Source of the DNA: Leeia oryzae DSM 17879
GTDB lineage: Bacteria > Pseudomonadota > Gammaproteobacteria > Burkholderiales > Leeiaceae
Length of the DNA stretch: 64,000 nt
Direction of reading: 5' to 3'
NCBI RefSeq assembly: GCF_000376945.1
Contig: NZ_AQXU01000022.1
Location: 62,001-126,000 of the forward strand
This document shows, piece after piece, positions 1 to 64,000 of this stretch. Below the pieces are notes generated by a model that saw nothing but the letters and a program-made list of their open reading frames with translations, did not search any database and had not been told where the DNA came from. How positions within the stretch are numbered: the first letter of the stretch is position 1; each line of letters begins with the position of its first letter. The position numbers and the translations under genes were made by a program.

Positions 1-39
1 TATCTGAACCATGCTGAAACCGGCAAGGAGAAACCATGA
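1..39 (+). CDS. C-terminal end of probable HipB-type antitoxin (partial)
   Basis: Only the last 12 codons are in the window. Frame 1 is the only frame open from base 1 up to a TGA at 37-39, ending ...TGKEKP. The stop overlaps the hipA start as ATGA, the usual translational coupling of hipBA operons. HipB antitoxins are small helix-turn-helix DNA-binding proteins that bind and neutralise HipA and repress the operon. The helix-turn-helix part lies outside the window, so the identity rests on position only. Confidence 0.5.
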   Translation, partial: YLNHAETGKEKP

Positions 40-1352
40 ACGGCCGGTTCTTGCGCGCATCCATCAATCAGATAGAAGTGGGTGTCTTGCAAGAGGTGAG
101 CGGCCTGTGGAGCTTTCAATACACATCAGACTGGCTGGGTAACCCGGATGGGTTTGCACTAAGTCCACACCTGCCACTGACTGTTGAACCTTTGCTGGAT
201 GGGGCAAGCCAGCGCCCTGTGCAGTGGTATTTCGATAATCTGCTGCCGGAAGAAGGGCAGCGTATGCTGTTAGCCGGAGATGCCAAGCTCGATGTCGCAG
301 ATGCTTTTGGTTTGCTGGCCTGGTATGGGGCAGAATCTGCTGGCTCCGTTACTTTGCTGCCTCCGAATCTTGTGCCTCAAGTCGCTGAACCCCTACGGCC
401 ATTGCCGGATACTGCGCTGGAAGCGCGTATCCGCCAGTTGCCCAAAGCCCCGTTGACGCATGCAGCCATCAAACGCATGTCGCTGGCCGGTGCCCAGCAC
501 AAGCTTGCCGTCGTGCTGCTACAGGATGACCTGTTTGAGCCCGCCGGTGCAACACCGTCCACGCATATCCTGAAACCGGATCACCCGGATGAAGACTACC
601 CCCATTCAGTGATCAATGAATGGTTTGTGATGCGCCTGGCCAAGCGAGTCGGCCTGGCGGTGCCTGATGTACACCGTCGCTACGTACCTTCCCCTGTGTA
701 TCTGATAGACCGCTTTGACCGGATTGTAGATGTTCAGGGTTGGCAGCGCCGACACGTCATCGATGCCTGCCAATTGCTAGGGCTAGACCGCAGCTTCAAA
801 TACAGCCAGGGCAGTATGGACAGTCTGGCCGCATTAGCCAATGCTTGCCGCAGCCCGGCGGTAGCGCGCGCCCGGCTTTTTGGCTGGCTCGTGTTCAATG
901 TACTTGTTGGCAATAGCGATGCCCATCTGAAAAACCTGAGTTTTCTCGTCTCGCACGAGGGTGTCCAGTTGGCGCCATTCTACGATTTGCTCAGCGTGGC
1001 CACGTATGATTCGCCAGCCTTTGGCAAAAAGGGCTGGCCAGCACAAACCAGACTGGCATGGCCGATACTGGAGGTAAGCCACTTTTCGGATATTACCCGA
1101 GAATTGCTACTGAAGGCCGGTGCATCGTTAAATCTGGCCAAAGGCACGGCCGAGCGTTTGCTTGAGAACCTGCGTAGCCGCATTGTGCAAGAGGCGGACG
1201 TACTTTACACCGAGGTGGAAACTGAGAATGCCCGGATTGCCCAGATGCATCCCGAGTTGTCTGCAACGATGGCTGGGGAATCACGCTGTATCAGAGCTAT
1301 TGTGCACAGCGTGATTAAAGAGATGGTCAGGCAGATGGCGCCAAGCGCGTAA
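36..1352 (+). CDS. hipA: HipA-family serine/threonine kinase toxin
   Basis: The 438-residue protein has the length and layout of full HipA: an N-terminal HipA-N1 region (residues about 5-105, including LPEEGQR) and a C-terminal kinase region. Visible kinase signatures are STHILKPD near 175 (ATP-binding lysine), the catalytic-loop motif GNSDAHLKN near 292-300 and the metal-binding FYDLLS near 315. HipA toxins phosphorylate a target such as glutamyl-tRNA synthetase, stop translation and promote persistence. The start is fixed by an AAGGAG ribosome site and the ATGA overlap with the upstream partial gene. The promoter and operator lie outside the window. Confidence 0.9.
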   Translation: MNGRFLRASINQIEVGVLQEVSGLWSFQYTSDWLGNPDGFALSPHLPLTVEPLLDGASQRPVQWYFDNLLPEEGQRMLLAGDAKLDVADAFGLLAWYGAESAGSVTLLPPNLVPQVAEPLRPLPDTALEARIRQLPKAPLTHAAIKRMSLAGAQHKLAVVLLQDDLFEPAGATPSTHILKPDHPDEDYPHSVINEWFVMRLAKRVGLAVPDVHRRYVPSPVYLIDRFDRIVDVQGWQRRHVIDACQLLGLDRSFKYSQGSMDSLAALANACRSPAVARARLFGWLVFNVLVGNSDAHLKNLSFLVSHEGVQLAPFYDLLSVATYDSPAFGKKGWPAQTRLAWPILEVSHFSDITRELLLKAGASLNLAKGTAERLLENLRSRIVQEADVLYTEVETENARIAQMHPELSATMAGESRCIRAIVHSVIKEMVRQMAPSA

Positions 1353-1716
1353 ATGGCTCCAACGGGTATTCCGCTATCCAACATATGCCGGTCCCTATCG
1401 ACGACATGCCGCTCATGTACCTGCGTCCGTTGCAAAATAGCGAGACTCTGAACTAACTACTGCCCCTCGATGCTCAGAAGCATTTCGCGTGATTGCCCAG
1501 CAATAGCAAGAACGGCTAGACGCAGCGAGTAAATTGATATTTCGGATGTTGTGAGTGGTGCGTGAGGTGAAATCAGTCAAATATGATGTCTAAAAATAGT
1601 GAAATGAAATATTCATTTGGAATTATAATTTTGAGTTTATGCTATAGTCCTTAAAGCGTTGGTGCTAGACACAAAGACGCTCCTGAAAGCGTGTGATTTT
1701 CCTGTTGGAGAGGGCT
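1353..1716. other. Intergenic region, AT-rich, no gene seen
   Basis: No coding signal was found in these 364 bases. The 3' half (from about 1560) is markedly AT-rich. A TATAGT hexamer at 1643-1648 could be the -10 element for the exported protein downstream, but no well-spaced -35 was seen. Confidence 0.4.
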
Positions 1717-2391
1717 ATGGTTTATAAGTTTGTAACTCTGGCTGTTTTAAGTACGCTTTGTACATCGGTGTTCGCGGAAGAAAAGACGATTTCTCTGAAT
1801 GAAGTCGAATCATTGAGACAGCAAGGGAATTCGATCAGAACATTCACGCCAGTCTTCAGCCAATTAGTGACATTTTCCTTTCCTAAAGGATTTGTGCCAG
1901 CATATGAGGCTGCACAGGGTAGCCAGTATATTCAAGAAGCCGTCTTGGAAGGTGAAAGTGTCAAAAAATGGTCCCAGATGATTACGCTGACAGGGGGAAA
2001 AAGCCTCGCTTCCAATCCAAATATCAACCCGGCGCGATTTGCCAGCGCAATGGCAAGTGGTTTCAAACGGGTATGTCCAGATTCATATGCCACTTCGGAC
2101 CTTGGTGACATCAAGATTGGTTCTTACGATGGACATGTTTCAGTGGCTAGTTGCGGTATTGTCAACCCGACGGACGCGCTCTATAGCGAATCCATGCTCA
2201 TGATTGTTATCAAAGGTGAGAAAGACTACTACACGATCCAGTGGGCGGAGCGGGGCGAGTCTTCGATGACACCGATCAAGTTTGATAGTGACAAATGGAA
2301 TGATAGATTAAAGAGACTTTCACCTATCAAATTGTGCCCAATAGTCCCTGGTGAGCAGCTTCCCTACCCGAGTTGTACTAAACAATCCTGA
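1717..2391 (+). CDS. Hypothetical exported protein
   Basis: The protein is 224 residues with an evident Sec signal peptide (MVYKFVTLAVLSTLCTSVFA, cleavage after A20) and a mature soluble domain with four cysteines, so it is predicted to be periplasmic or secreted. I recognise no family. The start at 1717 is preferred over an in-frame ATG at 1693 because GGAGAGGGCT lies just before it and because the signal peptide starts cleanly there. The gene is AT-richer than the hpa and island genes and lies in a patch of similar small ORFs, which hints at recent acquisition. No operon partner is clear. Confidence 0.75.
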   Translation: MVYKFVTLAVLSTLCTSVFAEEKTISLNEVESLRQQGNSIRTFTPVFSQLVTFSFPKGFVPAYEAAQGSQYIQEAVLEGESVKKWSQMITLTGGKSLASNPNINPARFASAMASGFKRVCPDSYATSDLGDIKIGSYDGHVSVASCGIVNPTDALYSESMLMIVIKGEKDYYTIQWAERGESSMTPIKFDSDKWNDRLKRLSPIKLCPIVPGEQLPYPSCTKQS

Positions 2392-2549
2392 TGTGATCCA
2401 TGAACCATGTTGTCGATACGTATCTGTTTTTTACTGCTGGAACAGACAACTGTGATTCAGGCGAGTGAATTTAAGTGCGGGGCATGAAGGGTTTTGTCGC
2501 AAATCCTCTGCCTTTTAATAATGATTATTGTGACGATTGGAGAAATAAC

Positions 2550-2744
2550 ATGCGTTTGATACTGGCGATTTTTTTGCCATGGCTTCAATTCTTTACCATT
2601 GGTCGGCCACTTGCCGGCATTTTTTGTCTGATTTTACAGTTGACGCTTATTGGCTGGATTCCAGCTGCAATCTGGTCTGTATATGCGCTTAGCCAGTACA
2701 AAACAGATAAAAAAATTGAAAAGGCGCTTGCAGGCGTGAAGTAG
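2550..2744 (+). CDS. YqaE/Pmp3-family small membrane protein
   Basis: The 64-residue product is almost entirely two hydrophobic segments: MRLILAIFLPWLQFFTIGRP and a second from about 28 to 50 (LILQLTLIGWIPAAIWSVYAL), followed by a charged lysine-rich tail. This two-helix layout with the W-I-P-A-x-I-W-x-x-Y motif fits the YqaE/Pmp3 (UPF0057) family of stress-associated proteolipids, whose exact function is unclear. The start is set by GGAGAAATAAC before ATG 2550; the ORF can be read from 2475 but the extension has no ribosome site. Family assignment is by pattern only. Confidence 0.75.
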   Translation: MRLILAIFLPWLQFFTIGRPLAGIFCLILQLTLIGWIPAAIWSVYALSQYKTDKKIEKALAGVK

Positions 2745-2758
2745 ATATTTGCAGAAAA

Positions 2759-2866
2759 TTGCTTGTCATTCCTAAGTGCCTTACATGCTCAGATCGTACG
2801 GTAGAAATAATGGGAAAAGGCCAATATCTCTGCCGTACTTGTGTGCAAAGCCGTGTACCCAGGTAG
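2759..2866 (+). CDS. Possible micro-ORF encoding a zinc ribbon
   Basis: Starting from a TTG at 2759 this frame reads about 35 residues ending at TAG 2864-2866 and contains CLTC near residue 7 and CRTC near residue 26, a CxxC-x15-CxxC arrangement typical of small zinc ribbons. The same frame stays open further upstream across the end of the YqaE-like gene. No good ribosome site or ATG start is visible, so it may be a decayed zinc-ribbon tail once joined to the upstream gene rather than an expressed protein. Confidence 0.3.
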   Translation: MLVIPKCLTCSDRTVEIMGKGQYLCRTCVQSRVPR

Positions 2867-2910
2867 TTCACACAACAGATACACGTGCAGAGACATTTTT
2901 AGGGGATAAC

Positions 2911-3258
2911 ATGCCAACAAAGCTGTTACGCATCACTTTGTTACTTTGCTGTATTTCGATCATATCCGGCTGTTCAGTTGTCGCTCCAAGCCAAGGGTAT
3001 CGTCAAGCCGGCTCGACAGCGGCTCCATGGCAAATAAGTGGCGAACTGTATGACTTCACGAATGTGAAGATTTTCATTAATGGTGCCAAGGTAATTGATG
3101 AGCGCCTTTCTCTACTGTCCGGTGATGGTGAGTTTCAGTCGCGATATGACGGAAAAAATATCGTGGCGAACTGTTCGACCAGTGCGGGGTTGCTAACTAC
3201 TGCTACAAGGTGCATGGTTTTTGTGGAAAATGAAAAAGCTGCCACGCTCAGCTTTTAA
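2911..3258 (+). CDS. Hypothetical lipoprotein
   Basis: The 115-residue product begins with a lipoprotein signal (MPTKLLRITLLLCCISIISGC; lipobox ISGC, lipidated Cys21) and a short mature domain of predicted beta character (VKIFINGAKVIDERLSLL) with two further cysteines. It should be anchored in the outer or inner membrane. The start at 2911 follows AGGGGATAAC; an upstream in-frame ATG at 2776 would destroy the signal peptide. No family recognised. It closes the AT-rich patch and converges on the chemoreceptor gene; a short hairpin at 3292-3313 lies between the two without a U tract. Confidence 0.75.
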   Translation: MPTKLLRITLLLCCISIISGCSVVAPSQGYRQAGSTAAPWQISGELYDFTNVKIFINGAKVIDERLSLLSGDGEFQSRYDGKNIVANCSTSAGLLTTATRCMVFVENEKAATLSF

Positions 3259-3346
3259 CCGTAAATCCCGCTCGATGCTCATGTGAAAATCATGCGGGCT
3301 GTCAGCCCGGCATACTGCGCCCAAAAGACTGTAAGGGTTGCCCTGA

Positions 3347-5110
3347 TTACTGCCGCAAGGCTTTTGCCTGTGCCAGTTGTTCCAGATTCGTGACCCCTCT
3401 TGTCACCCTGCGCTCAGCCGGGATGCTGACTGCCTGCCCTTGCCAGTGCTGTTCGATAGTCATCCGTTGGGGCTGGTTGCGGAACTGGGCGATGAACTGG
3501 TTGATCTTTTCCAGCAGCCCGGCGTTTTCTGGCAGGGCGGCGACGGCGGCGGTGTAGCACCAGGGTTCGCTGGTGAGTGCTTGCGGCAGGATTTCCAGTT
3601 TGCCGTACCATGGACTATCAACGTTGTTGGCGGCCCAGTAGTAGATGGGCTGGTCGATCACGAAGGCATCGACAATGCCTTCTGCCAGTGCATCGTGAAT
3701 GCGGGTCTGGTCTGAAAACACGATCAGGTTTTCCAGCTGGATGCGGCCGCCAGCCTGTTGTTGGTTGGATTGCCAGCGGATGCCCAGGTTTTCCAGCGCG
3801 GCAAAGGCGGTGGGGTCGTTGCCGCAACCCAGTACTTTGCCTTGCAGGTCTGATATCTGGCGGATGCGCTCGTCGCCCTTGCGACGTGCCATGATGAGCG
3901 GGAAGAAGGTGTACGGGTCTGAAAACGCGAGCCCGTGAAAAGCATCCGACGGGGGCAGGGCGCTCCACATGACATCGGCGGGGGGCTCGTTACGGTGCTT
4001 GCCAAAGTAGAGCATGCTCATGCACTGGTCCCAGGTTTGCTCTACAAACTCTACTTCTACACCCAGCCACTCGCCGAACGCCCGGGCGTAATCTATGTCC
4101 AGCCCCTGTAACGCGCCATGCCGCTGGTTGCGGAAAGACAAGCCGATAAACGCGGGCTCGATGGCGATGCGGATTTTCTGGCGGGTGAGGATATCGGCCA
4201 GCCGGTCATAAGTCGGGTCGGTAGAAATGAACTGGCGTTCCAGTAGCGCAGTGGTGCGTTCCAGCTGAACATCGGCTGGCTGGATGATGATGCTGGAGGT
4301 CTCACGGGTCAGGTCCACGCCGCGGTCGATGCGGGTGAGCAGCTGGCGGGCCCGCTTGGCCAGCTGGGGAGAGGTTTCCTTGATGACTTTGTTGGTGTCC
4401 AGCAGGTTGTCCACGTTCTGGTCTACCACCTGAAACAGCGAGGTCATTTGTTCCAGTGACTGGCTGAGATGGCCAGACAGGCGGGTCAGGTGTTTGTCAC
4501 CATGGTCTGCGGTGCTGGCAACCCGTTGCTGGATTTCCGACAGGTCCATTTTTTCTGACGCGCGCTGGGCGCTATCCATGGTGCGCTGGGCCAGTTTGCG
4601 TACTTCTTCTGCCACCACGGCAAACCCTCGGCCGGCTTCACCCGCACGGGCCGATTCGATAGAGGCATTAAGCGCCAGCATGTTCACTTGCTTGGCGATA
4701 TCGGCAATTTCGCCAAGAACTGATAACACTTCTTCCGATTTTTCTTCAATGCGCAACGTGGTTTCGGTCAGCTGGTGGCGGACCTCTGTGCCGACCTTGT
4801 GCACTTCTGCCGTGAGGGCTACCTGCATGTTATTGGCCAGTATGGTGCTTTCTTCCATGTGGCGGGCAGCGTCTTCCAGCGCTTCTTGCATTTTCTGGCT
4901 GCGTTCTTCGATCTCTGCGGCGGCCTGGATATTGGTCTGGATGCCGTCCGAGACATTCAGTTGCAAGAATTCCAGCGTGTACAGGCCGCGCGACAGCAGT
5001 TTGCCGGTGGCTTTCCAGTGGCTGGCGGCCAGTTGCCGGTTAACGGTTTCTGCAGGCGCTTCGTGGACGATGGTAAAGCCGGGGGATGATTTGAACCATT
5101 GCTTGAGCAT
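3347..5110 (-). CDS. Soluble methyl-accepting chemotaxis-type protein fused to an SBP_bac_3 domain
   Basis: The 587-residue protein has no signal peptide and no obvious membrane helix. Residues about 55-290 form a long coiled coil with the MCP signalling hairpin ([32 protein letters not shown]; the receptor tip that contacts CheA/CheW). Residues about 310-560 resemble a family 3 solute-binding protein ([46 protein letters not shown]). In most systems the binding domain is periplasmic, so a cytoplasmic, C-terminal position is unusual. The gene starts 6 bases after the stop of the binding-protein gene at 5117, so the two are almost certainly cotranscribed. The ligand is unknown. Confidence 0.85.
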
Positions 5111-5116
5111 TGCGGT

Positions 5117-6121
5117 TTAACCTCCTTGTTGTTCGGTAGAGATAGCGGCACGGATGACGGCCTGACTGGCTTGCAGGTTGTCTGGCTTGAGGCTGGCCGC
5201 CGGGGAGCGGATGTCGGTCAGGTAGGCGTGCATCTGCTGCAAATAGAGGGCGGTGCCGCCACCTTCCTTGTTACGGCTGAGCAGTTTGCTCGGGCCATGG
5301 AAGCGGTAGGAGTTGAGCATGGCGATCATGTCGAGTTCGCTGACACTGTCCGGGGTGGGGGCGACGGCCTTGCGCAGTTGCGGGAACAGTTCTTTCCAGC
5401 GGGCGTTGTTATTGATCCAGTTCACGGCGTCTATCCAGCCTTTGAAGAACCCGTCCAGTTCTGCGGGGGTTGCCAGGCTGGCGATGTCTGGCTGTGCCAG
5501 CATGCCTTCCGGGATGACACCGGGCCAGCGGGCGCTGTCTCCCGCTTCTTCTCCTTGGCCCTGACGGCGGGCTTCTAGCGCAAACGGGTCGTAACTGACA
5601 ATCAGCGGGTATTTGCCTTTGATGAAATCCCGGGTCAGTGTGTCTGGCGGGGCTTCTTCCATACGGATGTCACTGGCTTTGAGGCCTTGTTCGTTCAGAT
5701 AGCGGGACAAGAAGAACCCGATGGGCGCGGCATTCAGGTACACCCCGACGGTGGCGCCTTTCAGGGCCGCCGGTTTCAGGTGGTTACGGGCAATCAGCTT
5801 GTCGCCCCCGTGGGACCAGCCGGTTTCCGCCAGAATCACCAATGGCGTGCCGGCCTGCCTGAAGCTGAACGCATTGCCGATCATCGACATCATGATGTCG
5901 ATTTTGCGGGCCCGGAAGGCCTTGAGGGCGTCTGTGTCTGACCCGAATGTGACTACTTCTACATCAACGCCGGCCTTTTGCCACAGGCCTTTGGCGCTGG
6001 CGACCTGCAAAGGGGCAAAACCTATCCAGGGAAAGGTGCCCACTTTCAGGGTTCTGGCCTCCAGATGGGTCAGTAACGATAGACTCAGGCAAATCCATAA
6101 CACCAAGCGATAACGAAACAT
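5117..6121 (-). CDS. ABC-type substrate-binding protein, NrtA/SsuA/TauA-like
   Basis: The 334-residue product begins with a signal peptide (MFRYRLVLWICLSLSLLTHLEA) and continues as a type II periplasmic binding protein of the nitrate/sulfonate/taurine class: LKVGTFPWIGFAPLQVASAKGLW, then a DALKAFRARKIDIMMSM segment and GATVGVYLNAAPIGFFLSRYL. No permease or ATPase is adjacent, so it is an orphan binding protein. It is directly followed by the chemoreceptor-like gene (6-base gap), so it may serve sensing rather than transport; this is inference. A pair of overlapping hairpins lies just upstream. Confidence 0.85.
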   Translation of the reverse strand: MFRYRLVLWICLSLSLLTHLEARTLKVGTFPWIGFAPLQVASAKGLWQKAGVDVEVVTFGSDTDALKAFRARKIDIMMSMIGNAFSFRQAGTPLVILAETGWSHGGDKLIARNHLKPAALKGATVGVYLNAAPIGFFLSRYLNEQGLKASDIRMEEAPPDTLTRDFIKGKYPLIVSYDPFALEARRQGQGEEAGDSARWPGVIPEGMLAQPDIASLATPAELDGFFKGWIDAVNWINNNARWKELFPQLRKAVAPTPDSVSELDMIAMLNSYRFHGPSKLLSRNKEGGGTALYLQQMHAYLTDIRSPAASLKPDNLQASQAVIRAAISTEQQGG

Positions 6122-6131
6122 GCCGGGTTCC

Positions 6132-6177
6132 TTTTGACGGGCAAGCAGTCCTCTGCCTGCCCGTCAAAACGGGCAGG
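6132..6177 (-). other. Two mutually exclusive hairpins between hpaI and the binding-protein gene
   Basis: Arms 6132-6143 and 6158-6169 pair perfectly over 12 bp (TTTTGACGGGCA with its complement). A second hairpin uses 6156-6164 and 6169-6177 (CCTGCCCGT / ACGGGCAGG, loop of 4), sharing bases with the first, so only one can form. Neither has a U tract on either strand, so a simple terminator is not supported. They may be processing or attenuation structures at the end of the hpa transcript. Confidence 0.4.
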
Positions 6178-6205
6178 TGGCGAGTGGCAGATAGATGGGG
6201 GTTGG

Positions 6206-7021
6206 TCAGTACACGCTGGCGCTGCCGGTGCTGCTGTCCGGGACGGGCGTCGCATCCGGTTTGTATTTTTTGCGCAGGGCATCGGCTGCCTGTGCCAGCA
6301 GGGTGGTATCTACCCCCACGGCCACAAACAGGGCGCCCAGCTCCAGATAGCGTCTGGCCAGTGCCTCGTTGGTCATCAGAATGCCGGGCGCTTTGCCGCA
6401 CGTCAGAATGGTGCCAATGGCGGTGGTAATGGCGGCCTGGACTTCAGGGTGCGTCGGGTTGCCGATATGGCCGAGGTCGGCCGACAAGTCTGCCGGGCCA
6501 ATGAACACGCCGTCCACACCTTCAACGGAAGCGATGTCTTCCAGATTGTCTAGCCCTTTGCGGGTTTCGATCTGGACCAGTACGCAGACCTGGTCGTTGG
6601 CTTCGTGCAGATAGTTGCCGATACGGTTCCAGCGCGATGCGCGCGCTAGCGCACTGCCAACACCACGGATGCCATGCGGCGGGTAGCGGGTGGCCGCAAC
6701 AGCCTGGCGGGCTTCTTCGGCCGTCTGCACCATGGGTACCAGCAGGGTTTGCACGCCCAGGTCCATGATCTGCTTGATGCGCACCGGGTCGTTCCAGGGC
6801 GGGCGCACAATCGGGTGGCTCGGGTACGGGGCGATGGCTTGCAGCTGAGCCAGCATGCTTTGCAGCTCGTTGGGCGCGTGTTCGCCGTCGATCAGCAGCC
6901 AGTCAAAGCCAGCGCCAGCGAGCAGTTCTGCGGTATAGGCGTTGGCAAGTCCCAGCCACAGGCCTGTTTGTGCCTGTCTGGCTGCCAGTGCCTGCTTGAA
7001 GGTATTGATGGGGGTATTCAT
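6206..7021 (-). CDS. hpaI: 4-hydroxy-2-oxoheptanedioate aldolase HpaI
   Basis: Class II metal-dependent aldolase that splits 4-hydroxy-2-oxoheptane-1,7-dioate into pyruvate and succinic semialdehyde, the last step of homoprotocatechuate meta-cleavage. The 271-residue protein shows the HpcH/HpaI motifs [10 protein letters not shown] (His48), the metal-binding [10 protein letters not shown] region and [10 protein letters not shown]. It matches the enterobacterial enzyme in length. The start at 7021 has GGAG upstream; a TTG five codons earlier is less likely. It is the last gene of the hpa operon, 39 bases after hpaH, and its product semialdehyde is the substrate of the GabD-like enzyme two genes upstream. 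Confidence 0.95.
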
Positions 7022-7060
7022 CCTGTACGTCTCCAAAGGTACATATCCAGATCGGGGCGC

Positions 7061-7864
7061 TTACACAAAGCGGCAGCTGATGGCACCCAGCGGGCCGTAG
7101 TCCACATGGAAGGTGTCACCTGCACGCGCAGGTACCGGGCGGGTAAACGAGCCACCCAGAATCACTTGCCCGGGTTGCAGGGTGACGCCAAACGGGTGCA
7201 GTTTGTTGGCCAGCCAGGCCACGCCGTTGGCCGGGTGGTTGAGCACGGCGGCGGCCACGCCGGATTCTTCGATCACGCCATTGCGGTAGCAGATGGCCGA
7301 TACCCAGCGCAGGTCGACTTCTGTGGGTTTGACCGGGCGGCCGCCCATCACCACGCCGGCATTGGCGGCGTTGTCAGAGATGGTGTCAAAGACTTTGCGC
7401 GGGCGTTTGCTGTCCGGGTCGATGGACTGGCTGCGCGCATCGATGATTTCTGCTGCCGGGATGACATAGTCGGTGGCGTTATACACATCAAAAATGGTGC
7501 AGTTGGGGCCGGATAGCGGCTTGGCCAGCACAAAGGCCAGTTCGACTTCCAGACGCGGGACGATGAAGCGGCTGGTGGGAATGTCCGAGCCGTCAGCAAA
7601 GAACATGTCGTCCAGCAGGGCGCCGTAATCGGGTTCGTCAATCTGGGACGAGTACTGCATGGCCTTGGAGGTCAGGCCAATCTTGTGTCCTTTCAGGGTA
7701 CGGCCCTCATTGATTTTCATCGCCACCCATTCGCGCTGAATGGCGTAAGCGTCCTCGATGGTGATCTCGGGGAAGTCCAGCGACAGCTGGCGGATCTGCA
7801 CGCGGTTCTTTTCGGCTTCGTGCAGGCGGTTGGCGCACAGGGTAATGATTTCCTGATTCAGCAT
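7061..7864 (-). CDS. hpaH: 2-oxo-hept-4-ene-1,7-dioate hydratase HpaH
   Basis: Hydrates 2-oxo-hept-4-ene-1,7-dioate to 4-hydroxy-2-oxoheptanedioate ahead of HpaI. The 267-residue length equals that of characterised HpaH. Family features include [38 protein letters not shown] (metal-binding glutamates of the hydratase/decarboxylase MhpD-like fold) and [16 protein letters not shown]. The start at 7864 is chosen because TACGGAGAACACC precedes it; the ORF extends 14 codons further without a site. It lies 23 bases after the GabD-like gene and 39 before hpaI. Confidence 0.95.
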
Positions 7865-7887
7865 GGTGTTCTCCGTAAGGTGGGCGG

Positions 7888-9342
7888 TCAGATGCCGCCA
7901 AAGCACATGTATTTGATTTCCAGATATTCTTCGATGCCGTATTTGGAGCCTTCACGGCCCAGGCCGGACTCTTTGATGCCGCCAAACGGGGCGGCCTCGT
8001 TAGAGATCAGTCCTTCGTTGATGCCGACCATGCCGCATTCGAGTTTTTCTGCCACCCGCCAGGCACGGCCGATGTCGCGGCTATAGAAGTAGGCGGCCAG
8101 GCCAAACTCGGTATCGTTGGCCAGGCGGATGGCATCCGCTTCGGTCTCGAACCTGAACAACGGGGCGATTGGGCCAAAGGTTTCGTCTTTGGCCACCACC
8201 ATCTCGCTGGTCACGCCTGTCAGTACGGTTGGCTCAAAGAAGAGGCCGCCGCGCGCATGGGCCTTGCCGCCGGTGGCGACTTGCGCACCTTTGCCCAGTG
8301 CATCTGCCACGTGGGTCTTGACCTTGTCGAGCGAAGCCTGATTGATCAGCGGGCCTTGCTGGTAGCTGCCTTCCAGAGCCGGGCCGACTTCCATGCGGGC
8401 GACAGCGGCGGCCAGCTTGGCGGCAAAGGCGTCATAAACCCCGCTTTGCACCAGAATCCGGTTGGCGCAGACGCAGGTCTGGCCGGTGTTGCGGAACTTG
8501 GCAATCAGCGCGCCTTGCACGGCGGCGTCCAGATCGGCATCGTCAAACACGATGAACGGCGCATTGCCACCCAGTTCCAGCGAGAGCTTCTTGATGGTGT
8601 CTGCGCATTGCGCCATCAGCAGTTTGCCGATGCGGGTAGAGCCGGTGAACGACAGCTTCTTGACGATGGGGTTGGCGGTCAGCTCGCCGCCAATTTCGCC
8701 AGAACGCTTGCCGGGCACAATATTGATCACGCCCTTGGGAATGCCGGCTTTTTCGGCCAGTACCGCCAGCGCCAGGGCCGACAGCGGGGTTTCTGTGGCC
8801 GGCTTGACCACCACGGTGCAGCCTGCGGCCAGCGCCGGGCCCACCTTGCGCGTGATCATGGCGTTGGGGAAGTTCCACGGCGTAATGGCTGCCACAACGC
8901 CAATGGGCTGCTTGATGACGACCAGACGCTTGTCGCCGGACGGGCCAGGGATGATGTCGCCGTAGACCCGTTTGGCTTCTTCGGCAAACCATTCGATGTA
9001 ACTGGAGCCGTAGAGAATTTCGCCTTTGGCTTCTGCCAGCGGCTTGCCTTGTTCTGCGCTCAGTAAGGTGGCCAGATCATCAATATGGGCCAGCATCAGG
9101 TCATACCATGTGCGCAGCAGGTTGGCGCGGGTCTTGGCGGTCAGGTCGCGCCACGCAGGTAGCGCAGCTTCTGCGGCCGCAATGGCGCGGGCAGTATCGG
9201 CCTGATTGGCAGAGGCGACTACGGCAATGACCTCACCGGTGGCGGGGTTGCTGACGTCAAAGGTCTGTCCGTCACTGGCGGCTACCCATTGGCCATCGAT
9301 ATAGGCGTGATGCTGTAGTAGGGATTGATCTTTCAATTGCAT
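7888..9342 (-). CDS. gabD: NAD(P)-dependent succinate-semialdehyde dehydrogenase
   Basis: Oxidises succinic semialdehyde to succinate. The 484-residue length and sequence fit the GabD branch of aldehyde dehydrogenases: [14 protein letters not shown], the [18 protein letters not shown] glutamate motif, the [13 protein letters not shown] catalytic cysteine and the C-terminal [28 protein letters not shown]. In the hpa operon it disposes of the semialdehyde released by HpaI. The start at 9342 fits the family length; an ATG at 9363 overlaps the stop of the transporter gene as ATGA and would add seven residues, so it remains an alternative. GabD within an hpa operon is sensible but not universal. 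Confidence 0.92.
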
Positions 9343-9359
9343 ACGGGGGCCTTTCTGGG

Positions 9360-10571
9360 TCATCCATGCCGTAACGGCATCAAAGGGGTGGTCAGGTGTC
9401 TGAATGCCAGTAGTGCTGCCAGAGAACCGCAGGCGCATGCCAGCATCACCAGCGTCATGGCGTGGTCTGAATAGGGTTGCAGCGCGGCCACGCTTAGACT
9501 GGCCAGCGCGCCGAAACCGAACTGGGCAGAGACCGCCAGCGCACTGATCGCGCCAATCTGTTGCTGGTGGCGGCCCAGCAGCGTGGCCAGGCTGTTGGCG
9601 TTAATGGCGATGGTGAGGCCGACAAACACCACCACACAGGGCACCAATGCGAACAGGGAGCGGGTATCTGCGATAACCGCCAGTAGCCCGGCCAGACTGG
9701 CAATCGTGCTGCCAGCACAGGCAATGGAGAGCGGTGGGTAGCGTTTGAGCAGGCGGGTGTTCCACAGGGTAAAGACCGCCTGACCGACAATATTGGCGCC
9801 GAACAGAAAACCAAAATGCCGGCTATCCACGCCAAAACGCTGGATATACACAAAGGCAGAGCCGGTAATAAAGGCAAACATGCCGGCAAAGGGCAGGCTG
9901 AGCCCGGTGATCAGCAGCAGGTTGTGCTTGTCTTGCAGCAATGCCGCGTAATGCCGGAGCACGGTAGGCAAACCACCTGCTGCTTTGTGATGGTCCGGCA
10001 GGGTTTCCGGCAAATAGCGGTACACCAGCCAGGCGCTAGTCAGCCCTTGCATCGCCAGCAGGATGAACACGGACCGCCAGCCCCACACGCCTGCCAGCCA
10101 GCCCCCCAGTAGCGGGGCGATCAGCGGGGCAATCATGGTGACCAGCGCCATTTGCGACAACACATGGGCGGCGTCTTCTTTCTGGAACACATCCCGCACG
10201 ATGGCACGCGCCATGACGGATGCCGCCCCACCACCCAGTGCCTGCATGACCCGCAAGCCAACCAGCACCTGGGCATCGTTCACCAGTGCGCAGAGCAGGC
10301 TGCTGACGACATATAGCAGAATACCGCTCAACAGCAGTGGCTTGCGGCCAAACCGGTCTGATAGCGGGCCATAGAACAGCATGCCGACACAAAATCCCAC
10401 CAGAAAGGCGCTGACGGTGTGCTGCATGGTCTCTGGCGAGGCATGCAGTGCCAGGCCCATCATGGGCAGATTCGGCAGATACATGTCGATGGCAAACGGC
10501 CCGAAAGCCACCAGCAGACCCAGTAGCGCAATCAGCCAGCCATGCGAAATCTTGAGTGCAGGGGTGTTCAT
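9360..10571 (-). CDS. MFS transporter, Bcr/CflA-type
   Basis: Twelve-helix major facilitator of about 403 residues. The first helices and loop (LLVAFGPFAIDMYLPNLPMM, GMLFYGPLSDRFGRKPLLLSG) are characteristic of the Bcr/CflA drug:H+ antiporter group. It sits inside the hpa operon, where other bacteria carry HpaX-type uptake carriers of a different MFS branch, so its role could be export of toxic intermediates or uptake of hydroxyphenylacetates; the sequence alone does not decide. The start is uncertain: ATG 10571 was chosen, but ATG 10604, overlapping the end of hpaF, is possible; neither has a strong ribosome site. Confidence 0.88.
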   Translation of the reverse strand: MNTPALKISHGWLIALLGLLVAFGPFAIDMYLPNLPMMGLALHASPETMQHTVSAFLVGFCVGMLFYGPLSDRFGRKPLLLSGILLYVVSSLLCALVNDAQVLVGLRVMQALGGGAASVMARAIVRDVFQKEDAAHVLSQMALVTMIAPLIAPLLGGWLAGVWGWRSVFILLAMQGLTSAWLVYRYLPETLPDHHKAAGGLPTVLRHYAALLQDKHNLLLITGLSLPFAGMFAFITGSAFVYIQRFGVDSRHFGFLFGANIVGQAVFTLWNTRLLKRYPPLSIACAGSTIASLAGLLAVIADTRSLFALVPCVVVFVGLTIAINANSLATLLGRHQQQIGAISALAVSAQFGFGALASLSVAALQPYSDHAMTLVMLACACGSLAALLAFRHLTTPLMPLRHG

Positions 10572-10587
10572 GGCATGCATCGCTGGT

Positions 10588-10968
10588 TTACTTGAAACGG
10601 GCATGCACGTTGTTGTGCTTGTAGTTCAGCACCGGGTGCAGCTCGTCTATCTCGAACGACAGTGCCAGATAGCGCTCGGCCATCAGGCCGGCAAAATGCT
10701 GTTTGATCATCTCGAACAGATGGTCCCCCACCACTTTGCGGGTGGCTTCATCCCGGCCAGTGCCAATCTTGAGCGTGATATGCACAAAGGCATAGTCTGC
10801 CGCTGCATCGGCCATGCGCCAGGTATCCAGCCAGTGAACCCGGCTGCGGATGCCGCCAATCGGGAAGATGCCCGTGTCGGCCATATAGGTGTGTACCTGC
10901 TCGAACAGGGCCGGAAAATCTGCTTGCTCGCGCAGGTTATCGGTACATTCGACGATGAAATGCGGCAT
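10588..10968 (-). CDS. hpaF: 5-carboxymethyl-2-hydroxymuconate delta-isomerase HpaF
   Basis: Tautomerase-superfamily enzyme that isomerises 5-carboxymethyl-2-hydroxymuconate to 5-oxo-pent-3-ene-1,2,5-tricarboxylate. The 126-residue product starts Met-Pro (MPHFIVECTDNL), and Pro becomes the N-terminal catalytic base after Met removal, as in characterised HpaF/CHMI. Length and the C-terminal LNYKHNNVHARF match the family. It lies 12 bases after hpaD1, in the conserved order D-F. Confidence 0.95.
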   Translation of the reverse strand: MPHFIVECTDNLREQADFPALFEQVHTYMADTGIFPIGGIRSRVHWLDTWRMADAAADYAFVHITLKIGTGRDEATRKVVGDHLFEMIKQHFAGLMAERYLALSFEIDELHPVLNYKHNNVHARFK

Positions 10969-10980
10969 GGAGGTGTCCTT

Positions 10981-11826
10981 TTAAACCGGGAAGATGGCGT
11001 TCAGCTGGCCGGTGCCGGAGCTCGGGAACAGCTCGGTAATGATCTCGGCTTTGCCCTGGTACTGATCCCACCCCAGCGCGCCCAGCAGCATGGCGGTATC
11101 GTGCATTTTGCCCTCGCCATTACAGTAAGCCGCGTACTCCGGCAGCATGGCGCAGAACTCGGCAAAGCGGCCTTGCTTCCAGAGTTCGACTACATGCATG
11201 TCAACCTGGCGGTCGAACTCGCGGGTGTAACGGAACATGCCGCCTTCGGCCAGACGGTCGTCAATAAAGGTATGGGAGAGAGACCCGCTGGCAAAAATGG
11301 CCACCGTGCCGTCGTAAGCGTCAATGGCGGCCTTCACGGCCTCGCCAAACTTGCGGCTGTCTTCCAGCGCGTGCACCTGGCACCAGCCCGCTACCGAGAC
11401 CACCTTGAACTGCTGGTCTTCGTTCATGTAGCGCATCGGCACCAGCGTGCCGTATTCCAGTTCCAGGCTAGGGATGTTGTGCGCTTTGGCGCGTACATTG
11501 CGCGCAACTGCTTCGCGTGCAATCAGTTCGCCCAGCAATGGATTTCCCGGGTAGCTGAATTTCATGTCGCGGATAAAATGGGGCAGCTCGTTGCTGGTGT
11601 ACACGCCTTCAAAGCGTTCGCCACAATTGATGTGGTAGGCGCTATTGACCAGCCAGTGGGTGTCAAACACCACAATGGTATCTACGCCCAGTGCGCGGCA
11701 GCGGCGGGCGATTTCCTTGTGGCCGTTAATGGCGGCCTCGCGGCACCCCTGGTTCGGGCCGGGCAATTCGGACAAATACATTGACGGCACGTGGGTGATT
11801 TTTGCGGCTAGTGCGAGCTTGCCCAT
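10981..11826 (-). CDS. hpaD: 3,4-dihydroxyphenylacetate 2,3-dioxygenase (class III extradiol), copy 1
   Basis: Cleaves the ring of homoprotocatechuate to 5-carboxymethyl-2-hydroxymuconate semialdehyde with non-haem Fe(II) or Mn(II). The 281-residue protein aligns closely to enterobacterial HpaD from MGKLALAAKITHVPSMYLSELPG onward. Metal ligands of the LigB fold are visible as His12 (THVPS) and His57 (DTHWL). ASGSLSHTFID and the C-terminal SSGTGQLNAIFPV are typical. The start at 11826 has AAGGAAAAACC upstream. A second, more divergent hpaD lies upstream across a 239-base gap. Confidence 0.95.
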   Translation of the reverse strand: MGKLALAAKITHVPSMYLSELPGPNQGCREAAINGHKEIARRCRALGVDTIVVFDTHWLVNSAYHINCGERFEGVYTSNELPHFIRDMKFSYPGNPLLGELIAREAVARNVRAKAHNIPSLELEYGTLVPMRYMNEDQQFKVVSVAGWCQVHALEDSRKFGEAVKAAIDAYDGTVAIFASGSLSHTFIDDRLAEGGMFRYTREFDRQVDMHVVELWKQGRFAEFCAMLPEYAAYCNGEGKMHDTAMLLGALGWDQYQGKAEIITELFPSSGTGQLNAIFPV

Positions 11827-12065
11827 GGTTTTTCCTTTTTGTGCTTTGCGTGTGCCAGTGATGTCATCATCGGCATGGTTTGTTTGCTTGTCCCCGTCAT
11901 CCGGACGAGGACTGGTTTGCATTGCAGACAGTGGCTGACGGCATTGCAAACCAGACTGGGTTCAGTCATCGCGCTGTGCACCGTGTTGGCGGTATCTGCC
12001 GGGCAGACATGCGTGTGAAAGCGCAAGTCGGGGCAGAAGCACGCGGGGTGCTATGTTTAGCTGGC
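11827..12065. other. Spacer between the two hpaD copies
   Basis: These 239 bases are unusually long for this tightly packed operon and hold no convincing ORF. A repeated GCATTGCA-type stretch is visible around 11920-11950. It could hold an internal promoter for hpaD1 and the genes after it, but I cannot point to a convincing -35/-10. Confidence 0.3.
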
Positions 12066-12911
12066 TTAGACCGGGAAGATAGCGTTTACCTGACCGGTGC
12101 CGGAGCTGGCAAAGTAGTCGGTAATGATCTCGGCCTTACCTTGGTACTGGTCCCACCCGAGCGCACCCAGCAGCATCGCGGTATCGTGCATCCAGCCTTC
12201 GCCATAACAGACTTTGGCGTAGGTCGGCAGCATGGCGGTGAACTCTTCAAAACGGCCTTGTTGCCACAAATCCAGCGCGCGCAGGTCAGACTGGCGGTAG
12301 AACTCGTCACTGATGGTAAAGAGACCGGCATTGACGTTCTTGTTGTCGTGGATGCGGTGCGACATGGAGCCACTGGCCACAATGGCAACGGTGCTGTCAG
12401 AGGCTTCAATCGCTTCGCGGATGGCTTCGCCCACCAGGCGGCTTTCTTCCATCGAACCCCAGGCTACCCAGCCGGCAATCGACACCACCTTGAACGCCGC
12501 ATCGGTATTCATGTAGTGCATCGGCAGCAAGGTGCCGTATTCCACGTCCAGCGTCGGGATGTTGTGCGCGCGGGTGCTAACGCCTTTGTCAGAAGCGATG
12601 CGGGCAATGGCTTCGCCCAGCGCGGTATTGCCTTTGTAGTTGTAAGGCAGGTTCTGTATGAAATGCGGGAACTCGTTACTGGTGTATACGCCTTCAAACT
12701 GGCTGGCGGCATTGATGTGATACCCGGCGTTGACCAGCCAGTGGGTATCAATCACGACGACCGTATCCACCCCCAGTGCCTTGGCACGACGACCAATTTC
12801 CCGATGACCGTCAATGGCGGTCTGACGACAGCCATGGTTGGGGCCGGGCATCTCGGAAATCAGCATGGAGGGGACGTGTGTTACTTTTGCTGCAAGGGCG
12901 ATTTTTCCCAT
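12066..12911 (-). CDS. hpaD: 3,4-dihydroxyphenylacetate 2,3-dioxygenase paralogue, copy 2
   Basis: Same length (281 residues) and fold as copy 1, with His12 (THVPS) and His57 (DTHWL) kept and an almost identical C-terminus (WDQYQGKAEIIT, SSGTGQVNAIFPV), but diverged through the middle (for example GWVAWGSMEESRLVGE where copy 1 has GWCQVHALEDSRKFGE). Copy 1 looks closer to the enterobacterial enzyme, so copy 2 may have shifted substrate preference, or the pair may be a dosage duplication. Start 12911 follows GAGAGGCACTTATC. It sits between hpaE and copy 1 in the same orientation. Confidence 0.9.
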   Translation of the reverse strand: MGKIALAAKVTHVPSMLISEMPGPNHGCRQTAIDGHREIGRRAKALGVDTVVVIDTHWLVNAGYHINAASQFEGVYTSNEFPHFIQNLPYNYKGNTALGEAIARIASDKGVSTRAHNIPTLDVEYGTLLPMHYMNTDAAFKVVSIAGWVAWGSMEESRLVGEAIREAIEASDSTVAIVASGSMSHRIHDNKNVNAGLFTISDEFYRQSDLRALDLWQQGRFEEFTAMLPTYAKVCYGEGWMHDTAMLLGALGWDQYQGKAEIITDYFASSGTGQVNAIFPV

Positions 12912-13020
12912 GATAAGTGCCTCTCTGGTTGATAAAACAATGCGCTGTAGCACATGCGGCCAGCCTGTACCCATGGGTCAGGCGGGCCTTTATGGTTTGC
13001 AACTATGCAACCACCGCGCC

Positions 13021-14478
13021 TCAGGCACCCCATTTCGGGATCGGATGGCTGCCGTAAGACACGGCCACGTTCTTCGCTTCGCAGAACACTTCGTAACTGT
13101 AGTGGTTGCCCTCGCGTCCGGTGCCGGATGCCTTGACGCCACCAAACGGCTGGCGCAAGTCACGCACGTTCTGGCTGTTGACAAACGTCATGCCGGCTTC
13201 GATGGCTTTGGCCATGCGCATCACGCGGCCGGTGTTTTCTGTCCACAGGTAAGAAGACAGGCCGTATTGGGTATCGTTGGCAATGCGCAGTGCTTCCTCT
13301 TCGGTCTTGAAGCGGATAATGCACGGTACCGGGCCAAAGATTTCGTCCTGGGCAATCTTCATCTTGTTGTCGACATCGGCAAACACGGTCGGTTGCACCC
13401 AGTTACCGCCTCGCAGGTGTTCGGCCACATTCGGCGTATCGCCACCAAAGACCAGTGTCGCGCCTTCTTTCTGACCCAGTTCGATGTAACCGTTGACCTT
13501 GGCCTGATGTCCCTTGCTGATCATCGGGCCGATGATGGTGTTCGGGTCCAGTGGGTCGCCCACCGTCAGGCGGGCGGCACGGGCCGCAAAGTCCGCCACG
13601 AATTTGTCGTAGATACCGTCTTGCACCAGAATCCGAGAACCGGCAGTACAACGCTGGCCGTTATTGGAGAAGATCATGAAAATGGCGGCATCCAGCGCGC
13701 GTTCGTAGTCGGCATCGTTAAAGATGATGAACGGCGATTTGCCGCCCAGCTCCATGGAGAACTTCTTCAAGCCGGCCGATTTCACGATGCGGTTACCGGT
13801 GAGCGTGCTGCCGGTAAAAGAAATGGCCCGGACATCCGGGTGGCTGACCAGCGGCTCGCCCGCGGTGTTGCCGTAACCGTGCACGATGTTGAACACGCCG
13901 GGCGGAATGCCGGCTTCCAGCACCAGTTGCCCCAAGCGGTCTACCGTCATTGGCGATAGTTCGGACATCTTCATCACCGCCGTGTTACCAAACGCCAGGC
14001 ACGGGGCAGTTTTCCAGGTGGCGGTCATGAAAGGCACGTTCCAGGGGGAAATCAGTGCCACTACGCCTACCGGTGTCCACAGGGTGTAGTTCAGGTGGCC
14101 GGTGTCAGAGTCGTAAGTCTCGCCATGCTGATGCTGGATCAGCTCGGCAAAGTAATGGAAGTTGTCTGCCGCGCGCGGAATCAGCGCTTTTTTGGTCTGG
14201 CCGATGACCTGGCCACAGTCGTTGGTTTCCATCTCGGCCAGTTCCGGCACGTTCTTGGTGATCAGGTCACCCAGGTTACGCATCAGACGAGCACGCTCTT
14301 TCACGGGCGTGGCGGCCCAGCCAGGGAACGCGGCTTTGGCGGCAGCCACTGCTGCGTTGACTTCGGCCTCACCACCGCTGGCCACGTCGGCCAGTACTTC
14401 ACCGGTCGCCGGGTTGAGGGTCTGGAAAGTTTCCTGGCTGTCTACCTGCTGGCCATTGATCAGATGCTTGATCATCAT
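13021..14478 (-). CDS. hpaE: 5-carboxymethyl-2-hydroxymuconate semialdehyde dehydrogenase HpaE
   Basis: NAD-dependent aldehyde dehydrogenase of 485 residues that oxidises the ring-cleavage product. It matches enterobacterial HpaE along its length, including LNYTLWTPVGVVALISPWNVPFMTATWK (written here in part: ISPWNVPFMTATWK), the MELGGKSPF glutamate motif, the NNGQRCTAGSRI catalytic cysteine and the end HPIPKWG. The start overlaps the hpaG2 stop as ATGATGA, showing translational coupling; the second ATG (14475) is equally possible. Confidence 0.95.
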   Translation of the reverse strand: MMIKHLINGQQVDSQETFQTLNPATGEVLADVASGGEAEVNAAVAAAKAAFPGWAATPVKERARLMRNLGDLITKNVPELAEMETNDCGQVIGQTKKALIPRAADNFHYFAELIQHQHGETYDSDTGHLNYTLWTPVGVVALISPWNVPFMTATWKTAPCLAFGNTAVMKMSELSPMTVDRLGQLVLEAGIPPGVFNIVHGYGNTAGEPLVSHPDVRAISFTGSTLTGNRIVKSAGLKKFSMELGGKSPFIIFNDADYERALDAAIFMIFSNNGQRCTAGSRILVQDGIYDKFVADFAARAARLTVGDPLDPNTIIGPMISKGHQAKVNGYIELGQKEGATLVFGGDTPNVAEHLRGGNWVQPTVFADVDNKMKIAQDEIFGPVPCIIRFKTEEEALRIANDTQYGLSSYLWTENTGRVMRMAKAIEAGMTFVNSQNVRDLRQPFGGVKASGTGREGNHYSYEVFCEAKNVAVSYGSHPIPKWGA

Positions 14479-15251
14479 GCTGCGTTCTCCTTCAACATTT
14501 GTTCGTATGCTGCTTCGCTGACAATGCGGTTTGCCAGACGGCCTACCTGTTCCACTTCTACCTCTACCAGATCGCCCGGCTGCACGTCCGACAAGCCTTC
14601 CGGCGTGCCGGTGCAGATCATATCGCCGGGGTTCAGGGTCATGAAGCTGCTCAGGTAAGACACCAGAAACGGCACGTCAAAAATCAGGTCTTTGGTACTG
14701 CCTTCTTGCCGCAGCTCGCCATTCACATAGGTGCGTAGCGTCAGGTTATGCGGGTCGGCCACGTCTGCGGCATCTACCATCCACGGGCCGATGGGGGTCA
14801 GCGTGTCGCGGCTTTTGACGCGCAGGTTAGGGCGGTAGTAGTTTTCCAGGTAATCGCGCACGGCGTAGTCGTTGCACACGGTGTAACCACCTACGTACTG
14901 CATGGCGTCTTCACGGCGGACGTTTTTAGCGGTTTTGCCAATCACCACCACCAGCTCGGCTTCGTAATGCATGTATTCAAGGTTATCCGGACGGACCGAT
15001 ACCTGGTTATGACCGGTGAGGGTGTTCGGGCCTTTGATGAACACCAGCGGTTCGGTGGGGGCCTTGAAGTCCAGCTCGGCAGCGTGGTCGGCATAGTTCA
15101 GACCCAGTGCAAAAATTGTGCCGCTGGCGGGGGGGAGCCACGTTACATCGGTGGCGTTCAGCCGGGTGCCATCGCTCAGGGTCAGCGCATTGGCATCGTC
15201 AACGGTGGCCTGGTACACGCGGTTCTGATAACGGACGGTAGCGTGCTTCAT
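14475..15251 (-). CDS. hpaG2: 5-oxo-pent-3-ene-1,2,5-tricarboxylate decarboxylase-type half, HpaG2
   Basis: FAH-fold protein of 258 residues corresponding to the C-terminal half of enterobacterial bifunctional HpaG: FALGLNYADHAAELDFKAP, MHYEAELVVVIGKTAKNV (acidic metal ligands present) and FMTLNPGDMICTGTPEGLSDV. It decarboxylates the tricarboxylate and helps isomerise the product to 2-oxo-hept-4-ene-1,7-dioate. It overlaps hpaG1 and hpaE by ATGA on both sides, so G1-G2-E are translated as a coupled block. Confidence 0.93.
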   Translation of the reverse strand: MKHATVRYQNRVYQATVDDANALTLSDGTRLNATDVTWLPPASGTIFALGLNYADHAAELDFKAPTEPLVFIKGPNTLTGHNQVSVRPDNLEYMHYEAELVVVIGKTAKNVRREDAMQYVGGYTVCNDYAVRDYLENYYRPNLRVKSRDTLTPIGPWMVDAADVADPHNLTLRTYVNGELRQEGSTKDLIFDVPFLVSYLSSFMTLNPGDMICTGTPEGLSDVQPGDLVEVEVEQVGRLANRIVSEAAYEQMLKENAA

Positions 15252-16000
15252 GCGCGGGCTCCTTTTTCTGCCACAACGGTGTTTTCCAGACGGCCGATCT
15301 GCTCGATCTCGACAGTGACGGTGTCGCCTGCTACCAGCGCCACGTCCCGCAAGCCGGTGCCGGTGATGATCAGATCGCCCGGTTCCAGGGTCAGGAAGTT
15401 GCTGATGTATTCGATCAGGGCCGGCACGCGGTGAATCAGGTCGGCTGTATTGCCGGTCTGGCGCAGTTCGCCATTAACGAATGTTTTGAGGGTCAGGGCC
15501 GTGACATCCACGCTGTCTGCACTGACCACCCATGGACCGACCGGGCAGAAGGTATCGCGACATTTGGCCTTGATGGCAGGGCGGTAATAGCTGGTTTCGG
15601 CCAGGCTGACTTCGTTGACCACGGTATAACCGGCCACGTACTGCATGGCATCTGCCTGCATAACCTTGCGTGCCTGCTTGCCAATGACCACGCCGAGTGC
15701 AGCGCCTGCATAGGCGGTTTCACCGTCTGCGGGGACTTCAATCACCCCCTGATGGGCATTGTGGGTATTTACCGGCTTGAAGAAGTACACCGGTGTCTTG
15801 GGCGGCGTTTTGTAAGGGGCTTCCTGCAGAGAAGGCGCCAGACGGTTCATGAGCGGGCGATTGTTGAGGGCCACGCCAATGTAGGTGCCTTCTGTGGCGG
15901 GTAGCCACTGGTAATGCCCCGGCTCTGCTGCAGGAGTGCCGCTCGGGTCGACGGCAACGGTCTTGATGATGCCGTTTTGAAGAATCCTTGCCTTTTTCAT
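15248..16000 (-). CDS. hpaG1: HpaG1, N-terminal-half homologue of bifunctional HpaG
   Basis: FAH-fold protein of 250 residues matching the N-terminal half of enterobacterial HpaG (GVALNNRP, PVYFFKPVNTHN, SYYRPAIKAKCRDTFCPVGPWV). The EAEL metal motif of HpaG2 is replaced by AGAALGVVIGK, as in the N-half of fused HpaG, so the loss is family-typical rather than a lesion. It is the first gene of the operon and lies directly behind a strong promoter with a palindromic operator (16063-16105). Confidence 0.92.
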   Translation of the reverse strand: MKKARILQNGIIKTVAVDPSGTPAAEPGHYQWLPATEGTYIGVALNNRPLMNRLAPSLQEAPYKTPPKTPVYFFKPVNTHNAHQGVIEVPADGETAYAGAALGVVIGKQARKVMQADAMQYVAGYTVVNEVSLAETSYYRPAIKAKCRDTFCPVGPWVVSADSVDVTALTLKTFVNGELRQTGNTADLIHRVPALIEYISNFLTLEPGDLIITGTGLRDVALVAGDTVTVEIEQIGRLENTVVAEKGARA

Positions 16001-16033
16001 GCTGTCTGGCTTTCTTTCGATGTCGGATGGGGG

Positions 16034-16048
16034 CTGATCATTGATCAG
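16034..16048. promoter_or_regulatory. Perfect 7-1-7 inverted repeat in the hpaG1 leader
   Basis: CTGATCA-T-TGATCAG lies between the transcription start and the hpaG1 start codon. It could be a second regulator site (HpaA, HpaR or cAMP-independent factor) or an RNA hairpin. No factor is assigned. Confidence 0.4.
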
Positions 16049-16062
16049 GTAATCCCGATAAA

Positions 16063-16105
16063 GTTAACATGTTAACGTTATACGATCGCCAAAATGAAAT
16101 GTCAA
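16063..16105 (-). promoter_or_regulatory. hpa operon promoter with overlapping dyad operator (probable HpaR site)
   Basis: On the minus strand a TTGACA (-35, 16105-16100) and TATAAC (-10, 16082-16077) are separated by exactly 17 bases. Directly downstream, at the expected start of transcription, lies the perfect 14-bp palindrome GTTAACATGTTAAC (16063-16076). MarR-family HpaR repressors bind dyads overlapping the start of the meta-cleavage promoter in E. coli, so HpaR encoded at 17039 is the likely ligand; that is inference. Confidence 0.75.
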
Positions 16106-16260
16106 TCAGCTGGCGCATCGGTCTGCCGATATTGGATAGTCATGCTATTGACGCTATAGATAGGCGTTGTGTTAAATTGACACTGTCTTGAAACTGCACC
16201 GGTTATCGCTGTTTCAGGGGCATTATTTCCCCTGTCATCGGGGATGGTGATCAGTCAAGA

Positions 16261-16279
16261 TTTAATATGTTAATGATAT
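16261..16279. promoter_or_regulatory. Second, weaker hpa dyad
   Basis: TTTAATATGTTAATGATAT matches 15 of 19 positions of the operator-plus-minus-ten block at 16063-16081 and keeps a TTAA-4-TTAA dyad. It faces the DUF336 gene at 16390, which would place that gene under the same regulator. No clear promoter was found beside it. Confidence 0.5.
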
Positions 16280-16389
16280 TGCCTGGGCGGGTGGTCATGC
16301 GATGTCAGGTCTTTTAGGGTTTTCACGAGCTGTAGCGCCTTGGCCGCCCGTCAGTATTCTGCCGGCGCGGCGTTTTTTTGGAGGCATTC

Positions 16390-16833
16390 ATGCTGGAAGC
16401 AAAACAGGTACTCACGCTCAGTGCAGAGACTGCCAATGCGCTGGTAACCGCGGCGCTAGCGCGTGCGCAACAGGATGGGCTGAATGTCTGTGTGGCGGTG
16501 GTGGATCATGCCGGACATCTGCTGGCATTTTTGCGTAGCGCGCAGGCGCCTTTGCATTCCACTGATATCGCCATTGATAAAGCCTATACCGCAGTCAGTT
16601 TTTCCAGAGCGACCCATCTGTGGGAGCCGCGTCTGGCAGAAGCGGGCCAGATGCTGAAAATGGGTCTGGCCAACCGTCCGCGGTTTGTCGGGTTTGGGGG
16701 CGGTTACCCGATCATGATCAGCGGCATGGCGGTAGGCGGTATAGGGGTTTCTGGCGGGACAGAGACACAAGACATGGTCTGTGCAACGTTTGCGCTGGAT
16801 CTGGTCAGTGCCGGCGGAAAAGTTACGCGGTAG
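16390..16833 (+). CDS. DUF336 (GlcG/HbpS-like) protein
   Basis: The 147-residue product has the GlcG/HbpS fold signature: ANALVTAALARAQQDGLNVCVAVVDHAGHLLAFLR, then AIDKAYTAVSFSRAT and GGYPIMISGMAVGGIGVSGGT. Family members occur in many catabolic operons and some bind haem or corrinoids, but the catabolic role is unknown. No signal peptide, so cytoplasmic. The start at 16390 follows TTGGAGGCATTC. It is divergent from the hpa operon, shares the intergenic regulatory region and may be coregulated. Another member of the family is at 57181. Confidence 0.85.
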   Translation: MLEAKQVLTLSAETANALVTAALARAQQDGLNVCVAVVDHAGHLLAFLRSAQAPLHSTDIAIDKAYTAVSFSRATHLWEPRLAEAGQMLKMGLANRPRFVGFGGGYPIMISGMAVGGIGVSGGTETQDMVCATFALDLVSAGGKVTR

Positions 16834-17038
16834 CGTCTGCTGTCGTGTGGGTGGGTATCGGATGAGCAGCAAGTCTAGCCGCAGTTTGATGCCGGTCAAT
16901 TATCTTAATGAATGGTGGCTGTCGGGGTATAAGACCATGTTTGATGATATGCATTATCTGGCCCTAAGGCATATATTTACTGACTTTTCTGGATTTGGTG
17001 CTATCATTTTATTTCGATATGAATAAAAAGCAAACGCA

Positions 17039-17500
17039 ATGAAAAAACTGCATACTTCACTGACCATCGCCCTGTTAAGGGCCCGTGAGACGACCATGGG
17101 CTTTTTTCGCCCTTTGCTCAACAAGCACGGCCTCACAGAGCAGCAGTGGAGAATCATGCGGGTGCTGGCCGAGAAGAACACCATGGAATTCCAGCATCTG
17201 GCCGATCTGACCTGCATCTTGCGTCCCAGCATGACCGGCATTCTGACCCGCATGGAAAGGGATGGACTGGTCATCAAGCTCAAGCCGACATCAGATCAGC
17301 GCAAAATCTACGTCGCCCTGACCGAGCACGCCCAGCAGATGGTCGAAAACATGGCAGATGAAGTTGCAGAAGCCTATCGCCAGCTGGAAGACCAGTTAAC
17401 AGTAGAAAAAATTGACCAGCTGATGGCCTTGCTGGAAGAGGTCAGCCAGCTCAAGATACCAGAGCAGGAAGACGATACTCAGGAAACCGAAGCTGCCTGA
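17039..17500 (+). CDS. hpaR: MarR-family repressor HpaR
   Basis: The 153-residue protein aligns with E. coli HpaR from the start (SLTIALLRARETTMGFFRPLL, LTEQQWRIMRVLAEK) through the winged helix (LRPSMTGILTRMERDGLVIKLKP). HpaR represses the homoprotocatechuate operon and is relieved by 4-hydroxyphenylacetate or its hydroxylated relatives. It is cotranscribed with hpaA, 38 bases downstream. Its likely operators are at 16063-16076 and 16261-16279. Confidence 0.93.
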   Translation: MKKLHTSLTIALLRARETTMGFFRPLLNKHGLTEQQWRIMRVLAEKNTMEFQHLADLTCILRPSMTGILTRMERDGLVIKLKPTSDQRKIYVALTEHAQQMVENMADEVAEAYRQLEDQLTVEKIDQLMALLEEVSQLKIPEQEDDTQETEAA

Positions 17501-17538
17501 GCCAGACACGGGCGGGTGGCAAATGGTTAACGCAAGCA

Positions 17539-18474
17539 ATGTCTAATCCGACAATCCCCAATATCGATATTGGCAAGGTCTACGACCATCAATACGACGG
17601 GGCGGAAGTCCATTACGAATCCTTCGGGCGTATGGCCGACTTTTTTGGCCGGACTACCGCCGCCCATCATCACGACCGCTTTTATCAGATCCATTTTCTG
17701 GATTCCGGCTATATCCAGCTGCAGCTGGACCAGCAGTTTTACCTGGCCCGGGCACCGCTGGTATTTTTCACCCCGCCAGCCATTCCGCACGCGTTCTCGA
17801 CTGAGCCGGTGGCAGAAGGCCATGTGCTGACCATCCGCCAGGACATTATCTGGGACATGCACACCGGCATAGCCAACGCGTTTCCGGCCGTCTACCTGCA
17901 GCAACCGTTCTGTCTGGAAGCCGCCCACCTGTCTGTATCCGGGCTGAAAGCTTTTGATGACATCCGCGCGCTGGTCAACGTGCTCAAAACCGAATTCCAG
18001 TCGCAGCACACCGGGCGCTCGTTTGCCCTGAGACAACTGACACAGTACATCGTGCTGGCCCTGTGGCGACTGGCGCCCAATTCCTCTGTGGCCCAACAGA
18101 CCGGACGCGACGACACCCGCCTGTTTCTGCAGTTTACCAAGCTGGTAGATGCCCATTACACCGAGCACTGGCCCCTGAAAAACTATGCGGACCAGCTGTG
18201 CATTACCGAGGCGCGTCTGAACGAAGTCGCCCGCCGCGTGGCCAATCTGTCTTCCAAGCAACTGGTGTTCGAACGCCTGATGCTGGAAGCCAAACGACAA
18301 TTGCTGTTTGCATCGTCCTCCGTGGCCCAGGTAGCGTACCGGCTGGGCTTTAAAGATCCGGCGTACTTCAGCCGCTTTTTTACCCGCCAGGCCAGCATGA
18401 CGCCGCTGCAATACAAACAGGTCTCCGCAGAGAAAATGTCCCGGCTGGCCATTGCGCAAGATCCACCCGCCTGA
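17539..18474 (+). CDS. hpaA: AraC-family activator HpaA
   Basis: The 311-residue protein has an N-terminal cupin ligand-binding half (MADFFGRTTAAHHHDRFYQIHFLDSG, FFTPPAIPHAF) and a C-terminal AraC helix-turn-helix (YADQLCITEARLNEVARRV, AYRLGFKDPAYFSRFFTRQ). In E. coli HpaA activates the hpaBC hydroxylase genes in response to 4-hydroxyphenylacetate. hpaBC are not in this window, so either they lie elsewhere or the regulator acts on the hpaG1 promoter. Cotranscribed with hpaR. Confidence 0.9.
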   Translation: MSNPTIPNIDIGKVYDHQYDGAEVHYESFGRMADFFGRTTAAHHHDRFYQIHFLDSGYIQLQLDQQFYLARAPLVFFTPPAIPHAFSTEPVAEGHVLTIRQDIIWDMHTGIANAFPAVYLQQPFCLEAAHLSVSGLKAFDDIRALVNVLKTEFQSQHTGRSFALRQLTQYIVLALWRLAPNSSVAQQTGRDDTRLFLQFTKLVDAHYTEHWPLKNYADQLCITEARLNEVARRVANLSSKQLVFERLMLEAKRQLLFASSSVAQVAYRLGFKDPAYFSRFFTRQASMTPLQYKQVSAEKMSRLAIAQDPPA

Positions 18475-18584
18475 TCTGCCCGATGCCAGATGTGCCACCG
18501 CTTAACTTCTGGCTCATGCATGCTAAAATCTGTGCTTATCCTGGCCGGCCTTGCCGAAGATTGTCCAATTCCAGAGAGCATTTC

Positions 18585-18926
18585 ATGAGCAGCGAACTAC
18601 AGATCGAAGACATCATCGTGGGTGACGGTAAAGCGGTGGTTAAAGGCGCCCTGATCACCACCCAGTACAACGGGTATCTGGAAGACGGGACCAAGTTCGA
18701 TTCGTCTTACGACCGTGGCAAGCCATTTCAGTGCGTCATCGGCAGCGGGCGGGTCATCAAGGGCTGGGATCAGGGCCTGATGGGCATGCGGGTCGGCGGC
18801 AAGCGCAAACTGTTTGTCCCTGCACACCTGGGTTATGGCGAGCGCCAGGTTGGCGCACATATCAAACCTAACTCCAACCTGATTTTCGAAATCGAACTGC
18901 TCGAAGTGCTGACCCGGGACGACTGA
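18585..18926 (+). CDS. FKBP-type peptidyl-prolyl cis-trans isomerase
   Basis: Minimal single-domain FKBP of 113 residues, like the short cytoplasmic FKBP of Neisseria. Family core: YLEDGTKFDSSYDRGKPF, VIGSGRVIKGWDQGLMGMRVGGKRKL, HLGYGERQVG and IFEIELLEV. It speeds proline isomerisation in folding. The start at 18585 has AGAGAGC upstream; the longer ORF from 18483 lacks a site. It lies alone between hpaA and a convergent gene. Confidence 0.93.
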   Translation: MSSELQIEDIIVGDGKAVVKGALITTQYNGYLEDGTKFDSSYDRGKPFQCVIGSGRVIKGWDQGLMGMRVGGKRKLFVPAHLGYGERQVGAHIKPNSNLIFEIELLEVLTRDD

Positions 18927-18953
18927 TCTTCTATTGTCTTGCCTTGGGTGGCG

Positions 18954-19811
18954 TTAGCCTGGCACTGCCGGTTTTCTCCCGGCCAGCTGCTTCAGGCACG
19001 CCATCCACCACCCGGGCTGATCGGTCCGGGACATACTGCCAACCTGCAAGGTGTCGTTCATGCAGTAGGCAATATTCCCGCAATCATGGGCACAAAATGG
19101 CGCTGCCACCAGCGTGAACGCATCCGTATGCCCTGCATCACTTTTGATGCACGCCAGCTGATAGTGATACCCGTCTTTCCAGACATTGTCTTCCGTCTCT
19201 GATGTGGGGATCACCGATGCAATATCCGGCCCCAGTTCCGCAAACCGGCACGCATAGCCTTTCTCCGGATGTTGTTCGGCATAGACTTTCTGTGCCTTGC
19301 CCAATGCCATCACCGTTTGGCGTGCACGCGCCTCCTGTTTGCGGAGCTGCGATTCGCCAGCCCAAGGGATAGTGATAAGCGCCACAATGGCTAATAGCAG
19401 CGCAGCCGGCTTTACCACTGCGACATAACCAGTCAGAAAGCGCCTGCCCACCCAGCAGCCCAACCACGTGGGCAGTAGAATGAACCCCGCTATCAGAATG
19501 ACCTCGAACGGCAACATCTGGTGAGAGCAGGTAAACACATCCGGCTTGGCTTCAGAAAGCACCAGATGCAGCAGCCAGCCACTGCCATAACCTTTCCCGC
19601 CGTCTGTCAGTATCCGGCGCTGCATGCCATGTGCGCCGGAGAGAATCCCCAGCAGAAACAGCACTACCAGCTGCACAACCATGGCAGATTCATTGCCACT
19701 GCAAGCGCCGGGTGTCGGCACCAACGGTAACCAATAGCTTGTCAGGCCAATGGCAAACGCAAGGCTTTGGGTTCTGAACGAGAGCTTGGGAGGTGAGGCG
19801 TCATTTTGCAT
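18954..19811 (-). CDS. Membrane protein with C-terminal pilin-like soluble domain
   Basis: The 285-residue product has four predicted helices (about 12-30, 42-62, 98-118, 130-150) followed by a soluble region from about 155. That region starts RQTVMALGKAQKVYAEQHPEKGYACRFAELGPD, a pattern seen in short type IV pilin/pseudopilin-like C-terminal domains fused to membrane proteins. Five cysteines near the C-terminus suggest disulfides. Function unknown. No good ribosome site is visible before the only in-frame ATG, so the start is uncertain. Convergent with the FKBP gene. Confidence 0.7.
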   Translation of the reverse strand: MQNDASPPKLSFRTQSLAFAIGLTSYWLPLVPTPGACSGNESAMVVQLVVLFLLGILSGAHGMQRRILTDGGKGYGSGWLLHLVLSEAKPDVFTCSHQMLPFEVILIAGFILLPTWLGCWVGRRFLTGYVAVVKPAALLLAIVALITIPWAGESQLRKQEARARQTVMALGKAQKVYAEQHPEKGYACRFAELGPDIASVIPTSETEDNVWKDGYHYQLACIKSDAGHTDAFTLVAAPFCAHDCGNIAYCMNDTLQVGSMSRTDQPGWWMACLKQLAGRKPAVPG

Positions 19812-19991
19812 GATGCATGCACGTCATGTGGCCGGATACGCTTCATGATAGTCCGGATGGGGCGGTATTGCAGAGAGAATGTGCCGCAGAAATGCAGTAC
19901 AAATATTCGCTGTTTCCTGCATTCTCTAAAGTGTATTGATTTTGCAGGAAACATTTTCCAAAGGTCAGGTGGTGGGGATGTGCGTCATACC

Positions 19992-20249
19992 TTAAAACAC
20001 CAACTGCCAGGACATGGCCCTGAATTGCGATATGCCGTGAGATACCGGTTCCATGCCATCAATGCGCATGCTGGTGGCGGTCACCCAGACCACGTGTGCA
20101 GAGACCATTTCGCACAGCATGGTGCGGCCATCTGCAGACCAGGCTTGCGCCATGGAGTCCATGGCGCTCCAGGTAATCGACCCTTCTACCAGTTCCGGGT
20201 GGTGAATGGCGCGTCCGTCCTGGTCAATCAGTTTTGCAAATTTTGGCAT
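19992..20249 (-). CDS. Hypothetical small protein
   Basis: The 85-residue ORF (MPKFAKLIDQDGRAIHHPELVEGSITWSA...) has plausible composition for a real cytoplasmic protein, a GAGACG ribosome site and no overlapping competitor. I recognise no family. Neighbours give no clue; it sits between a membrane protein and a LysR regulator in the same direction. Confidence 0.5.
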   Translation of the reverse strand: MPKFAKLIDQDGRAIHHPELVEGSITWSAMDSMAQAWSADGRTMLCEMVSAHVVWVTATSMRIDGMEPVSHGISQFRAMSWQLVF

Positions 20250-20352
20250 GTCACGTCTCGGTCATAAGGTGGATGGGGTTCTGTTTCGCGCCATTATCCA
20301 CTGTCAGGCGCCTTTCCTTCAAATTTGCTGGCTACGGGTTATACCCGTCTTG

Positions 20353-21252
20353 TCATGCACACCAGGTGGCATTGCCCAGCGCCTTGGCCAGAAAATCGAT
20401 CAGCAGGCGGACTTTGGCAGAGACATATTGCCGGCTGGGGTAGACCGCATAAATGCCGAATTCGGCTGATCGGTATTGCGGTAGCAGTTCAATCAGGGCG
20501 CCGCTGCGCAAATCGTCCTGCACCAGAAATGACGGTTGCAGGATGACGCCTTGGTCCCGTAACGCAACGGCCCTGCAGGTGTCGCCGCTATTGGTGCGCA
20601 GGGTAGGGTGAACCTGCACGCTGGTTTTCCCCTCCGGGCCTTCCAGGACCCAATGTTCCCCCATGGTCAGCAGGCTGTATGCCAGTACGGTATGGCTGGC
20701 CAGATCAGCCGGGTGGCTAGGCGCACCATGCTTGGCCAGATAACCCGGTGACGCGCACAGAATCATGCGGGTACTGGCCAGCTTGCGGCTGATGAGGGTA
20801 GAGCTGTGAAGGCTGCCGATGCGTACCGCCAGGTCATAACCTTCTTTGACCAGATCAACCACCCGGTCCGACAGGGTGACATCCAGCGTCACCTTGGGGT
20901 TTTGCACCATGAAGTCTGACCAAAGCGGAGCGAGATGCAAGATGCCAAAACTGACAGGCACATTGATCTTCACCAGCCCGCTGGCTTGGGCAGAGCTGGC
21001 CGTAATTTCGGACTCGGCTTCTTCCAGTTCATCCAGCAACACCTTGCACCGTGCGTGAAATGCGCGCCCTTCCTCAGTGAGCGACAGCTTGCGTGTGGTC
21101 CGGTGCAAAAGCCGCACCCCCAGACGCTGTTCCAGATCGGCCACATAGCGTGAGACAGCCGCTTTAGACATGTTGAGCGCATCTGCCGCCCGGACAAAAC
21201 TGCCAGTATCCACCACGGACGCAAAGGTCTGCATTTCCAGAAATTTATCCAT
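20353..21252 (-). CDS. LysR-family transcriptional regulator
   Basis: The 299-residue protein has the LysR helix-turn-helix at 1-60 (MQTFASVVDTGSFVRAADALNMSKAAVSRYVADLEQRLGVRLLHRTTR) and an effector domain typical of the CrgA/DmlR subgroup (RIGSLHSSTLISRKLASTRMILCASPGYL). It is divergent from the NADPH-oxidoreductase gene at 21390 with a 137-base intergenic region, the standard arrangement for regulation of the neighbour. Start 21252 was chosen for the family N-terminus MDKFLEM; an ATG seven codons upstream is possible. Confidence 0.9.
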   Translation of the reverse strand: MDKFLEMQTFASVVDTGSFVRAADALNMSKAAVSRYVADLEQRLGVRLLHRTTRKLSLTEEGRAFHARCKVLLDELEEAESEITASSAQASGLVKINVPVSFGILHLAPLWSDFMVQNPKVTLDVTLSDRVVDLVKEGYDLAVRIGSLHSSTLISRKLASTRMILCASPGYLAKHGAPSHPADLASHTVLAYSLLTMGEHWVLEGPEGKTSVQVHPTLRTNSGDTCRAVALRDQGVILQPSFLVQDDLRSGALIELLPQYRSAEFGIYAVYPSRQYVSAKVRLLIDFLAKALGNATWCA

Positions 21253-21389
21253 TTGTCTCGCTTTCAGGAACAATCAATCCCATTAAGCCATGTTTATCTT
21301 CTAGGTTGCAACGACTAAAGTTGAGTCCAAGCCTTAAGCGTAACCAGCCGGTTGCCAGAAAGGCATCTCAAACCTTGAAAGGAAATGGT

Positions 21390-22019
21390 ATGAAAGTTCT
21401 AGTGATTGGTGCAGGCAATATGGGTTCCGGCTTTGTGAAACAACTGAGTGCAGCCGGGCATAGCGTAAGCGTCACGGCACGAGATATTGCAAAAGCCACA
21501 GCGGTAGCAAGCCAGTTTGCCAATGCCAAGGCAGTCGCGGCCAGCAATGCGGCGGAAGGACAAGATGTCGTGATTCTGGCTACCGGTTATGGGGATGCGG
21601 CCGCTGCATTGCAGTCGGTTGGCAGTCTGCAAGGCAAAGTGGTAGTTGATATTACCAACCCGCTAACAGCCGACTACATGGGCCTGACCATTGGCCATAG
21701 CACCTCTGCGGCAGAAGAAATTGCCAAGGCAGCCCCTGGTGCACTGGTGGTGAAAGCGTTTAACACCGTGTTGGCACAGGTATTGGCGCAAGGCGCATCG
21801 TTGGCAGACGGCAGCAAAGTGACCGTCTTTGTGGCGGGGGATAGCGATACCGCCAAAGCCACCGTCAAGTCGCTGGCAGAGAGCATCGGCTTTGCTACCA
21901 AAGATGCAGGCGGCCTGAAAAATGCCCGCTATCTGGAACCAGTCGCCGGCCTGAACATTTATTTCGCTTACGGGGCAGGGCACGGTACGGCCATTGCGCC
22001 AGCATGGCAGGGTTTTTAA
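21390..22019 (+). CDS. NADPH-dependent F420-reductase-like / dinucleotide-binding oxidoreductase
   Basis: Rossmann-fold protein of 209 residues: KVLVIGAGNMGSGFVKQL nucleotide-binding motif at the N-terminus, VVDITNPLT, VVKAFNTVLAQVL and the C-terminal LNIYFAYGAGHGTAIAP. It belongs with the COG2085 group; despite the name, most bacterial members do not use F420. The substrate is unknown. Start 21390 follows AAAGGAAATGGT. Likely controlled by the divergent LysR. A rho-independent terminator follows. Confidence 0.88.
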   Translation: MKVLVIGAGNMGSGFVKQLSAAGHSVSVTARDIAKATAVASQFANAKAVAASNAAEGQDVVILATGYGDAAAALQSVGSLQGKVVVDITNPLTADYMGLTIGHSTSAAEEIAKAAPGALVVKAFNTVLAQVLAQGASLADGSKVTVFVAGDSDTAKATVKSLAESIGFATKDAGGLKNARYLEPVAGLNIYFAYGAGHGTAIAPAWQGF

Positions 22020-22054
22020 CAGGTTCTTAAGTGGTAGAAAGCTGCTGAATATTG

Positions 22055-22089
22055 CCCCATTGCCGACGACAGGTTGGCAATGGGGTTTT
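22055..22089 (+). terminator. Rho-independent terminator
   Basis: Perfect 10-bp stem CCCCATTGCC (22055-22064) / GGCAATGGGG (22076-22085) with an 11-base loop, followed by TTTT. It ends the oxidoreductase transcript and insulates nsrR. Confidence 0.85.
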
Positions 22090-22314
22090 GCCATTAAGCG
22101 GTCTATTGATCAGTTGCTAAAGCGCTAATTGGCACTGGTATTTTGCAGTACCAGCCCTGGTGCCTGCTTGTCCATGGACTTGGGGCGGGCGTATTAGCGG
22201 CCCATGTATCCAAGATAATCCGCACCGCCAGAACGGATGCACGCAGGTGCACATCCTGGGTATCTGCAACCTGGCAGTATCCCCAGCACCATTCCAAATA
22301 CCGGATAAATCTAA

Positions 22315-22347
22315 AAGTTGTATTGCTGATGCAACATACCGCATAAT
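22315..22347 (+). promoter_or_regulatory. nsrR promoter with NsrR-type operator
   Basis: A 9-5-9 dyad, AAGTTGTAT and ATGCAACAT (22315-22337), overlaps the -35 TTGTAT (22318-22323) and the spacer to a -10 CATAAT (22342-22347, 18-base spacing). It ends 44 bases before the nsrR start codon. The geometry equals that of the E. coli NsrR 11-1-11 site, and the half-sites differ by one or two bases, so it reads as an autorepression site. Confidence 0.7.
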
Positions 22348-22380
22348 GAAATATTCAATGTGTCATTTTGAGTCATTCGC

Positions 22381-22854
22381 ATGCTGCTCACCAAATTTAC
22401 GGATCTTGGACTGCGTATCCTGCTTTATCTTACCCATCAGGAGCGTGATCTTCCTGTGACTATCGGGGAGATTGCACGTCAGTTTGAGGTGCCGCATAAC
22501 CATTTGATCAAGGTGGTGAACCGTCTGGGCAAACTGGGCTGGATTCAGGCTACCCGTGGCAGAACGGGGGGGCTCAAGCTGTCCGTCAATCCGGCATCCC
22601 TGATGCTGGGAGATGTGATCGCCCAGCTGGAAGGGCATACGGAGCTGATCAATTGTGCAGCCCAGCCGTGTGCGCTGCACGGCAACTGCCTGCTGAAATC
22701 TGCGCTGGATGATGGTTTGCGTGCGTTTTATCAGCAAATGAATCGCTACAGCCTGACCGATGTGACAAAAAATCCGACCGGAGAAATCATCATCCGCATG
22801 CACCACCAGTTTGTTGGTGGCGCGTCTGTACCCGTGTCTCCATTGTCTTCTTGA
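22381..22854 (+). CDS. nsrR: Rrf2-family nitric-oxide-sensing repressor NsrR
   Basis: The 157-residue protein starts MLLTKFTDLGLRILLYLTHQE and has the Rrf2 winged helix (TIGEIARQFEVPHNHLIKVVNRL) and the iron-sulfur ligands NCAAQPCALHGNC (C-x4-C-x5-C, near 99-110) spaced as in NsrR rather than IscR. NsrR holds an Fe-S cluster that reacts with NO, releasing repression of NO-defence genes. Its own promoter and the downstream oxidase promoter both carry matching 9-5-9 dyads. Confidence 0.92.
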   Translation: MLLTKFTDLGLRILLYLTHQERDLPVTIGEIARQFEVPHNHLIKVVNRLGKLGWIQATRGRTGGLKLSVNPASLMLGDVIAQLEGHTELINCAAQPCALHGNCLLKSALDDGLRAFYQQMNRYSLTDVTKNPTGEIIIRMHHQFVGGASVPVSPLSS

Positions 22855-22913
22855 TCCTGATGGCGGTGTTTACCGCATCGGATGCCTTCTTTTGTCTATT
22901 TCCTTAGCTGACT

Positions 22914-22952
22914 AACTTTTTAAGTTGCATCTTATTTACAACTTAAAAAGTT
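22914..22952. promoter_or_regulatory. Long inverted repeat overlapping the first NsrR site
   Basis: AACTTTTTAAGTTG (22914-22927) and its exact complement (22939-22952) are separated by 11 bases. The repeat arises partly from the two tandem NsrR sites and would allow two repressor dimers to sit on neighbouring turns. Confidence 0.6.
22922..22944. promoter_or_regulatory. NsrR-type operator 1 upstream of the oxidase operon
   Basis: 9-5-9 dyad AAGTTGCAT / TTACAACTT. The left half-site is identical to that of operator 2, whose centre lies 26 bp downstream. Confidence 0.7.
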
Positions 22953-22970
22953 GCATGTAGGATGCAGCTT
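22935..22970 (+). promoter_or_regulatory. Oxidase operon promoter with NsrR-type operator 2
   Basis: TTTACA (22935-22940) and TAGGAT (22958-22963) are spaced by 17 bases. The second dyad AAGTTGCAT (22948-22956) / ATGCAGCTT (22962-22970) covers the -10, and operator 1 covers the -35, so NsrR binding would block RNA polymerase. Both half-sites differ from the E. coli consensus halves by one base. Confidence 0.7.
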
Positions 22971-23036
22971 TTGTGGGGCGGCTAGCCATACAGTTACCGC
23001 CACCCTTGTCAAAAAAACAGAACAAGGCACCTTTCC

Positions 23037-24662
23037 ATGAATGTCCTCGCAATCCTGTTGTCTGCCTTCATCATTGCCATCATCGGCTTGATGTTCTTCA
23101 TCTGGTCACAGCGCAAAAGTCTGGTCGATGGTGGTGATGCTGCAGCACGGGTTATCTTTGGTGCTGATGAAGTCGGTACCATCGAAGATCCGTCTGCCAC
23201 ACCTGCCAACCGCAAGATCCAGCAAACCCATCTTTATTCACACACTGCACCTGGCCACCGGATCAGTGACGAAGACCTGCAGGTTCGCATTCGTGCGGAC
23301 CAGTCGAGCGCCCGTGTCACGCTGGCATTTTTCTGTATGGCCATTTTCTGGTTGCTGGTCGCATCGGCGTTCGGGCTGATCAGTTCCATCAAGCTGCATG
23401 AGCCGGACTGGCTGACGCAATCTCAATGGCTGACCTTTGGCATTACCCGCACGCTGCACCTGAACGTGGTGGCCTATGGCTGGGCGCCCATGGCGGCGCT
23501 TGGTGTATGTAACTGGATGCTGCCACGCTTGCTGAAAACGCCGCTGGCTGGCGCACGTTACGCCATTGCCGGGTTGATGATCTGGAATGCGGCGTTAATC
23601 GCCGGGCTTGTCGGGATTGCCAACGGTTACAACACTGGGCTGGAATGGCTGGAAATACCGTTGCCAATTGCCGTCTGGCTGGCCATTGGCGGTGCCTTGA
23701 TCGGCATGCCGCTGGTGGTGACCCTGCAGCAGCGCAAAGTGGCGCATTTATATGTATCGGTCTGGTACATGGGGGCGGCGCTGTTCTGGTTTCCGGCGCT
23801 GTTGATCATCGCCAAACTGCCCATCCATCACGGGATCGAGCAGGCGACTGCCAACTGGTGGTTCGGCCACAACGTACTTGGTTTGTTTTATACGCCATTG
23901 TCCCTGGCCTCCATTTATTACCTGCTGCCAAAAGTCATCGGCAAACCGGTCGAGTCTTATAACCTGTCGCTTGTCGGTTTCTGGACGCTGGCATTTTTCT
24001 ATGGGCAAGTGGGTGGTCATCATCTGATCGGCGGGCCTGTCCCTGGCTGGCTGATTGCACTGTCGATTGTGCAAAGCATGATGATGCTGATACCGGTTGC
24101 TGCATTTTCCATCAACCAGCATCTGACAATCCGCGGGCACTTCCATATGCTGAAGTATTCTCCCACGCTGCGTTTTATTGTCCTGGGCGGCATGATGTAC
24201 ACGCTGAGTTCCGTGCAAGGTTCTTTCGAAGCGCTGCGCTCGATGAATACCGTCACCCATTTCACGCACTTTACGGTTGCGCATGCCCATCTGGGGCTGT
24301 ACGGCTTTGTCTCGCTGGTCATGTTTGGTGCCATTTATTTCATCATGCCGCGCATTACCAACTGGGAGTGGCCATATCCGGGCCTGATTGCGCTGCATTT
24401 CTGGCTGGTTGTCCTGGGGTTTGCCATCTATTTTGTAGCCTTGACCTCGGCCGGCTGGATGCAGGGCAAGTACATGCTTGATGCCAGCCGTCCTTTCATG
24501 GATTCCGTCCATGTAACCCAGCCCGGTCTCATCGGGCGTTCGATTGGCGGTGCCATCATGACCCTGGGGCATCTCGTTCTGGCGGTGCATTTTGTATTGA
24601 TGCTGCGCCGTTCTGGCCCCAGACGTGAGTCTGCAGCCATTCTGAATCAGGCATCTGCTTAA
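23037..24662 (+). CDS. cbb3-like haem-copper oxidase subunit I with CcoS-like N-terminal extension
   Basis: The 541-residue membrane protein is the catalytic subunit. Haem and copper ligands are visible: His141 (TLHLNV), His278 (FGHNV), His328-His329 (GGHHL), His416 and His418 (AHAHLG). Tyr322 sits six residues before the HH pair, as does the cross-linked tyrosine of CcoN, so oxygen chemistry is likely. The first ~80 residues are extra relative to CcoN: a membrane helix followed by FFIWSQRKSLVDGGDAAARV-IF, which resembles CcoS, a small assembly protein normally encoded separately. The first gene of an operon preceded by two NsrR-type operators. An NO-tolerant or NO-responsive terminal oxidase is the best reading. 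Confidence 0.88.
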   Translation: MNVLAILLSAFIIAIIGLMFFIWSQRKSLVDGGDAAARVIFGADEVGTIEDPSATPANRKIQQTHLYSHTAPGHRISDEDLQVRIRADQSSARVTLAFFCMAIFWLLVASAFGLISSIKLHEPDWLTQSQWLTFGITRTLHLNVVAYGWAPMAALGVCNWMLPRLLKTPLAGARYAIAGLMIWNAALIAGLVGIANGYNTGLEWLEIPLPIAVWLAIGGALIGMPLVVTLQQRKVAHLYVSVWYMGAALFWFPALLIIAKLPIHHGIEQATANWWFGHNVLGLFYTPLSLASIYYLLPKVIGKPVESYNLSLVGFWTLAFFYGQVGGHHLIGGPVPGWLIALSIVQSMMMLIPVAAFSINQHLTIRGHFHMLKYSPTLRFIVLGGMMYTLSSVQGSFEALRSMNTVTHFTHFTVAHAHLGLYGFVSLVMFGAIYFIMPRITNWEWPYPGLIALHFWLVVLGFAIYFVALTSAGWMQGKYMLDASRPFMDSVHVTQPGLIGRSIGGAIMTLGHLVLAVHFVLMLRRSGPRRESAAILNQASA

Positions 24663-24674
24663 TCCGAGGTCATC

Positions 24675-25310
24675 ATGCATAGCGAAACGAAACTCCTTGT
24701 CGGCAGTTCTGTGATTCTCAGCCTGGCGATAACCGCACTCGTTGCACTCCCTTATCTGCAAGAAGAAGACAGCCATCCGCCTGCCGGACTGATGCCGTAT
24801 ACGGATCAGCAACTGCGCGGGCGGCAGGTATATATCGAAAATGGCTGCATTGCCTGCCACTCCCAGCAGCCTCGTACCCGTTTGCAGGCCCCCGACTTTG
24901 ATCGCGGCTGGGGCAGGGCATCGACTGCCGATGACTATTTCTATGACAAACCCACCCTCCTGGGGACCATGCGTACCGGTCCGGACTTGTTCAATATCGG
25001 GGCACGCCAACCCAGCAAGGACTGGCATCTTGGCCATCTTTACCAGCCAAGGGCGTATACCCAGGGCAGCATCATGCCGGCTTATCCTTTCCTGTTCATA
25101 CTGAAGAACAAGGCATCGCCGGGCGACACCGTGGTCAATTTGCCGCCAGCCCAGGCCATACCGGGGAAGGTCGTCATCGCCAGACAAGAAGTGCTGGATC
25201 TGGTCACGTACCTGCAGGGAATGGATCACACCTATCCAGTCGACAAGCTGCCTAACCTCCCTGAGGTGGATAAGGGCACATCCGGCCAGACATCAACGGG
25301 GAGCAAATGA
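24675..25310 (+). CDS. CcoO/FixO-like membrane monohaem cytochrome c
   Basis: The 211-residue protein has one N-terminal membrane anchor (about 8-27) and a periplasmic haem domain with CIACH (Cys58, Cys61, His62). MPYTDQQLRGRQVYIENGCIACHSQQPRT, TGPDLFNIGAR, WHLGHLYQPRAYTQGSIMPAYPF are CcoO hallmarks, including the methionine haem ligand. It passes electrons to subunit I. It follows the oxidase gene by 12 bases and its end overlaps the next cytochrome gene by ATGA. Confidence 0.88.
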   Translation: MHSETKLLVGSSVILSLAITALVALPYLQEEDSHPPAGLMPYTDQQLRGRQVYIENGCIACHSQQPRTRLQAPDFDRGWGRASTADDYFYDKPTLLGTMRTGPDLFNIGARQPSKDWHLGHLYQPRAYTQGSIMPAYPFLFILKNKASPGDTVVNLPPAQAIPGKVVIARQEVLDLVTYLQGMDHTYPVDKLPNLPEVDKGTSGQTSTGSK

Positions 25311-25903
25311 TGAAGAAACTGACGGAGAAACCCCGGGCCCAAACCCGCGAGAATCCTGACCCGGAAGAACAGATCCGCCCCGTGCCGTGGGTATTGCTGA
25401 TCGGCATTGCCATTCTGTTTACCTGGGCGGTTGTCTACATTGCCACCACTGATCTGACCGGGCCGGCAAACTGGGGGGACCAGCGTACGCTCGCGGACCT
25501 TGGCAAACCGGCCGGGCAGAAAGTAGATGGCGCGGCGCTGTTTACAGCCAATTGCGCTGCCTGTCATCAGGCATCCGGGACAGGTGTACCTGGCGTATTT
25601 CCGCCATTGGCCGGCTCAGAGTGGGTCAATGGAGAACCCAAGGTCATCGCGCAGATTTTGTTGCATGGCATTAATGGCCCATTAACCGTCAAAGGGGCTA
25701 CTTACCATGGGCAGATGCCAAACTTTGGTGGCAAATTCAAGGACGAAGAAATCGCCGCGGTGCTGACGCATGTCCGTAGTCAATGGGGCAACCAGTCTCC
25801 GGCGGTTGATACGGATACCGTGAAAAATGCCCGGGAGACGTCTAAAGACCGAACACAACCCTGGAATGGCGATCAGGAGCTGAATGCCCTGAAAACCAGA
25901 TAA
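25307..25903 (+). CDS. Membrane-anchored monohaem cytochrome c (CcoP-like half)
   Basis: The 198-residue protein has an N-terminal cytoplasmic stretch, a helix at about 25-45 (PWVLLIGIAILFTWAVVYIATT) and one class I haem site (ANCAACHQASGTGVPGVFPPLAGS). Canonical CcoP has two haems; here only one is present, so the electron-input subunit is reduced. LLHGINGPLTVKGATYHGQMPNF carries the distal ligand region. Translationally coupled to the previous gene. Confidence 0.87.
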   Translation: MMKKLTEKPRAQTRENPDPEEQIRPVPWVLLIGIAILFTWAVVYIATTDLTGPANWGDQRTLADLGKPAGQKVDGAALFTANCAACHQASGTGVPGVFPPLAGSEWVNGEPKVIAQILLHGINGPLTVKGATYHGQMPNFGGKFKDEEIAAVLTHVRSQWGNQSPAVDTDTVKNARETSKDRTQPWNGDQELNALKTR

Positions 25904-25917
25904 TCCGCTTCCAGATC

Positions 25918-26532
25918 ATGGGCAGAACCTTATTCTTGACCTTGGCGTTACTGGCGGGAGCCCTAATGGCCGCTAGCGCATGTACCATGGGGTTTCGCGT
26001 ATGGACATCAGAGTCTGCCAGGCGCTTGTCCGTTCGCCAGGCGCCGCCAGCGGTACCCGCTACCGCGCTGACGTTGACAGATGGTACGCCGGTGGTACTG
26101 GACCAGTGGCTGGCGGCACAGCGCCGGGTAACCATTGTCAGCTTCATTTACACGCGTTGTAACAGCTTGTGCACGGTACTGGGGAATGAATTCCAGCAAT
26201 TGCAGGCCCGGATTGTGGAGCTTCATTTGCAGCATCGCGTGCAGTTACTGAGCATCAGTTTTGATCCGCAGGGAGATACGCCAGACCGGATACGCACTTA
26301 CGCCCGTGCCATGGGGGCGAATCCGGCCATATGGCAGTTTGCACGGGTACAGCGTGCAGCTCAGTTGCAGCATCTGCTCAATGCCTTTGGCATCGTCGTG
26401 ATACCTGATCAGCAAGGCGGGTATGTACACAATGCCGCGTTGCATCTGCTAGACCGGCATGCCCGGCTTGTGGATATAGAAGATCTGGATGCGATACAGC
26501 AAACGCTGATCAATGCGGAGGCACTCCCTTGA
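25918..26532 (+). CDS. SCO1/SenC/PrrC-family copper chaperone
   Basis: The 204-residue protein has an N-terminal membrane anchor and a thioredoxin fold with the copper-binding CxxxC (SFIYTRCNSLCTVLGNEF) and a distal histidine (GGYVHNAALHLLD). SCO proteins deliver copper to oxidases or control thiol redox state, which fits assembly of the CuB site of the upstream oxidase. It overlaps the next gene by four bases. Confidence 0.88.
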   Translation: MGRTLFLTLALLAGALMAASACTMGFRVWTSESARRLSVRQAPPAVPATALTLTDGTPVVLDQWLAAQRRVTIVSFIYTRCNSLCTVLGNEFQQLQARIVELHLQHRVQLLSISFDPQGDTPDRIRTYARAMGANPAIWQFARVQRAAQLQHLLNAFGIVVIPDQQGGYVHNAALHLLDRHARLVDIEDLDAIQQTLINAEALP

Positions 26533-27119
26533 AACGTTTGATTTCCCTGGCAGATGCATGGGCCGGCAAACCTGCGCTGGCACTGTGGGCCGGGGTACTG
26601 TTGATGGGGGCAGCCATTGTCGGGCATGCTGTTCTGGAAGCCAGTATGGTGCTGCACATGCTGGTACAGTTTCCCTTGCTGATGCTGGGGGCTGCGCTGC
26701 TTGTGGATGCACTGCCTGCTACCAGCCGGAACAGACTGGGTAGTTTTAACCAACTAGGGATTTCCGGCCTGACATTTGCGGTCTTGATCAGTAGCGTATG
26801 GATGATTCCAAGAGCGCTTGATCTGGCCGTGCAGGTGGGTTGGGTGGATGGATTGAAAATACTCACGTTACTGCTCGCCGGCATGGCTGTCCGGCTTTCA
26901 TGGCCCAGGGCGGTACTGTCATTACAGGCTTTTTTTCTGATTGGCTGGGCCATGATGACCGCGACCATCGGCCTTCTGTATCAGGAAGTCCCCATGCGCC
27001 TTTGTACCAGCTATTTGCAGGATGAGCAGACCAATGCCGGGATAGGGCTGGTGGCCTTGTCGGGGAGTCTTGTACTGGTCTGGTTTGGTCAGAGCCTAAG
27101 GCGCAAATCCTCAGTCTGA
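26529..27119 (+). CDS. Hypothetical multi-pass membrane protein of the oxidase operon
   Basis: The 196-residue protein has about six hydrophobic segments (15-35, 42-62, 75-95, 108-125, 133-153, 170-188) and a histidine-rich start of helix 2 (GHAVLEASMVLHMLVQFPLLMLG), which could bind metal or haem. Its position last in the operon, coupled to the SCO gene, suggests an assembly or accessory role. It resembles the copper-related CtaG-like membrane proteins only loosely; family not recognised. Confidence 0.75.
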   Translation: MKRLISLADAWAGKPALALWAGVLLMGAAIVGHAVLEASMVLHMLVQFPLLMLGAALLVDALPATSRNRLGSFNQLGISGLTFAVLISSVWMIPRALDLAVQVGWVDGLKILTLLLAGMAVRLSWPRAVLSLQAFFLIGWAMMTATIGLLYQEVPMRLCTSYLQDEQTNAGIGLVALSGSLVLVWFGQSLRRKSSV

Positions 27120-27145
27120 CGACACATCCAGTTATCCTGACCTTG

Positions 27146-27176
27146 CCGTGCACGCTGCTGCACGGTGTCCGTTTTT
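27146..27176 (+). terminator. Probable rho-independent terminator of the oxidase operon
   Basis: Stem CCGTGCA (27146-27152) / TGCACGG (27159-27165) with a 6-base loop, then TTTTT at 27172-27176. The U tract starts six bases after the stem, so strength is uncertain. Confidence 0.55.
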
Positions 27177-27403
27177 GTCCCTGTGAGCACGTTAATTAAG
27201 TTTTATTAAGCTTCGTATTTTGGGGTGTAATAGGATGTGGTTCATCTCTACTCCCCCCGGTAGGAGCGCCGCTGTCATTCTATGATGACCCTCATCCCCC
27301 TGATTTACCCGTCAGAAAGCCCGTTCACAAGCTGGCACCTTGAACGTAACGTCCCCTTGGATGACGACTACACGTCAACCATGACCCGTTCCGGAGGGCA
27401 ACC

Positions 27404-27742
27404 ATGCAAATAAAAACGGATTGCAAACAGGGTCTGGCATTGCTGGCATTGTCAGGCAAGTTCGACTTTACGGCACGTTCACAGTTTGAGATCGCCTGTC
27501 AGCAGCTATTACGGCAGGCCGTGGTCAAGCGTATCCACATTGATTTTGCAAATGTGGATTTTCTGGACCGGTCCGGCATTGGCCAACTGCGGCTATTCAA
27601 GGCGCAAGCTGATGCGGCAGGCAAACCGGTGGCACTGTTGAACTGCAAAGGCCTGGTGCTGACCATCATGCAAGTCGGGCATCTGGACCAGATGTTCAAG
27701 ATGGAAACCCCGGTCGCACCAGCATGCATGGAATACGCGTAG
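27404..27742 (+). CDS. STAS-domain anti-sigma-factor-antagonist-type protein
   Basis: The 112-residue single STAS domain contains HIDFANVDFLDRSGIGQLRLFKAQADAAGKPVALLNC, with the serine of the DRSG loop at the position phosphorylated in SpoIIAA-type antagonists. Such proteins act in partner-switching with an anti-sigma kinase; none is encoded nearby. The start follows CCGGAGGGCAACC. A 284-base noncoding stretch upstream separates it from the oxidase operon. Confidence 0.85.
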   Translation: MQIKTDCKQGLALLALSGKFDFTARSQFEIACQQLLRQAVVKRIHIDFANVDFLDRSGIGQLRLFKAQADAAGKPVALLNCKGLVLTIMQVGHLDQMFKMETPVAPACMEYA

Positions 27743-27783
27743 CGATCTGGCGCATAGCGCAGCGCCCGGATATCAGCTGCGCA

Positions 27784-28686
27784 TCACCCCTTTAAAATGG
27801 TTTCTACCAGTGACGCCACATGTGCTGCTTCTGCAAACGTAGCGAGTGGCGTCGGCTGGCCAGCCAGCAACAAGTCCAGTGCATCCAGTTGTCCGGCATG
27901 CCAGTCGTCAGATTCGATCACGTCGTTGCCGAAATGGCATTCACCCCAGTTGCGTAACGACGCCGTCGCCTGTGTACCGACAAAGGTCAGTGCATTGTCA
28001 TCGTCAATGTCGCCGGCAATGGCACCATCGACCGTCAACATAACATCTCCAAAGCGGATACGGGCCTGTACGGTATCCTCGCAGCCTGCCGCAGTTCGGG
28101 TCAGCAGGCTGGAAACAACCTCGCCCGGCCCCAGAATGCGCTGTGCCAGAAACAAAAAGTGCGAACCGACTTCCCGCAGGTAGCCACCATCTTGCGCCCC
28201 CGTTAACCAGCTGGCTGCGCCTTGCTGCCAGGGACGCGGCCAGCTGGCAAATCGCAGGTGCAGACGGGCTTCCCGAATTTCCCCCAGAGCCCCCGAGCTG
28301 ACCAGATGTTGCAGGTGATGGCTGGCAAGGTGGGTAGCAAACGGGAAGTTTACCGCTTGCCGCACACCGGCGTCTTCAACGGCCCGGGCCAGGGTGGCGG
28401 CTTCCGTCAGGTCATGTGCCAGCGGCTTTTCACAAAACACCGCCTTGCCGGCGCGCAGACAGGCATACACGGCTTCGGCATGAAAACGGGGCGGGGAGGC
28501 GATATAGACGACCTGCACATCCGGATGTTCACAGACCTCGCGGATCGAACTGACGATGGGGATATCCAGACCGTTCACCACGCCAGGGTCGAACCCGATG
28601 ACGGGCGTAAACTGTCCGTGCTGACGCATGGTGTCCAGCATGTTGCGGCCCATTCCGCCCAGTCCGATAAATCCGACTCCCCACAT
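27784..28686 (-). CDS. Gfo/Idh/MocA-family NAD(P)-dependent oxidoreductase
   Basis: The 300-residue protein has an N-terminal Rossmann domain (WGVGFIGLGGMGRNMLDTMRQHG) and the family signature YIASPPRFHAEAVYACLRAGKAVFCEKPLA with the catalytic-region EKP. The C-terminal domain carries substrate specificity, which cannot be read here. Start 28686 follows AAAAGGAGCAGTGCC. A monocistronic gene, apparently unrelated to its neighbours. Confidence 0.88.
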   Translation of the reverse strand: MWGVGFIGLGGMGRNMLDTMRQHGQFTPVIGFDPGVVNGLDIPIVSSIREVCEHPDVQVVYIASPPRFHAEAVYACLRAGKAVFCEKPLAHDLTEAATLARAVEDAGVRQAVNFPFATHLASHHLQHLVSSGALGEIREARLHLRFASWPRPWQQGAASWLTGAQDGGYLREVGSHFLFLAQRILGPGEVVSSLLTRTAAGCEDTVQARIRFGDVMLTVDGAIAGDIDDDNALTFVGTQATASLRNWGECHFGNDVIESDDWHAGQLDALDLLLAGQPTPLATFAEAAHVASLVETILKG

Positions 28687-28808
28687 GGCACTGCTCCTTT
28701 TGGTCATCCGGCAGGTGTTACCGGCTACCACCAGATTATGCCTGCGGGGCCAGAGGGCGACAACGCTACTGGTTTTGCGGGGTAAGGTAGATGCTTTTGC
28801 TGCAGAAA

Positions 28809-28847
28809 CAAAAAGAGCATGTCACCGTATGTACCGTGACATGCTCT
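28809..28847 (-). terminator. Rho-independent terminator of the amine operon
   Basis: Perfect 12-bp stem AGAGCATGTCAC (28814-28825) / GTGACATGCTCT (28836-28847), 10-base loop, followed on the minus strand by TTTTTG. It closes the transcript of the DUF3156 and permease genes. Confidence 0.85.
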
Positions 28848-28869
28848 AAGGGAAGGGCTAGCGTTGTGA

Positions 28870-29457
28870 TCAGTCTGCGGCAAGCAACTTCTGCAATGCC
28901 TGGCTGGCATCCCGCATGCAGTTGATCTGCGCGGGCGTGATGCGAATATATCGCCGCACCGCAGGGAAGGTTGCGACCACTTCACTGCCGCCAAAATGCT
29001 CGATCACCAGCCGGATACCACTGGCATCGCCCATTAACTGGCAATGCTTGAAATCCAGTGGCATCAGGGCAGTTTGCACCTTGTCTGACACCTGCATTTT
29101 ACGGATCAGCGATGCCGTGACGGGCGTATTGCCCCCCTTTACCGTGTAGACAAGGCCGGTGCGCTTGATGGCCCCCCCATGGCGGATATCGATGCGGAAC
29201 GGGGCAACAGGCCTGTCTGACACGCTAAACGAGAATTCACTCACCACCGTATGCGCAAACAGCAGGGGTTCGATCTTCTCTTTCAGTTCGCCAGAGAACG
29301 TACCGTCCTTGCTGGCAAAACGCACATGCGACAAAGACTGCTGGTCAAACTGCATGTCGCCCAGATTGCGCATGACTTTTTGCAGCGTGGCGCCTACCCG
29401 GTATGCCTTAGGCTGCTTCGGAGCCCAAAACTGCCGCATTGTTTGCAGAACTGCCAT
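28870..29457 (-). CDS. DUF3156-like protein of unknown function
   Basis: The 195-residue soluble protein (MAVLQTMRQFWAPKQPKAYRVGATLQKVMRNL...) resembles the DUF3156 family, whose genes I recall next to amino-acid permeases; the family call is from memory and not certain. The start at 29457 lies 50 bases inside the end of the permease gene in a different frame, so translation is coupled. A role in permease function or amine metabolism is possible but unproven. Confidence 0.7.
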   Translation of the reverse strand: MAVLQTMRQFWAPKQPKAYRVGATLQKVMRNLGDMQFDQQSLSHVRFASKDGTFSGELKEKIEPLLFAHTVVSEFSFSVSDRPVAPFRIDIRHGGAIKRTGLVYTVKGGNTPVTASLIRKMQVSDKVQTALMPLDFKHCQLMGDASGIRLVIEHFGGSEVVATFPAVRRYIRITPAQINCMRDASQALQKLLAAD

Positions 29458-30922
29458 GGAGAACCTCCGCTTTTCCAAATTCTTCTTCCAGTACGGTTTC
29501 GATATCTACCGGCTTGAACGGGTTTTGTTTCTGCACAACCACGGTCCAGAACAGCGCGTAGATCGCCGTGATGCCCAGAATAATGCCGAACGGTACAAAC
29601 ACGTCTGCACGGGTCATGCCGGGTGGTGCGATATACCACATGGCAATCAGGATACCCACGGTAGAGATGATTTGCGGAATCGGGAAGAACGGTGACTTGT
29701 ACGCGCGTGGGAAGTCCGGGCGGCGAATCCGTAGCGATACGACTGAAAGTGTCACCAGAATGTAGGCCAGACCCCATGCACACACAGCTGCCAGTACCAG
29801 GGCAAAGATGCTGTCCAGGTTACCATCCAGATAAATGGCGTAAGAGGTAGGCATCAATACCGCCACCAGAATACCAACCCAAGGGGTCTTGAAGCGCGGG
29901 TGCAGGTAGGCAAAGAATTTAGGCAAGGCACCGTCCAGCGCCATCCCGTAAATGATGCGGGGCACCGCGGCAACCAGCGTGTTGATACAGGCACCACCGG
30001 CAAACAGCAGGCCCAGACCCAGCCAGATGCGGCCAAAAGGTCCCATCACGTGTTCAGCAAATGCCGGGATGGCCATCGGGGTATCCAGCAGATGAGCACC
30101 GTTCGGGTTTTTCGGGTCCATCGGGGTGTTTTCTACCTGGCGCAGTACCGCCATCCCGTACAGGAACATGCACGATGCCACACCCACCAGGCCAATGCCC
30201 ATGGCGCGTGGCAGGGTTTTGGACGAGTTCTTCAGTTCTGGTGCCAGCGGGGTGACCAGTTCAGACCCCACAAACATGAACATGGCCAGACCCACCAGAC
30301 TCAGGATGGCTTCCGGGTCGGCAAACGATAGCGGCGAGCCGAACAGGCTGTCCAGCTTGACTGCCGGCGCTTCCAGTACACCCGCCAAACCAAAGATGGT
30401 CAGCGTTGCCCACATGCCAAAGGTTAGAATCACTTCAACCTTGCCAAACACATGGATGCCAAAAGCGTTAAGAATGCCAAACAGGCAGACCAGACCCACA
30501 CCCACCATCCAAGAGCCACCATGCGCTTCCATCACGCTGTTCATGTGCTCAAAGTTCACCAGCGCCATGATCCCGGACAGAATCGTCTCGGAGGTTCCGG
30601 CAAACAGGTGGACAATCAGGTAGGCAGAAATGGTCCCGACAATGGCGAGGAAGCGCCCCAAGCCGCAGGCGATATAGTCGTAAGTCGAGCCGGAGGTCGG
30701 CAGGATGGCGGCGGCCTCTGCAAAGGTGGTGGTCTGCGCCAGCATCATGATCAGCGCAATGACCATGGCCAGAGCAAAAGAACCGCCGCCCATGCCAAAG
30801 CCGCTGGTCGCGGTCAGAATTACCGGGCTGGCCATAATCACCCCCACCGAGCTTGCAAGCGCGGTGGGGAACCCGACTACCCCTCTTTCGAGATGAGCCT
30901 CTAGTTTTTTGTGCAGCGTCAT
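29408..30922 (-). CDS. APC-family amino acid/amine permease
   Basis: The 504-residue protein has about 12 membrane helices and APC-superfamily motifs (GVVGFPTALASSVGVIMASP, TFAEAAAILPTSGSTYDYIACGLG). It probably imports the amine or amino acid degraded by the aminotransferase and aldehyde dehydrogenase encoded upstream. Start 30922 follows CAGGAGAGAGAACA; the longer ORF to 31057 has no site. A 146-base gap separates it from luxR, which may hold an extra promoter. Confidence 0.88.
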   Translation of the reverse strand: MTLHKKLEAHLERGVVGFPTALASSVGVIMASPVILTATSGFGMGGGSFALAMVIALIMMLAQTTTFAEAAAILPTSGSTYDYIACGLGRFLAIVGTISAYLIVHLFAGTSETILSGIMALVNFEHMNSVMEAHGGSWMVGVGLVCLFGILNAFGIHVFGKVEVILTFGMWATLTIFGLAGVLEAPAVKLDSLFGSPLSFADPEAILSLVGLAMFMFVGSELVTPLAPELKNSSKTLPRAMGIGLVGVASCMFLYGMAVLRQVENTPMDPKNPNGAHLLDTPMAIPAFAEHVMGPFGRIWLGLGLLFAGGACINTLVAAVPRIIYGMALDGALPKFFAYLHPRFKTPWVGILVAVLMPTSYAIYLDGNLDSIFALVLAAVCAWGLAYILVTLSVVSLRIRRPDFPRAYKSPFFPIPQIISTVGILIAMWYIAPPGMTRADVFVPFGIILGITAIYALFWTVVVQKQNPFKPVDIETVLEEEFGKAEVLHGSSANNAAVLGSEAA

Positions 30923-31068
30923 TGTTCTCTCTCCTGGCAATGAACCCGTAGGTTGCAACTTGGTACAACGATATTGACCGGATACCACCTGCTTTTCTGT
31001 GTGACAGGCTTTATCCGGTCGCTGTGCTGAGCGTTTGCAACCGGGCGTTTGCACCATGTTGTCACAGC

Positions 31069-31740
31069 TTAATGCAACAACAGCACGTGTGCTAATTCCG
31101 TCCGGTTTTTTACGTCTAATTTTTCAAATACATGCGCCAGATGGGTTTTGACGGTAGGCAGTCCAATCCCCAGCCGTCTGGCAATGTCTTTATTGCTGGC
31201 TCCCTGGCAGACCAGGCCGGCAATATGCTGCTCGCGCTCGGTCAGGCTGGCAGCCCCTGTCGATGAATGCATGCCGGAAATGGTCTCGGTACTCATTTCC
31301 AGAAAACCTTGCAAGCGGTTCAGTAGCTGCAATTCATCCTGGCCAAACATGCCCAGTGTCATGTCCCGCAGCAAAGACAGCCCAAATCTGGGTTGTCCCT
31401 GGCTGCCTACAAAGACTTCGACAACATCCGCCATCTGGTAAGGTGACAAAAAACGCTGCCGGTAATGGTTGACTGCCAGCATGCCGGGCTGGCTTTCTGC
31501 AATCGGAACCACCCCTTGCCCCCGATAGCATCTCGCCGGATGCAAGGGGTCCAGCTGCTGGTACTGACCCAGATAGGTCTGGTGCATGTCCTGACGCATG
31601 TGCTGCAAAATGTAATCAGAGGGCTGAAGATTGGCATCAATCCGGTAAAATACACTGGCAGATACGGGCAGTACCTGACCGAGTGCACGCATGCAGCGGG
31701 TTGCAGTCTCTACATAAGACGATTGAAAACGGTTCATCAT
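31069..31740 (-). CDS. LuxR-type helix-turn-helix regulator
   Basis: The 223-residue protein has a GAF-like N-terminal sensing part (residues 1-150) and a C-terminal LuxR domain (ASLTEREQHIAGLVCQGASNKDIARRLGIGLPTVKTHLAHVFEKLDVKNRTEL). No receiver domain or acyl-homoserine-lactone-binding signature is apparent. It lies within the amine operon between the aminotransferase and permease genes, so it probably regulates that operon or the permease. Confidence 0.87.
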   Translation of the reverse strand: MMNRFQSSYVETATRCMRALGQVLPVSASVFYRIDANLQPSDYILQHMRQDMHQTYLGQYQQLDPLHPARCYRGQGVVPIAESQPGMLAVNHYRQRFLSPYQMADVVEVFVGSQGQPRFGLSLLRDMTLGMFGQDELQLLNRLQGFLEMSTETISGMHSSTGAASLTEREQHIAGLVCQGASNKDIARRLGIGLPTVKTHLAHVFEKLDVKNRTELAHVLLLH

Positions 31741-31783
31741 CCCTCCGATCTGGCGCCTTCAACCACAAGGCGCCGTCCCTGCC

Positions 31784-33124
31784 TTATTTCAGCGAGATTT
31801 TCGAGAAGCCGGCGTCCAGTGCTTCTACAATTTTCTCGATCTGTTCTTTCTGGATAACCAGCGGTGGAGACAGGATGATTTTGGTGCCGACCGGACGTAC
31901 AATCACGCCGGCTTCGCGTGCCACTTCTGCTACCGCATTGGCGTAACCGCTCATCGGGTCTACCGGCTCACGGGTGGTTTTGTCGGTGACCAGATCCAGC
32001 GCCACCATCAAGCCCTTGCCGCGCACTTCGCCTACCGCTGCAAATTTCTTCTCGAACGGTTTGAGCAGCGACATCAGGTATTCACCCTGAGCGGCAGCAT
32101 TACCTGGCAGATTTTCGTCCCGCACGATCTTCAGGTTGGCAATGGCGGCGGCGCAAGCTACCGGATGCCCAGCGTAGGTATAGCCGTGGAAGATGGCACC
32201 AGAGAAGTCCTGGTTGGCAGCAAATGCAGCTTCAATCCGCTCGTTGACCACGGTGGCACCCAACGGGATATAACCGGAAGAAATACCCTTGGCCAGACAC
32301 ATGATGTCCGGTTTAACGTTCCATAAACGGCTGCCAAACATGCTGCCGCTACGGCCAAAACCGGTCACGATCTCGTCAGCAATCAGCAGGACGCCGTATT
32401 TGTCACATACTTCACGAATCAGTGGCCAGTAAGTGGCTGGCGGCACAATCACGCCACCCGCACCCTGAATCGGCTCGGCAATAAAGGCCGCTACCGTATC
32501 CGGGCTCTGGAACAGAATTTCGCGTTCCAGCATGGCGGCGCAGATTTTGGCCAGTTCTTGCGGGTCTTCGGTGAACGGGTTGCGGTAGGTCCATGGGGTT
32601 TCTACATGGTAGCAACCTGGCAGCAGGGGTTCGTAGCTGCGACGGAACACGGTATTACCATTCACAGAAGCGCCACCAAAATGCGTACCATGGTAACCCT
32701 GTTTCAGCGAAATAAACTTGGTGCGATCTGGCTGGCCGACCACTTTCCAGTATTGGCGTGCCAGTTTCAGGGCGGTTTCTACGGCATCAGAACCACCGGA
32801 GCTATACACCACGCGGGCCATGCCTTCGGGCTTGAGCATGTTGATGATGTCGGCAGACAGCTCTTCTGCACGCGGGTGACTGATCCCGTCAAACAGCTGA
32901 AAGTACTCCAGCTCTTCCAGCTGGTCGGTAATCGCTTTTTTCACTTCTGGGCGGTTATGGCCCACGTTCACGTTCCACAATCCGGCAACACCATCCACCA
33001 GCTTGCGGCCGTTTTCATCAAACACAAAACAGCCATCCCCGCGCACAATGCGAATAGGTTCACGGCGTTTCATCTCGTTAGGGTGCAACATCGGGTGCCA
33101 GAACTTGGCTTGATCGTATGACAT
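31784..33124 (-). CDS. Class III PLP-dependent aminotransferase
   Basis: The 446-residue protein belongs to the omega-amine:pyruvate / beta-alanine transaminase group: SSGGSDAVETALKLARQYW (PLP phosphate site), GYHGTHFGGASVNG, FIAEPIQGAGGVIVPP, LIADEIVTGFGRSG and the Schiff-base lysine in MCLAKGISSGYIPLGA. Next to an FeaB-like phenylacetaldehyde dehydrogenase it likely converts an arylalkylamine (phenylethylamine, tyramine) or a polyamine to the aldehyde, replacing the amine oxidase TynA. Substrate assignment is inference from context. 39 bases separate it from the dehydrogenase gene. Confidence 0.88.
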   Translation of the reverse strand: MSYDQAKFWHPMLHPNEMKRREPIRIVRGDGCFVFDENGRKLVDGVAGLWNVNVGHNRPEVKKAITDQLEELEYFQLFDGISHPRAEELSADIINMLKPEGMARVVYSSGGSDAVETALKLARQYWKVVGQPDRTKFISLKQGYHGTHFGGASVNGNTVFRRSYEPLLPGCYHVETPWTYRNPFTEDPQELAKICAAMLEREILFQSPDTVAAFIAEPIQGAGGVIVPPATYWPLIREVCDKYGVLLIADEIVTGFGRSGSMFGSRLWNVKPDIMCLAKGISSGYIPLGATVVNERIEAAFAANQDFSGAIFHGYTYAGHPVACAAAIANLKIVRDENLPGNAAAQGEYLMSLLKPFEKKFAAVGEVRGKGLMVALDLVTDKTTREPVDPMSGYANAVAEVAREAGVIVRPVGTKIILSPPLVIQKEQIEKIVEALDAGFSKISLK

Positions 33125-33163
33125 GATTTATTTCTCCTTCAAAGGCGAACAGGGGGCTGTCGG

Positions 33164-34663
33164 TTAGTACGCAATGCACACGGATTTGAGTTCGGTAAAG
33201 TTTTCGACGGCACCGCGCCCAAATTCGCGGCCAACGCCAGACTGTTTGTGGCCGCCAAACGGCATGTTAGGGTCGAGCGGGATATGGCTGTTGACCCACA
33301 CCGTACCCGCCTGGATTTCCGGCACCACATGCATGACGGCAGACAGGTCGTTGGTCCAGACACTGGCGGCCAGACCGTAAGGGGTGTCATTGGCCAGCCG
33401 GATGGCTTCTTCCGGGGTATCAAACGGCATGGCCACCAGTACCGGGCCAAACACTTCTTCACGCACCAGCGTTTTGCTGTGATCCACATTGATCATTACG
33501 GTCGGACGCACAAAGTAACCCGGCATGTCTGGCGCGTAACCACCAGCCACCACGGTTGCGCCTTCCTGACGGCCGATATCGATGTATTTGCAGACGGACT
33601 GCTGCTGGCGTGCAGAGACCAGTGGGTTGATCTGGGCGGTTACGTCCATGCCGGCACCGACCGTCATCGAGTCTGCTGCAGCGGCCAGACCTTCGACAAC
33701 CTGTTCAAACTTGCTGCGATGGATATACAGGCGGGATGCCGCGGCACAAACCTGGCCCTGGTTCAGGAAACCGCCCATCATGGCGCCCTGAATGGCTTTT
33801 TCAACCGGTACATCGCCAAAAATGATCATCGGGTTTTTGCCGCCCAGTTCCAGCGAGAAGCGGGTCATGTTATCCACCGCTGCATGGCCCACGGTCTTGC
33901 CGATCTCGGTCGAACCCGTGAATGAAATCTTGCTGACCAGCGGGTGGCTGGCCAGTGCCTGGCCGGCTACGCTGCCGCGGCCCGTCAATACGTTAACCAC
34001 ACCGGCCGGAATGCCGGCTTCCAGTACCAGCTCGCCCAGACGCAGGGCGGTCAACGGGGTTTCGGTAGAGGGTTTCAGGACAATCGTACAGCCAGCGGCC
34101 AATGCCGGAATCAGCTTCCAGATGGCAATCATCAGCGGGAAGTTCCAAGGCACAATCCCTGCCACCACGCCCACCGGTTCGCGGCGGGTGTAGGCGGTAT
34201 AGCGCGCACCTTCCGGTACCGGAATGGAAACATCCATGGTTTCGCCGGTAATCTTGGTTGCCCAGCCTGCCATGTAGCGAACATATTCGATTGCAGCACC
34301 GACTTCGATGGCGCGGGAGATGTGAATGGACTTGCCCTGGTTCAGGGTTTCCAGCTGGGCCAGTTCTTCGGCGTGTGCTTCCAGTACATCGGCCAGTTTC
34401 AGCAGCATGCGTTCGCGGTCAGCAGGGCGGGCCTTGGACCATACGCCAGAGGTGAATGCGCGATGAGACGCCTGCACAACGTCATCCACATCCTGCGCAT
34501 CGGCATCGGCAACCGTAGAAATGACTTCACCGGTGGCCGGGTTACGCACATCAATGCGTTTGCCAGCCCGGGTCGACGCAGACTTGCCATCTATCAGCAA
34601 ACCATGTTGTTTCTGCAAAAATGCATTTACTTCGCCCAGAACGGGTACCAGATTTTGTGTCAT
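33164..34663 (-). CDS. feaB: FeaB-like phenylacetaldehyde dehydrogenase
   Basis: The 499-residue aldehyde dehydrogenase matches E. coli FeaB in length and sequence from the start (FLQKQHGLLIDGKSAS) through ISRAIEVGAAIEYVRYMAGWATKI, PVGVVAGIVPWNFPLMIAIW, the LELGGKNPMII glutamate, the FLNQGQVCAAASRLYI cysteine and NSHIPLDPNMPFGGHKQSG. FeaB oxidises phenylacetaldehyde and 4-hydroxyphenylacetaldehyde; the latter product feeds homoprotocatechuate catabolism encoded 16 kb away. Other arylic or aliphatic aldehydes remain possible. First gene of the minus-strand operon, divergent from an AraC regulator. Confidence 0.82.
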   Translation of the reverse strand: MTQNLVPVLGEVNAFLQKQHGLLIDGKSASTRAGKRIDVRNPATGEVISTVADADAQDVDDVVQASHRAFTSGVWSKARPADRERMLLKLADVLEAHAEELAQLETLNQGKSIHISRAIEVGAAIEYVRYMAGWATKITGETMDVSIPVPEGARYTAYTRREPVGVVAGIVPWNFPLMIAIWKLIPALAAGCTIVLKPSTETPLTALRLGELVLEAGIPAGVVNVLTGRGSVAGQALASHPLVSKISFTGSTEIGKTVGHAAVDNMTRFSLELGGKNPMIIFGDVPVEKAIQGAMMGGFLNQGQVCAAASRLYIHRSKFEQVVEGLAAAADSMTVGAGMDVTAQINPLVSARQQQSVCKYIDIGRQEGATVVAGGYAPDMPGYFVRPTVMINVDHSKTLVREEVFGPVLVAMPFDTPEEAIRLANDTPYGLAASVWTNDLSAVMHVVPEIQAGTVWVNSHIPLDPNMPFGGHKQSGVGREFGRGAVENFTELKSVCIAY

Positions 34664-35076
34664 CTCTACGTCTCCTAGAATCTTTCCGACAGGTCATTGG
34701 CCAGTCTGTTACTGACGGTGGCAGCATCTGGCAAGTCTGTTCATCAACTGGCGCAATGCGTGCTGCTGTTTGTAGGAGTGAATGTACTTCTTGTGCAGAA
34801 AATGCTTTATCCCAAATTGGCAAAGCGAGCTTTTCTGAAGATGGAAACGGTTGGGGGTGGCAACGCGCAAAAAATGGCTGGTCAAAAATGACGTGTATCA
34901 GGCTATTGCATCTGTTGCGACAACGTTATACATTAACTCATTAATAAATTAATAAAAAAATGATGAACTGCCTTTTTTCAGCGGGATGGCCGCCACAGGT
35001 CAAACCGAAAGAAACTTTGTAGTATGCTTGCAAAAAAGTGCACGATTTCACACACGCGCAATACCAGAGGATGCAC
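34664..35076. promoter_or_regulatory. Divergent intergenic region feaB / AraC regulator
   Basis: These 413 bases separate the operon from its likely activator. A strongly AT-rich block at about 34930-34970 contains repeated ATTAAT-type elements. I saw no convincing -35/-10 pair on either strand and no ORF worth reporting. Confidence 0.4.
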
Positions 35077-36048
35077 ATGTTTACCGAATCCAGACAGTTT
35101 GAAGATGCCCAGCAGCATGCCATCGCGGTACCCAGCTGGAAGCAGACTTACGACCAGATCACGGCCGGGCGCTTTCACAGTTCGCTGTCGCATGTCACTG
35201 TCGGGGACCTGAGCATTTTCAGAGAATTGCTGAATCAGCGGGTGGTGCAGTATGGCCAGGCACCGGCTCGCATGCTTAACTTCTGCATTCCGCTGAGCGT
35301 GCCGGGGGCGTGTTCGTTGCAGGGGCGCCCTGTTACGCTAAACTCGGTGTTGGTGCTGGGGGGAGGGGAGGAGTTCGTATTTCACTTACCGCCTAACGTC
35401 GATTCCATTCAGGTGTCTGTCCCTTATACGGATATCGAGATTCTGGCGCCAGAACTGGCCGAGCACCTGACCACCAGCCGTCAGCGCCATCCAGTCATAG
35501 AAGTACCCGATAACCGGATGGAGCCTGTTCGGTGCATGCTGACAGACGCCTTTGAGCAGGCGCAGGAAAACCCGGATCTGCTTGGCTTTGCGGGTACGCA
35601 AAAGCTGATTCGCCACCAGTTCATTTCCTTGCTGCTGGATTTGCTGAACGAGGTCACCACGGGCGCTCGCCACAATATCACCCATGCCACGCACAGCGAT
35701 ATCGTCAAACGCAGTCAGTCCATTGTGATGGCCAGCCCGGAGGAGCCCGTTACCGTGCTGGATCTCTGCCATACCCTGAGAGTCAGCCGCCGCACCCTGC
35801 AAAACAGTTTTCAGCTGATTACCAATACCACGCCAGTGGATTATCTGCGTTCCATCCGCCTAAACGGTGTACGGCGCATGCTGTCCAACCCCGCGACGGC
35901 AAACAACGCCGTACGCGAAGCGGCCGGGTACTGGGGGTTTTATCACTTGGGGCATTTTTCACGCGATTACAGTCGGCTGTTCAACGAGCTACCATCCGAA
36001 ACGCGCGCCAAAGGCCTGGCTGCGCAAGTCAACATCAAATTGTCCTGA
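35077..36048 (+). CDS. AraC-family regulator with AraC-binding-like N-terminus (FeaR-like)
   Basis: The 323-residue protein has an N-terminal domain of the PF14525 type (residues 1-190, as in FeaR, the activator of tynA and feaB) and a C-terminal AraC domain (VLDLCHTLRVSRRTLQNSFQLITNTTPVDYLRSIRLNGVRRML). Position divergent from the FeaB-like gene supports control of that operon in response to an aromatic amine or its aldehyde. Start 35077 follows CAGAGGATGCAC; ATG 35071 is possible. Confidence 0.85.
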   Translation: MFTESRQFEDAQQHAIAVPSWKQTYDQITAGRFHSSLSHVTVGDLSIFRELLNQRVVQYGQAPARMLNFCIPLSVPGACSLQGRPVTLNSVLVLGGGEEFVFHLPPNVDSIQVSVPYTDIEILAPELAEHLTTSRQRHPVIEVPDNRMEPVRCMLTDAFEQAQENPDLLGFAGTQKLIRHQFISLLLDLLNEVTTGARHNITHATHSDIVKRSQSIVMASPEEPVTVLDLCHTLRVSRRTLQNSFQLITNTTPVDYLRSIRLNGVRRMLSNPATANNAVREAAGYWGFYHLGHFSRDYSRLFNELPSETRAKGLAAQVNIKLS

Positions 36049-36183
36049 TTGCAAATATTCGGTGCTTACCGGTTGAAATGGTCTGATTAGATGAAGCCTG
36101 GCGCTGGGTCAGGCTGCATGATGAGAGGCCGGGAGCCCGGCAGGAATGGGTGTTGCAGAAGTAGTAGACGGTGCAAGCCGCGC

Positions 36184-36516
36184 TTAGCGGATGGACATGG
36201 CTTCGCGATAGTTGGTTTCATCAAATACCAGTACCGAATTGGTATCTGACTCAATGCCCACACAGTCTACCGTGACCTTGACGTAACGGCCCAATCGTCT
36301 CCAGATGGCAGATGCCAGCCGTTTGCCAAAAAGCCGCTCCGTTTCCAGTACCGACATCTCCATCTCTGCCGACGCTGTCAGGATAAAAGCACCTTGCCAT
36401 GGTTTCTGACTGAGCAGTTCTGGTCTGCGCCAGTACTGGTTAATGGCGTCAAGCGCGCGGTGACATTCAAGTTCACTCAGTGGCGCAAGGGTAATCGTAA
36501 TACGATAGCTTTTCAT
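36184..36516 (-). CDS. Hypothetical protein
   Basis: The 110-residue soluble protein (MKSYRITITLAPLSELECHRALDAINQYWRRPELL...) has coding-like composition and stands alone. No recognised family and only a weak ribosome site. Divergent from the sorbosone-dehydrogenase-like gene. Confidence 0.6.
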   Translation of the reverse strand: MKSYRITITLAPLSELECHRALDAINQYWRRPELLSQKPWQGAFILTASAEMEMSVLETERLFGKRLASAIWRRLGRYVKVTVDCVGIESDTNSVLVFDETNYREAMSIR

Positions 36517-36620
36517 AAATTCAGTCTAGCATGCACTTTCTGGTCATCACTGTTATCATGACATGTCATTTGAATAATGTAACGTTTTTGCAACGATTTT
36601 GACTTAAAGGCAACAACTCA

Positions 36621-37844
36621 ATGCGTACTTTGTCATCCCGACTCGCTTTTTTCGCCGGTCTGGCGCTGTCAGCCACCGTTGGCAACAGCTTTGCCGCAGG
36701 TTATCCAGTCAGTGGCCAGTGCGATGGTTACCCCAGAATCAATGTCTCGACCCCCCCTGGGTTTTGTGTGGGCGTGGTGGCAGACGGCTTTACCTTTCCG
36801 CGCGGCATTTTGCCATTAAGCAACGGAGACGCTTTATTAGTAGATATGGGCGGTTGGCAAAATAACAAAGGGTCCGTGTGGCGATTACATTTCCAGAATA
36901 GCACCGTACAGAAAACCCGTGTGCTGGACAAACTGGACCGGCCGCACGGCATCGTGATGGGCCCGGACAAAAACGTTTACGTGGGCGTGGTGGGCGGCGT
37001 CATCCGCTTCAAACCAGATCAGACGCCCGCCGTAGCAGAACACATGATTGGCGGTACGTCTGGCATGCCTGCGCTGCCAGCTACCGGCCGCCATCCACTG
37101 GTCAGTCTGTTGTTCGACAAAGACGGACAACTGCTGGTGAATACCGGTAGCGAATCCGACAATTGTGATGCGGCAGCAGGTCAAAGCGTCTGCAAGGAGG
37201 CCGAAGGTAAAGAGGCACGCGGACTGGTACGCCGCTACCGCTTTGACAAACCTGGCGGCAAATTTATCGACTGGCAGGTATTTAGCAGTGGCTTGCGCAA
37301 CTCGGTTGCCCTGGCCCTGCACGGGGAGAGCGGAACAATCTGGCAAGGAGAAAACAGCCGCGATGCCATTGGACGCAAACTTAACCTCCCCAATGATAAT
37401 GACCTACCGCACGACGAGATCAACCGCCTGGAAGCCGGGGCCAATTATGGCTGGCCTTACTGTTACGACAACAACCTCCCTAGTCCGGAGTTCCCCAAGG
37501 CAGACTGCAAGAAGACCAGAACCCCGGTCAAACTGCTGCCCGGCCATGCTGCGCCGCTGGGGATGGCGTTTTATACCGCCCAGAAGTTCCCCGCCAGCTG
37601 GCAAGGTAACTTGCTGGTCGGATTTCACGGCTACCGTGATAACGGCCACCGTCTGGTCGCCTTTGCTACCGACCAGAACGGTGCCCCAACCGGCAACTTT
37701 AAATCGTTGATTGAAGGCTGGGGTGCCAAAGGTGCTCAACCCATGGGGGCGCCAGTGGATGTGCGCGTGGCCGCAGACGGCAGCGTTCTGATCACGGAAG
37801 ACCGCAACGCAGACGTACTGCGACTGGTGTATATCGGGAAATAA
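36621..37844 (+). CDS. Sorbosone/glucose dehydrogenase-like beta-propeller, periplasmic
   Basis: The 407-residue product starts with a signal peptide (cleavage after NSFA near residue 25) and continues as a six-bladed GSDH-type propeller: GFTFPRGILPLSNGDALLVDMGG, DRPHGIVMGPDKNVYVGVVGGV, SSGLRNSVALALHGESGTIW, EINRLEAGANYGWPYCYD, PLGMAFYTAQKFPASWQGNLLVGFHG. Relatives are PQQ-dependent sugar (aldose or sorbosone) dehydrogenases, but PQQ ligands cannot be confirmed by eye. Several cysteines suggest disulfides. A 12-bp palindrome, ATGACATGTCAT at 36558-36569, lies upstream. Confidence 0.83.
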   Translation: MRTLSSRLAFFAGLALSATVGNSFAAGYPVSGQCDGYPRINVSTPPGFCVGVVADGFTFPRGILPLSNGDALLVDMGGWQNNKGSVWRLHFQNSTVQKTRVLDKLDRPHGIVMGPDKNVYVGVVGGVIRFKPDQTPAVAEHMIGGTSGMPALPATGRHPLVSLLFDKDGQLLVNTGSESDNCDAAAGQSVCKEAEGKEARGLVRRYRFDKPGGKFIDWQVFSSGLRNSVALALHGESGTIWQGENSRDAIGRKLNLPNDNDLPHDEINRLEAGANYGWPYCYDNNLPSPEFPKADCKKTRTPVKLLPGHAAPLGMAFYTAQKFPASWQGNLLVGFHGYRDNGHRLVAFATDQNGAPTGNFKSLIEGWGAKGAQPMGAPVDVRVAADGSVLITEDRNADVLRLVYIGK

Positions 37845-38006
37845 ACGGGGTAGCTGACAAAATTATGCGATCAGGATAAACACGTAGAACCCCGGTGAAC
37901 GTTTGACGTTATGACATGTTGCATGCCAGAATCATAACGAATATTCGGTCATTTATCCGGGTGTGGTGTGAGATCTGCATCATGCCGCTGAAAGAAGGGG
38001 TTCGTA

Positions 38007-38843
38007 TTGGCACTGGCTTATCGCACTGCAATTCGGCAGATTGTAGGCAGTATGTTTGTGTTCTGCTGTCTGGTGCCGGCTTCCCATGCCAGCAAGCCCC
38101 GGATCTCTTTTTACACGGAAGAATATCCGCCGCTCAATTTCAGCCGCCAAGGCACACCGGACGGGTTAGTGGTGGACGTAGTGAATGTATTATCCAGAAA
38201 AACCGGGACCAATATTTCCGTAACACTGGTGCCCTGGGCCAGGGGCTACAGACTGGCGCAGTTGAAGCCGAATACCGGCCTCTTTGCCACCACCCGCACC
38301 CTGGAACGGGAGCGGCTGTTTCAGTGGGTTGGGCCATTAACCACCACCGTGACCAGCTTTTATGCCTTGAGCCGCAATGAGAACTACCGGCACCTGACAA
38401 TGGCGGATGCCAAAAGAATGGACAATATTGGTGTACCACTGGACTGGGCGTCTTATCAGGTGCTGGAGAAGGTAGGTTTTGACAACCTGGCCGCAGTGTC
38501 CGATCCGCAAGTCATGCTGAAACTGCTGAGAAGCGGGCGAGTACCCTTGATTGTGGCTGACCAGCAGAACATGCCGGCCCTGCTGAAAGCCGAGAACATG
38601 ACAAGCGATCAGGTGACGGCAGTGTTGCCGTTTATCCGTAACAGCACCTACATCGCCTTTTCGCTGCAAACATCGCCAACGTTGGTCAAAAGCTGGCAAA
38701 AGGCACTAAACCAGATGAAGCACGAAGGTACCTATCAGGTCATGTTCAAAAAGTGGCTACCGGACGACACACCACCAGATCTGGTTGCGTTGCCGGACAT
38801 TTCACCCGAACCCCTGGCGGAAGCTAAAAACCGTCAGCATTAA
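38007..38843 (+). CDS. Periplasmic amino-acid-binding-protein-like (SBP_bac_3)
   Basis: The 278-residue product has a signal peptide ending SHA and a family 3 binding fold: ISFYTEEYPPLNFSRQGTPDGLVVDVVNVLSRKTG, VTLVPWARGYRLAQLKPNTGLFATTRTLERERLFQWVGP, SFYALSRN. No transporter genes are adjacent. It starts at a TTG (38007) preceded by AAGAAGGGG; the next ATG (38052) would cut into the signal peptide, so the TTG start is preferred. Confidence 0.83.
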   Translation: MALAYRTAIRQIVGSMFVFCCLVPASHASKPRISFYTEEYPPLNFSRQGTPDGLVVDVVNVLSRKTGTNISVTLVPWARGYRLAQLKPNTGLFATTRTLERERLFQWVGPLTTTVTSFYALSRNENYRHLTMADAKRMDNIGVPLDWASYQVLEKVGFDNLAAVSDPQVMLKLLRSGRVPLIVADQQNMPALLKAENMTSDQVTAVLPFIRNSTYIAFSLQTSPTLVKSWQKALNQMKHEGTYQVMFKKWLPDDTPPDLVALPDISPEPLAEAKNRQH

Positions 38844-38881
38844 GCATACTGGCGGTTGATTCTGCCAAGCGGACTACACCA

Positions 38882-39079
38882 TCAGCGCATGCGGTTCCAG
38901 GAAGCGATGGCGTCTTTTTTGTTGGCTTCCGGACGGCTAATGGCGGTGCAATTGCCGTCTTTTCCATATTTGGCGCATTGTACCCAGACACGGTTAGAGC
39001 CTGCCTTGCGGAGTTCTCCGGGCTGGCCGCATTTGGGGCATGGCTTGATATCGGGCAGGGTGGCGGGTGTCGAGGTCAT
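38882..39079 (-). CDS. Lar-like zinc-ribbon protein
   Basis: The 65-residue protein has CPKCGQPGELR, a central VQCAKYGKDGNC and an ending EANKKDAIASWNRMR. The CPxC and carboxy-terminal AI-x-x-WN-R pattern fits the Lar restriction-alleviation family, best known from Rac prophage and phages, where Lar modulates type I restriction. No phage genes surround it, so function here is open. Confidence 0.65.
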   Translation of the reverse strand: MTSTPATLPDIKPCPKCGQPGELRKAGSNRVWVQCAKYGKDGNCTAISRPEANKKDAIASWNRMR

Positions 39080-39266
39080 CTTGATCCAGAGTGGGCAACT
39101 ATCAGGTCTTCATTATAACCATGATGCACCCCATCTGCAGACAGCTACCCTTAAATTGGCCGGTCTGAATGCATTATTCCTGCATAATTCCCCCGAATAA
39201 CCCCAAGAATCGCTACAATATGCGTCTTATTGTTGCCGAAAGGGTCTGAGCTTTTACGCTCTTGAT

Positions 39267-40586
39267 ATGGGTAGTCATATATTACTGGTGTTGTTGGCGT
39301 TGTTTCTGGTCGCACTCAATGGCTTTTTTGTGGCCGCCGAGTTTGGATTGGTCAAATTAAGGGCAACACGGGTAAAGGCGATTGCCAAAACACAAGGGTT
39401 ACGAGGCCGGATTCTGGCAAAAGTCCATGGGCAGATGGATGCGTACCTGTCTGCCTGCCAGCTGGGGATTACCCTGGCGTCGCTCGGGCTCGGTTGGGTA
39501 GGTGAACCGGCCTTTGCCGAGCTCTTGACCCCGGTACTGAACCTGGCCGGTATCTTTTCCGAAGAGCTGGTTCACGGCATTTCTTTCTTCTTTGCGTTCT
39601 TTACCATTTCGTTCCTGCACATTGTGGTGGGGGAACTGGCGCCAAAGTCCATGGCGATCCGCGTGCCGGAGTCGGTGGCGCTATGGTCTGCCGTGCCGCT
39701 GTACGGGTTTTACCATGGCATGTATCCGGCGATCTGGGTACTGAACAACAGTGCCAACGCTGTATTGCGACTGGTGGGGCTGGGGAGCGGCCACGGACAT
39801 GAAGCCCATTATTCGGCCGATGAACTGAAGCTGATTGTCCGCAGCGGCAAAGATACCAGCAACTTTACCAAGGCGGAGTGGAATATCCTGGCGCATACGC
39901 TGGATTTTGGCGAGCTGGAGGTCTCTGACCTGATGCGTCCGTTTAGCGAGGTGGTTGCGCTCAGCGCAGACAAAACGCTGGCAGAAAACCTGGACATCAT
40001 TGCTCAGCACCGTTTCAGCCGTTATCCGTATCTGGACAAGGACGGTCACATCAAGGGGGTTATCCACCTCAAGCATCTGTTCTTGGCACTGCAAGGCAAA
40101 CCGGAAGCACTGGACCTGGCCAAGCTGATGCGGCCGGTCGTGTATGTAGCGCCGGATATCCAGGCGATGGAGCTGTTTCGCCGCTTCAAGCTGGGCGGCC
40201 CGCATTTTGCCGTTGTTGCTTACCAGCCGGAAGACCCGCTAGGGTTCGTGACACTGGATAACCTGCTGGGCGCACTGGTAGGCGAGATCCGGGACGAGTT
40301 CCGCCAGCACTACAATGACTGGACCTTGCTGGATGACGGTACCCTGATCGGCAAGGGGAGCTTACCCATTTTCACGCTGGAGCGAGCGCTCGGTGTGGAT
40401 GTGGATCAGGATGATGCAGATTCCGTCGGCGGCCTGATCATGTGGAAGCTGGGTGAAATCCCCAAAGAAGGCGACAAGATCAGCTTCGAGCAGTTTGATG
40501 TGGTGATCAAGAAAATGAGTGGCCCGCGCATCATTCTGGTTCGGGTGTACCCGCGCGTAGATGTCTCCGCTGTACATTCTCATTAG
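39267..40586 (+). CDS. Haemolysin/CorC-type CNNM transporter-like protein (DUF21-CBS-CorC_HlyC)
   Basis: The 439-residue protein has an N-terminal DUF21 membrane domain (helices to about 155; LNGFFVAAEFGLVKLRATRV, LHIVVGELAPKSMAIR), a CBS pair (about 205-340; VSDLMRPFSEVVALSADKTLAENLDII, HRFSRYPYLDKDGHIKGVIHLKHLF) and a C-terminal transporter-associated domain (LPIFTLERALGVDV...). Homologues are implicated in magnesium or cobalt efflux and stress tolerance. The final codon and stop lie at the left edge of the MITE-like element at 40585, so the original C-terminus may have been changed. Confidence 0.9.
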   Translation: MGSHILLVLLALFLVALNGFFVAAEFGLVKLRATRVKAIAKTQGLRGRILAKVHGQMDAYLSACQLGITLASLGLGWVGEPAFAELLTPVLNLAGIFSEELVHGISFFFAFFTISFLHIVVGELAPKSMAIRVPESVALWSAVPLYGFYHGMYPAIWVLNNSANAVLRLVGLGSGHGHEAHYSADELKLIVRSGKDTSNFTKAEWNILAHTLDFGELEVSDLMRPFSEVVALSADKTLAENLDIIAQHRFSRYPYLDKDGHIKGVIHLKHLFLALQGKPEALDLAKLMRPVVYVAPDIQAMELFRRFKLGGPHFAVVAYQPEDPLGFVTLDNLLGALVGEIRDEFRQHYNDWTLLDDGTLIGKGSLPIFTLERALGVDVDQDDADSVGGLIMWKLGEIPKEGDKISFEQFDVVIKKMSGPRIILVRVYPRVDVSAVHSH

Positions 40587-40776
40587 GGCCTGTTCACACT
40601 GTTTTCTCGAGATGCAGCGCAGACCTTTTTGACCGCAACCCGTAGGGAACCGGGTAAAACAACACCTCTCGTAGTTGCGCTCCTCACCCAGGCGCCCAGT
40701 CTGGGCTTCGTCACCCACCTGGATTGCCGTTGTTTTCACCCGGTTCACACTCGAAAAAATAATGTGAACTGGCCCT
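40585..40776. mobile_element. MITE-like palindromic element, 192 bp
   Basis: Terminal inverted repeats of 14 bp, AGGGCCTGTTCACA and TGTGAACTGGCCCT, differ by one base and are flanked by a CATT duplication (40581-40584 and 40777-40780). Inside, 40647-40663 and 40729-40746 (GAACCGGGTAAAACAAC type) form a second long inverted repeat, and a GCCCAGTCTGGGC hairpin lies between. There is no ORF of its own. The left end coincides with the stop codon of the CorC-type gene. Other copies in the genome would confirm mobility. Confidence 0.6.
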
Positions 40777-40902
40777 CATTTGGTTCAAAATATCTGTAGG
40801 GCTTGTTCTGGTTTTTCAAATGGCTGGCAGATCTGGGTGTGCTAGCATCATCTGATGACCTGCTGCATGCGCAGAGAAGCCCCATCACAAGGAATCCGGA
40901 TC

Positions 40903-41700
40903 ATGAGCAAACTGCCTACCTATTTTATCTCTCACGGCGGCGGCCCTTGGCCGTACATGCCGGATTTCCGCGCGAAAATGCGCATTCTGGAAGAGTCGCT
41001 GGTCGACATGACCCGGCAACTGGGGCATAAGCCCAAAGCCGTGCTGATGATTTCTGGTCATTGGGAAGAATCTGTCTATACCGTGATGTCCAGCCCCAGA
41101 CCCCCCATGGTGTATGACTACTATGGTTTTCCGCCGCATACCTATGAGGTCAAGTATCAGGCGCCGGGTGATCCGGTGCTGGCAGAGCGCGTGCGGCAGC
41201 TGATTACGGATGCCGGTTTGCCCGCTGCGCTGGACCCTGAGCGTGGTTTTGACCATGGTACTTTTGCCCCTTTGGTGGTGATGTATCCGGATGCGGATGT
41301 GCCGGTGGTGCAATTATCCATGCGCAGCCACTACGATCCGATGGAGCATGTGAAGCTGGGCAGGGCGCTGGCGCCATTGCGCGATGAAGATGTGCTGATC
41401 ATTGGTAGCGGACTTAGCTACCACAACCTGCGGATGTTTGGCCCGCAAGGAAAAGAAGCGTCAGAATTGTTTGATCACTGGCTGGCGGATGCCATGGCGT
41501 TGACGTCTACAGAGCAGCGGACTGCGATGGTCTGTGACTGGGCCAAAGCGCCGGCCGCACGAATTGCACATCCGAGAGAAGACCACCTGATTCCGTTGAT
41601 GGTGGCGCTGGGCGCAGCAGAGGCAGAACCCGCCACGCAGGTGTACCACGAAGAAAATATCTTTGGCGGCATTACGGCGTCCAGTTATCGCTTTGGCTAA
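40903..41700 (+). CDS. DODA-type extradiol dioxygenase (class III, YgiD-like)
   Basis: The 265-residue protein of the LigB superfamily shows TYFISHGGGPWPYM (first His ligand), MISGHWEE (second His), RGFDHGTFAPL and IGSGLSYHNLR motifs of 4,5-DOPA dioxygenases. Members open catechol rings at the extradiol position, but the in vivo substrate of YgiD-type enzymes is uncertain. Start 40903 has AAGGAATCCGG upstream. It is single and convergent with the LacI gene. Confidence 0.88.
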   Translation: MSKLPTYFISHGGGPWPYMPDFRAKMRILEESLVDMTRQLGHKPKAVLMISGHWEESVYTVMSSPRPPMVYDYYGFPPHTYEVKYQAPGDPVLAERVRQLITDAGLPAALDPERGFDHGTFAPLVVMYPDADVPVVQLSMRSHYDPMEHVKLGRALAPLRDEDVLIIGSGLSYHNLRMFGPQGKEASELFDHWLADAMALTSTEQRTAMVCDWAKAPAARIAHPREDHLIPLMVALGAAEAEPATQVYHEENIFGGITASSYRFG

Positions 41701-41750
41701 TGTTTGCCGTGCTGGTTGTCGGGCTAAGCCCTGGCCGGTTTGTATTACGG

Positions 41751-42815
41751 TTAGCGAGTTAGCATGCCGCCGCTGGATTCCCGTACCATCAGTTTGGGCT
41801 GCGAGAAGTAATGATTATGCGTCGCAGGGTGGTCCCGCAACTGGTTGAGCAGCATTCTGGAGGCGATTTCGCCTTGCTGCTCCGGGTTGATGGCTAACGT
41901 GGTCAGCGGTGGATTGGTATGTTTGGCCGTGGCGATATCATCAAACCCGATCACGGCCATGTCTTTGCCGGCGCGTAAACCGCGATAATCCAGCTCGTTG
42001 AGCACCCCCATTGCCACCAGGTCGTTATAACAGACTACGGCGGTTGGCCCGTTTTCCATGTCCAGCAGGATTTTTGCACCGTCCTGCCCGCCTTGCATCG
42101 AGACGGGGGAGTCCACTACCCAGGCCGGGTTCAAGGAAATACCTGCCTGTTTCAAGGCTTCTTCGTAGCCCGACTGACGTTGCAGGCCAACCAGACTATT
42201 CTGGCTGCGGCCAATGAATCCGATGCGAGTGTGTCCCAGTCTTAGCAGATGTTCCGTCGCCATACGTGTACCATCTACGTTGGCAGCACCTACATAATCG
42301 TAATTCAGATCTCCCAGCTGCCGGACCATGATCACAAACGGCAGATGCATTTCCCGCAGCCGGTCTATTGTTTCTACCGAGGTTCCAAACGCAGGACACA
42401 TCAAAATGCCGGCGGCGTTTTGCTCCCGGAACGATGCAATGACCTTTTCTTGCACCTGCGCGCTTTCAGCCGTATGGGCCATCAGGGTAATGTAACCAGA
42501 CTGCAGCAGCACCCGTTCAATGCCGATCAGTAATTCGACAAAGAAGGGGTTGGTCAGGTCGTTAACGATAACCCCCACCACATTACTGCTTTTTTGCCGC
42601 AGATTAGCCGCCATGCGGTTGTAAACGTAGCCCAGTTTTTCTGCCGCTTTCCAGACTTTGGCAGCGGTTTCCGGCTTGATCAACGGGCTTTTTTTCAGTA
42701 CCAGGGACACGGTCGATTTGGAGACGCCGGCTTCTGCGGCGATGTCATGAATCGTGATAGCGCTACCAGGGGCTTTGGACAGGGACATTGTCGGATATAA
42801 AAAAGTTGTTGACAT
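41751..42815 (-). CDS. LacI-family repressor of the catabolic island
   Basis: The 354-residue protein has a LacI helix-turn-helix (ITIHDIAAEAGVSKSTVSLVLKKSPLIKPETAAKVWKAAEKLGYVYN) and a sugar-binding-type effector domain (VVGVIVNDLTNPFFVELLIGIERVL, GFDDIATAKHTNPPLTTLAINPEQQG). It is divergent from the island's first gene and the intergenic region contains the consensus operator. It most likely represses the island and is released by a pathway intermediate. The start may instead be ATG 42788 (nine residues shorter); ribosome sites do not decide. Confidence 0.9.
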   Translation of the reverse strand: MSTTFLYPTMSLSKAPGSAITIHDIAAEAGVSKSTVSLVLKKSPLIKPETAAKVWKAAEKLGYVYNRMAANLRQKSSNVVGVIVNDLTNPFFVELLIGIERVLLQSGYITLMAHTAESAQVQEKVIASFREQNAAGILMCPAFGTSVETIDRLREMHLPFVIMVRQLGDLNYDYVGAANVDGTRMATEHLLRLGHTRIGFIGRSQNSLVGLQRQSGYEEALKQAGISLNPAWVVDSPVSMQGGQDGAKILLDMENGPTAVVCYNDLVAMGVLNELDYRGLRAGKDMAVIGFDDIATAKHTNPPLTTLAINPEQQGEIASRMLLNQLRDHPATHNHYFSQPKLMVRESSGGMLTR

Positions 42816-42854
42816 TCGAATCTTACCATAATAATATTTTTGGAACGTTCCAAA
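42809..42854 (+). promoter_or_regulatory. Island promoter with LacI operator O1
   Basis: TTGACA (42809-42814) and TAATAT (42832-42837) are spaced by 17 bases. The perfect 16-bp palindrome TTTGGAACGTTCCAAA (42839-42854) follows directly and covers the predicted start of transcription, the classical position for repression. Its CG centre is typical for LacI-family sites. Near-copies lie at 45284, 48013 and 58025. Confidence 0.85.
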
Positions 42855-42887
42855 TAATGATTAAAACGATCTAAAGAGGTAGTACAC

Positions 42888-43892
42888 ATGAATCCGATCC
42901 GCTGGGCACTTGTGGGTGCCAGTACCATTGCCCGTGAATGGATGTGCCATGCCATCACGGCCGAAGGCGCCGGCCAGATACTGGCTGTCGTGAGCCAAAG
43001 CCAGGACAGGGCCGACAAGTTTGCGGCCGAGTTCAATATTCCCCAAGCCAGCAGCGCTTTGGACGATGTGCTGACTAACGCGGATATTGATGCTGTTTAT
43101 ATCAGTACCACCAACGGTCACCATTTTGCCCAGGCCATTGCGGCCATGAAGGCGGGCAAGCATGTCCTGTGCGAAAAACCATTGGCCCTGACGCTGGACG
43201 AAGCCCGTGAAATGGTGGCGGTTAGCCAGCAGGCGGGTGTGGTCATGGCCACTAACCATCATCTGAGAAACGCAGCAACCCATCGCAAGATGCGTGAACT
43301 GGTGCAGACCGGAGCCATTGGCAAACCTTTGTTTGCACGTGTGTCCCATGCTGTCTATCTGCCTGAGCATTTGCAGGGCTGGCGCCTGAACCGTCCGGAA
43401 GAGGGCGGCGGGGTGATTCTGGATATTACCGTGCATGATGTGGATACCCTGCGTTTTATCTTTGGCGCAAATCCCTTGTCTACTGTCGGGATTGGCCGTA
43501 ACAGCCAGATGGCCATCCAGGACCTGGAAGATGGCGTCATGGCCGTGATTGAATTTGAAAACGGCGTGCTGGCACAGGTGCACGATGCCTTTACCACCCG
43601 GTTTGCAGAGACGGGCATCGAGATACATGGCACGGCTGGTTCGATTTTTGCCAAAAATGTCATGACCCAGAAAGCCGTAGGGACGGTTGAGCTGAAAACC
43701 GAAGCAGGTTTGTCTGCCGTGGCTGTGGAACATGAAAACCTGTATGTGCGTTCTGTACGCTGCTTCCACGAGGCTGTGCGCGGGCTGGGCCTGCCTGCTG
43801 CCACCGGCGAGGATGGCGTCTGGTCGCTGGCGACGGCGCTGGCTGTGCAGGAAGCCTGCCGCACGTATCGTCGGGTATATGTTGCAATTTAA
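42888..43892 (+). CDS. Gfo/Idh/MocA-family oxidoreductase
   Basis: The 334-residue protein has a Rossmann N-terminus (IRWALVGASTIAREWMCHAI) and the family motifs VYISTTNGHHFAQAIAAMKAGKHVLCEKPLALTLDEA and EGGGVILDITVHDVDTLRFIFG (the DxxxH region that binds substrate hydroxyls). Such enzymes oxidise sugars, inositols or sugar alcohols with NAD(P). First gene of the island, 34 bases downstream of operator O1. Predicted to act on the imported substrate or on a keto intermediate. Confidence 0.9.
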   Translation: MNPIRWALVGASTIAREWMCHAITAEGAGQILAVVSQSQDRADKFAAEFNIPQASSALDDVLTNADIDAVYISTTNGHHFAQAIAAMKAGKHVLCEKPLALTLDEAREMVAVSQQAGVVMATNHHLRNAATHRKMRELVQTGAIGKPLFARVSHAVYLPEHLQGWRLNRPEEGGGVILDITVHDVDTLRFIFGANPLSTVGIGRNSQMAIQDLEDGVMAVIEFENGVLAQVHDAFTTRFAETGIEIHGTAGSIFAKNVMTQKAVGTVELKTEAGLSAVAVEHENLYVRSVRCFHEAVRGLGLPAATGEDGVWSLATALAVQEACRTYRRVYVAI

Positions 43893-43921
43893 GTTAGCAA
43901 GTTTGTGAGATGGGTGACCAA

Positions 43922-45505
43922 ATGAAGAAGTTGATAAGCCTGAATGAAGCCGCCAGCCTGATTCAAGATCAGGCCGTGGTAACGGTGAGTTCGTCGAGCG
44001 GACTGGGATGTCCGGATGCCATGCTGGCTGCTATTGGCGAGCGCTTCCGGGCCACGGGCAGTCCGTCTGCACTGACCATGCTGCATCCGATTGCGGCGGG
44101 TGACATGTATGGCATCAAGGGGGTGGAGCATCTGGCACAGCCGGGGTTGATCCGCCGCATCATTGCCGGCTCGTTGCCGAGTGGTCCTTCTTCATTGCCC
44201 ATGCCGGACATCTGGCGCCTGATCGTAGAGAACGAGATTGCCGGTTACAACGTACCCAGCGGCATCCTGTTTGACATGCACCGTGATGTGGCAGCCCACA
44301 AGCCGGGCGTGCTGACCAAAGTGGGGCTGGATACCTTTGTGGACCCGGACCGGCAGGGATGCGCCATGAACGACAAGGCTGCCAGTGAGCCGATTGTGCA
44401 GAAGGTACACTTTGGTGGGGACACCTGGCTGCATTTTCCGAATATCGTGCCAGATGTAGCGATTATCCGTGCGACCACCGCAGACGAAAAAGGCAATCTG
44501 TCCTTCGAGCATGAAGGGGCATATCTGGGCGGGCTGGATCAGGCGCTGGCGGTAAGAAATAACGGAGGTATCGTCATTGCACAGGTCAAGCGTGTCGTCG
44601 CTAATGGCTCGCTACGTACGCAGGATGTGCGCGTCCCGTGCAATCTGGTGGATTATATTGTGGTGGATGAGGCGCAAATGCAAACCACCCAGACCGCGTA
44701 TGATCCGGCCATCAGTGGAGAGATCCGCCAGCCGGCACATATTTTTGAATACGCTGACTGGGGTACCGACAAGGTGATAGCCCGACGCGCGGCGATGGAA
44801 GTGGCGGAAGGCGATGCGGTTAATCTGGGGTTTGGCATTTCGGCCAATGTGCCGCGCATATTGCTGGAAGAAGGGCTGGATGGTGAAGCGACCTGGGTGA
44901 TCGAGCAGGGGGCGGTAGGCGGCGTGCCTTTATTGGGGTTTGCTTTTGGCTGCTCGGCCAATGCGGATGCCATCATGCCGTCGCCAGACCAGTTTACGTA
45001 TTTTCAGGGCGGCGGATTCGACCTGTCTTTGTTGTCTTTCATGCAGATTGACCGCATGGGGAACGTCAATGTCTCCAAGCTGGGGGCCAAGCCTTACCTG
45101 ACCGCAGGTTGTGGTGGTTTTGTGGATATTACCTCGCATGCAAAATCGATTATTTTCTCCGGGTATTTCACGGCGGGGGCCAAGTTTGAAGTCGGTAACG
45201 GTGAACTGAAGATCACGCAGGAGGGCCGGTCCCGCAAGTTTGTGGAGGAAGTGGAACACGTAACCTTTAGTGGCAAAATTGCATTGGAACGTTCCCAGAA
45301 AATATTGTATGTTACCGAGCGTTGTGTGATGACACTGACCCAAGCGGGTTTGATGGTGACAGAAATTGCCCCGGGGATTGATCTGGAAAAAGACGTACTG
45401 GGACAGGCAGAGTTTCCGCTACTGGTATCTCCATCACTCAAGCGGATGGATGCCGCCCTGTTTACCAATGCACCGATGAACCTGACGCTGAGGAAATCCG
45501 CATGA
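43922..45505 (+). CDS. Acyl-CoA:acetate/3-ketoacid CoA-transferase
   Basis: The protein is about 527 residues with both CoA-transferase halves (alpha and beta) in one chain. Features: VVTVSSSSGLGCPDAMLAAIG, IVPDVAIIRATTADEKGNLSFEHEG, MEVAEGDAVNLGFGISANVPRILLEE and the active-site glutamate in WVIEQGAVGGVPL. It forms a CoA thioester of a small organic acid. The start at 43922 follows GGGTGACCAA; ATG 43910 is possible. It overlaps the enoyl-CoA hydratase gene by four bases. A LacI-operator-like palindrome lies within its coding region at 45284. Confidence 0.88.
   Translation: MKKLISLNEAASLIQDQAVVTVSSSSGLGCPDAMLAAIGERFRATGSPSALTMLHPIAAGDMYGIKGVEHLAQPGLIRRIIAGSLPSGPSSLPMPDIWRLIVENEIAGYNVPSGILFDMHRDVAAHKPGVLTKVGLDTFVDPDRQGCAMNDKAASEPIVQKVHFGGDTWLHFPNIVPDVAIIRATTADEKGNLSFEHEGAYLGGLDQALAVRNNGGIVIAQVKRVVANGSLRTQDVRVPCNLVDYIVVDEAQMQTTQTAYDPAISGEIRQPAHIFEYADWGTDKVIARRAAMEVAEGDAVNLGFGISANVPRILLEEGLDGEATWVIEQGAVGGVPLLGFAFGCSANADAIMPSPDQFTYFQGGGFDLSLLSFMQIDRMGNVNVSKLGAKPYLTAGCGGFVDITSHAKSIIFSGYFTAGAKFEVGNGELKITQEGRSRKFVEEVEHVTFSGKIALERSQKILYVTERCVMTLTQAGLMVTEIAPGIDLEKDVLGQAEFPLLVSPSLKRMDAALFTNAPMNLTLRKSA
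45284..45297. promoter_or_regulatory. Possible LacI operator inside the CoA-transferase gene
   Basis: TTGGAACGTTCCCA matches 13 of 14 bases of the core of O1 and lies in codons for A-L-E-R-S-Q. Those residues look like a conserved protein motif, so chance is possible. Confidence 0.35.
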
Positions 45506-46287
45506 GTACGCCAGAAGGTAATATTCGTCTGCATCAGGATGGGCAGATTGCTACCATCCTGATTGATCGACCAGCAAAACTGAATGCCTTGACGCCTTTC
45601 ATGCTGAACGAGCTGGAAGCCGTGGTGCGTGAACTGGACGCCAGAACGGATGTCCGGGCGGTGATTCTGACGGGGGCCGGAGAGCGGGCGTTCTGCGTCG
45701 GTGCAGACATCAACCAGTGGTCCAGTCTGGAACCGTTGGGCATGTGGCGGTCGTGGGTCCGGAACGGGCATCGCATTTTTGATGCATTGGCGCAGTTGAG
45801 GATGCCGGTGATTGCAGCCATCAATCATCATGCATTTGGTGGCGGTCTGGAACTGGCGGCCACGGCGGATATCCGCATTGCAGACCCGTCTGCGACGTTT
45901 GCCTTGCCGGAGGCTGGCATTGCGACTTGCCCGGGCTGGTCTGGTACGCAACGGCTGGTTGGGCTGGTCGGTGTGGGGGCCGTGAAACTGCTGGCGTTTA
46001 CCGGGCGCAAGATCAATGCCGAAGAAGCACGGCGGATTGGCCTGATTCAGGAGATATCTGCCGCTGGCCAAGTCTTGCCACATGCCCGGCAGATGGCCGA
46101 AGAGATTGCCCGCCAGGCACCGGTGTCTGTGCAGCTGACCAAGCAGCTGATAGATGCTGGTCAGGGAGTTGGTCTGGCCATGACGCTGGAAGCCATGGCC
46201 GGCGCATTGTCTGCCACAACAAAAGATGCAAAAGAAGGCTTGCGCAGCTTTCAGGAAAAGCTAAAGCCAGGCTATCAAGGAGAATGA
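45502..46287 (+). CDS. Enoyl-CoA hydratase/isomerase family protein
   Basis: The 261-residue crotonase-fold protein has IATILIDRPAKLNALTPFMLNEL, the oxyanion-hole AVILTGAGERAFCVGADINQW and INHHAFGGGLELAATADIRIADPSATFALPE. It would hydrate, isomerise or cleave the CoA ester made by the preceding enzyme. Overlap with the CoA-transferase gene (ATGA) and one base to the dehydrogenase gene show a coupled block. Confidence 0.9.
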   Translation: MSTPEGNIRLHQDGQIATILIDRPAKLNALTPFMLNELEAVVRELDARTDVRAVILTGAGERAFCVGADINQWSSLEPLGMWRSWVRNGHRIFDALAQLRMPVIAAINHHAFGGGLELAATADIRIADPSATFALPEAGIATCPGWSGTQRLVGLVGVGAVKLLAFTGRKINAEEARRIGLIQEISAAGQVLPHARQMAEEIARQAPVSVQLTKQLIDAGQGVGLAMTLEAMAGALSATTKDAKEGLRSFQEKLKPGYQGE

Positions 46288-46288
46288 G

Positions 46289-47800
46289 ATGACATTGTTG
46301 AACACGCCCGCTAACCAGACGTTGCCTGCCGAACCATTTGTCGGGCAAATGCTGATCAATGGCCGGTTTGTAGAAGCCATGGCAGGCAAGCGAGATACCC
46401 GCTTCAGCCCGGCACACCAGATTGCGGTGGGATCGTATCCGCAGGCGCAGGCGGCTGATGTGGACCTGGCGGTGAAAGCCGCACGCACAGCGTTTGATGC
46501 GGGCATCTGGTCGGAGATTACTGCGGCAGAACGGGCAGATGTCCTGCTGAAAGTGGCAGACCTGATTCTGCGTGACCTGGAAACGCTGGCGTTGCAGGAG
46601 TCGCTGGAATCCGGCAAGCCGCTGGTACAAGCTCGGGACGAAGTCAAAGGCACGACCAATCTGTGGCGCTACGCCGCCGCACTGGCCAGAACCCTGCACG
46701 GTGAAAGCTATAACACGCTGGGCAAGGACATGCTGGGGGTGGTGCTGAAACAGCCAATCGGCGTGGTAGCCATGATTACACCCTGGAACTTCCCGCTGTG
46801 GATTTTGTGCCAGAAGCTGCCGTTTGCGCTGGCGGCGGGTTGCACGGCGGTGATCAAGCCTAGCGAATTGACCAGCGGTACGACCGTGATGCTAGGCAAG
46901 TTGCTGCAAGAAGCCGGTGTACCGGACGGTGTTGTGAATATCGTGACGGGCCTTGGGCCGGATGCCGGTCAGCCGCTGGTTGAGCACGAAGGGGTCGACA
47001 TGATTACCTTTACCGGCTCTACCCGGGTGGGGCGGGCCATTGCGGAAGTTGGCGGCCGCCAGTTGAAGAAGGTGGCGCTGGAACTGGGCGGTAAAAACCC
47101 GCAGATCATCTTCCCGGATTGTGACTGGGACGCCGCAGTGGATGCCGTGGTCTTTGGGGTGTATTTCAATGCGGGCGAGTGCTGTAACAGTGGTAGCCGG
47201 ATCCTGGTACACGAAGCCATTGCCGAGCAATTTACCGCGGCTGTTATCGACAAAGCCAAGTCGGTCGCCGTGGGGGACCCGCTGCATCCGGACTGTAAAG
47301 TAGGGGCGATTGTCAGCGAAGCACAGATGAACGGCATCTTGTCGCATATTGATGCCGCGCGTAAGGCGGGGGCCGAGGTGCGCTTGGGGGGCAAACGCCT
47401 GCCATCGGGTCAGGGTTATTATCTGGAGCCCACCATCATTACCGGGGTGTCGCCCGAGATGCCTGTAGCCAAAGAAGAAGTCTTTGGCCCGGTACTGGCG
47501 GTGCTGACTTTCAAGGATGTGAAAGACGCGATCCAGCTGGCTAACAGCACATGCTACGGCTTGTCGGCTGCGGTCTGGAGCAAGGACATGGACGTATGCC
47601 TGGAAACCGCCCGCGCGATCAAGGCTGGCACGATCTGGGTGAATACCTTCCTGGACGGATACGCCGAGTTGCCGTTTGGCGGATTTGGCGACTCTGGCTT
47701 GGGTCGGGAACTGGGCAAGTCGGCAGTAGAAGATTTTACGGAAACCAAAACGGTGCAGTTGCATATCGGACCGCGTCGTCACTGGTGGCTACCGAAGTAA
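46289..47800 (+). CDS. NAD(P)-dependent aldehyde dehydrogenase
   Basis: The 503-residue ALDH has AMITPWNFPLWILCQKLPFALAAG, the LELGGKNPQIIF glutamate, the FNAGECCNSGSRILVH cysteine and VNTFLDGYAELPFGGFGDSGLG. It groups loosely with betaine/aminobutyraldehyde-type ALDHs. In the island it likely oxidises an aldehyde released from the substrate or its CoA derivative. A structured intergenic hairpin follows. Confidence 0.9.
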   Translation: MTLLNTPANQTLPAEPFVGQMLINGRFVEAMAGKRDTRFSPAHQIAVGSYPQAQAADVDLAVKAARTAFDAGIWSEITAAERADVLLKVADLILRDLETLALQESLESGKPLVQARDEVKGTTNLWRYAAALARTLHGESYNTLGKDMLGVVLKQPIGVVAMITPWNFPLWILCQKLPFALAAGCTAVIKPSELTSGTTVMLGKLLQEAGVPDGVVNIVTGLGPDAGQPLVEHEGVDMITFTGSTRVGRAIAEVGGRQLKKVALELGGKNPQIIFPDCDWDAAVDAVVFGVYFNAGECCNSGSRILVHEAIAEQFTAAVIDKAKSVAVGDPLHPDCKVGAIVSEAQMNGILSHIDAARKAGAEVRLGGKRLPSGQGYYLEPTIITGVSPEMPVAKEEVFGPVLAVLTFKDVKDAIQLANSTCYGLSAAVWSKDMDVCLETARAIKAGTIWVNTFLDGYAELPFGGFGDSGLGRELGKSAVEDFTETKTVQLHIGPRRHWWLPK

Positions 47801-47813
47801 CACGGTAGTCATG

Positions 47814-47870
47814 ACCGGCGAGTGCCAGCCGCGTCAACGTAGTTTGCGTTGGCATGGTGCTCGCCGGTTT
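47814..47870 (+). terminator. Long imperfect hairpin between ALDH and binding-protein genes
   Basis: ACCGGCGAG (47814-47822) pairs with CTCGCCGGT (47860-47868), with inner TGCCA/TGGCA and CAACG/CGTTG pairings, followed by only TT. It could be a weak terminator or a processing stem separating the enzyme block from the transporter block. Confidence 0.45.
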
Positions 47871-47960
47871 GCAGAGAAGCTGGCTGACAGGCAGATATGT
47901 GCCTGAAAGCCGCTGGAAGTTGGTGTTGTGAGCAGTATCAACAATAAATGGAGAAAAGAG

Positions 47961-49220
47961 ATGAAAAAGAGTTTCTTGCTATCTGCCGCAGTTGCTTTGG
48001 TTTATTCACAAATTGGAACGATCCAAGCCGCAACTGACAAAGAAGTAGAGGTCGTGCACTGGTGGACCTCTGGCGGGGAAGCAACTGCGCTGAAGGTACT
48101 GAAAGACGATATGCAGAAACGCGGCTTTGGCTGGAAAGACAGCCCGATTGCCGGTGGTGGCGGTGACCAGGCTCGTACCGTGCTGCGCGCCCGTGTTGCC
48201 TCTGGCCGTCCGCCAGAAGCCATGCAGATGCTGGGTTTCAATATTCAGGATTACGCAGAAGAAGGCCTGCTGGGTAATCTGGACAGCATTGCCAGCAAAG
48301 AGGGCTGGGACAAGGTCGTACCAGCACCGTTGTCTCGTTTCTCCAAATACAACGGTCATTGGGTTGCTGCGCCGGTCAATATCCATCGCACCAACTGGAT
48401 CTGGGCCAACAAGGAAATCTTTGACAAGCTGAAACTGACCCCGCCAAAAACCTTTGACGAGCTGGTAGCGGTGGCCGACAAGATCCGCAAGGCCGGTTAC
48501 ATTCCGCTGGCACACGGTGGCCAGGCATGGCAGGAAGCGACCATTTTTGATAGCGCTGTTTTGTCTGCTGGCGGGCCAAAATTCTACAAGCAAGCGCTGA
48601 TTGACCTGGACCCGAAAGCATTGGGCAGCAAGACCATGGAAAAAGCGTTTGCGCAAATGCAGAAACTGCGCGGCATGATGGACCCTAACTTCTCCGGTCG
48701 TGATTGGAACGTTGCAACCTCCATGGTGATTAATGGCAAGGCTGCCATGCAAATCATGGGTGACTGGGCGAAAGGTGAGTTCCTGAAAGCAGGCAAGAAA
48801 CCAAACGTGGATTTCCTGTGCTTCCAGTATCCGCAAACAGAAGGCAGCTTTACCTTTAACTCTGACCAGTTTGCCATGTTCAAGGTGGGGGATGACCAAG
48901 CCGCAGGGCAAATGCAACTGGCCAGTGCCATTATGGATAAAGGCTTCCAGGAGAAGTTCAACATTGCCAAAGGGTCTATTCCGGCCCGCATGGATGTGAG
49001 CGGTGACAACTTTGACGCCTGCGGCAAGAAATCCATGGCTGACCTGAAAGTGGCGCTGAAAAACGGTTCTCTGCTGGGCAGTTTTGCCCATGGTCATGCC
49101 ATGCCGGAGTCTGTGAAGTCTGCCGTGTATGACGTGGTGACCAAGTCATTCAATAACCTGCAGGTCACACCGGCCCAGTCTGTACAACAGCTGGTGAAAG
49201 TGGTGGAAGACAGCAAGTAA
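47961..49220 (+). CDS. Carbohydrate ABC transporter substrate-binding protein (family 1), copy 1
   Basis: The 419-residue product has a signal peptide (MKKSFLLSAAVALVYSQIGTIQA, cleavage near residue 23) and a family 1 binding fold: VEVVHWWTSGGEATALKVLKDDMQKRGFGW, NGHWVAAPVNIHRTNWIWANKEIF, YIPLAHGGQAWQEATIF, TSMVINGKAAMQIMGDWAKGEF. It delivers a carbohydrate-like ligand to the permeases encoded next. The start at 47961 follows GGAGAAAAGAG. The signal-peptide codons contain the LacI-type operator at 48013. A paralogue lies at 58088. Confidence 0.92.
   Translation: MKKSFLLSAAVALVYSQIGTIQAATDKEVEVVHWWTSGGEATALKVLKDDMQKRGFGWKDSPIAGGGGDQARTVLRARVASGRPPEAMQMLGFNIQDYAEEGLLGNLDSIASKEGWDKVVPAPLSRFSKYNGHWVAAPVNIHRTNWIWANKEIFDKLKLTPPKTFDELVAVADKIRKAGYIPLAHGGQAWQEATIFDSAVLSAGGPKFYKQALIDLDPKALGSKTMEKAFAQMQKLRGMMDPNFSGRDWNVATSMVINGKAAMQIMGDWAKGEFLKAGKKPNVDFLCFQYPQTEGSFTFNSDQFAMFKVGDDQAAGQMQLASAIMDKGFQEKFNIAKGSIPARMDVSGDNFDACGKKSMADLKVALKNGSLLGSFAHGHAMPESVKSAVYDVVTKSFNNLQVTPAQSVQQLVKVVEDSK
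48013..48026. promoter_or_regulatory. LacI-type operator O2 within the signal-peptide codons
   Basis: TTGGAACGATCCAA lies about 50 bases after the start codon of the first binding-protein gene. It is part of a 17-base stretch (48010-48026) identical to the one before the second binding-protein gene (58022-58038), and differs from O1 only at one base of the core. Identity in two otherwise unlike contexts argues for a real site. Confidence 0.7.
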
Positions 49221-49229
49221 GTTGTACCG

Positions 49230-49269
49230 GATGTACCTTCCGCAGTCGGGGGGCTATGGAAGGTACATC
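49230..49269 (+). other. Stem-loop between binding-protein and permease genes
   Basis: Perfect 12-bp arms GATGTACCTTCC (49230-49241) and GGAAGGTACATC (49258-49269) with a 16-base loop. No U tract. Position suggests an mRNA-stabilising or partial-terminator stem that keeps binding-protein levels above permease levels, as in maltose-type operons. Confidence 0.65.
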
Positions 49270-49304
49270 ATTGATTGATACGTCTCACTGCTTGAAAGGG
49301 GGCC

Positions 49305-50231
49305 ATGATGACTATTGCCTCATCACCTCGACAAACCAGAGCAGCATCGTTTGCTGACTGGCTGGAAGTCCGATTGCCCAAGCTGGTTCTGGCACCATCG
49401 GTACTGATTACACTGGTGTTTGTATACGGCTTTATTGCCTGGACAAGCATCCTCTCTTTTACCCGTTCCAAGACCATTCCCAAGATGGAATGGGCGGGTG
49501 TCTTGCAATACGCCAAAGTGCTGGGGCACGAGCGTTGGCATGTGGCTGTCCATAACCTGATGATTTTCGGGGTGTTGTATGTCCTGATCTGCATGGTACT
49601 GGGGCTGCTGATTGCCATCTTGCTGGATCAGCGCATCCGCCACGAAGGGACGCTGCGCGCGATTTTCCTGTACCCGATGGCATTGTCGTTCATCGTGACC
49701 GGAACCGCCTGGAAGTGGATTCTCAACCCGGGGCTGGGGCTGGAAAAACTGGCACACGACTGGGGTTGGAGCAGCTTTCATTTTGACTGGATCATCAACG
49801 AGCAGATGGCGATCTATACCATCGTGATTGCCGGTGTCTGGCAGGCGTCCGGCTTTGTGATGGCCATGTTTCTGGCGGGCTTGCGCGGTATCGACCAGGA
49901 CGTCATCAAGGCGGCCTCCATGGACGGTGCATCGCTGCCGCTGATCTACTGGCGCATCATCATTCCGCAACTGAAACCGGTGTTTGTCTCTGCGCTGGTG
50001 ATCCTGACGCATCTGGCCATCAAGAGTTACGAGCTGGTCGTCGCCCTGACGGGGGCCGGACCGGGCTATGCGACCGAACTGCCGTCTACCTTCATGTATG
50101 CGCACACCTTTACCCGCAACCAGCTGGGCATGGGGGCGGCCAGTGCGGTGATGATGCTGCTGACGGTAGCGGCCATCATGGTGCCTTACCTGTACTCAGA
50201 GGTCCGTGGGCCTCGTACTTCCAGCCACTGA
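49305..50231 (+). CDS. Carbohydrate ABC transporter permease (MalF-like)
   Basis: The 308-residue protein has six membrane helices and the EAA loop DQDVIKAASMDGASLPLIYWRIIIPQL (residues about 205-230) that docks the ATPase. The first helix (LVLAPSVLITLVFVYGFIAWTSIL) is typical for this class. Preceded by GGGGGCC; ATG 49308 also possible. Pairs with the next gene as a heterodimer. Confidence 0.93.
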   Translation: MMTIASSPRQTRAASFADWLEVRLPKLVLAPSVLITLVFVYGFIAWTSILSFTRSKTIPKMEWAGVLQYAKVLGHERWHVAVHNLMIFGVLYVLICMVLGLLIAILLDQRIRHEGTLRAIFLYPMALSFIVTGTAWKWILNPGLGLEKLAHDWGWSSFHFDWIINEQMAIYTIVIAGVWQASGFVMAMFLAGLRGIDQDVIKAASMDGASLPLIYWRIIIPQLKPVFVSALVILTHLAIKSYELVVALTGAGPGYATELPSTFMYAHTFTRNQLGMGAASAVMMLLTVAAIMVPYLYSEVRGPRTSSH

Positions 50232-50245
50232 GCCGAGGAACAATC

Positions 50246-51139
50246 ATGTCTAGCAAAAACTGGGATTCCCCGCAAATGGTGCAGGGGTCGGCCAACCGTT
50301 GGTCCCGCGTGATCATCTATGGCCTGCTGATCTTCTTTGCCGCGTTTTATCTGATGCCGCTGGTGGTGATGCTGCTGACGTCCTTCAAGCCATTGTCCGA
50401 GGTGTACGCCGGCAACATTCTTAAACTGCCAGCGCACTGGACAACCGCTTCCTGGGTAAAAGCCTGGGGCGAGGCCTGTGTCGGGTTGTCATGTGACGGT
50501 ATCAAGGGCTACTTCTGGAACTCCATCAAGATGGTGGTCAGTGCCGTTGGCGTTTCTACCTTTGTGGGGGCCATGAACGGTTACATCCTGACCAAGTGGC
50601 GTTTCAAGGGTGACAACCTGCTGTTTGGCCTGATCCTGTTTGGCTGTTTTATTCCATTCCAGATCGTACTGATCCCGATGGCGGCCTTTCTGGGCAAGGC
50701 TGGGTTGGCTTCGTCCACCAGCGGTCTGGTATTTGTGCATGTGGTGTACGGTCTGTGTTTTACCACGCTGTATTTCCGTAATTACTACATCGCCTTTCCG
50801 GACGAGCTGGTGAAGGCTGCCATGATTGATGGCGCGCGGTTCTTCCGGATTTTCTTCCGGATTCTGCTGCCGTGCTCTGGCCCGATCATCACCGTGACGG
50901 TCATCTGGCAGTTCACCAATATCTGGAATGACTTCCTGTTTGGTGCATCTTTCACCACGGGGGATACGGCACCAATCACGGTGGCACTTAACAACATCGT
51001 CAACACGTCTACCGGCGAGCGCGAATACAACGTGCACATGGCTGCCGCCATGATTGCGGCGCTGCCAACCTTGCTGGTGTATGTCGTGGGTGGCCGGTAT
51101 TTTGTTCGCGGTCTGATGGCCGGTTCGGTAAAGGGTTAA
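50246..51139 (+). CDS. Carbohydrate ABC transporter permease (MalG-like)
   Basis: The 297-residue inner-membrane protein has six helices and the EAA motif PDELVKAAMIDGARFFRIFFRILLPCSGPI (around 190-215). The N-terminal LLIFFAAFYLMPLVVMLLTSFKPLSEV is typical of MalG-type partners. It begins 14 bases after the first permease gene. Confidence 0.93.
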   Translation: MSSKNWDSPQMVQGSANRWSRVIIYGLLIFFAAFYLMPLVVMLLTSFKPLSEVYAGNILKLPAHWTTASWVKAWGEACVGLSCDGIKGYFWNSIKMVVSAVGVSTFVGAMNGYILTKWRFKGDNLLFGLILFGCFIPFQIVLIPMAAFLGKAGLASSTSGLVFVHVVYGLCFTTLYFRNYYIAFPDELVKAAMIDGARFFRIFFRILLPCSGPIITVTVIWQFTNIWNDFLFGASFTTGDTAPITVALNNIVNTSTGEREYNVHMAAAMIAALPTLLVYVVGGRYFVRGLMAGSVKG

Positions 51140-51142
51140 AAG

Positions 51143-52252
51143 ATGTCTTCTCTACATATTCAACAAGTCCGCAAATCCTATGGTTCGACAGACATCCTGA
51201 AAGGGATTGATATCGGCATTGATGACGGCGAGTTCCTGGTACTGGTAGGGCCGTCCGGTTGTGGCAAATCCACCCTGTTATCGATGATTGCCGGCCTGGA
51301 TACGGTAACGTCTGGCGATATCCTGATTGGTAACCAGCGTGTGAATGACCTGCACCCCAGCAAGCGTGACATTGCCATGGTGTTCCAGAGTTATGCGCTG
51401 TATCCCAATATGTCGGTGGCTGAAAATATTGCCTTTGGCATGGAAATGCGCAAGGTACCGAAAGCCGAGCGCGAAAAAGCGATTCAGGACGTGGCCAAAC
51501 TATTGCAGATGCAGCATTTGCTGGATCGCCGCCCCAGCCAGTTGTCGGGCGGTCAGCGCCAGCGGGTGGCCATGGGCCGTGCGCTGGTACGCCACCCGCA
51601 GATTTTCCTGTTTGACGAACCCTTGTCGAACCTGGACGCCAAGCTGCGGGTAGACATGCGTACCGAGATCAAGAAGCTGCACCAGCGCCTGAAAGCCACC
51701 ATTGTCTATGTGACGCATGACCAGATCGAGGCCATGACACTGGCCACCAAGATTGCCGTGATGCGCAATGGCGAATTGCAGCAGCTGGGTTCGCCATCCG
51801 AGGTGTATAACAAGCCGGCCAATACCTTTGTGGCCAGTTTTATCGGGTCTCCGTCGATGAACCTGATTCCGGGGCGTCTGGTGCCGCATGGTGATGGCCT
51901 GGCGCTGGAAATCGAGCACAATACCACGGAAGGCTTACAGATCCCGTTGCCGCCCCAGCCAGACAGTGTGACAGCGTATGTCGGTAAGGAGATCATTGCC
52001 GGATTGCGGCCGGAAGCCATTGGCAACGGTAATCTGCAGAAGCACGAACTGACCCGTCAGGTGCAGGCAGATCTGGTTGTGACGGAACCGACAGGGCCGG
52101 ATACACTGGCCATTCTGAAACTGGGCGGTTTTGAAGTGACTGCCCGGCTGGAAGCTGACGCGACGTACCCGGCCGGGCATCGTGGCCTGTTTACGGTAGA
52201 CCTGACCAAGCTGGTGATGTTTGACAGCCAGACCGAGCAACGGATTGCGTAA
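51143..52252 (+). CDS. Carbohydrate ABC transporter ATPase (UgpC/MalK/MsmX-type)
   Basis: The 369-residue ATPase has Walker [13 protein letters not shown]-loop [13 protein letters not shown], signature [14 protein letters not shown], Walker [17 protein letters not shown] and the H-loop [10 protein letters not shown], then a C-terminal OB-fold (TOBE) domain with [12 protein letters not shown] and [10 protein letters not shown]. It energises import of the island substrate. Follows the permease gene by three bases. Confidence 0.95.
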
Positions 52253-52279
52253 GCCATCTGGCAGCGGGAGTAACCCAAT

Positions 52280-53062
52280 ATGGAAACATCGCAAACAATA
52301 AAACGCCCCGTCGCACTGGTTACCGGTGGCCGAAGAGGCATTGGCGCAGCCATTGTGCGTACACTGGCACAGGCCGGGTTTGATGTAGCGTTTACCGGCC
52401 GCAGTGCGGATGCCGTCTCGCAGCAACTGGTGACAGAGATTGAAGCGCTGGGCGTCCGTGGCCTGGCATTGGCCAGCGAACTGCAAGATGTAGCAGCGCA
52501 TCCGGCCCTGGTGGCGCAAGTGGCAGAGTGGGGTGGCGGGATTCACTGTCTGGTCAACAATGCCGGCATCGGTTCTCCGGTACGTGGTGACCTGCTGGAT
52601 GTCACGCCCGAGGCGCTGGATCTGGTCATGGAGACTAATCTGCGCGGGACGTTTTTTCTGACACAACTGGTAGCCCGGCAGATGCTGGCGCAGAAGGATG
52701 AACTATCTTGCAGCATTGTCACGGTATCATCGGTCAGCGCAGACATGGCCTCAATAGAACGAGGCGAATATTGTATGTCCAAGGCTGCGCTGGGCATGCT
52801 GACCAAGCTGTTTGCGCTGCGTCTGGCTGCGCATGATATCGGTGTGTTCGAGGTCCGTCCTGGCATCATCCGCACAGACCTGACGGCGGGTGTAGCGGCC
52901 AAGTACGAGAAACAATTCGAAACTGGGCTGGTACCGGTGGCCCGCTGGGGAGAGCCAGAGGAAATCGCGCATATTGTGCGCAGCCTGGCCGACAGAGCGT
53001 TCCGTTTTGCAACCGGATCGGTTGTGTATGTGGATGGCGGCTTGTCCATCCCGCGTTTTTGA
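52280..53062 (+). CDS. Short-chain dehydrogenase/reductase (FabG-like)
   Basis: The 260-residue SDR has the cofactor motif VTGGRRGIGAAIVRTL, NNAGIG, the serine in VSSVSADMASIERGEYCMSK and the YxxxK pair in the same stretch. It catalyses an NAD(P)-linked oxidation or reduction in the island pathway. It overlaps the next gene only in its upstream reading; the true gap to the GMC gene is 14 bases. Confidence 0.9.
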   Translation: METSQTIKRPVALVTGGRRGIGAAIVRTLAQAGFDVAFTGRSADAVSQQLVTEIEALGVRGLALASELQDVAAHPALVAQVAEWGGGIHCLVNNAGIGSPVRGDLLDVTPEALDLVMETNLRGTFFLTQLVARQMLAQKDELSCSIVTVSSVSADMASIERGEYCMSKAALGMLTKLFALRLAAHDIGVFEVRPGIIRTDLTAGVAAKYEKQFETGLVPVARWGEPEEIAHIVRSLADRAFRFATGSVVYVDGGLSIPRF

Positions 53063-53076
53063 TAAGGTTAGCCATC

Positions 53077-54726
53077 ATGAATTTGCAATATGGTGATGTA
53101 TCCACCATCGCTGATGCGTATGACTATATTGTGCTGGGCGGCGGCTCGGCCGGGTGTGTGCTGGCCACCCGGCTTAGCGAAGACCCTGCTTGCAAGGTCT
53201 TGCTGATCGAGGCGGGCGGTGCAGACCGGCATCCGTTTTTCCGCATGCCGGCCGGTTTTGCCAAAATGACCAAGGGAATCGGCTCCTGGGGCTGGTCTAC
53301 CGTGCCCCAGAAGCACATGAACGGGCGGGTGCTGCGCTTTACCCAGGCCAAAGTCATTGGCGGCGGTTCATCCATTAATGCCCAGATCTATACCCGCGGC
53401 GTACCGCAGGATTACGATGACTGGGTCAGCAAGGGTGAGGCGGACGGCTGGGGTTTCAGGGATGTGCTGCCATACTTCAAGAAAGCAGAAAAGAACCAGC
53501 GCTACGCCAATGAATACCATGGTTATGAAGGGCCGCTGGGGGTTTCCAACCCGGTAAGTCCGTTGCCGATCTGCGAGGCCTATTTTCAGGCCGGGCAGGA
53601 GATGGGGATTCCGTTTAATCCGGATTTTAACGGTGCAACCCAGGCGGGTCTGGGCTACTACCAGCTGACCCAGTTCAACGCAGAGCGTTCTTCCACCTCC
53701 ATTGCCTATCTGCACCCGGCGTCTGCCCGCAAGAATCTGGATATTCTGCTGAACACCCAGGTTATGCGTATAGTGGTAGAAAACGGCACTGCCACCGGCG
53801 TGGAAGTGCTCACTAAAAATGACCGTGAGCGTCGCCTGCTCCGGGCCAACGCAGAAATCATCGTGTCCTCTGGCGCGATTGGCTCTCCCAAGCTGCTGAT
53901 GCAATCCGGCATCGGCCCGGCTGACCACCTACACCAGGTGGGTGTGCCTGTGGTGCATGACTTACCCGGTGTCGGTAGTAACCTGCAAGACCATCTGGAT
54001 CTGTTTGCCATTGCCGAATGCACTGGCGAGCACACTTATGATCGCTTCACCAAGCCATGGAATGCCGCCTGGGCCGGTTTGCAATACCTGCTGTTCCGGC
54101 AGGGACCTGTGGCCTCCAGCCTATTTGAAACCGGCGGTTTCTGGTATGCAGACAAAGACGCCCGTTCTCCGGATATTCAGTTCCATTTGGGGCTGGGGTC
54201 GGGGATCGAGGCCGGTGTCGCCAAAATGCAGCACGCCGGGGTTACCTTGAATTCAGCTTTCTTGCGTCCGCGCTCTCGCGGTACGGTAAGACTGGCCAGC
54301 AGCGACCCAATGGCTGCACCGCTGATCGACCCGAATTACTGGGCAGACCCGTATGACCGTGAGATGTCGCTACGGGGGCTGCAAATGGCCCGCGATATCC
54401 TGCAACAAGCCGCGCTCAAGCGATTTGTGCTGGAAGAGCGCCTGCCGGGCCGTACGGTAGCCAGTGAAGCACAAATGCTCGATTTTGCCTGTCGTAATGC
54501 CAAAACCGACCATCACCCGGTAGGAACCTGCCGGATTGGCGCAGGTGCCGATGCCGTGGTGGATGCCGACCTGCGGGTACATGGCCTGAAGGGCTTGCGC
54601 GTGGCAGATGCCTCTGTGATGCCTTTTATCCCCAGCTGCAATACCAACGCCCCGACGATCATGATCGCGGAAAAAGCCGCAGATCACATTCGTGGAAAAG
54701 TCATTACCCAGGAGCACGTGTCATGA
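53077..54726 (+). CDS. GMC-family FAD-dependent oxidoreductase (choline/alcohol dehydrogenase-like)
   Basis: The 549-residue flavoprotein has the FAD-binding [22 protein letters not shown], the family signatures [19 protein letters not shown] and [18 protein letters not shown], and the active-site histidine region [11 protein letters not shown] with [15 protein letters not shown]. No signal peptide, so cytoplasmic. It would oxidise an alcohol or sugar hydroxyl. Start 53077 follows AAGGTTAGCCATC. The stop overlaps the DUF993 start by ATGA. Confidence 0.92.
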
Positions 54727-55895
54727 ATATCGTATTACCCACCAAAGAAGGCAACGTAGAACGTTATGCCATGGTATCCAGCTTGTCTCCTGTCGTGACG
54801 GCCACAGCCCAGCCATTCAACCGCATTGCCTATGCGGCGGCGCACGTGGTGGTAGATCCGCTGAAAGAAACCAACCCTTGGGACGAAACCGCCCCGATCG
54901 ACTGGGAAAGGACCCTCGCGTTCCGCGAATACCTGTGGGGGCTGGGGTTCAAGGTGGCAGAAGCCATGGATACCGCCCAGCGCGGCATGGGGCTGGGCTG
55001 GACAGATGCGGCAGAGCTGATCCGCCGTAGTGCCGCGCATGCCAGGACCTTTCCAGGGGCAGACCTTGCCTGTGGTGTGGGGACAGACCAGCTGGAAATC
55101 ACCGACACCACCACGCTGGATGATGTACTGGCAGCATACCGGGAGCAGTTTGACGTAGTGGAGTCTGCTGGCAGCCGTGGCATCCTGATGGCCAGTCGCG
55201 CCTTGTGTACCGTTGCCCGTAGTGAGGACGATTACCTGCAGGTGTACGGCAAACTGTTGTCTGAAGCCAAAGACAAGGTGGTGCTGCACTGGCTGGGCGA
55301 AATGTTTGACCCGCTCCTGAAGGGCTACTGGGGGTCTGCGGATATCCCGACTGCCATGAATACCGTATTGCGCATCATTGAGGCTAACCAGGATAAAGTG
55401 GAAGGGATCAAGGTATCGTTACTGGATGCCAAATGGGAGATTGACCTGCGCAACCGCCTGCCCAAAGGTGTCTCCATGTATACCGGGGATGACTTCAATT
55501 ATGGCGAGCTGATTGCCGGGGATGAACACCGTTACTCGCATGCCTTGCTGGGCATCTTCGACCCGATTGCACCGGTGGCAGCCAATGCGCTGACGGCACT
55601 CGCCCAAGGTGACCTGCAAAAATACCATGCGCTGATGACTCCCACGGTGGCGTTGTCCCGCGAAGTTTTCAAGGCGCCCACCCGCCACTACAAGGCCGGG
55701 GTGATTTTCCTGGCCTGGCTAAACGGGCATCAGGATCATATTTCCATGCTGGGCGGTTTGCAGTCTGCCCGCTGTGTCATGCACTATGTGAACATTTTCC
55801 GGCTGGCAGACCAATGCGGTGTGCTGATCCGTCCGGAACTGGCACTGCAGCGGATGCGGCGTTTCCTGACCGTGGCCGCTGGTCTTGGAGGTTAA
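54723..55895 (+). CDS. DUF993 (dihydrodipicolinate-synthase-fold) protein
   Basis: The 390-residue protein fits DUF993, a family predicted to be an aldolase/lyase related to DapA-type TIM barrels: SLSPVVTATAQPFNRIAYAAAHVVVDPLKETNPW, WERTLAFREYLWGLGFKVAEAMDTAQRGMG, GTDQLEITDT, VEGIKVSLLDAKWEI (candidate Schiff-base lysine) and YTGDDFNYGELIAGDEHRYSHALLG. No member has a function known to me. A carbon-carbon bond cleavage before the glycerate kinase step is a reasonable inference. Confidence 0.85.
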   Translation: MNIVLPTKEGNVERYAMVSSLSPVVTATAQPFNRIAYAAAHVVVDPLKETNPWDETAPIDWERTLAFREYLWGLGFKVAEAMDTAQRGMGLGWTDAAELIRRSAAHARTFPGADLACGVGTDQLEITDTTTLDDVLAAYREQFDVVESAGSRGILMASRALCTVARSEDDYLQVYGKLLSEAKDKVVLHWLGEMFDPLLKGYWGSADIPTAMNTVLRIIEANQDKVEGIKVSLLDAKWEIDLRNRLPKGVSMYTGDDFNYGELIAGDEHRYSHALLGIFDPIAPVAANALTALAQGDLQKYHALMTPTVALSREVFKAPTRHYKAGVIFLAWLNGHQDHISMLGGLQSARCVMHYVNIFRLADQCGVLIRPELALQRMRRFLTVAAGLGG

Positions 55896-55901
55896 TACAC
55901 G

Positions 55902-57149
55902 ATGGATGACGCGCAATTACTGCGGCTGCTGTTTGATGCTGCCATTGCCGAGGCGCAACCTTCTGTCCGGCTAAAGCATATGCTGCCGGACCCGCCCAAA
56001 GGGCGTACCGTGGTGATCGGTGCAGGCAAGGCCTCTGCCGAAATGGCCTGGCAACTGGAGCAATGCTGGCCCGGCCCACTAACGGGTGTGGTCGTCACCC
56101 GTTACGGGCAACTGACCCCTTGCAGGCAGATTCGTCTACTGGAGGCCAGCCATCCGTTTCCGGACCAAAACAGCCTGGAGGCGGCGCAAGAGATCAAGGC
56201 ACAACTCGTCGGGCTGACCGAAGACGATCTGGTGATTGCGCTGATCTCTGGCGGTGGTTCGGCCTTGCTGGTCGATCCGGTAGAAGGGGTGACGCTGGCA
56301 GAGAAGCAGGCCGTCACCAAAGCCATGTTTGCGGCGGGTGCCACCATCCGTGAGCTCAATACCGTGCGCCAGCAACTGTCACGCATCAAGGGTGGCAAAC
56401 TGGCGCAGATGGCCAAACCGGCCAGGGTAGTCACTTACATCATTTCAGACATTCCCGGCGATACACCATCATTTGTTGCCTCTGGCCCCACCGTGGCGCC
56501 AACGCCAGCAGAAGATGCATGGACCATCATCCAGCGACTGGGGCTGAGCTTTTCACCCGCTGTAATGCGTGCCTTGCAGGCGCCAGCCAGTCTGGCTGCT
56601 GACAGTTATGATCACTGTGAAGTCCGCATGCTGGCTACGCCAATGCAAAGCCTGCAAGCAGCAGCTGCCAAGGCCCGCCAGTCTGGACTGGAAGTCATGA
56701 TCCTGAGTGACCAGCTGGAAGGCGAGGCCAAAGAGATTGCATTGGCCCATGCCGGGATGGTCAGAAGCATCATGACTTACGATACGCCGATCAAACGCCC
56801 GGCATTGCTGCTGTCGGGCGGAGAAACCACAGTCACGTTTGCCAATGGCCCGTCAGGCAAGGGTGGGCGCAATACCGAATTCCTGCTGGCGCTGGGGTAC
56901 GCCCTGCGTGATCTGGATAACGTCACCGCCATTGCTTGTGATACAGACGGTATTGATGGCAGCGAGAACAATGCGGGTGCCATCTGGCGGCCTGATAGTG
57001 CTGCACGTGTCCGGCTGCAGAAGCTTGATCCGCTGGCCAGTCTGTCTGCCCACGACAGCTACACCTTTTTTGAACAGCTTGGGGATTTGATCGTGACCGG
57101 GCCTACACAAACCAATGTGAACGATTTCCGGGCCATCTTGGTCCGCTAA
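55902..57149 (+). CDS. Glycerate 2-kinase, class II (MOFRL/DUF4147)
   Basis: The 415-residue kinase has the N-terminal DUF4147 domain (RTVVIGAGKASAEMAWQLE, DLVIALISGGGSALLVDPVEGVTL) and the C-terminal MOFRL domain (LLSGGETTVTFANGPSGKGGRNTEFLLALG, ACDTDGIDGSENNAGA). It phosphorylates D-glycerate to 2-phosphoglycerate, linking the island to lower glycolysis. It begins 6 bases after DUF993. Its presence implies that the pathway yields glycerate. Confidence 0.93.
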   Translation: MDDAQLLRLLFDAAIAEAQPSVRLKHMLPDPPKGRTVVIGAGKASAEMAWQLEQCWPGPLTGVVVTRYGQLTPCRQIRLLEASHPFPDQNSLEAAQEIKAQLVGLTEDDLVIALISGGGSALLVDPVEGVTLAEKQAVTKAMFAAGATIRELNTVRQQLSRIKGGKLAQMAKPARVVTYIISDIPGDTPSFVASGPTVAPTPAEDAWTIIQRLGLSFSPAVMRALQAPASLAADSYDHCEVRMLATPMQSLQAAAAKARQSGLEVMILSDQLEGEAKEIALAHAGMVRSIMTYDTPIKRPALLLSGGETTVTFANGPSGKGGRNTEFLLALGYALRDLDNVTAIACDTDGIDGSENNAGAIWRPDSAARVRLQKLDPLASLSAHDSYTFFEQLGDLIVTGPTQTNVNDFRAILVR

Positions 57150-57180
57150 GGGGCGGACAATCTTTTTGGGAGATGTTTTC

Positions 57181-57621
57181 ATGAGCGAGGTATCAACCCC
57201 CTCTCTGCGCCAGACAGCATCGCTGTCGCTGGGGCTGGCCACCATCGGGGCAAATGCGATTCTGACTGCTTTGAACACCGCCAGCAAAGACGCGGTGGTT
57301 GCGGTAGCAGACCCGGCTGGCGACCTGATCTGCCTGAACCGTACCGATGGCGCACCTACACCATCAGTCAAGATTGCCATCGACAAAGCCACAACGGCCG
57401 CCAGAATGCAGGTCTCTACCCGGCAGCTCGGGTTGCAGTCCAAGGCAGAAGATTGGGATTTTATCTATTTTGCCGGCCAGCCGATGATTGGCTGGGCTGG
57501 CGGCTTGCCCGTCCGAATCGGCGGGCAGGTAGTAGGCGCCATTGCGGTGAGCGGTCTGGATGAGTTGTCCGACGAGCAGTTTGCCCGCATCGGCGTAGAA
57601 GCCATCGAAGCCGTGCTATAA
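57181..57621 (+). CDS. DUF336 (GlcG/HbpS-like) protein
   Basis: The 146-residue protein of the GlcG/HbpS fold has ATIGANAILTALNTASKDAVVAVADPAGDLICLNRTDGAP, KIAIDKATTAARM and GWAGGLPVRIGGQVVGAIAVSGL. Cytoplasmic, no signal peptide. GlcG-like proteins accompany many oxidative catabolic operons without a known activity. Start 57181 follows GGGAGATGTTTTC. Relative of the gene at 16390, though sequence divergence between them is large. Confidence 0.85.
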   Translation: MSEVSTPSLRQTASLSLGLATIGANAILTALNTASKDAVVAVADPAGDLICLNRTDGAPTPSVKIAIDKATTAARMQVSTRQLGLQSKAEDWDFIYFAGQPMIGWAGGLPVRIGGQVVGAIAVSGLDELSDEQFARIGVEAIEAVL

Positions 57622-57669
57622 CTGACCCGGCCAACCGGTGCTGACCATCCAATTGACCAAGGACACCCC

Positions 57670-57966
57670 ATGCTAACGCATATCGTACTTTTCAGATTCA
57701 AACCAGCTACAACGCCAGAGGTTGTCACGGCACTGGTGCAAGCGTTCCGGGATCTGAAGTCGCAAATACCGGAAGTTGTCAGTCTGGAAAGCGGCACCAA
57801 CAACAGCCCGGAAAAGCTGGATAAAGGCCTGACACACGGTTTTGTCCTGACATTTGCCAATGCACATGACCGGGATGTGTATTTGGTTCACCCGATTCAT
57901 CAGGCATTTGTGGCACAAGTCGGGCCACATGTGGATGACGTACTGGTGTTTGATTTTGACCATTAA
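57670..57966 (+). CDS. Dabb-domain (stress-responsive A/B barrel) protein
   Basis: The 98-residue ferredoxin-like barrel shows MLTHIVLFRFKPAT, SLESGTNNSPEKLDKGLTHGFVLTFANAHDRDVYLVHPIHQAFV. Dabb proteins act as small dimeric tautomerase- or oxygenase-like enzymes or binding proteins. It closes the main operon and is followed at once by a terminator. Confidence 0.9.
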   Translation: MLTHIVLFRFKPATTPEVVTALVQAFRDLKSQIPEVVSLESGTNNSPEKLDKGLTHGFVLTFANAHDRDVYLVHPIHQAFVAQVGPHVDDVLVFDFDH

Positions 57967-57995
57967 GAAGCGGGATAAGCTTTGTAGGGCCTTGG

Positions 57996-58019
57996 CGGGG
58001 ACTTGTTCCCCGTTTTTTT
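57996..58019 (+). terminator. Rho-independent terminator after the Dabb gene
   Basis: Stem CGGGGA / TCCCCG with a 5-base loop and seven T residues. It ends the long island operon, and the last T abuts the LacI-type operator that precedes the second binding-protein gene. Confidence 0.9.
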
Positions 58020-58043
58020 AAAAATTGGAACGATCCAATTTTT
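58020..58043 (+). promoter_or_regulatory. LacI-type operator O3 before the second binding-protein gene
   Basis: The core TTGGAACGATCCAA (58025-58038) is flanked by five A on the left and five T on the right, giving a 24-bp dyad with one mismatched pair. It lies 44 bases upstream of the start codon. A clear -35/-10 could not be placed, but a separate promoter is needed because a terminator precedes it. Confidence 0.75.
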
Positions 58044-58087
58044 GTGCTGTGAATGACATCGATAACCATAAAAGAGGAGATGAGTCG

Positions 58088-59362
58088 ATGAAAGTAAAGC
58101 AAGTACATGGCAAAAAGAAGGCGTTGGTAGTTGGACTGCTGTCTGCCGCATGTCTGGCAAAAACTGCTCATGCAGAAGACCGGATCGAGGTCATGCATTT
58201 CTGGACATCTGGCGGGGAGGCCGCAGCCCTCAATATTCTGAAGGATGACCTCAAAAAGCGGGGGTATGGCTGGCTGGACAGCCCGGTTGCCGGTGGCGGT
58301 GGAGAGCAAGCCAAAACCACGTTGCGGGCCCGCATTGCCTCTGGCAACCCGCCAGAGGCAGCACTGACACTAGGGTTTGATACCATCGACTACGCGACTG
58401 AAAATTTTCTGGGCAATCTGGACGCCTTAGCCGAAAAAGAAAACTGGGGCACCCTGATCCCGTCTGCGCTGCAGAAATTCAGCAAGATCAATGGGCATTG
58501 GGTGGCCGCGCCACTATTGGTGCACCGGTCTAATTGGGTGTGGGCCAACAAGGCCATTTTCACCAAGCTGAACCTGGCGCCCCCCAAGAACTTCAGCGAA
58601 CTGCTCGCGGTGTCGCAAAAAATCCGCCAGGCAGGATACATTCCGCTGGCGCATGGCGGACAAGCATGGCAAGAGGCGGCACTATTTGACAGTGCCGTTC
58701 TGTCTGCCGGAGGCCCCGGTTTCTACAAACAGGCGCTGATCTATCTGGATCCGAAAGCCTTGGGCAGCAAAACCATGGAGAAAGCCTTTGAACAACTGAA
58801 GGCGCTCCGTGGCATGACGGACCCTAACTTCCCCGGCAGGGACTGGAACCAGGCCACATCCATGGTAATCAATGGCAAAGCCGCCATGCAGGTCATGGGC
58901 GACTGGGCCAAAGGGGAGTTTACCAAGGCCGGTAAGGTCGCCAACAAAGACTATCTGTGCTTTGCCTATCCCGGCACCGAAGGCAGCTTTGTGTTTCTGG
59001 GCAATCAATTCTCCATGTTTAAAACCTCTGGCGATGGCAAAAAGCGGCAATTGGCGTTGGCCAGTGCCATCATGAACAAGGATTTGCAGGAGAAGTTCAG
59101 CATGCTCAAGGGGTCTATCCCTGCACGGCTGGATGCATCCGATGCCAATTTCGATGATTGCGGCAAAAAATCGATGGCGGACATGCGCAAGGCGGCACTC
59201 ACCAATAATCTGCTGGGTAGTTATGCTTTTGGTTTTGCGGTTAACGAGTCCATGAAAGGAGCAATCACCGACATCGTCTCCAAGGCATTCAATGACCCAA
59301 CCTTTACACCAGCGATGGCTACCCAAAAACTGGTCGAAGTCGTGAATGACAACAAGTCATAA
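58088..59362 (+). CDS. Carbohydrate ABC transporter substrate-binding protein (family 1), copy 2
   Basis: The 424-residue product has a signal peptide ending TAHA and aligns with copy 1 throughout (IEVMHFWTSGGEAAALNILKDDLKKRGYGW, WVAAPLLVHRSNWVWANKAIF, YIPLAHGGQAWQEAALFDSAVLSAGGP), about 60 % identical by eye. No second permease pair follows, so it should share the transporter encoded at 49305-52252 and extend its ligand range. Start 58088 follows GAGGAGATGAGTCG. Controlled by operator O3. Confidence 0.92.
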   Translation: MKVKQVHGKKKALVVGLLSAACLAKTAHAEDRIEVMHFWTSGGEAAALNILKDDLKKRGYGWLDSPVAGGGGEQAKTTLRARIASGNPPEAALTLGFDTIDYATENFLGNLDALAEKENWGTLIPSALQKFSKINGHWVAAPLLVHRSNWVWANKAIFTKLNLAPPKNFSELLAVSQKIRQAGYIPLAHGGQAWQEAALFDSAVLSAGGPGFYKQALIYLDPKALGSKTMEKAFEQLKALRGMTDPNFPGRDWNQATSMVINGKAAMQVMGDWAKGEFTKAGKVANKDYLCFAYPGTEGSFVFLGNQFSMFKTSGDGKKRQLALASAIMNKDLQEKFSMLKGSIPARLDASDANFDDCGKKSMADMRKAALTNNLLGSYAFGFAVNESMKGAITDIVSKAFNDPTFTPAMATQKLVEVVNDNKS

Positions 59363-59424
59363 CTGAACCGGCTGCCCATATCCGCGTGCTGCTGGTATGG
59401 GCAGGTTCGATCAGGAGAACTAGG

Positions 59425-60354
59425 ATGCGGACGAAGCATGTTGTCTTTCCTGTCATTCTGCTGGTGATCTTGCTGTCTTGCCGGGCATTGGCCGAGACCG
59501 TCAATATCATTTATCCCCGCATAGAAGAACGGATGCAGGATGACTACGGGCTAAAGGTACTGGATCTGGCGCTGAAAAAATCCGGTCTGGATTACCGGTT
59601 AAGGCTGTCTGACGAGCTAATGAATCAGGACCGTGCCAAGAAATACCTGGAACTTGGAAAAATATCCGTGCTGGACTTTGGCACCAATACCAGCTTCGAG
59701 CAACGATTTCTGCCAGTGTACTTTCCGATTGATGGCGGTTTAAGCGGGTTCCGGTTATTGATCACCAACAGGAACCGCGCTGTTCAGGTGCAGGGTGATG
59801 CGATCACTGCCATGAAGGCCAATGTGGCAGGTCAGGGTGCAGGTTGGGCAGATGTCGATATCTTGAGGTTTAATGGCTTTAAGGTCACGGAAGCACCGGT
59901 ATTTAATGCTTTGTTCCGGATGCTGGAGGCGCAGCGATTTGATTTCTTTCCGCTAGGGGTGGATGAAATTTACCGATTCTATGATCAGAACAAGGAAATC
60001 TACCAGAACCTGATCATTGATGAGCATATCGCCCTGCATTACCCGTTTGCACGGCTATTTTTTGTGAGCCGGAAGAATGTGGTGCTCAGAGATGCTATCT
60101 ACAGAGGCTTGAAAATGGCGTTTGACGATGGAAGCCTGTTGACCCTGCTCAAAAATAATACGGCCTTCTATGCCTCCATGGCCAAATCCAGATTGAATTG
60201 CCGGCAGGTGATAGAGCTGGAAAACCCATATGTATCCGATGCATTTTCCCAGATTCCTAAAGCCTATTTCTGGGTAGCCAGCAGCTTAAGCGTACATCCG
60301 CCAGCACAATTGGCGTGCACGGTACCTGCATTCAAGGCATCACAGCTTGGCTAA
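59425..60354 (+). CDS. Periplasmic solute-binding-like protein
   Basis: The 309-residue product has a signal peptide (cleavage near LSCRALA) and a family 3-like binding fold: VNIIYPRIEERMQDDYGLKVLDLALKKSGLDYRLRLSDELM, VDILRFNGFKVTEAPVFNALFRMLEAQRFDFFPLGVDEIYRF. It resembles orphan transporter-substrate-binding domain proteins. Whether it belongs to the island is uncertain; it lies 62 bases after the second family 1 protein. Start 59425 follows GGAGAACTAGG. Confidence 0.8.
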   Translation: MRTKHVVFPVILLVILLSCRALAETVNIIYPRIEERMQDDYGLKVLDLALKKSGLDYRLRLSDELMNQDRAKKYLELGKISVLDFGTNTSFEQRFLPVYFPIDGGLSGFRLLITNRNRAVQVQGDAITAMKANVAGQGAGWADVDILRFNGFKVTEAPVFNALFRMLEAQRFDFFPLGVDEIYRFYDQNKEIYQNLIIDEHIALHYPFARLFFVSRKNVVLRDAIYRGLKMAFDDGSLLTLLKNNTAFYASMAKSRLNCRQVIELENPYVSDAFSQIPKAYFWVASSLSVHPPAQLACTVPAFKASQLG

Positions 60355-60435
60355 GGTCCCTGAATCTGTCACATGAATGTTGTGACGGCAGGATTAAGGT
60401 TGGTTATTTCGGATACTCACGGGAGATAACCTCAA

Positions 60436-61356
60436 TTAAAGATTTTCTTTCATCTTGGCCTGCGCAAACAGCCAGTTGCGCATGGATAAGATGGTCTCTG
60501 AATGTTTCCGTTCTTTCGGATACACAATATAGAAGCCCAGGGCTTGCCGCAGGCTGATGTCAAAAGGCTTGTATAGTCTGCCAAGCAGAATATCTCTTTC
60601 CACCAAAGGGTCACTCGCCAGCGCGACCCCTTGGCCAGCGATGGCTGCATCAATTGCCAGGGCAGACTGATTGAATCTTGGCCCTTTGCGGGTGTCAATT
60701 TTGACATCCAGCTTCAGCGCATGAATGAATTCATCCCAAAGGCTGTGCGCGTCATGCAGCAAGACCTGATCAGCAAGATCAGCAGGTTCTCTTAAAGGTT
60801 TTGCACCTTCTTTGCGGTGCGGGCTGCACACCACATACACATCCAGCGGAAATAGCAGTTCTGCTTCCAGCTCTTTGTCAAAAGGCGGCCGGCCAAGCCG
60901 GATGGCGAGATCCGCTTCGCCTTTCTGGAAAGAGGATACCTTCTCGCTGGCGATGACCTTTACATCCACGTGCGGAAACGCTTCCTGAAAACTCGACAGG
61001 TGCGGGATCAGCCATTTGCTGGCCAGCGAGGGCGTGGTACTGACCGTGATGCCGGAAGATTGCCGCATGAGGTTGTCAGTGGCAACGGCAATGGTTTCCA
61101 GCGCTCGCTGGATATCGGCAAAATACACGGCACCTGCTTCTGTCAGCGCCAGGCCTCTTGGCATCCGGTGAAACAACGGTTTTTCCAGCACTTTTTCCAG
61201 ATGCCTGACCTGTTGCGCCACTGCACCCTGGGTCACAAACAGTTCTTCGGCCGCCAGCCGGAAATTAAGGTGCCTGGCCGAGGCTTCAAAAGCCCGCAGG
61301 GCATTTAGCGGTGGCAGGCGGTTTCCAAATCGGTTGGCACTCATGTGGTATTTCAT
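60436..61356 (-). CDS. LysR-family regulator (GcvA-like)
   Basis: The 306-residue protein has NRLPPLNALRAFEASARHLNFRLAAEELFVTQGAVAQQVRHLEK, the start typical of the GcvA subgroup, and an effector domain (GEADLAIRLGRPPFDKELEAELLFPLDVYVVCSP). Divergent from the SDR at 61492, its probable target. The start may be ATG 61344. Confidence 0.9.
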   Translation of the reverse strand: MKYHMSANRFGNRLPPLNALRAFEASARHLNFRLAAEELFVTQGAVAQQVRHLEKVLEKPLFHRMPRGLALTEAGAVYFADIQRALETIAVATDNLMRQSSGITVSTTPSLASKWLIPHLSSFQEAFPHVDVKVIASEKVSSFQKGEADLAIRLGRPPFDKELEAELLFPLDVYVVCSPHRKEGAKPLREPADLADQVLLHDAHSLWDEFIHALKLDVKIDTRKGPRFNQSALAIDAAIAGQGVALASDPLVERDILLGRLYKPFDISLRQALGFYIVYPKERKHSETILSMRNWLFAQAKMKENL

Positions 61357-61385
61357 GCTGTAGAAAAACTACTGGATAAAAGCAG

Positions 61386-61405
61386 AATATGTCATTAGTC
61401 ATATT
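61386..61405. promoter_or_regulatory. Candidate LysR operator
   Basis: AATATG-8-CATATT, a perfect dyad with the T-N11-A spacing of LysR sites, lies in the intergenic region between the LysR and SDR genes. Confidence 0.5.
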
Positions 61406-61441
61406 AACAGGAGTCCTCTACATTGGCTGCAAGAGGTTTTC

Positions 61442-61504
61442 ATGACAACTGCCTGCCTTGTACGGCATGCCCAATTTGAAAAGGATGCAACATGCGTGAT
61501 CTGA
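61442..61504 (+). CDS. Possible leader peptide overlapping the SDR start
   Basis: A 20-codon ORF with a good ribosome site (AGAGGTTTTC) overlaps the SDR start codon by 13 bases in another frame. It might couple translation, or the ATG may be incidental. Confidence 0.25.
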   Translation: MTTACLVRHAQFEKDATCVI

Positions 61505-62196
61505 AAGTCGCTGTCATTACAGCTGGCGGTAGTGGTATGGGGGCTGCTGCGGCCAGAAAGCTGGCGGCAGATGGCTATAAAGTGGCCATTTTGTCTTCTT
61601 CTGGCAAAGGGGAAGCATTGGCGAAAGAACTGGGCGGGATCGGCATGACCGGTTCCAATCAGTCTAACGCCGACATTACTCGTCTGGTTGAGCAAACCAT
61701 GGCAACCTGGGGGCGGATTGATGTGCTGGTGAATAGTGCGGGCCATGGGCCGCGTGCCCCCATCATCGATATCAGCGATGAAGACTGGCATAAAGGGATG
61801 GAAGTTTACTTCCTGCCGGTGGTCAGGACCGCTCGCTTGATTGCACCGATCATGCAAGCGCAAAAGTCGGGTTCGATCATCAACATTTCTACTGCTTGGG
61901 CATTTGAGCCGAGCGAGATGTTTCCAACATCAGCGGTGTTCCGCTCCGGGCTGGCAGCCTACACAAAAATTTTTGCAGATACCTTTGCGAAAGACAACGT
62001 ACGCATCAACAACGTGCTGCCGGGCTGGATAGACAGTTTGCCGGCCACAGAAGAACGGCGCCAAAGCGTGCCTATGGGGCGCTATGGCACTGCGGAAGAA
62101 ATCGCCAACGTGATTGCTTTTCTGGCGTCGTCTAATTCATCGTATATCACCGGGCAAAACCTCCGGGTCGATGGCGGTATCACAGCCTCTGTGTAG
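61492..62196 (+). CDS. SDR-family protein with altered catalytic motif
   Basis: The 234-residue protein has the Rossmann motif AVITAGGSGMGAAAARKL, NSAGHG and NVLPGWIDSLP, so the fold is SDR. In place of YxxxK the aligned stretch reads SAVFRSGLAAYTK, with Ser where Tyr and Arg where Lys are expected. I recall an SDR subfamily with this pattern, so it may be a genuine enzyme with a changed mechanism, or a binding protein. Divergent from LysR. Confidence 0.85.
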   Translation: MRDLKVAVITAGGSGMGAAAARKLAADGYKVAILSSSGKGEALAKELGGIGMTGSNQSNADITRLVEQTMATWGRIDVLVNSAGHGPRAPIIDISDEDWHKGMEVYFLPVVRTARLIAPIMQAQKSGSIINISTAWAFEPSEMFPTSAVFRSGLAAYTKIFADTFAKDNVRINNVLPGWIDSLPATEERRQSVPMGRYGTAEEIANVIAFLASSNSSYITGQNLRVDGGITASV

Positions 62197-62199
62197 ACA

Positions 62200-62239
62200 C
62201 ATCAGCCCGGTAAACCGAGACAGTTTAACCGGGCTGATG
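62200..62239 (+). terminator. Strong hairpin after the SDR gene
   Basis: CATCAGCCCGGT (62200-62211) pairs perfectly with ACCGGGCTGATG (62228-62239), extendable by AAAC/GTTT with one bulge. No U tract follows, so termination is probable but not certain. Confidence 0.5.
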
Positions 62240-62304
62240 GGTGGCAGGTGCTTCAATCTGTGTGGGATGGCTGCAAATGTGGCGCTAATCTTTACCCTTG
62301 TATT

Positions 62305-63441
62305 TCAAGGCTTTACAAGGCGGATATGAGTGATCTCTGATGGTACTCCCAAACGTTTGGGCGGACCCCAATAACCTGTACCACGGCTGGTATATACCCA
62401 CAGCTGTTCCAGTTTTTTCAGGCCGGCAGTAAAAGGCTGCTGCATGGGCACAAACAGGTTCCAGGGCCAGAATTGCCCGCCATGGGTGTGGCCGGACAAT
62501 TGCAGGTCAAACCCGGCTGCGGCCGCTGCGGTCGCCGTTCTGGGCTGGTGTGCCAGCAAGACTTTGACACCGACATTGTCGGGTGATCCTTCAAGCGCCT
62601 TGTGCGGGTCGCTCCTCTGGGTTTCATCAAACTGGTGTGCGGTATAGTCGTTTACACCCGCCAGCAGCAAGGTGCTGCTTTGGCCGGGAATCAGCACATG
62701 CCGGTTTTGCAGCACGTCAATGCCAAGCCTTTCCAGTTCTTCAATCCAGGCCGGTGCCCCCGAATAATATTCATGATTACCCGTAACAAAATAGGTGCCA
62801 TGCCGGGCTTTTAGCTGCGATAAGGGCTGGGTATGCTGTGATAGTTGTTGCACAGTACCATCTACCAGATCACCGGTAATGGCAATGACATCGGCTTCCA
62901 GGTGGTTGACCTTGTCTACAATGCGTTGCAGATAGCCGCGCTTGATGGTCGGCCCGACGTGAATATCGCTGATCTGGGCAATGGTAAAACCGTGGAGGTC
63001 GGCCGGCAGGTCAGGGATGGGGACGTCTACCGTTACCACTTTGGCACGACGCAGTACATTCACAAGCCCAACCAGCGATGCCGCGGTGGCCAGTGCCAGT
63101 ACCCATTGTGCGCTTTCACCTACCCAACTGGCCTCCACATAACCAAACCAGCCCGCAACGGGCAGCAGGATATCCCGCAACAAGGTCAGGATCAGCAGCG
63201 ATGAAAACCAGCCAAGGGCAAACAGGCCGGTCCAGGCAAGACGGGTAGACCAGACCGGAGAGGGGATGCGTCTGGCCAGCAAACCGGCCGGAATGGTTGC
63301 AACCGATACCAGTAGCAGGGAGGCAATAGTCCATGCGCTGGCTGCCGAGCCGGGCCAGTTCCCCAGCAAGCGCCAGCCAATATAGCCATGAAGACTGGAC
63401 AGCAGCAACAGAACCGTCAGGATGAAACGCTTGGAAGGCAT
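62305..63441 (-). CDS. Membrane-anchored calcineurin-like metallophosphoesterase (YkuE-like)
   Basis: The 378-residue protein has about four N-terminal helices (residues 5-135) and a phosphoesterase domain with the five metal motifs: AQISDIHVG, TGDLVDG, TGNHEYY, LLAHQP and SGHTHGGQFWPWN. Members hydrolyse phospholipid head groups or UDP-diacylglucosamine-like substrates. Convergent with the SDR gene. Starts at 63441. Confidence 0.92.
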   Translation of the reverse strand: MPSKRFILTVLLLLSSLHGYIGWRLLGNWPGSAASAWTIASLLLVSVATIPAGLLARRIPSPVWSTRLAWTGLFALGWFSSLLILTLLRDILLPVAGWFGYVEASWVGESAQWVLALATAASLVGLVNVLRRAKVVTVDVPIPDLPADLHGFTIAQISDIHVGPTIKRGYLQRIVDKVNHLEADVIAITGDLVDGTVQQLSQHTQPLSQLKARHGTYFVTGNHEYYSGAPAWIEELERLGIDVLQNRHVLIPGQSSTLLLAGVNDYTAHQFDETQRSDPHKALEGSPDNVGVKVLLAHQPRTATAAAAAGFDLQLSGHTHGGQFWPWNLFVPMQQPFTAGLKKLEQLWVYTSRGTGYWGPPKRLGVPSEITHIRLVKP

Positions 63442-63595
63442 GATCAGACTTTAAAGACAGTAATGAGAATAAGATGGTCATGAACAGGCTTAGTTCAAGT
63501 GTGTTGACGTGAATTCAGATTCCCATGGCATGTTAAGCCTCGCTTAAGAATGGCTGTTTATGATGGCTTCACGTTGTTTAACTTTGGAGGCTGGC

Positions 63596-63727
63596 ATGAA
63601 AACCGTTACTGCTGTGACTGCAAATGCACGTGAAGCGTACCTGAAAGCCCTGTTGATACTGGTATCATCGGCATTTGGTGCATTGGCGATCTCTTCCATG
63701 ATCATGGGACTGCATCACTTTTTCTAA
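63596..63727 (+). CDS. Small single-helix membrane protein
   Basis: A 43-residue ORF, MKTVTAVTANAREAYLKALL followed by a hydrophobic segment and ending GLHHFF. An excellent ribosome site (TTTGGAGG, 5 bases before ATG) and good codon usage support expression. One membrane helix is predicted, with two histidines at the end. No family recognised. It precedes the CDF transporter gene by 45 bases, so metal-related function is conceivable. Confidence 0.6.
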   Translation: MKTVTAVTANAREAYLKALLILVSSAFGALAISSMIMGLHHFF

Positions 63728-63737
63728 ACTTTTTCCC

Positions 63738-63760
63738 GGTCAAGACATCCTGTCTTGACC
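63738..63760. other. Perfect hairpin before the CDF gene
   Basis: GGTCAAGACA / TGTCTTGACC with a 3-base loop; no U tract. It ends 12 bases before the CDF start codon and could act on translation, as an operator, or as a weak terminator for the small ORF. Confidence 0.4.
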
Positions 63761-63772
63761 CTAGTGGCTGGT

Positions 63773-64000
63773 ATGGATCAAAACACATTGTTTGAAGACG
63801 AAGGCGTGTCTGTCGAGGCACGTGACAAGGCCGCCCGCAAAAGCACCATCGTCAGTGTGGTGGTGAATAGCGGGCTTACCGTGGTGCAGGTGATCACGGG
63901 TATTGTGGCTAATTCGCAGGGGATGATTGCGGATGGCATTCATTCTCTGTCTGATCTTCTGGCAGATTTTGTGGTGCTGTTGGCCAGCCACCATAGCAAA
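63773..64000 (+). CDS. Cation diffusion facilitator (CDF) metal transporter, N-terminal part
   Basis: The window ends after 76 codons. VVVNSGLTVVQVITGIVANSQGMIADGIHSLSDLLADFVVLLASHHSK is a textbook CDF start: helix 1, then the helix 2 metal site AD-G-x-HS-x-x-D (HSLSD). Exports Zn, Fe, Cd or Co. The rest lies outside the window. The ribosome site is weak. Confidence 0.93.
   Translation, partial: MDQNTLFEDEGVSVEARDKAARKSTIVSVVVNSGLTVVQVITGIVANSQGMIADGIHSLSDLLADFVVLLASHHSK

Follow-up and report, generated by a model that had tools for sequence, protein, structure and literature searches.

A divergent C-type haem-copper oxidase operon associated with NsrR-type dyads in Leeia oryzae

What part would a terminal oxidase play under a regulator of NO defence? 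The question is raised by a locus of Leeia oryzae DSM 17879 in which a gene for an NsrR-like repressor precedes a haem-copper oxidase operon, analysed here within a window of 64,000 nucleotides (contig NZ_AQXU01000022.1). Oxidases of the cbb3 class are regarded as very NO-sensitive, and denitrifiers and soil-dwelling bacteria meet NO together with O2. The beta-proteobacterial NsrR regulon (Rodionov 2005, PMC1274295) combines an Rrf2 repressor and an N5-centred dyad with hmp, nnrS and norB targets. The present system is similar in its Rrf2 repressor, N5-centred dyad and NO-detoxification targets, whereas the half-site is GTTGCAT here and gATGyAT there; the term cbb3 is absent from the main text of that source.

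Dyads and their regulator

Dyads were scored against the consensus AAGTTGCAT-N5-ATGCAACTT, which has a 9-5-9 geometry. Dyad 1 (AAGTTGTATTGCTGATGCAACAT; 22315..22337, + strand, 2 mismatches) lies 5' of nsrR, and a tandem pair, dyad 2 (22922..22944, + strand, 2 mismatches) and dyad 3 (22948..22970, + strand, 1 mismatch), lies 5' of the oxidase operon. The three dyads reported in the preliminary description of this locus are real, as 3 were found and 0.07 are expected in the window by chance (100 dinucleotide shuffles; maximum 1). The whole genome (3.79 Mb) has five such places at ≤3 mismatches, those outside the locus being C25:509650 (2 mismatches) and C19:94725 (3 mismatches), and the fourth of the five precedes a globin-like gene.

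Both oxidase dyads were said to cover promoter elements, and a possible sigma-70 promoter, TTTACA-17-TAGGAT (22935..22963, + strand), does lie beneath them, with dyad 2 over the -35-like hexamer and dyad 3 over the -10-like hexamer. The promoter itself is a weak match, and the scan gave 2 sites in the region vs 1.1 from shuffles. The overlap proposed between dyad 1 and an nsrR -35 was not confirmed, as the scan gave no sigma-70 site at this dyad; 43 bp separate its end from the start of nsrR.

The nsrR gene ("NsrR2"; 22381..22854, + strand) was assigned to the Rrf2 regulators by Pfam and NCBIfam profiles, alignment and orthologs. The protein scores 105 bits with Pfam Rrf2, and its top NCBIfam family is NsrR at 104.9 bits, which is below the equivalog cut-off of 182 bits; NsrR is also the top NCBIfam family for both orthologs tested. 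Alignment shows three cysteines, C-x4-C-x5-C, which we take to be the NsrR signature for an iron-sulphur cluster. The same three cysteines are found in all 22 Rrf2 rows and therefore do not separate Rrf2 types.

Orthologs connect the dyad to this regulator. The dyad lies upstream of 15 of the 18 orthologs examined, vs 0.375 per 18 in random stretches from the same loci. The gene for the NO-detoxifying flavohaemoglobin, hmp, lies within 1 kb of 17 of the 18 (16 full length, one a 93-residue stretch), and 11 of these 17 hmp genes carry the dyad as well. Eight of the 18 orthologs also adjoin a globin-like gene. The remaining ortholog has no hmp next to it and runs convergently towards the end of the oxidase operon, in a genome with a globin-like gene directly 5' of ccoN. 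At ≤1 mismatch the dyad occurs in six places across 399 genomes, the window's own included: three are just 5' of orthologs of the window NsrR, one is 42 bp 5' of a qNOR-type gene in another genome and one is near a Bro-N phage-type gene. By this comparison the dyad is the predicted operator of the ortholog group. Since the same dyad type marks the promoters of the orthologs and of neighbouring hmp genes and lies 5' of a qNOR-type gene, the previously proposed NsrR control of the window oxidase operon is strongly supported as a prediction, and we infer that the operon may be NO-inducible.

A divergent C-type oxidase and its accessory genes

The gene content given earlier for this locus (nsrR, a haem-copper oxidase, two cytochromes, SCO and a membrane protein) was confirmed by profiles, with weak DUF1404 similarity for the membrane protein. 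Subunit I (541 aa; 23037..24662, + strand) was identified as CcoN-like by COX1/CcoN-like profiles, sequence and fold searches and alignment of the active site. Its best sequence- and fold-search matches are cbb3 CcoN chains, ranking above NO reductases, and its score with the curated CcoN equivalog is 232.5 bits, below the cut-off of 583.15. With residue roles presumed from P. stutzeri numbering, the six haem and CuB histidines and the cross-link tyrosine are kept in 81/81 aligned sequences. The position of the NorB FeB glutamate is Gly in all 81, so that the NO-reductase glutamate occurs in 0/81. The conserved Glu323, near haem b3, is replaced by Gln in 77/81.

Residues ~1-45 of subunit I form a putative CcoS/FixS-like helix. 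The Pfam FixS match is below the cut-off (E 0.27), and profile-profile comparison with CcoS/FixS gave a probability of 89%, vs 0.3-28.5% for four control segments. A relative in G026 has a separate ORF at the CcoS-like place, which scores above the FixS cut-off.

The next gene (24675..25310, + strand) encodes a CcoO/FixO-like mono-haem cytochrome c subunit (PF02433, 115.7 bits), with one CXXCH in the window gene and in 79/79 complete ORFs. It is followed by a CcoP-like cytochrome c (25307..25903, + strand), recognised by profiles and hydrophobic over a stretch at its N-terminus, in which a single CXXCH, in the window gene and in 78/78 complete ORFs, indicates a mono-haem rather than a di-haem protein. 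A SCO1/SenC copper chaperone (25918..26532, + strand) was identified by profile and by its CNSLC motif. The last gene (26529..27119, + strand) encodes a multi-helix, DUF1404/CtaG-like membrane protein with HMLxExPLL in the family consensus. In its family, DUF1404 is matched by 34/58 members at E ≤0.1 (best 1.1e-8) and CtaG by 2/58; the window member matches DUF1404 at E 0.0018, below the cut-off, and a PDB fold search with this gene gave nothing at E 0.001. Recent foreign origin of the operon was set aside, as its composition equals that of its surroundings (G+C 0.561 vs 0.559 for the window). Two congeners are without the oxidase operon.

Because the third subunit has one CXXCH and no di-haem CcoP is present, the enzyme is classed, from its sequence, as a divergent C-type (cbb3-class) oxidase rather than as canonical cbb3. 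It shares with canonical cbb3 (CcoNOQP, P. stutzeri 3mk7) the subunit I fold (TM-score 0.88 by target length), the haem and CuB histidines, the cross-link Tyr and a FixO-like mono-haem subunit. It differs in the ~30% identity of subunit I, its CcoS-like N-terminal extension, one haem motif instead of two in the third subunit, Gln for Glu323, an operon with no gap between its genes for ccoQ, and the inclusion of SCO and CtaG-like genes.

Other terminal oxidases have been linked to NO. The AOX of Vibrio fischeri is a di-iron quinol oxidase unrelated to the haem-copper oxidases. It resembles the window enzyme as a terminal oxidase within an NsrR regulon (PMC1274295; reportedly also Dunn 2010) and differs in enzyme class, the window enzyme being haem-copper. 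The sNOR of nitrifiers (norSY-senC) has been proposed as an O2 reductase for NO-rich, low-O2 conditions, and shares with the window enzyme the haem-copper type, a senC gene and the NO link (PMC6967387); sNOR is B-type, whereas the window enzyme is C-type with FixO. Among open-licence PMC full texts, no recognisable description of an NsrR-controlled C-type oxidase operon was found.

Distribution of the dyad and of hmp among oxidase carriers

Conservation of the dyads in related genomes, the lack of which would by the preliminary description count against its reading, holds for the regulator (15/18 orthologs) but only partly for the oxidase. A close dyad (≤2 mismatches) lies upstream of ccoN in 10/80 relatives, vs 0.19 expected, and 70/80 are without one; 13 further non-duplicate loci gave 0 ccoN dyads at this threshold. 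General NsrR control across the oxidase family is therefore not supported. NsrR-like, NnrS or globin-like neighbours occur at 22/80 oxidase loci, not counting L012 and L084, where the Rrf2 gene is of another type; at 58/80 such a neighbour is absent from the available flank, which is shortened in 12/80. Neither a close dyad nor an NO-linked neighbour is present at the sister loci of Silvimonas and Undibacterium. In Paraburkholderia a deeper oxidase relative sits with a molybdopterin oxidoreductase, which argues that the enzyme lineage is not dedicated to NO. Control by FNR/Dnr was also rejected, as sites of this type within 300 bp of ccoN were found at only 4/80 loci at ≤1 mismatch.

In the window's own genome hmp was looked for and not found, and the oxidase and the globin-like gene therefore appear to fill the hmp slot of the regulon. 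NsrR2 was found next to the oxidase in one other genome (G336; 87% complete, 7% contamination). This genome retains hmp, with a dyad, and hmp is therefore not invariably replaced. In a survey of 20 of the 21 oxidase genomes (G392 left out), 17 were without hmp at E 1e-40 and three had it (G336, G296, G157). A general association of the oxidase with hmp loss was not adopted, as the 17/20 would carry weight only against a base rate for the order; both congeners that are without the oxidase are also without hmp. The window's genome further contains, at L087, what we presume to be a NorCB-like NO reductase pair (COX1 match; NCBIfam names no NOR family), and a canonical cbb3 whose ccoN is above its cut-off, with a FixS gene.

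Possible roles of the oxidase

The reading that we favour, and hold to be probable, is that the operon encodes an NsrR-repressed, NO-induced O2 reductase that fills the hmp slot of the regulon, has its own copper-insertion helpers and consumes or tolerates NO. NsrR at the dyads would repress both nsrR and the oxidase until NO attacks its iron-sulphur cluster and repression is lifted. The oxidase would then pass electrons from cytochrome c to O2 during the presence of NO, which it would consume or tolerate. A truncated haemoglobin under the same operator would be co-produced, and the pair would take the regulon slot that hmp holds in relatives, with the fused CcoS-like helix, SCO and the CtaG/DUF1404-like protein as putative copper-insertion helpers. 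Canonical cbb3 enzymes are said to be inhibited by NO (a report of 2015 by Arjona), which counts against this explanation.

If the enzyme were instead chiefly an NO reductase or scavenger, induced through NsrR for NO removal with O2 reduction secondary, its company of hmp, globin-like and NnrS genes in the regulon and the failure to find hmp in its genome would fit, and the cbb3 of P. stutzeri is able to reduce NO to N2O (PMC8780969). The active-site residues place this reading behind, with Gly at the FeB Glu position and the cross-link Tyr kept in 81/81; the genome already has a NorCB-like pair, and cbb3 CcoN chains outrank NO reductases in the searches. We consider it unlikely.

High affinity for O2 is typical of C-type oxidases, and NO or nitrite might only signal low O2 and denitrification. 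The operon would then supply a high-affinity oxidase for changing between denitrification and microoxic growth, with no special NO tolerance. Such a role would suit the denitrifier names among the carriers (Denitromonas, Brachymonas denitrificans) and the NorCB-like pair, and resembles what has been proposed for sNOR, a B-type enzyme, in Nitrosomonas (PMC6967387). The rarity of FNR/Dnr-type sites near ccoN (4/80 loci) and the canonical cbb3 with FixS gene already in the genome speak against it, and we consider it rather unlikely. That the dyads reflect chance or some different signal (iron or sulphur, for example), with no part for NO, is very improbable: Rrf2 regulators do sense several signals and the window protein is below the NsrR equivalog cut-off, but 17/18 orthologs adjoin hmp, 11 of those hmp genes have the dyad, and in NCBIfam the window protein and both orthologs tested score highest with NsrR.

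A bolder form of the favoured O2-reductase reading, possible though we would not lean towards it, is that a C-type lineage joined the NO-defence regulon as a substitute for flavohaemoglobin. Together with the co-regulated truncated haemoglobin it would sustain aerobic respiration, and perhaps NO removal as well, under NO levels that bring ordinary cbb3 enzymes to a halt, with help from a changed environment of haem b3, where Gln replaces Glu. As an NO adaptation in itself, the Glu323-to-Gln change was set aside and is kept as a lead only, since the deeper relatives in the alignment have it too.

GTTGCAT would represent a second operator class, for a defined NsrR ortholog group, and is usable in regulon prediction. 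With a C-type oxidase under a predicted NO repressor and no hmp found in the genome, the locus offers a direct test of whether bacteria answer NO by a change of respiratory enzyme and not by NO destruction alone, and it points to a possible way of sustaining respiration under NO.

NsrR-type dyads in the window and the genome

Three 9-5-9 dyads accompany the Rrf2 regulator gene nsrR2 (22381-22854, plus strand) and the oxidase operon, at 22315-22337, 22922-22944 and 22948-22970, with two, two and one mismatches, respectively, to AAGTTGCATN5ATGCAACTT. Shuffled versions of the window yielded 0.07 such sites, and both the dyads and the gene order (nsrR, ccoN-like, fixO-like, cytochrome c, SCO and membrane protein) bear out the preliminary description. 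That description also placed the dyads over promoters: a weak promoter-like site does lie beneath both oxidase dyads, which are arranged in tandem between nsrR and ccoN (centre-to-centre 26 bp), but a promoter scan of the region found none at the nsrR dyad.

The genome as a whole, at 3.79 Mb in 25 contigs and 99.97% completeness, contains five sites with three or fewer mismatches to the dyad consensus. The fourth (contig C25, position 509650) precedes a globin-like ORF, at about 108 bp from its probable ATG; this ORF barely passes the Pfam Bac_globin cut-off (21.7 vs 21), and we take it to encode a group III truncated haemoglobin. The fifth, on contig C19, has three mismatches. The globin-like gene (locus L144, 4695-7158) is divergent from a FAD oxidoreductase gene, presumably sulphide-quinone-reductase-like, and a rhodanese-like ORF follows; the dyad lies between the two genes, and either side could be its target. 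Elsewhere in the window, aldehyde dehydrogenase and fumarylacetoacetate-hydrolase-type genes with a MarR regulator (13021-17500) look like an aromatic degradation cluster.

NsrR is the best NCBIfam family for NsrR2, with a score under the equivalog cut-off; L091, the other NsrR-like protein of this genome, also scores under it. Three cysteines are at aligned positions in both. L091 (locus L143; C23:22593-23098) adjoins a divergent FeS_assembly_P gene. About 95 bp upstream of it is a classical-form dyad, AAGATGTAT-N5-ATGCATGTT, with one mismatch; the consensus quoted from Rodionov 2005 is gATGyAT-N5-ATrCATc (PMC1274295). The genome thus encodes two NsrR paralogs whose promoters carry different half-sites.

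NsrR2 orthologs and their link to hmp

Of 399 genomes sampled within the order, 38 encode an NsrR2 ortholog at E 1e-30 or better, that of L. oryzae included. The strict dyad (one mismatch at most) was found at six places in these 399 genomes, and a reversed control pattern at one. One of the six is in the window, and three lie about 15-40 bp before NsrR2 orthologs (genomes G022, G278 and G267). Another, with the GTTGCAT half-site, is 42 bp upstream of a qNOR-type gene of G006 (L212:4380-6727) encoding a Pfam NorB cytochrome c-like domain and COX1, and the last, near a Bro-N phage-type gene in G035, is taken as chance. Another Rrf2-like gene adjoins the qNOR-type gene of G006.

Eighteen of the 37 orthologs from other genomes (48-63% identity) were fetched with about 4 kb on each side, namely the 16 with the best scores, G204, and also G267, chosen for its strict dyad. 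With a wider consensus (up to three mismatches), a dyad is present within 130 bp upstream of the regulator gene in 15 of the 18, compared with a mean of 0.375 and a maximum of 4 per 18 random stretches of the same loci (200 draws). Seventeen have hmp, the gene for the NO-detoxifying flavohaemoglobin, within 1 kb; it is full length at 16 loci, and L203 has a stretch of 93 residues. A dyad precedes hmp at 11 of these 17 loci, and the globin-like gene is also present at 8 of the 18. When G267 is left out, the counts are 14/17 for the dyad and 16/17 for hmp, and several of the 18 share one genus or family and are thus not independent. Four hmp proteins were scanned, and the best family was "NO-inducible flavohemoprotein" (one above the cut-off, three just below). 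In G248 (L203:4060-4338), the first 93 residues of hmp alone are left beside nsrR2, adjoined by presumably phage-like ORFs, as if hmp had been cut by an insertion.

No hmp was found in L. oryzae itself, where matches to the flavohaemoglobin query span residues 156-394 only, i.e., the reductase half, and hmp is missing at E 1e-40 from 17 of the 20 genomes searched among 21 bearing the oxidase. Among the 18 orthologs, the one lacking an adjacent hmp belongs to G336 (87% complete, 7% contamination) and converges on the end of the oxidase operon's last gene; the match reads over one stop near its end, and the ORF has 149 aa. The oxidase contig of G336 is identical, across the 3,408 bp compared, to L005, the locus of the closest ccoN relative (74% identity) among the best 80 of 97 relatives. 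Directly before the L005 ccoN is a globin-like gene whose product is 59.5% identical to that of L. oryzae. Weaker dyads (two to three mismatches) precede nsrR2 and the globin-ccoN unit of G336, as well as hmp elsewhere in its genome.

The oxidase family and its neighbours

A scan of named genomes gave 97 relatives of the oxidase, of which the best 80 (58-74% identity) were kept; the genera named among these belong to the beta-proteobacteria. The five operon genes are in order at 73 of the 80 loci. L005, L015 and L043 stop at a contig edge, and L058 and L063 end at most 0.5 kb from the last gene found; at L062 and L077 the locus runs on, but the absent genes were not detected. The order sample contains the oxidase in 21 of 399 genomes (E 1e-140), and it is absent from two congeners searched.

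The 400 bp upstream of ccoN hold a wide-consensus dyad (two or fewer mismatches) at 10 of the 80 loci, against 0.19 expected from the rest-of-locus rate and none in block shuffles. Conservation of the dyads in relatives holds at the regulator and only in part at the oxidase. A second search (13 non-duplicate loci) gave no dyad at two or fewer mismatches, one at three, and an nsrR-like gene nearby in two. Within about 6 kb of ccoN, Rrf2 genes were seen at 22 loci, NnrS at 12 (representative Pfam E 3e-101) and globin-like genes at 13, together 24 of 80. The three cysteines are present in every one of the 22 Rrf2 rows; at L012 and L084 the N-terminal helix differs (MSKMAD), and the proteins appear to resemble the SUF regulator. 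Without these two, an NO-linked neighbour is present at 22 of 80 loci and a neighbour or close dyad at 28, with the flank shortened at 12 of the 80. Globin-like neighbours other than that of L005 are merely 25-35% identical to the L. oryzae protein, and their representative L056 had no Pfam match at E 0.01. No NO-linked neighbour was seen at the remaining 58 loci or at the sister loci from Silvimonas and Undibacterium. Mapped onto the ccoN tree, the presence of such neighbours (22 loci and the window) requires 16 changes and that of the dyad 7, which indicates that the NO association has been gained or lost many times. A GntR/aminotransferase (MocR-type) regulator lies near ccoN at 27 of 80 loci (e.g., L071:4298-5737; 22 on the opposite strand) and might stand in place of NsrR there.

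Residues ~1-45 of subunit I are CcoS-like, with a profile-profile probability of 89% (E 2e-6 in one comparison); four control segments from the same operon gave 0.3-28.5%, and Pfam FixS reached only E 0.27 on the single sequence. G026 (L142:6791-8520) has a separate ORF over the FixS cut-off (25.3 vs 23.1 bits) that runs into the start of its ccoN homolog (47% identical). This is consistent with fusion of neighbouring genes; the pair is perhaps the unfused form of the window's subunit I. Every one of the 78 complete third-subunit ORFs has a single haem motif. Among 58 members, the last gene is DUF1404-like in 34 and CtaG-like in 2, with an HMLxExPLL consensus motif; its confident model (pLDDT 94) had no match at E 0.001 in a PDB fold search. 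Among the papers listed by full-text searches of open-licence PMC literature, none recognisably describes a CcoS-CcoN fusion or an NsrR-controlled C-type oxidase; Rodionov 2005 names Vibrio fischeri Aox as an NsrR target, and "cbb3" is absent from its main text (PMC1274295).

Active site and putative role

In an alignment of 81 family sequences with the canonical CcoN and the NorB-like L087 of L. oryzae, the histidines that bind haem and CuB are kept in 81 of 81, as is the tyrosine of the cross-link, and glycine occupies the place of the NorB FeB glutamate. Glu323 (Pseudomonas stutzeri numbering, consistent with the 3mk7 alignment), which we take to be the conserved haem b3-linked glutamate, is replaced by Gln in 77 of 81 and by His in one, Glu being kept in three. 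According to a review, the haem b3 His of cbb3 oxidases is hydrogen-bonded by a highly conserved Glu (PMC8398457). Gln is also found in deeper relatives (Paraburkholderia, Paracoccus, Indioceanicola and G026), so the change is not tied to NO. The subunit I model, whose best structural match is 3mk7, has a mean pLDDT of 81.6; confidence is low for residues 326-339 and 402-413, in the surroundings of two active-site loops. On a Paraburkholderia plasmid (L105:7947-14809), genes for a P-type ATPase, a molybdopterin oxidoreductase and an additional cytochrome c accompany a relative of the oxidase, which points to a different electron donor.

The genome encodes four full COX1 proteins: the window subunit I, a canonical cbb3 whose ccoN scores above its cut-off and which has a FixS gene, and two whose sequences read as an aa3 oxidase and as a NO reductase of NorCB-like type. 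Given these other enzymes, ordinary respiration and denitrification seem not to need the window oxidase. With an O2-type active site behind an NO-repressor operator, the simplest role would be O2 reduction in the presence of NO. The enzyme might plausibly also reduce NO as a side reaction, since P. stutzeri cbb3 reduces NO (PMC8780969) and bifunctionality has been suggested for SAR11 cbb3 (PMC12816887). NO tolerance is a prediction only, since canonical cbb3 is reported to be strongly NO-inhibited (Arjona 2015, as cited in PMC6472365). Comparison of loci supports NsrR regulation of this locus well. The enzyme is a divergent C-type oxidase that has been drawn into a regulon of the NsrR/hmp type, where it would serve respiration under NO.
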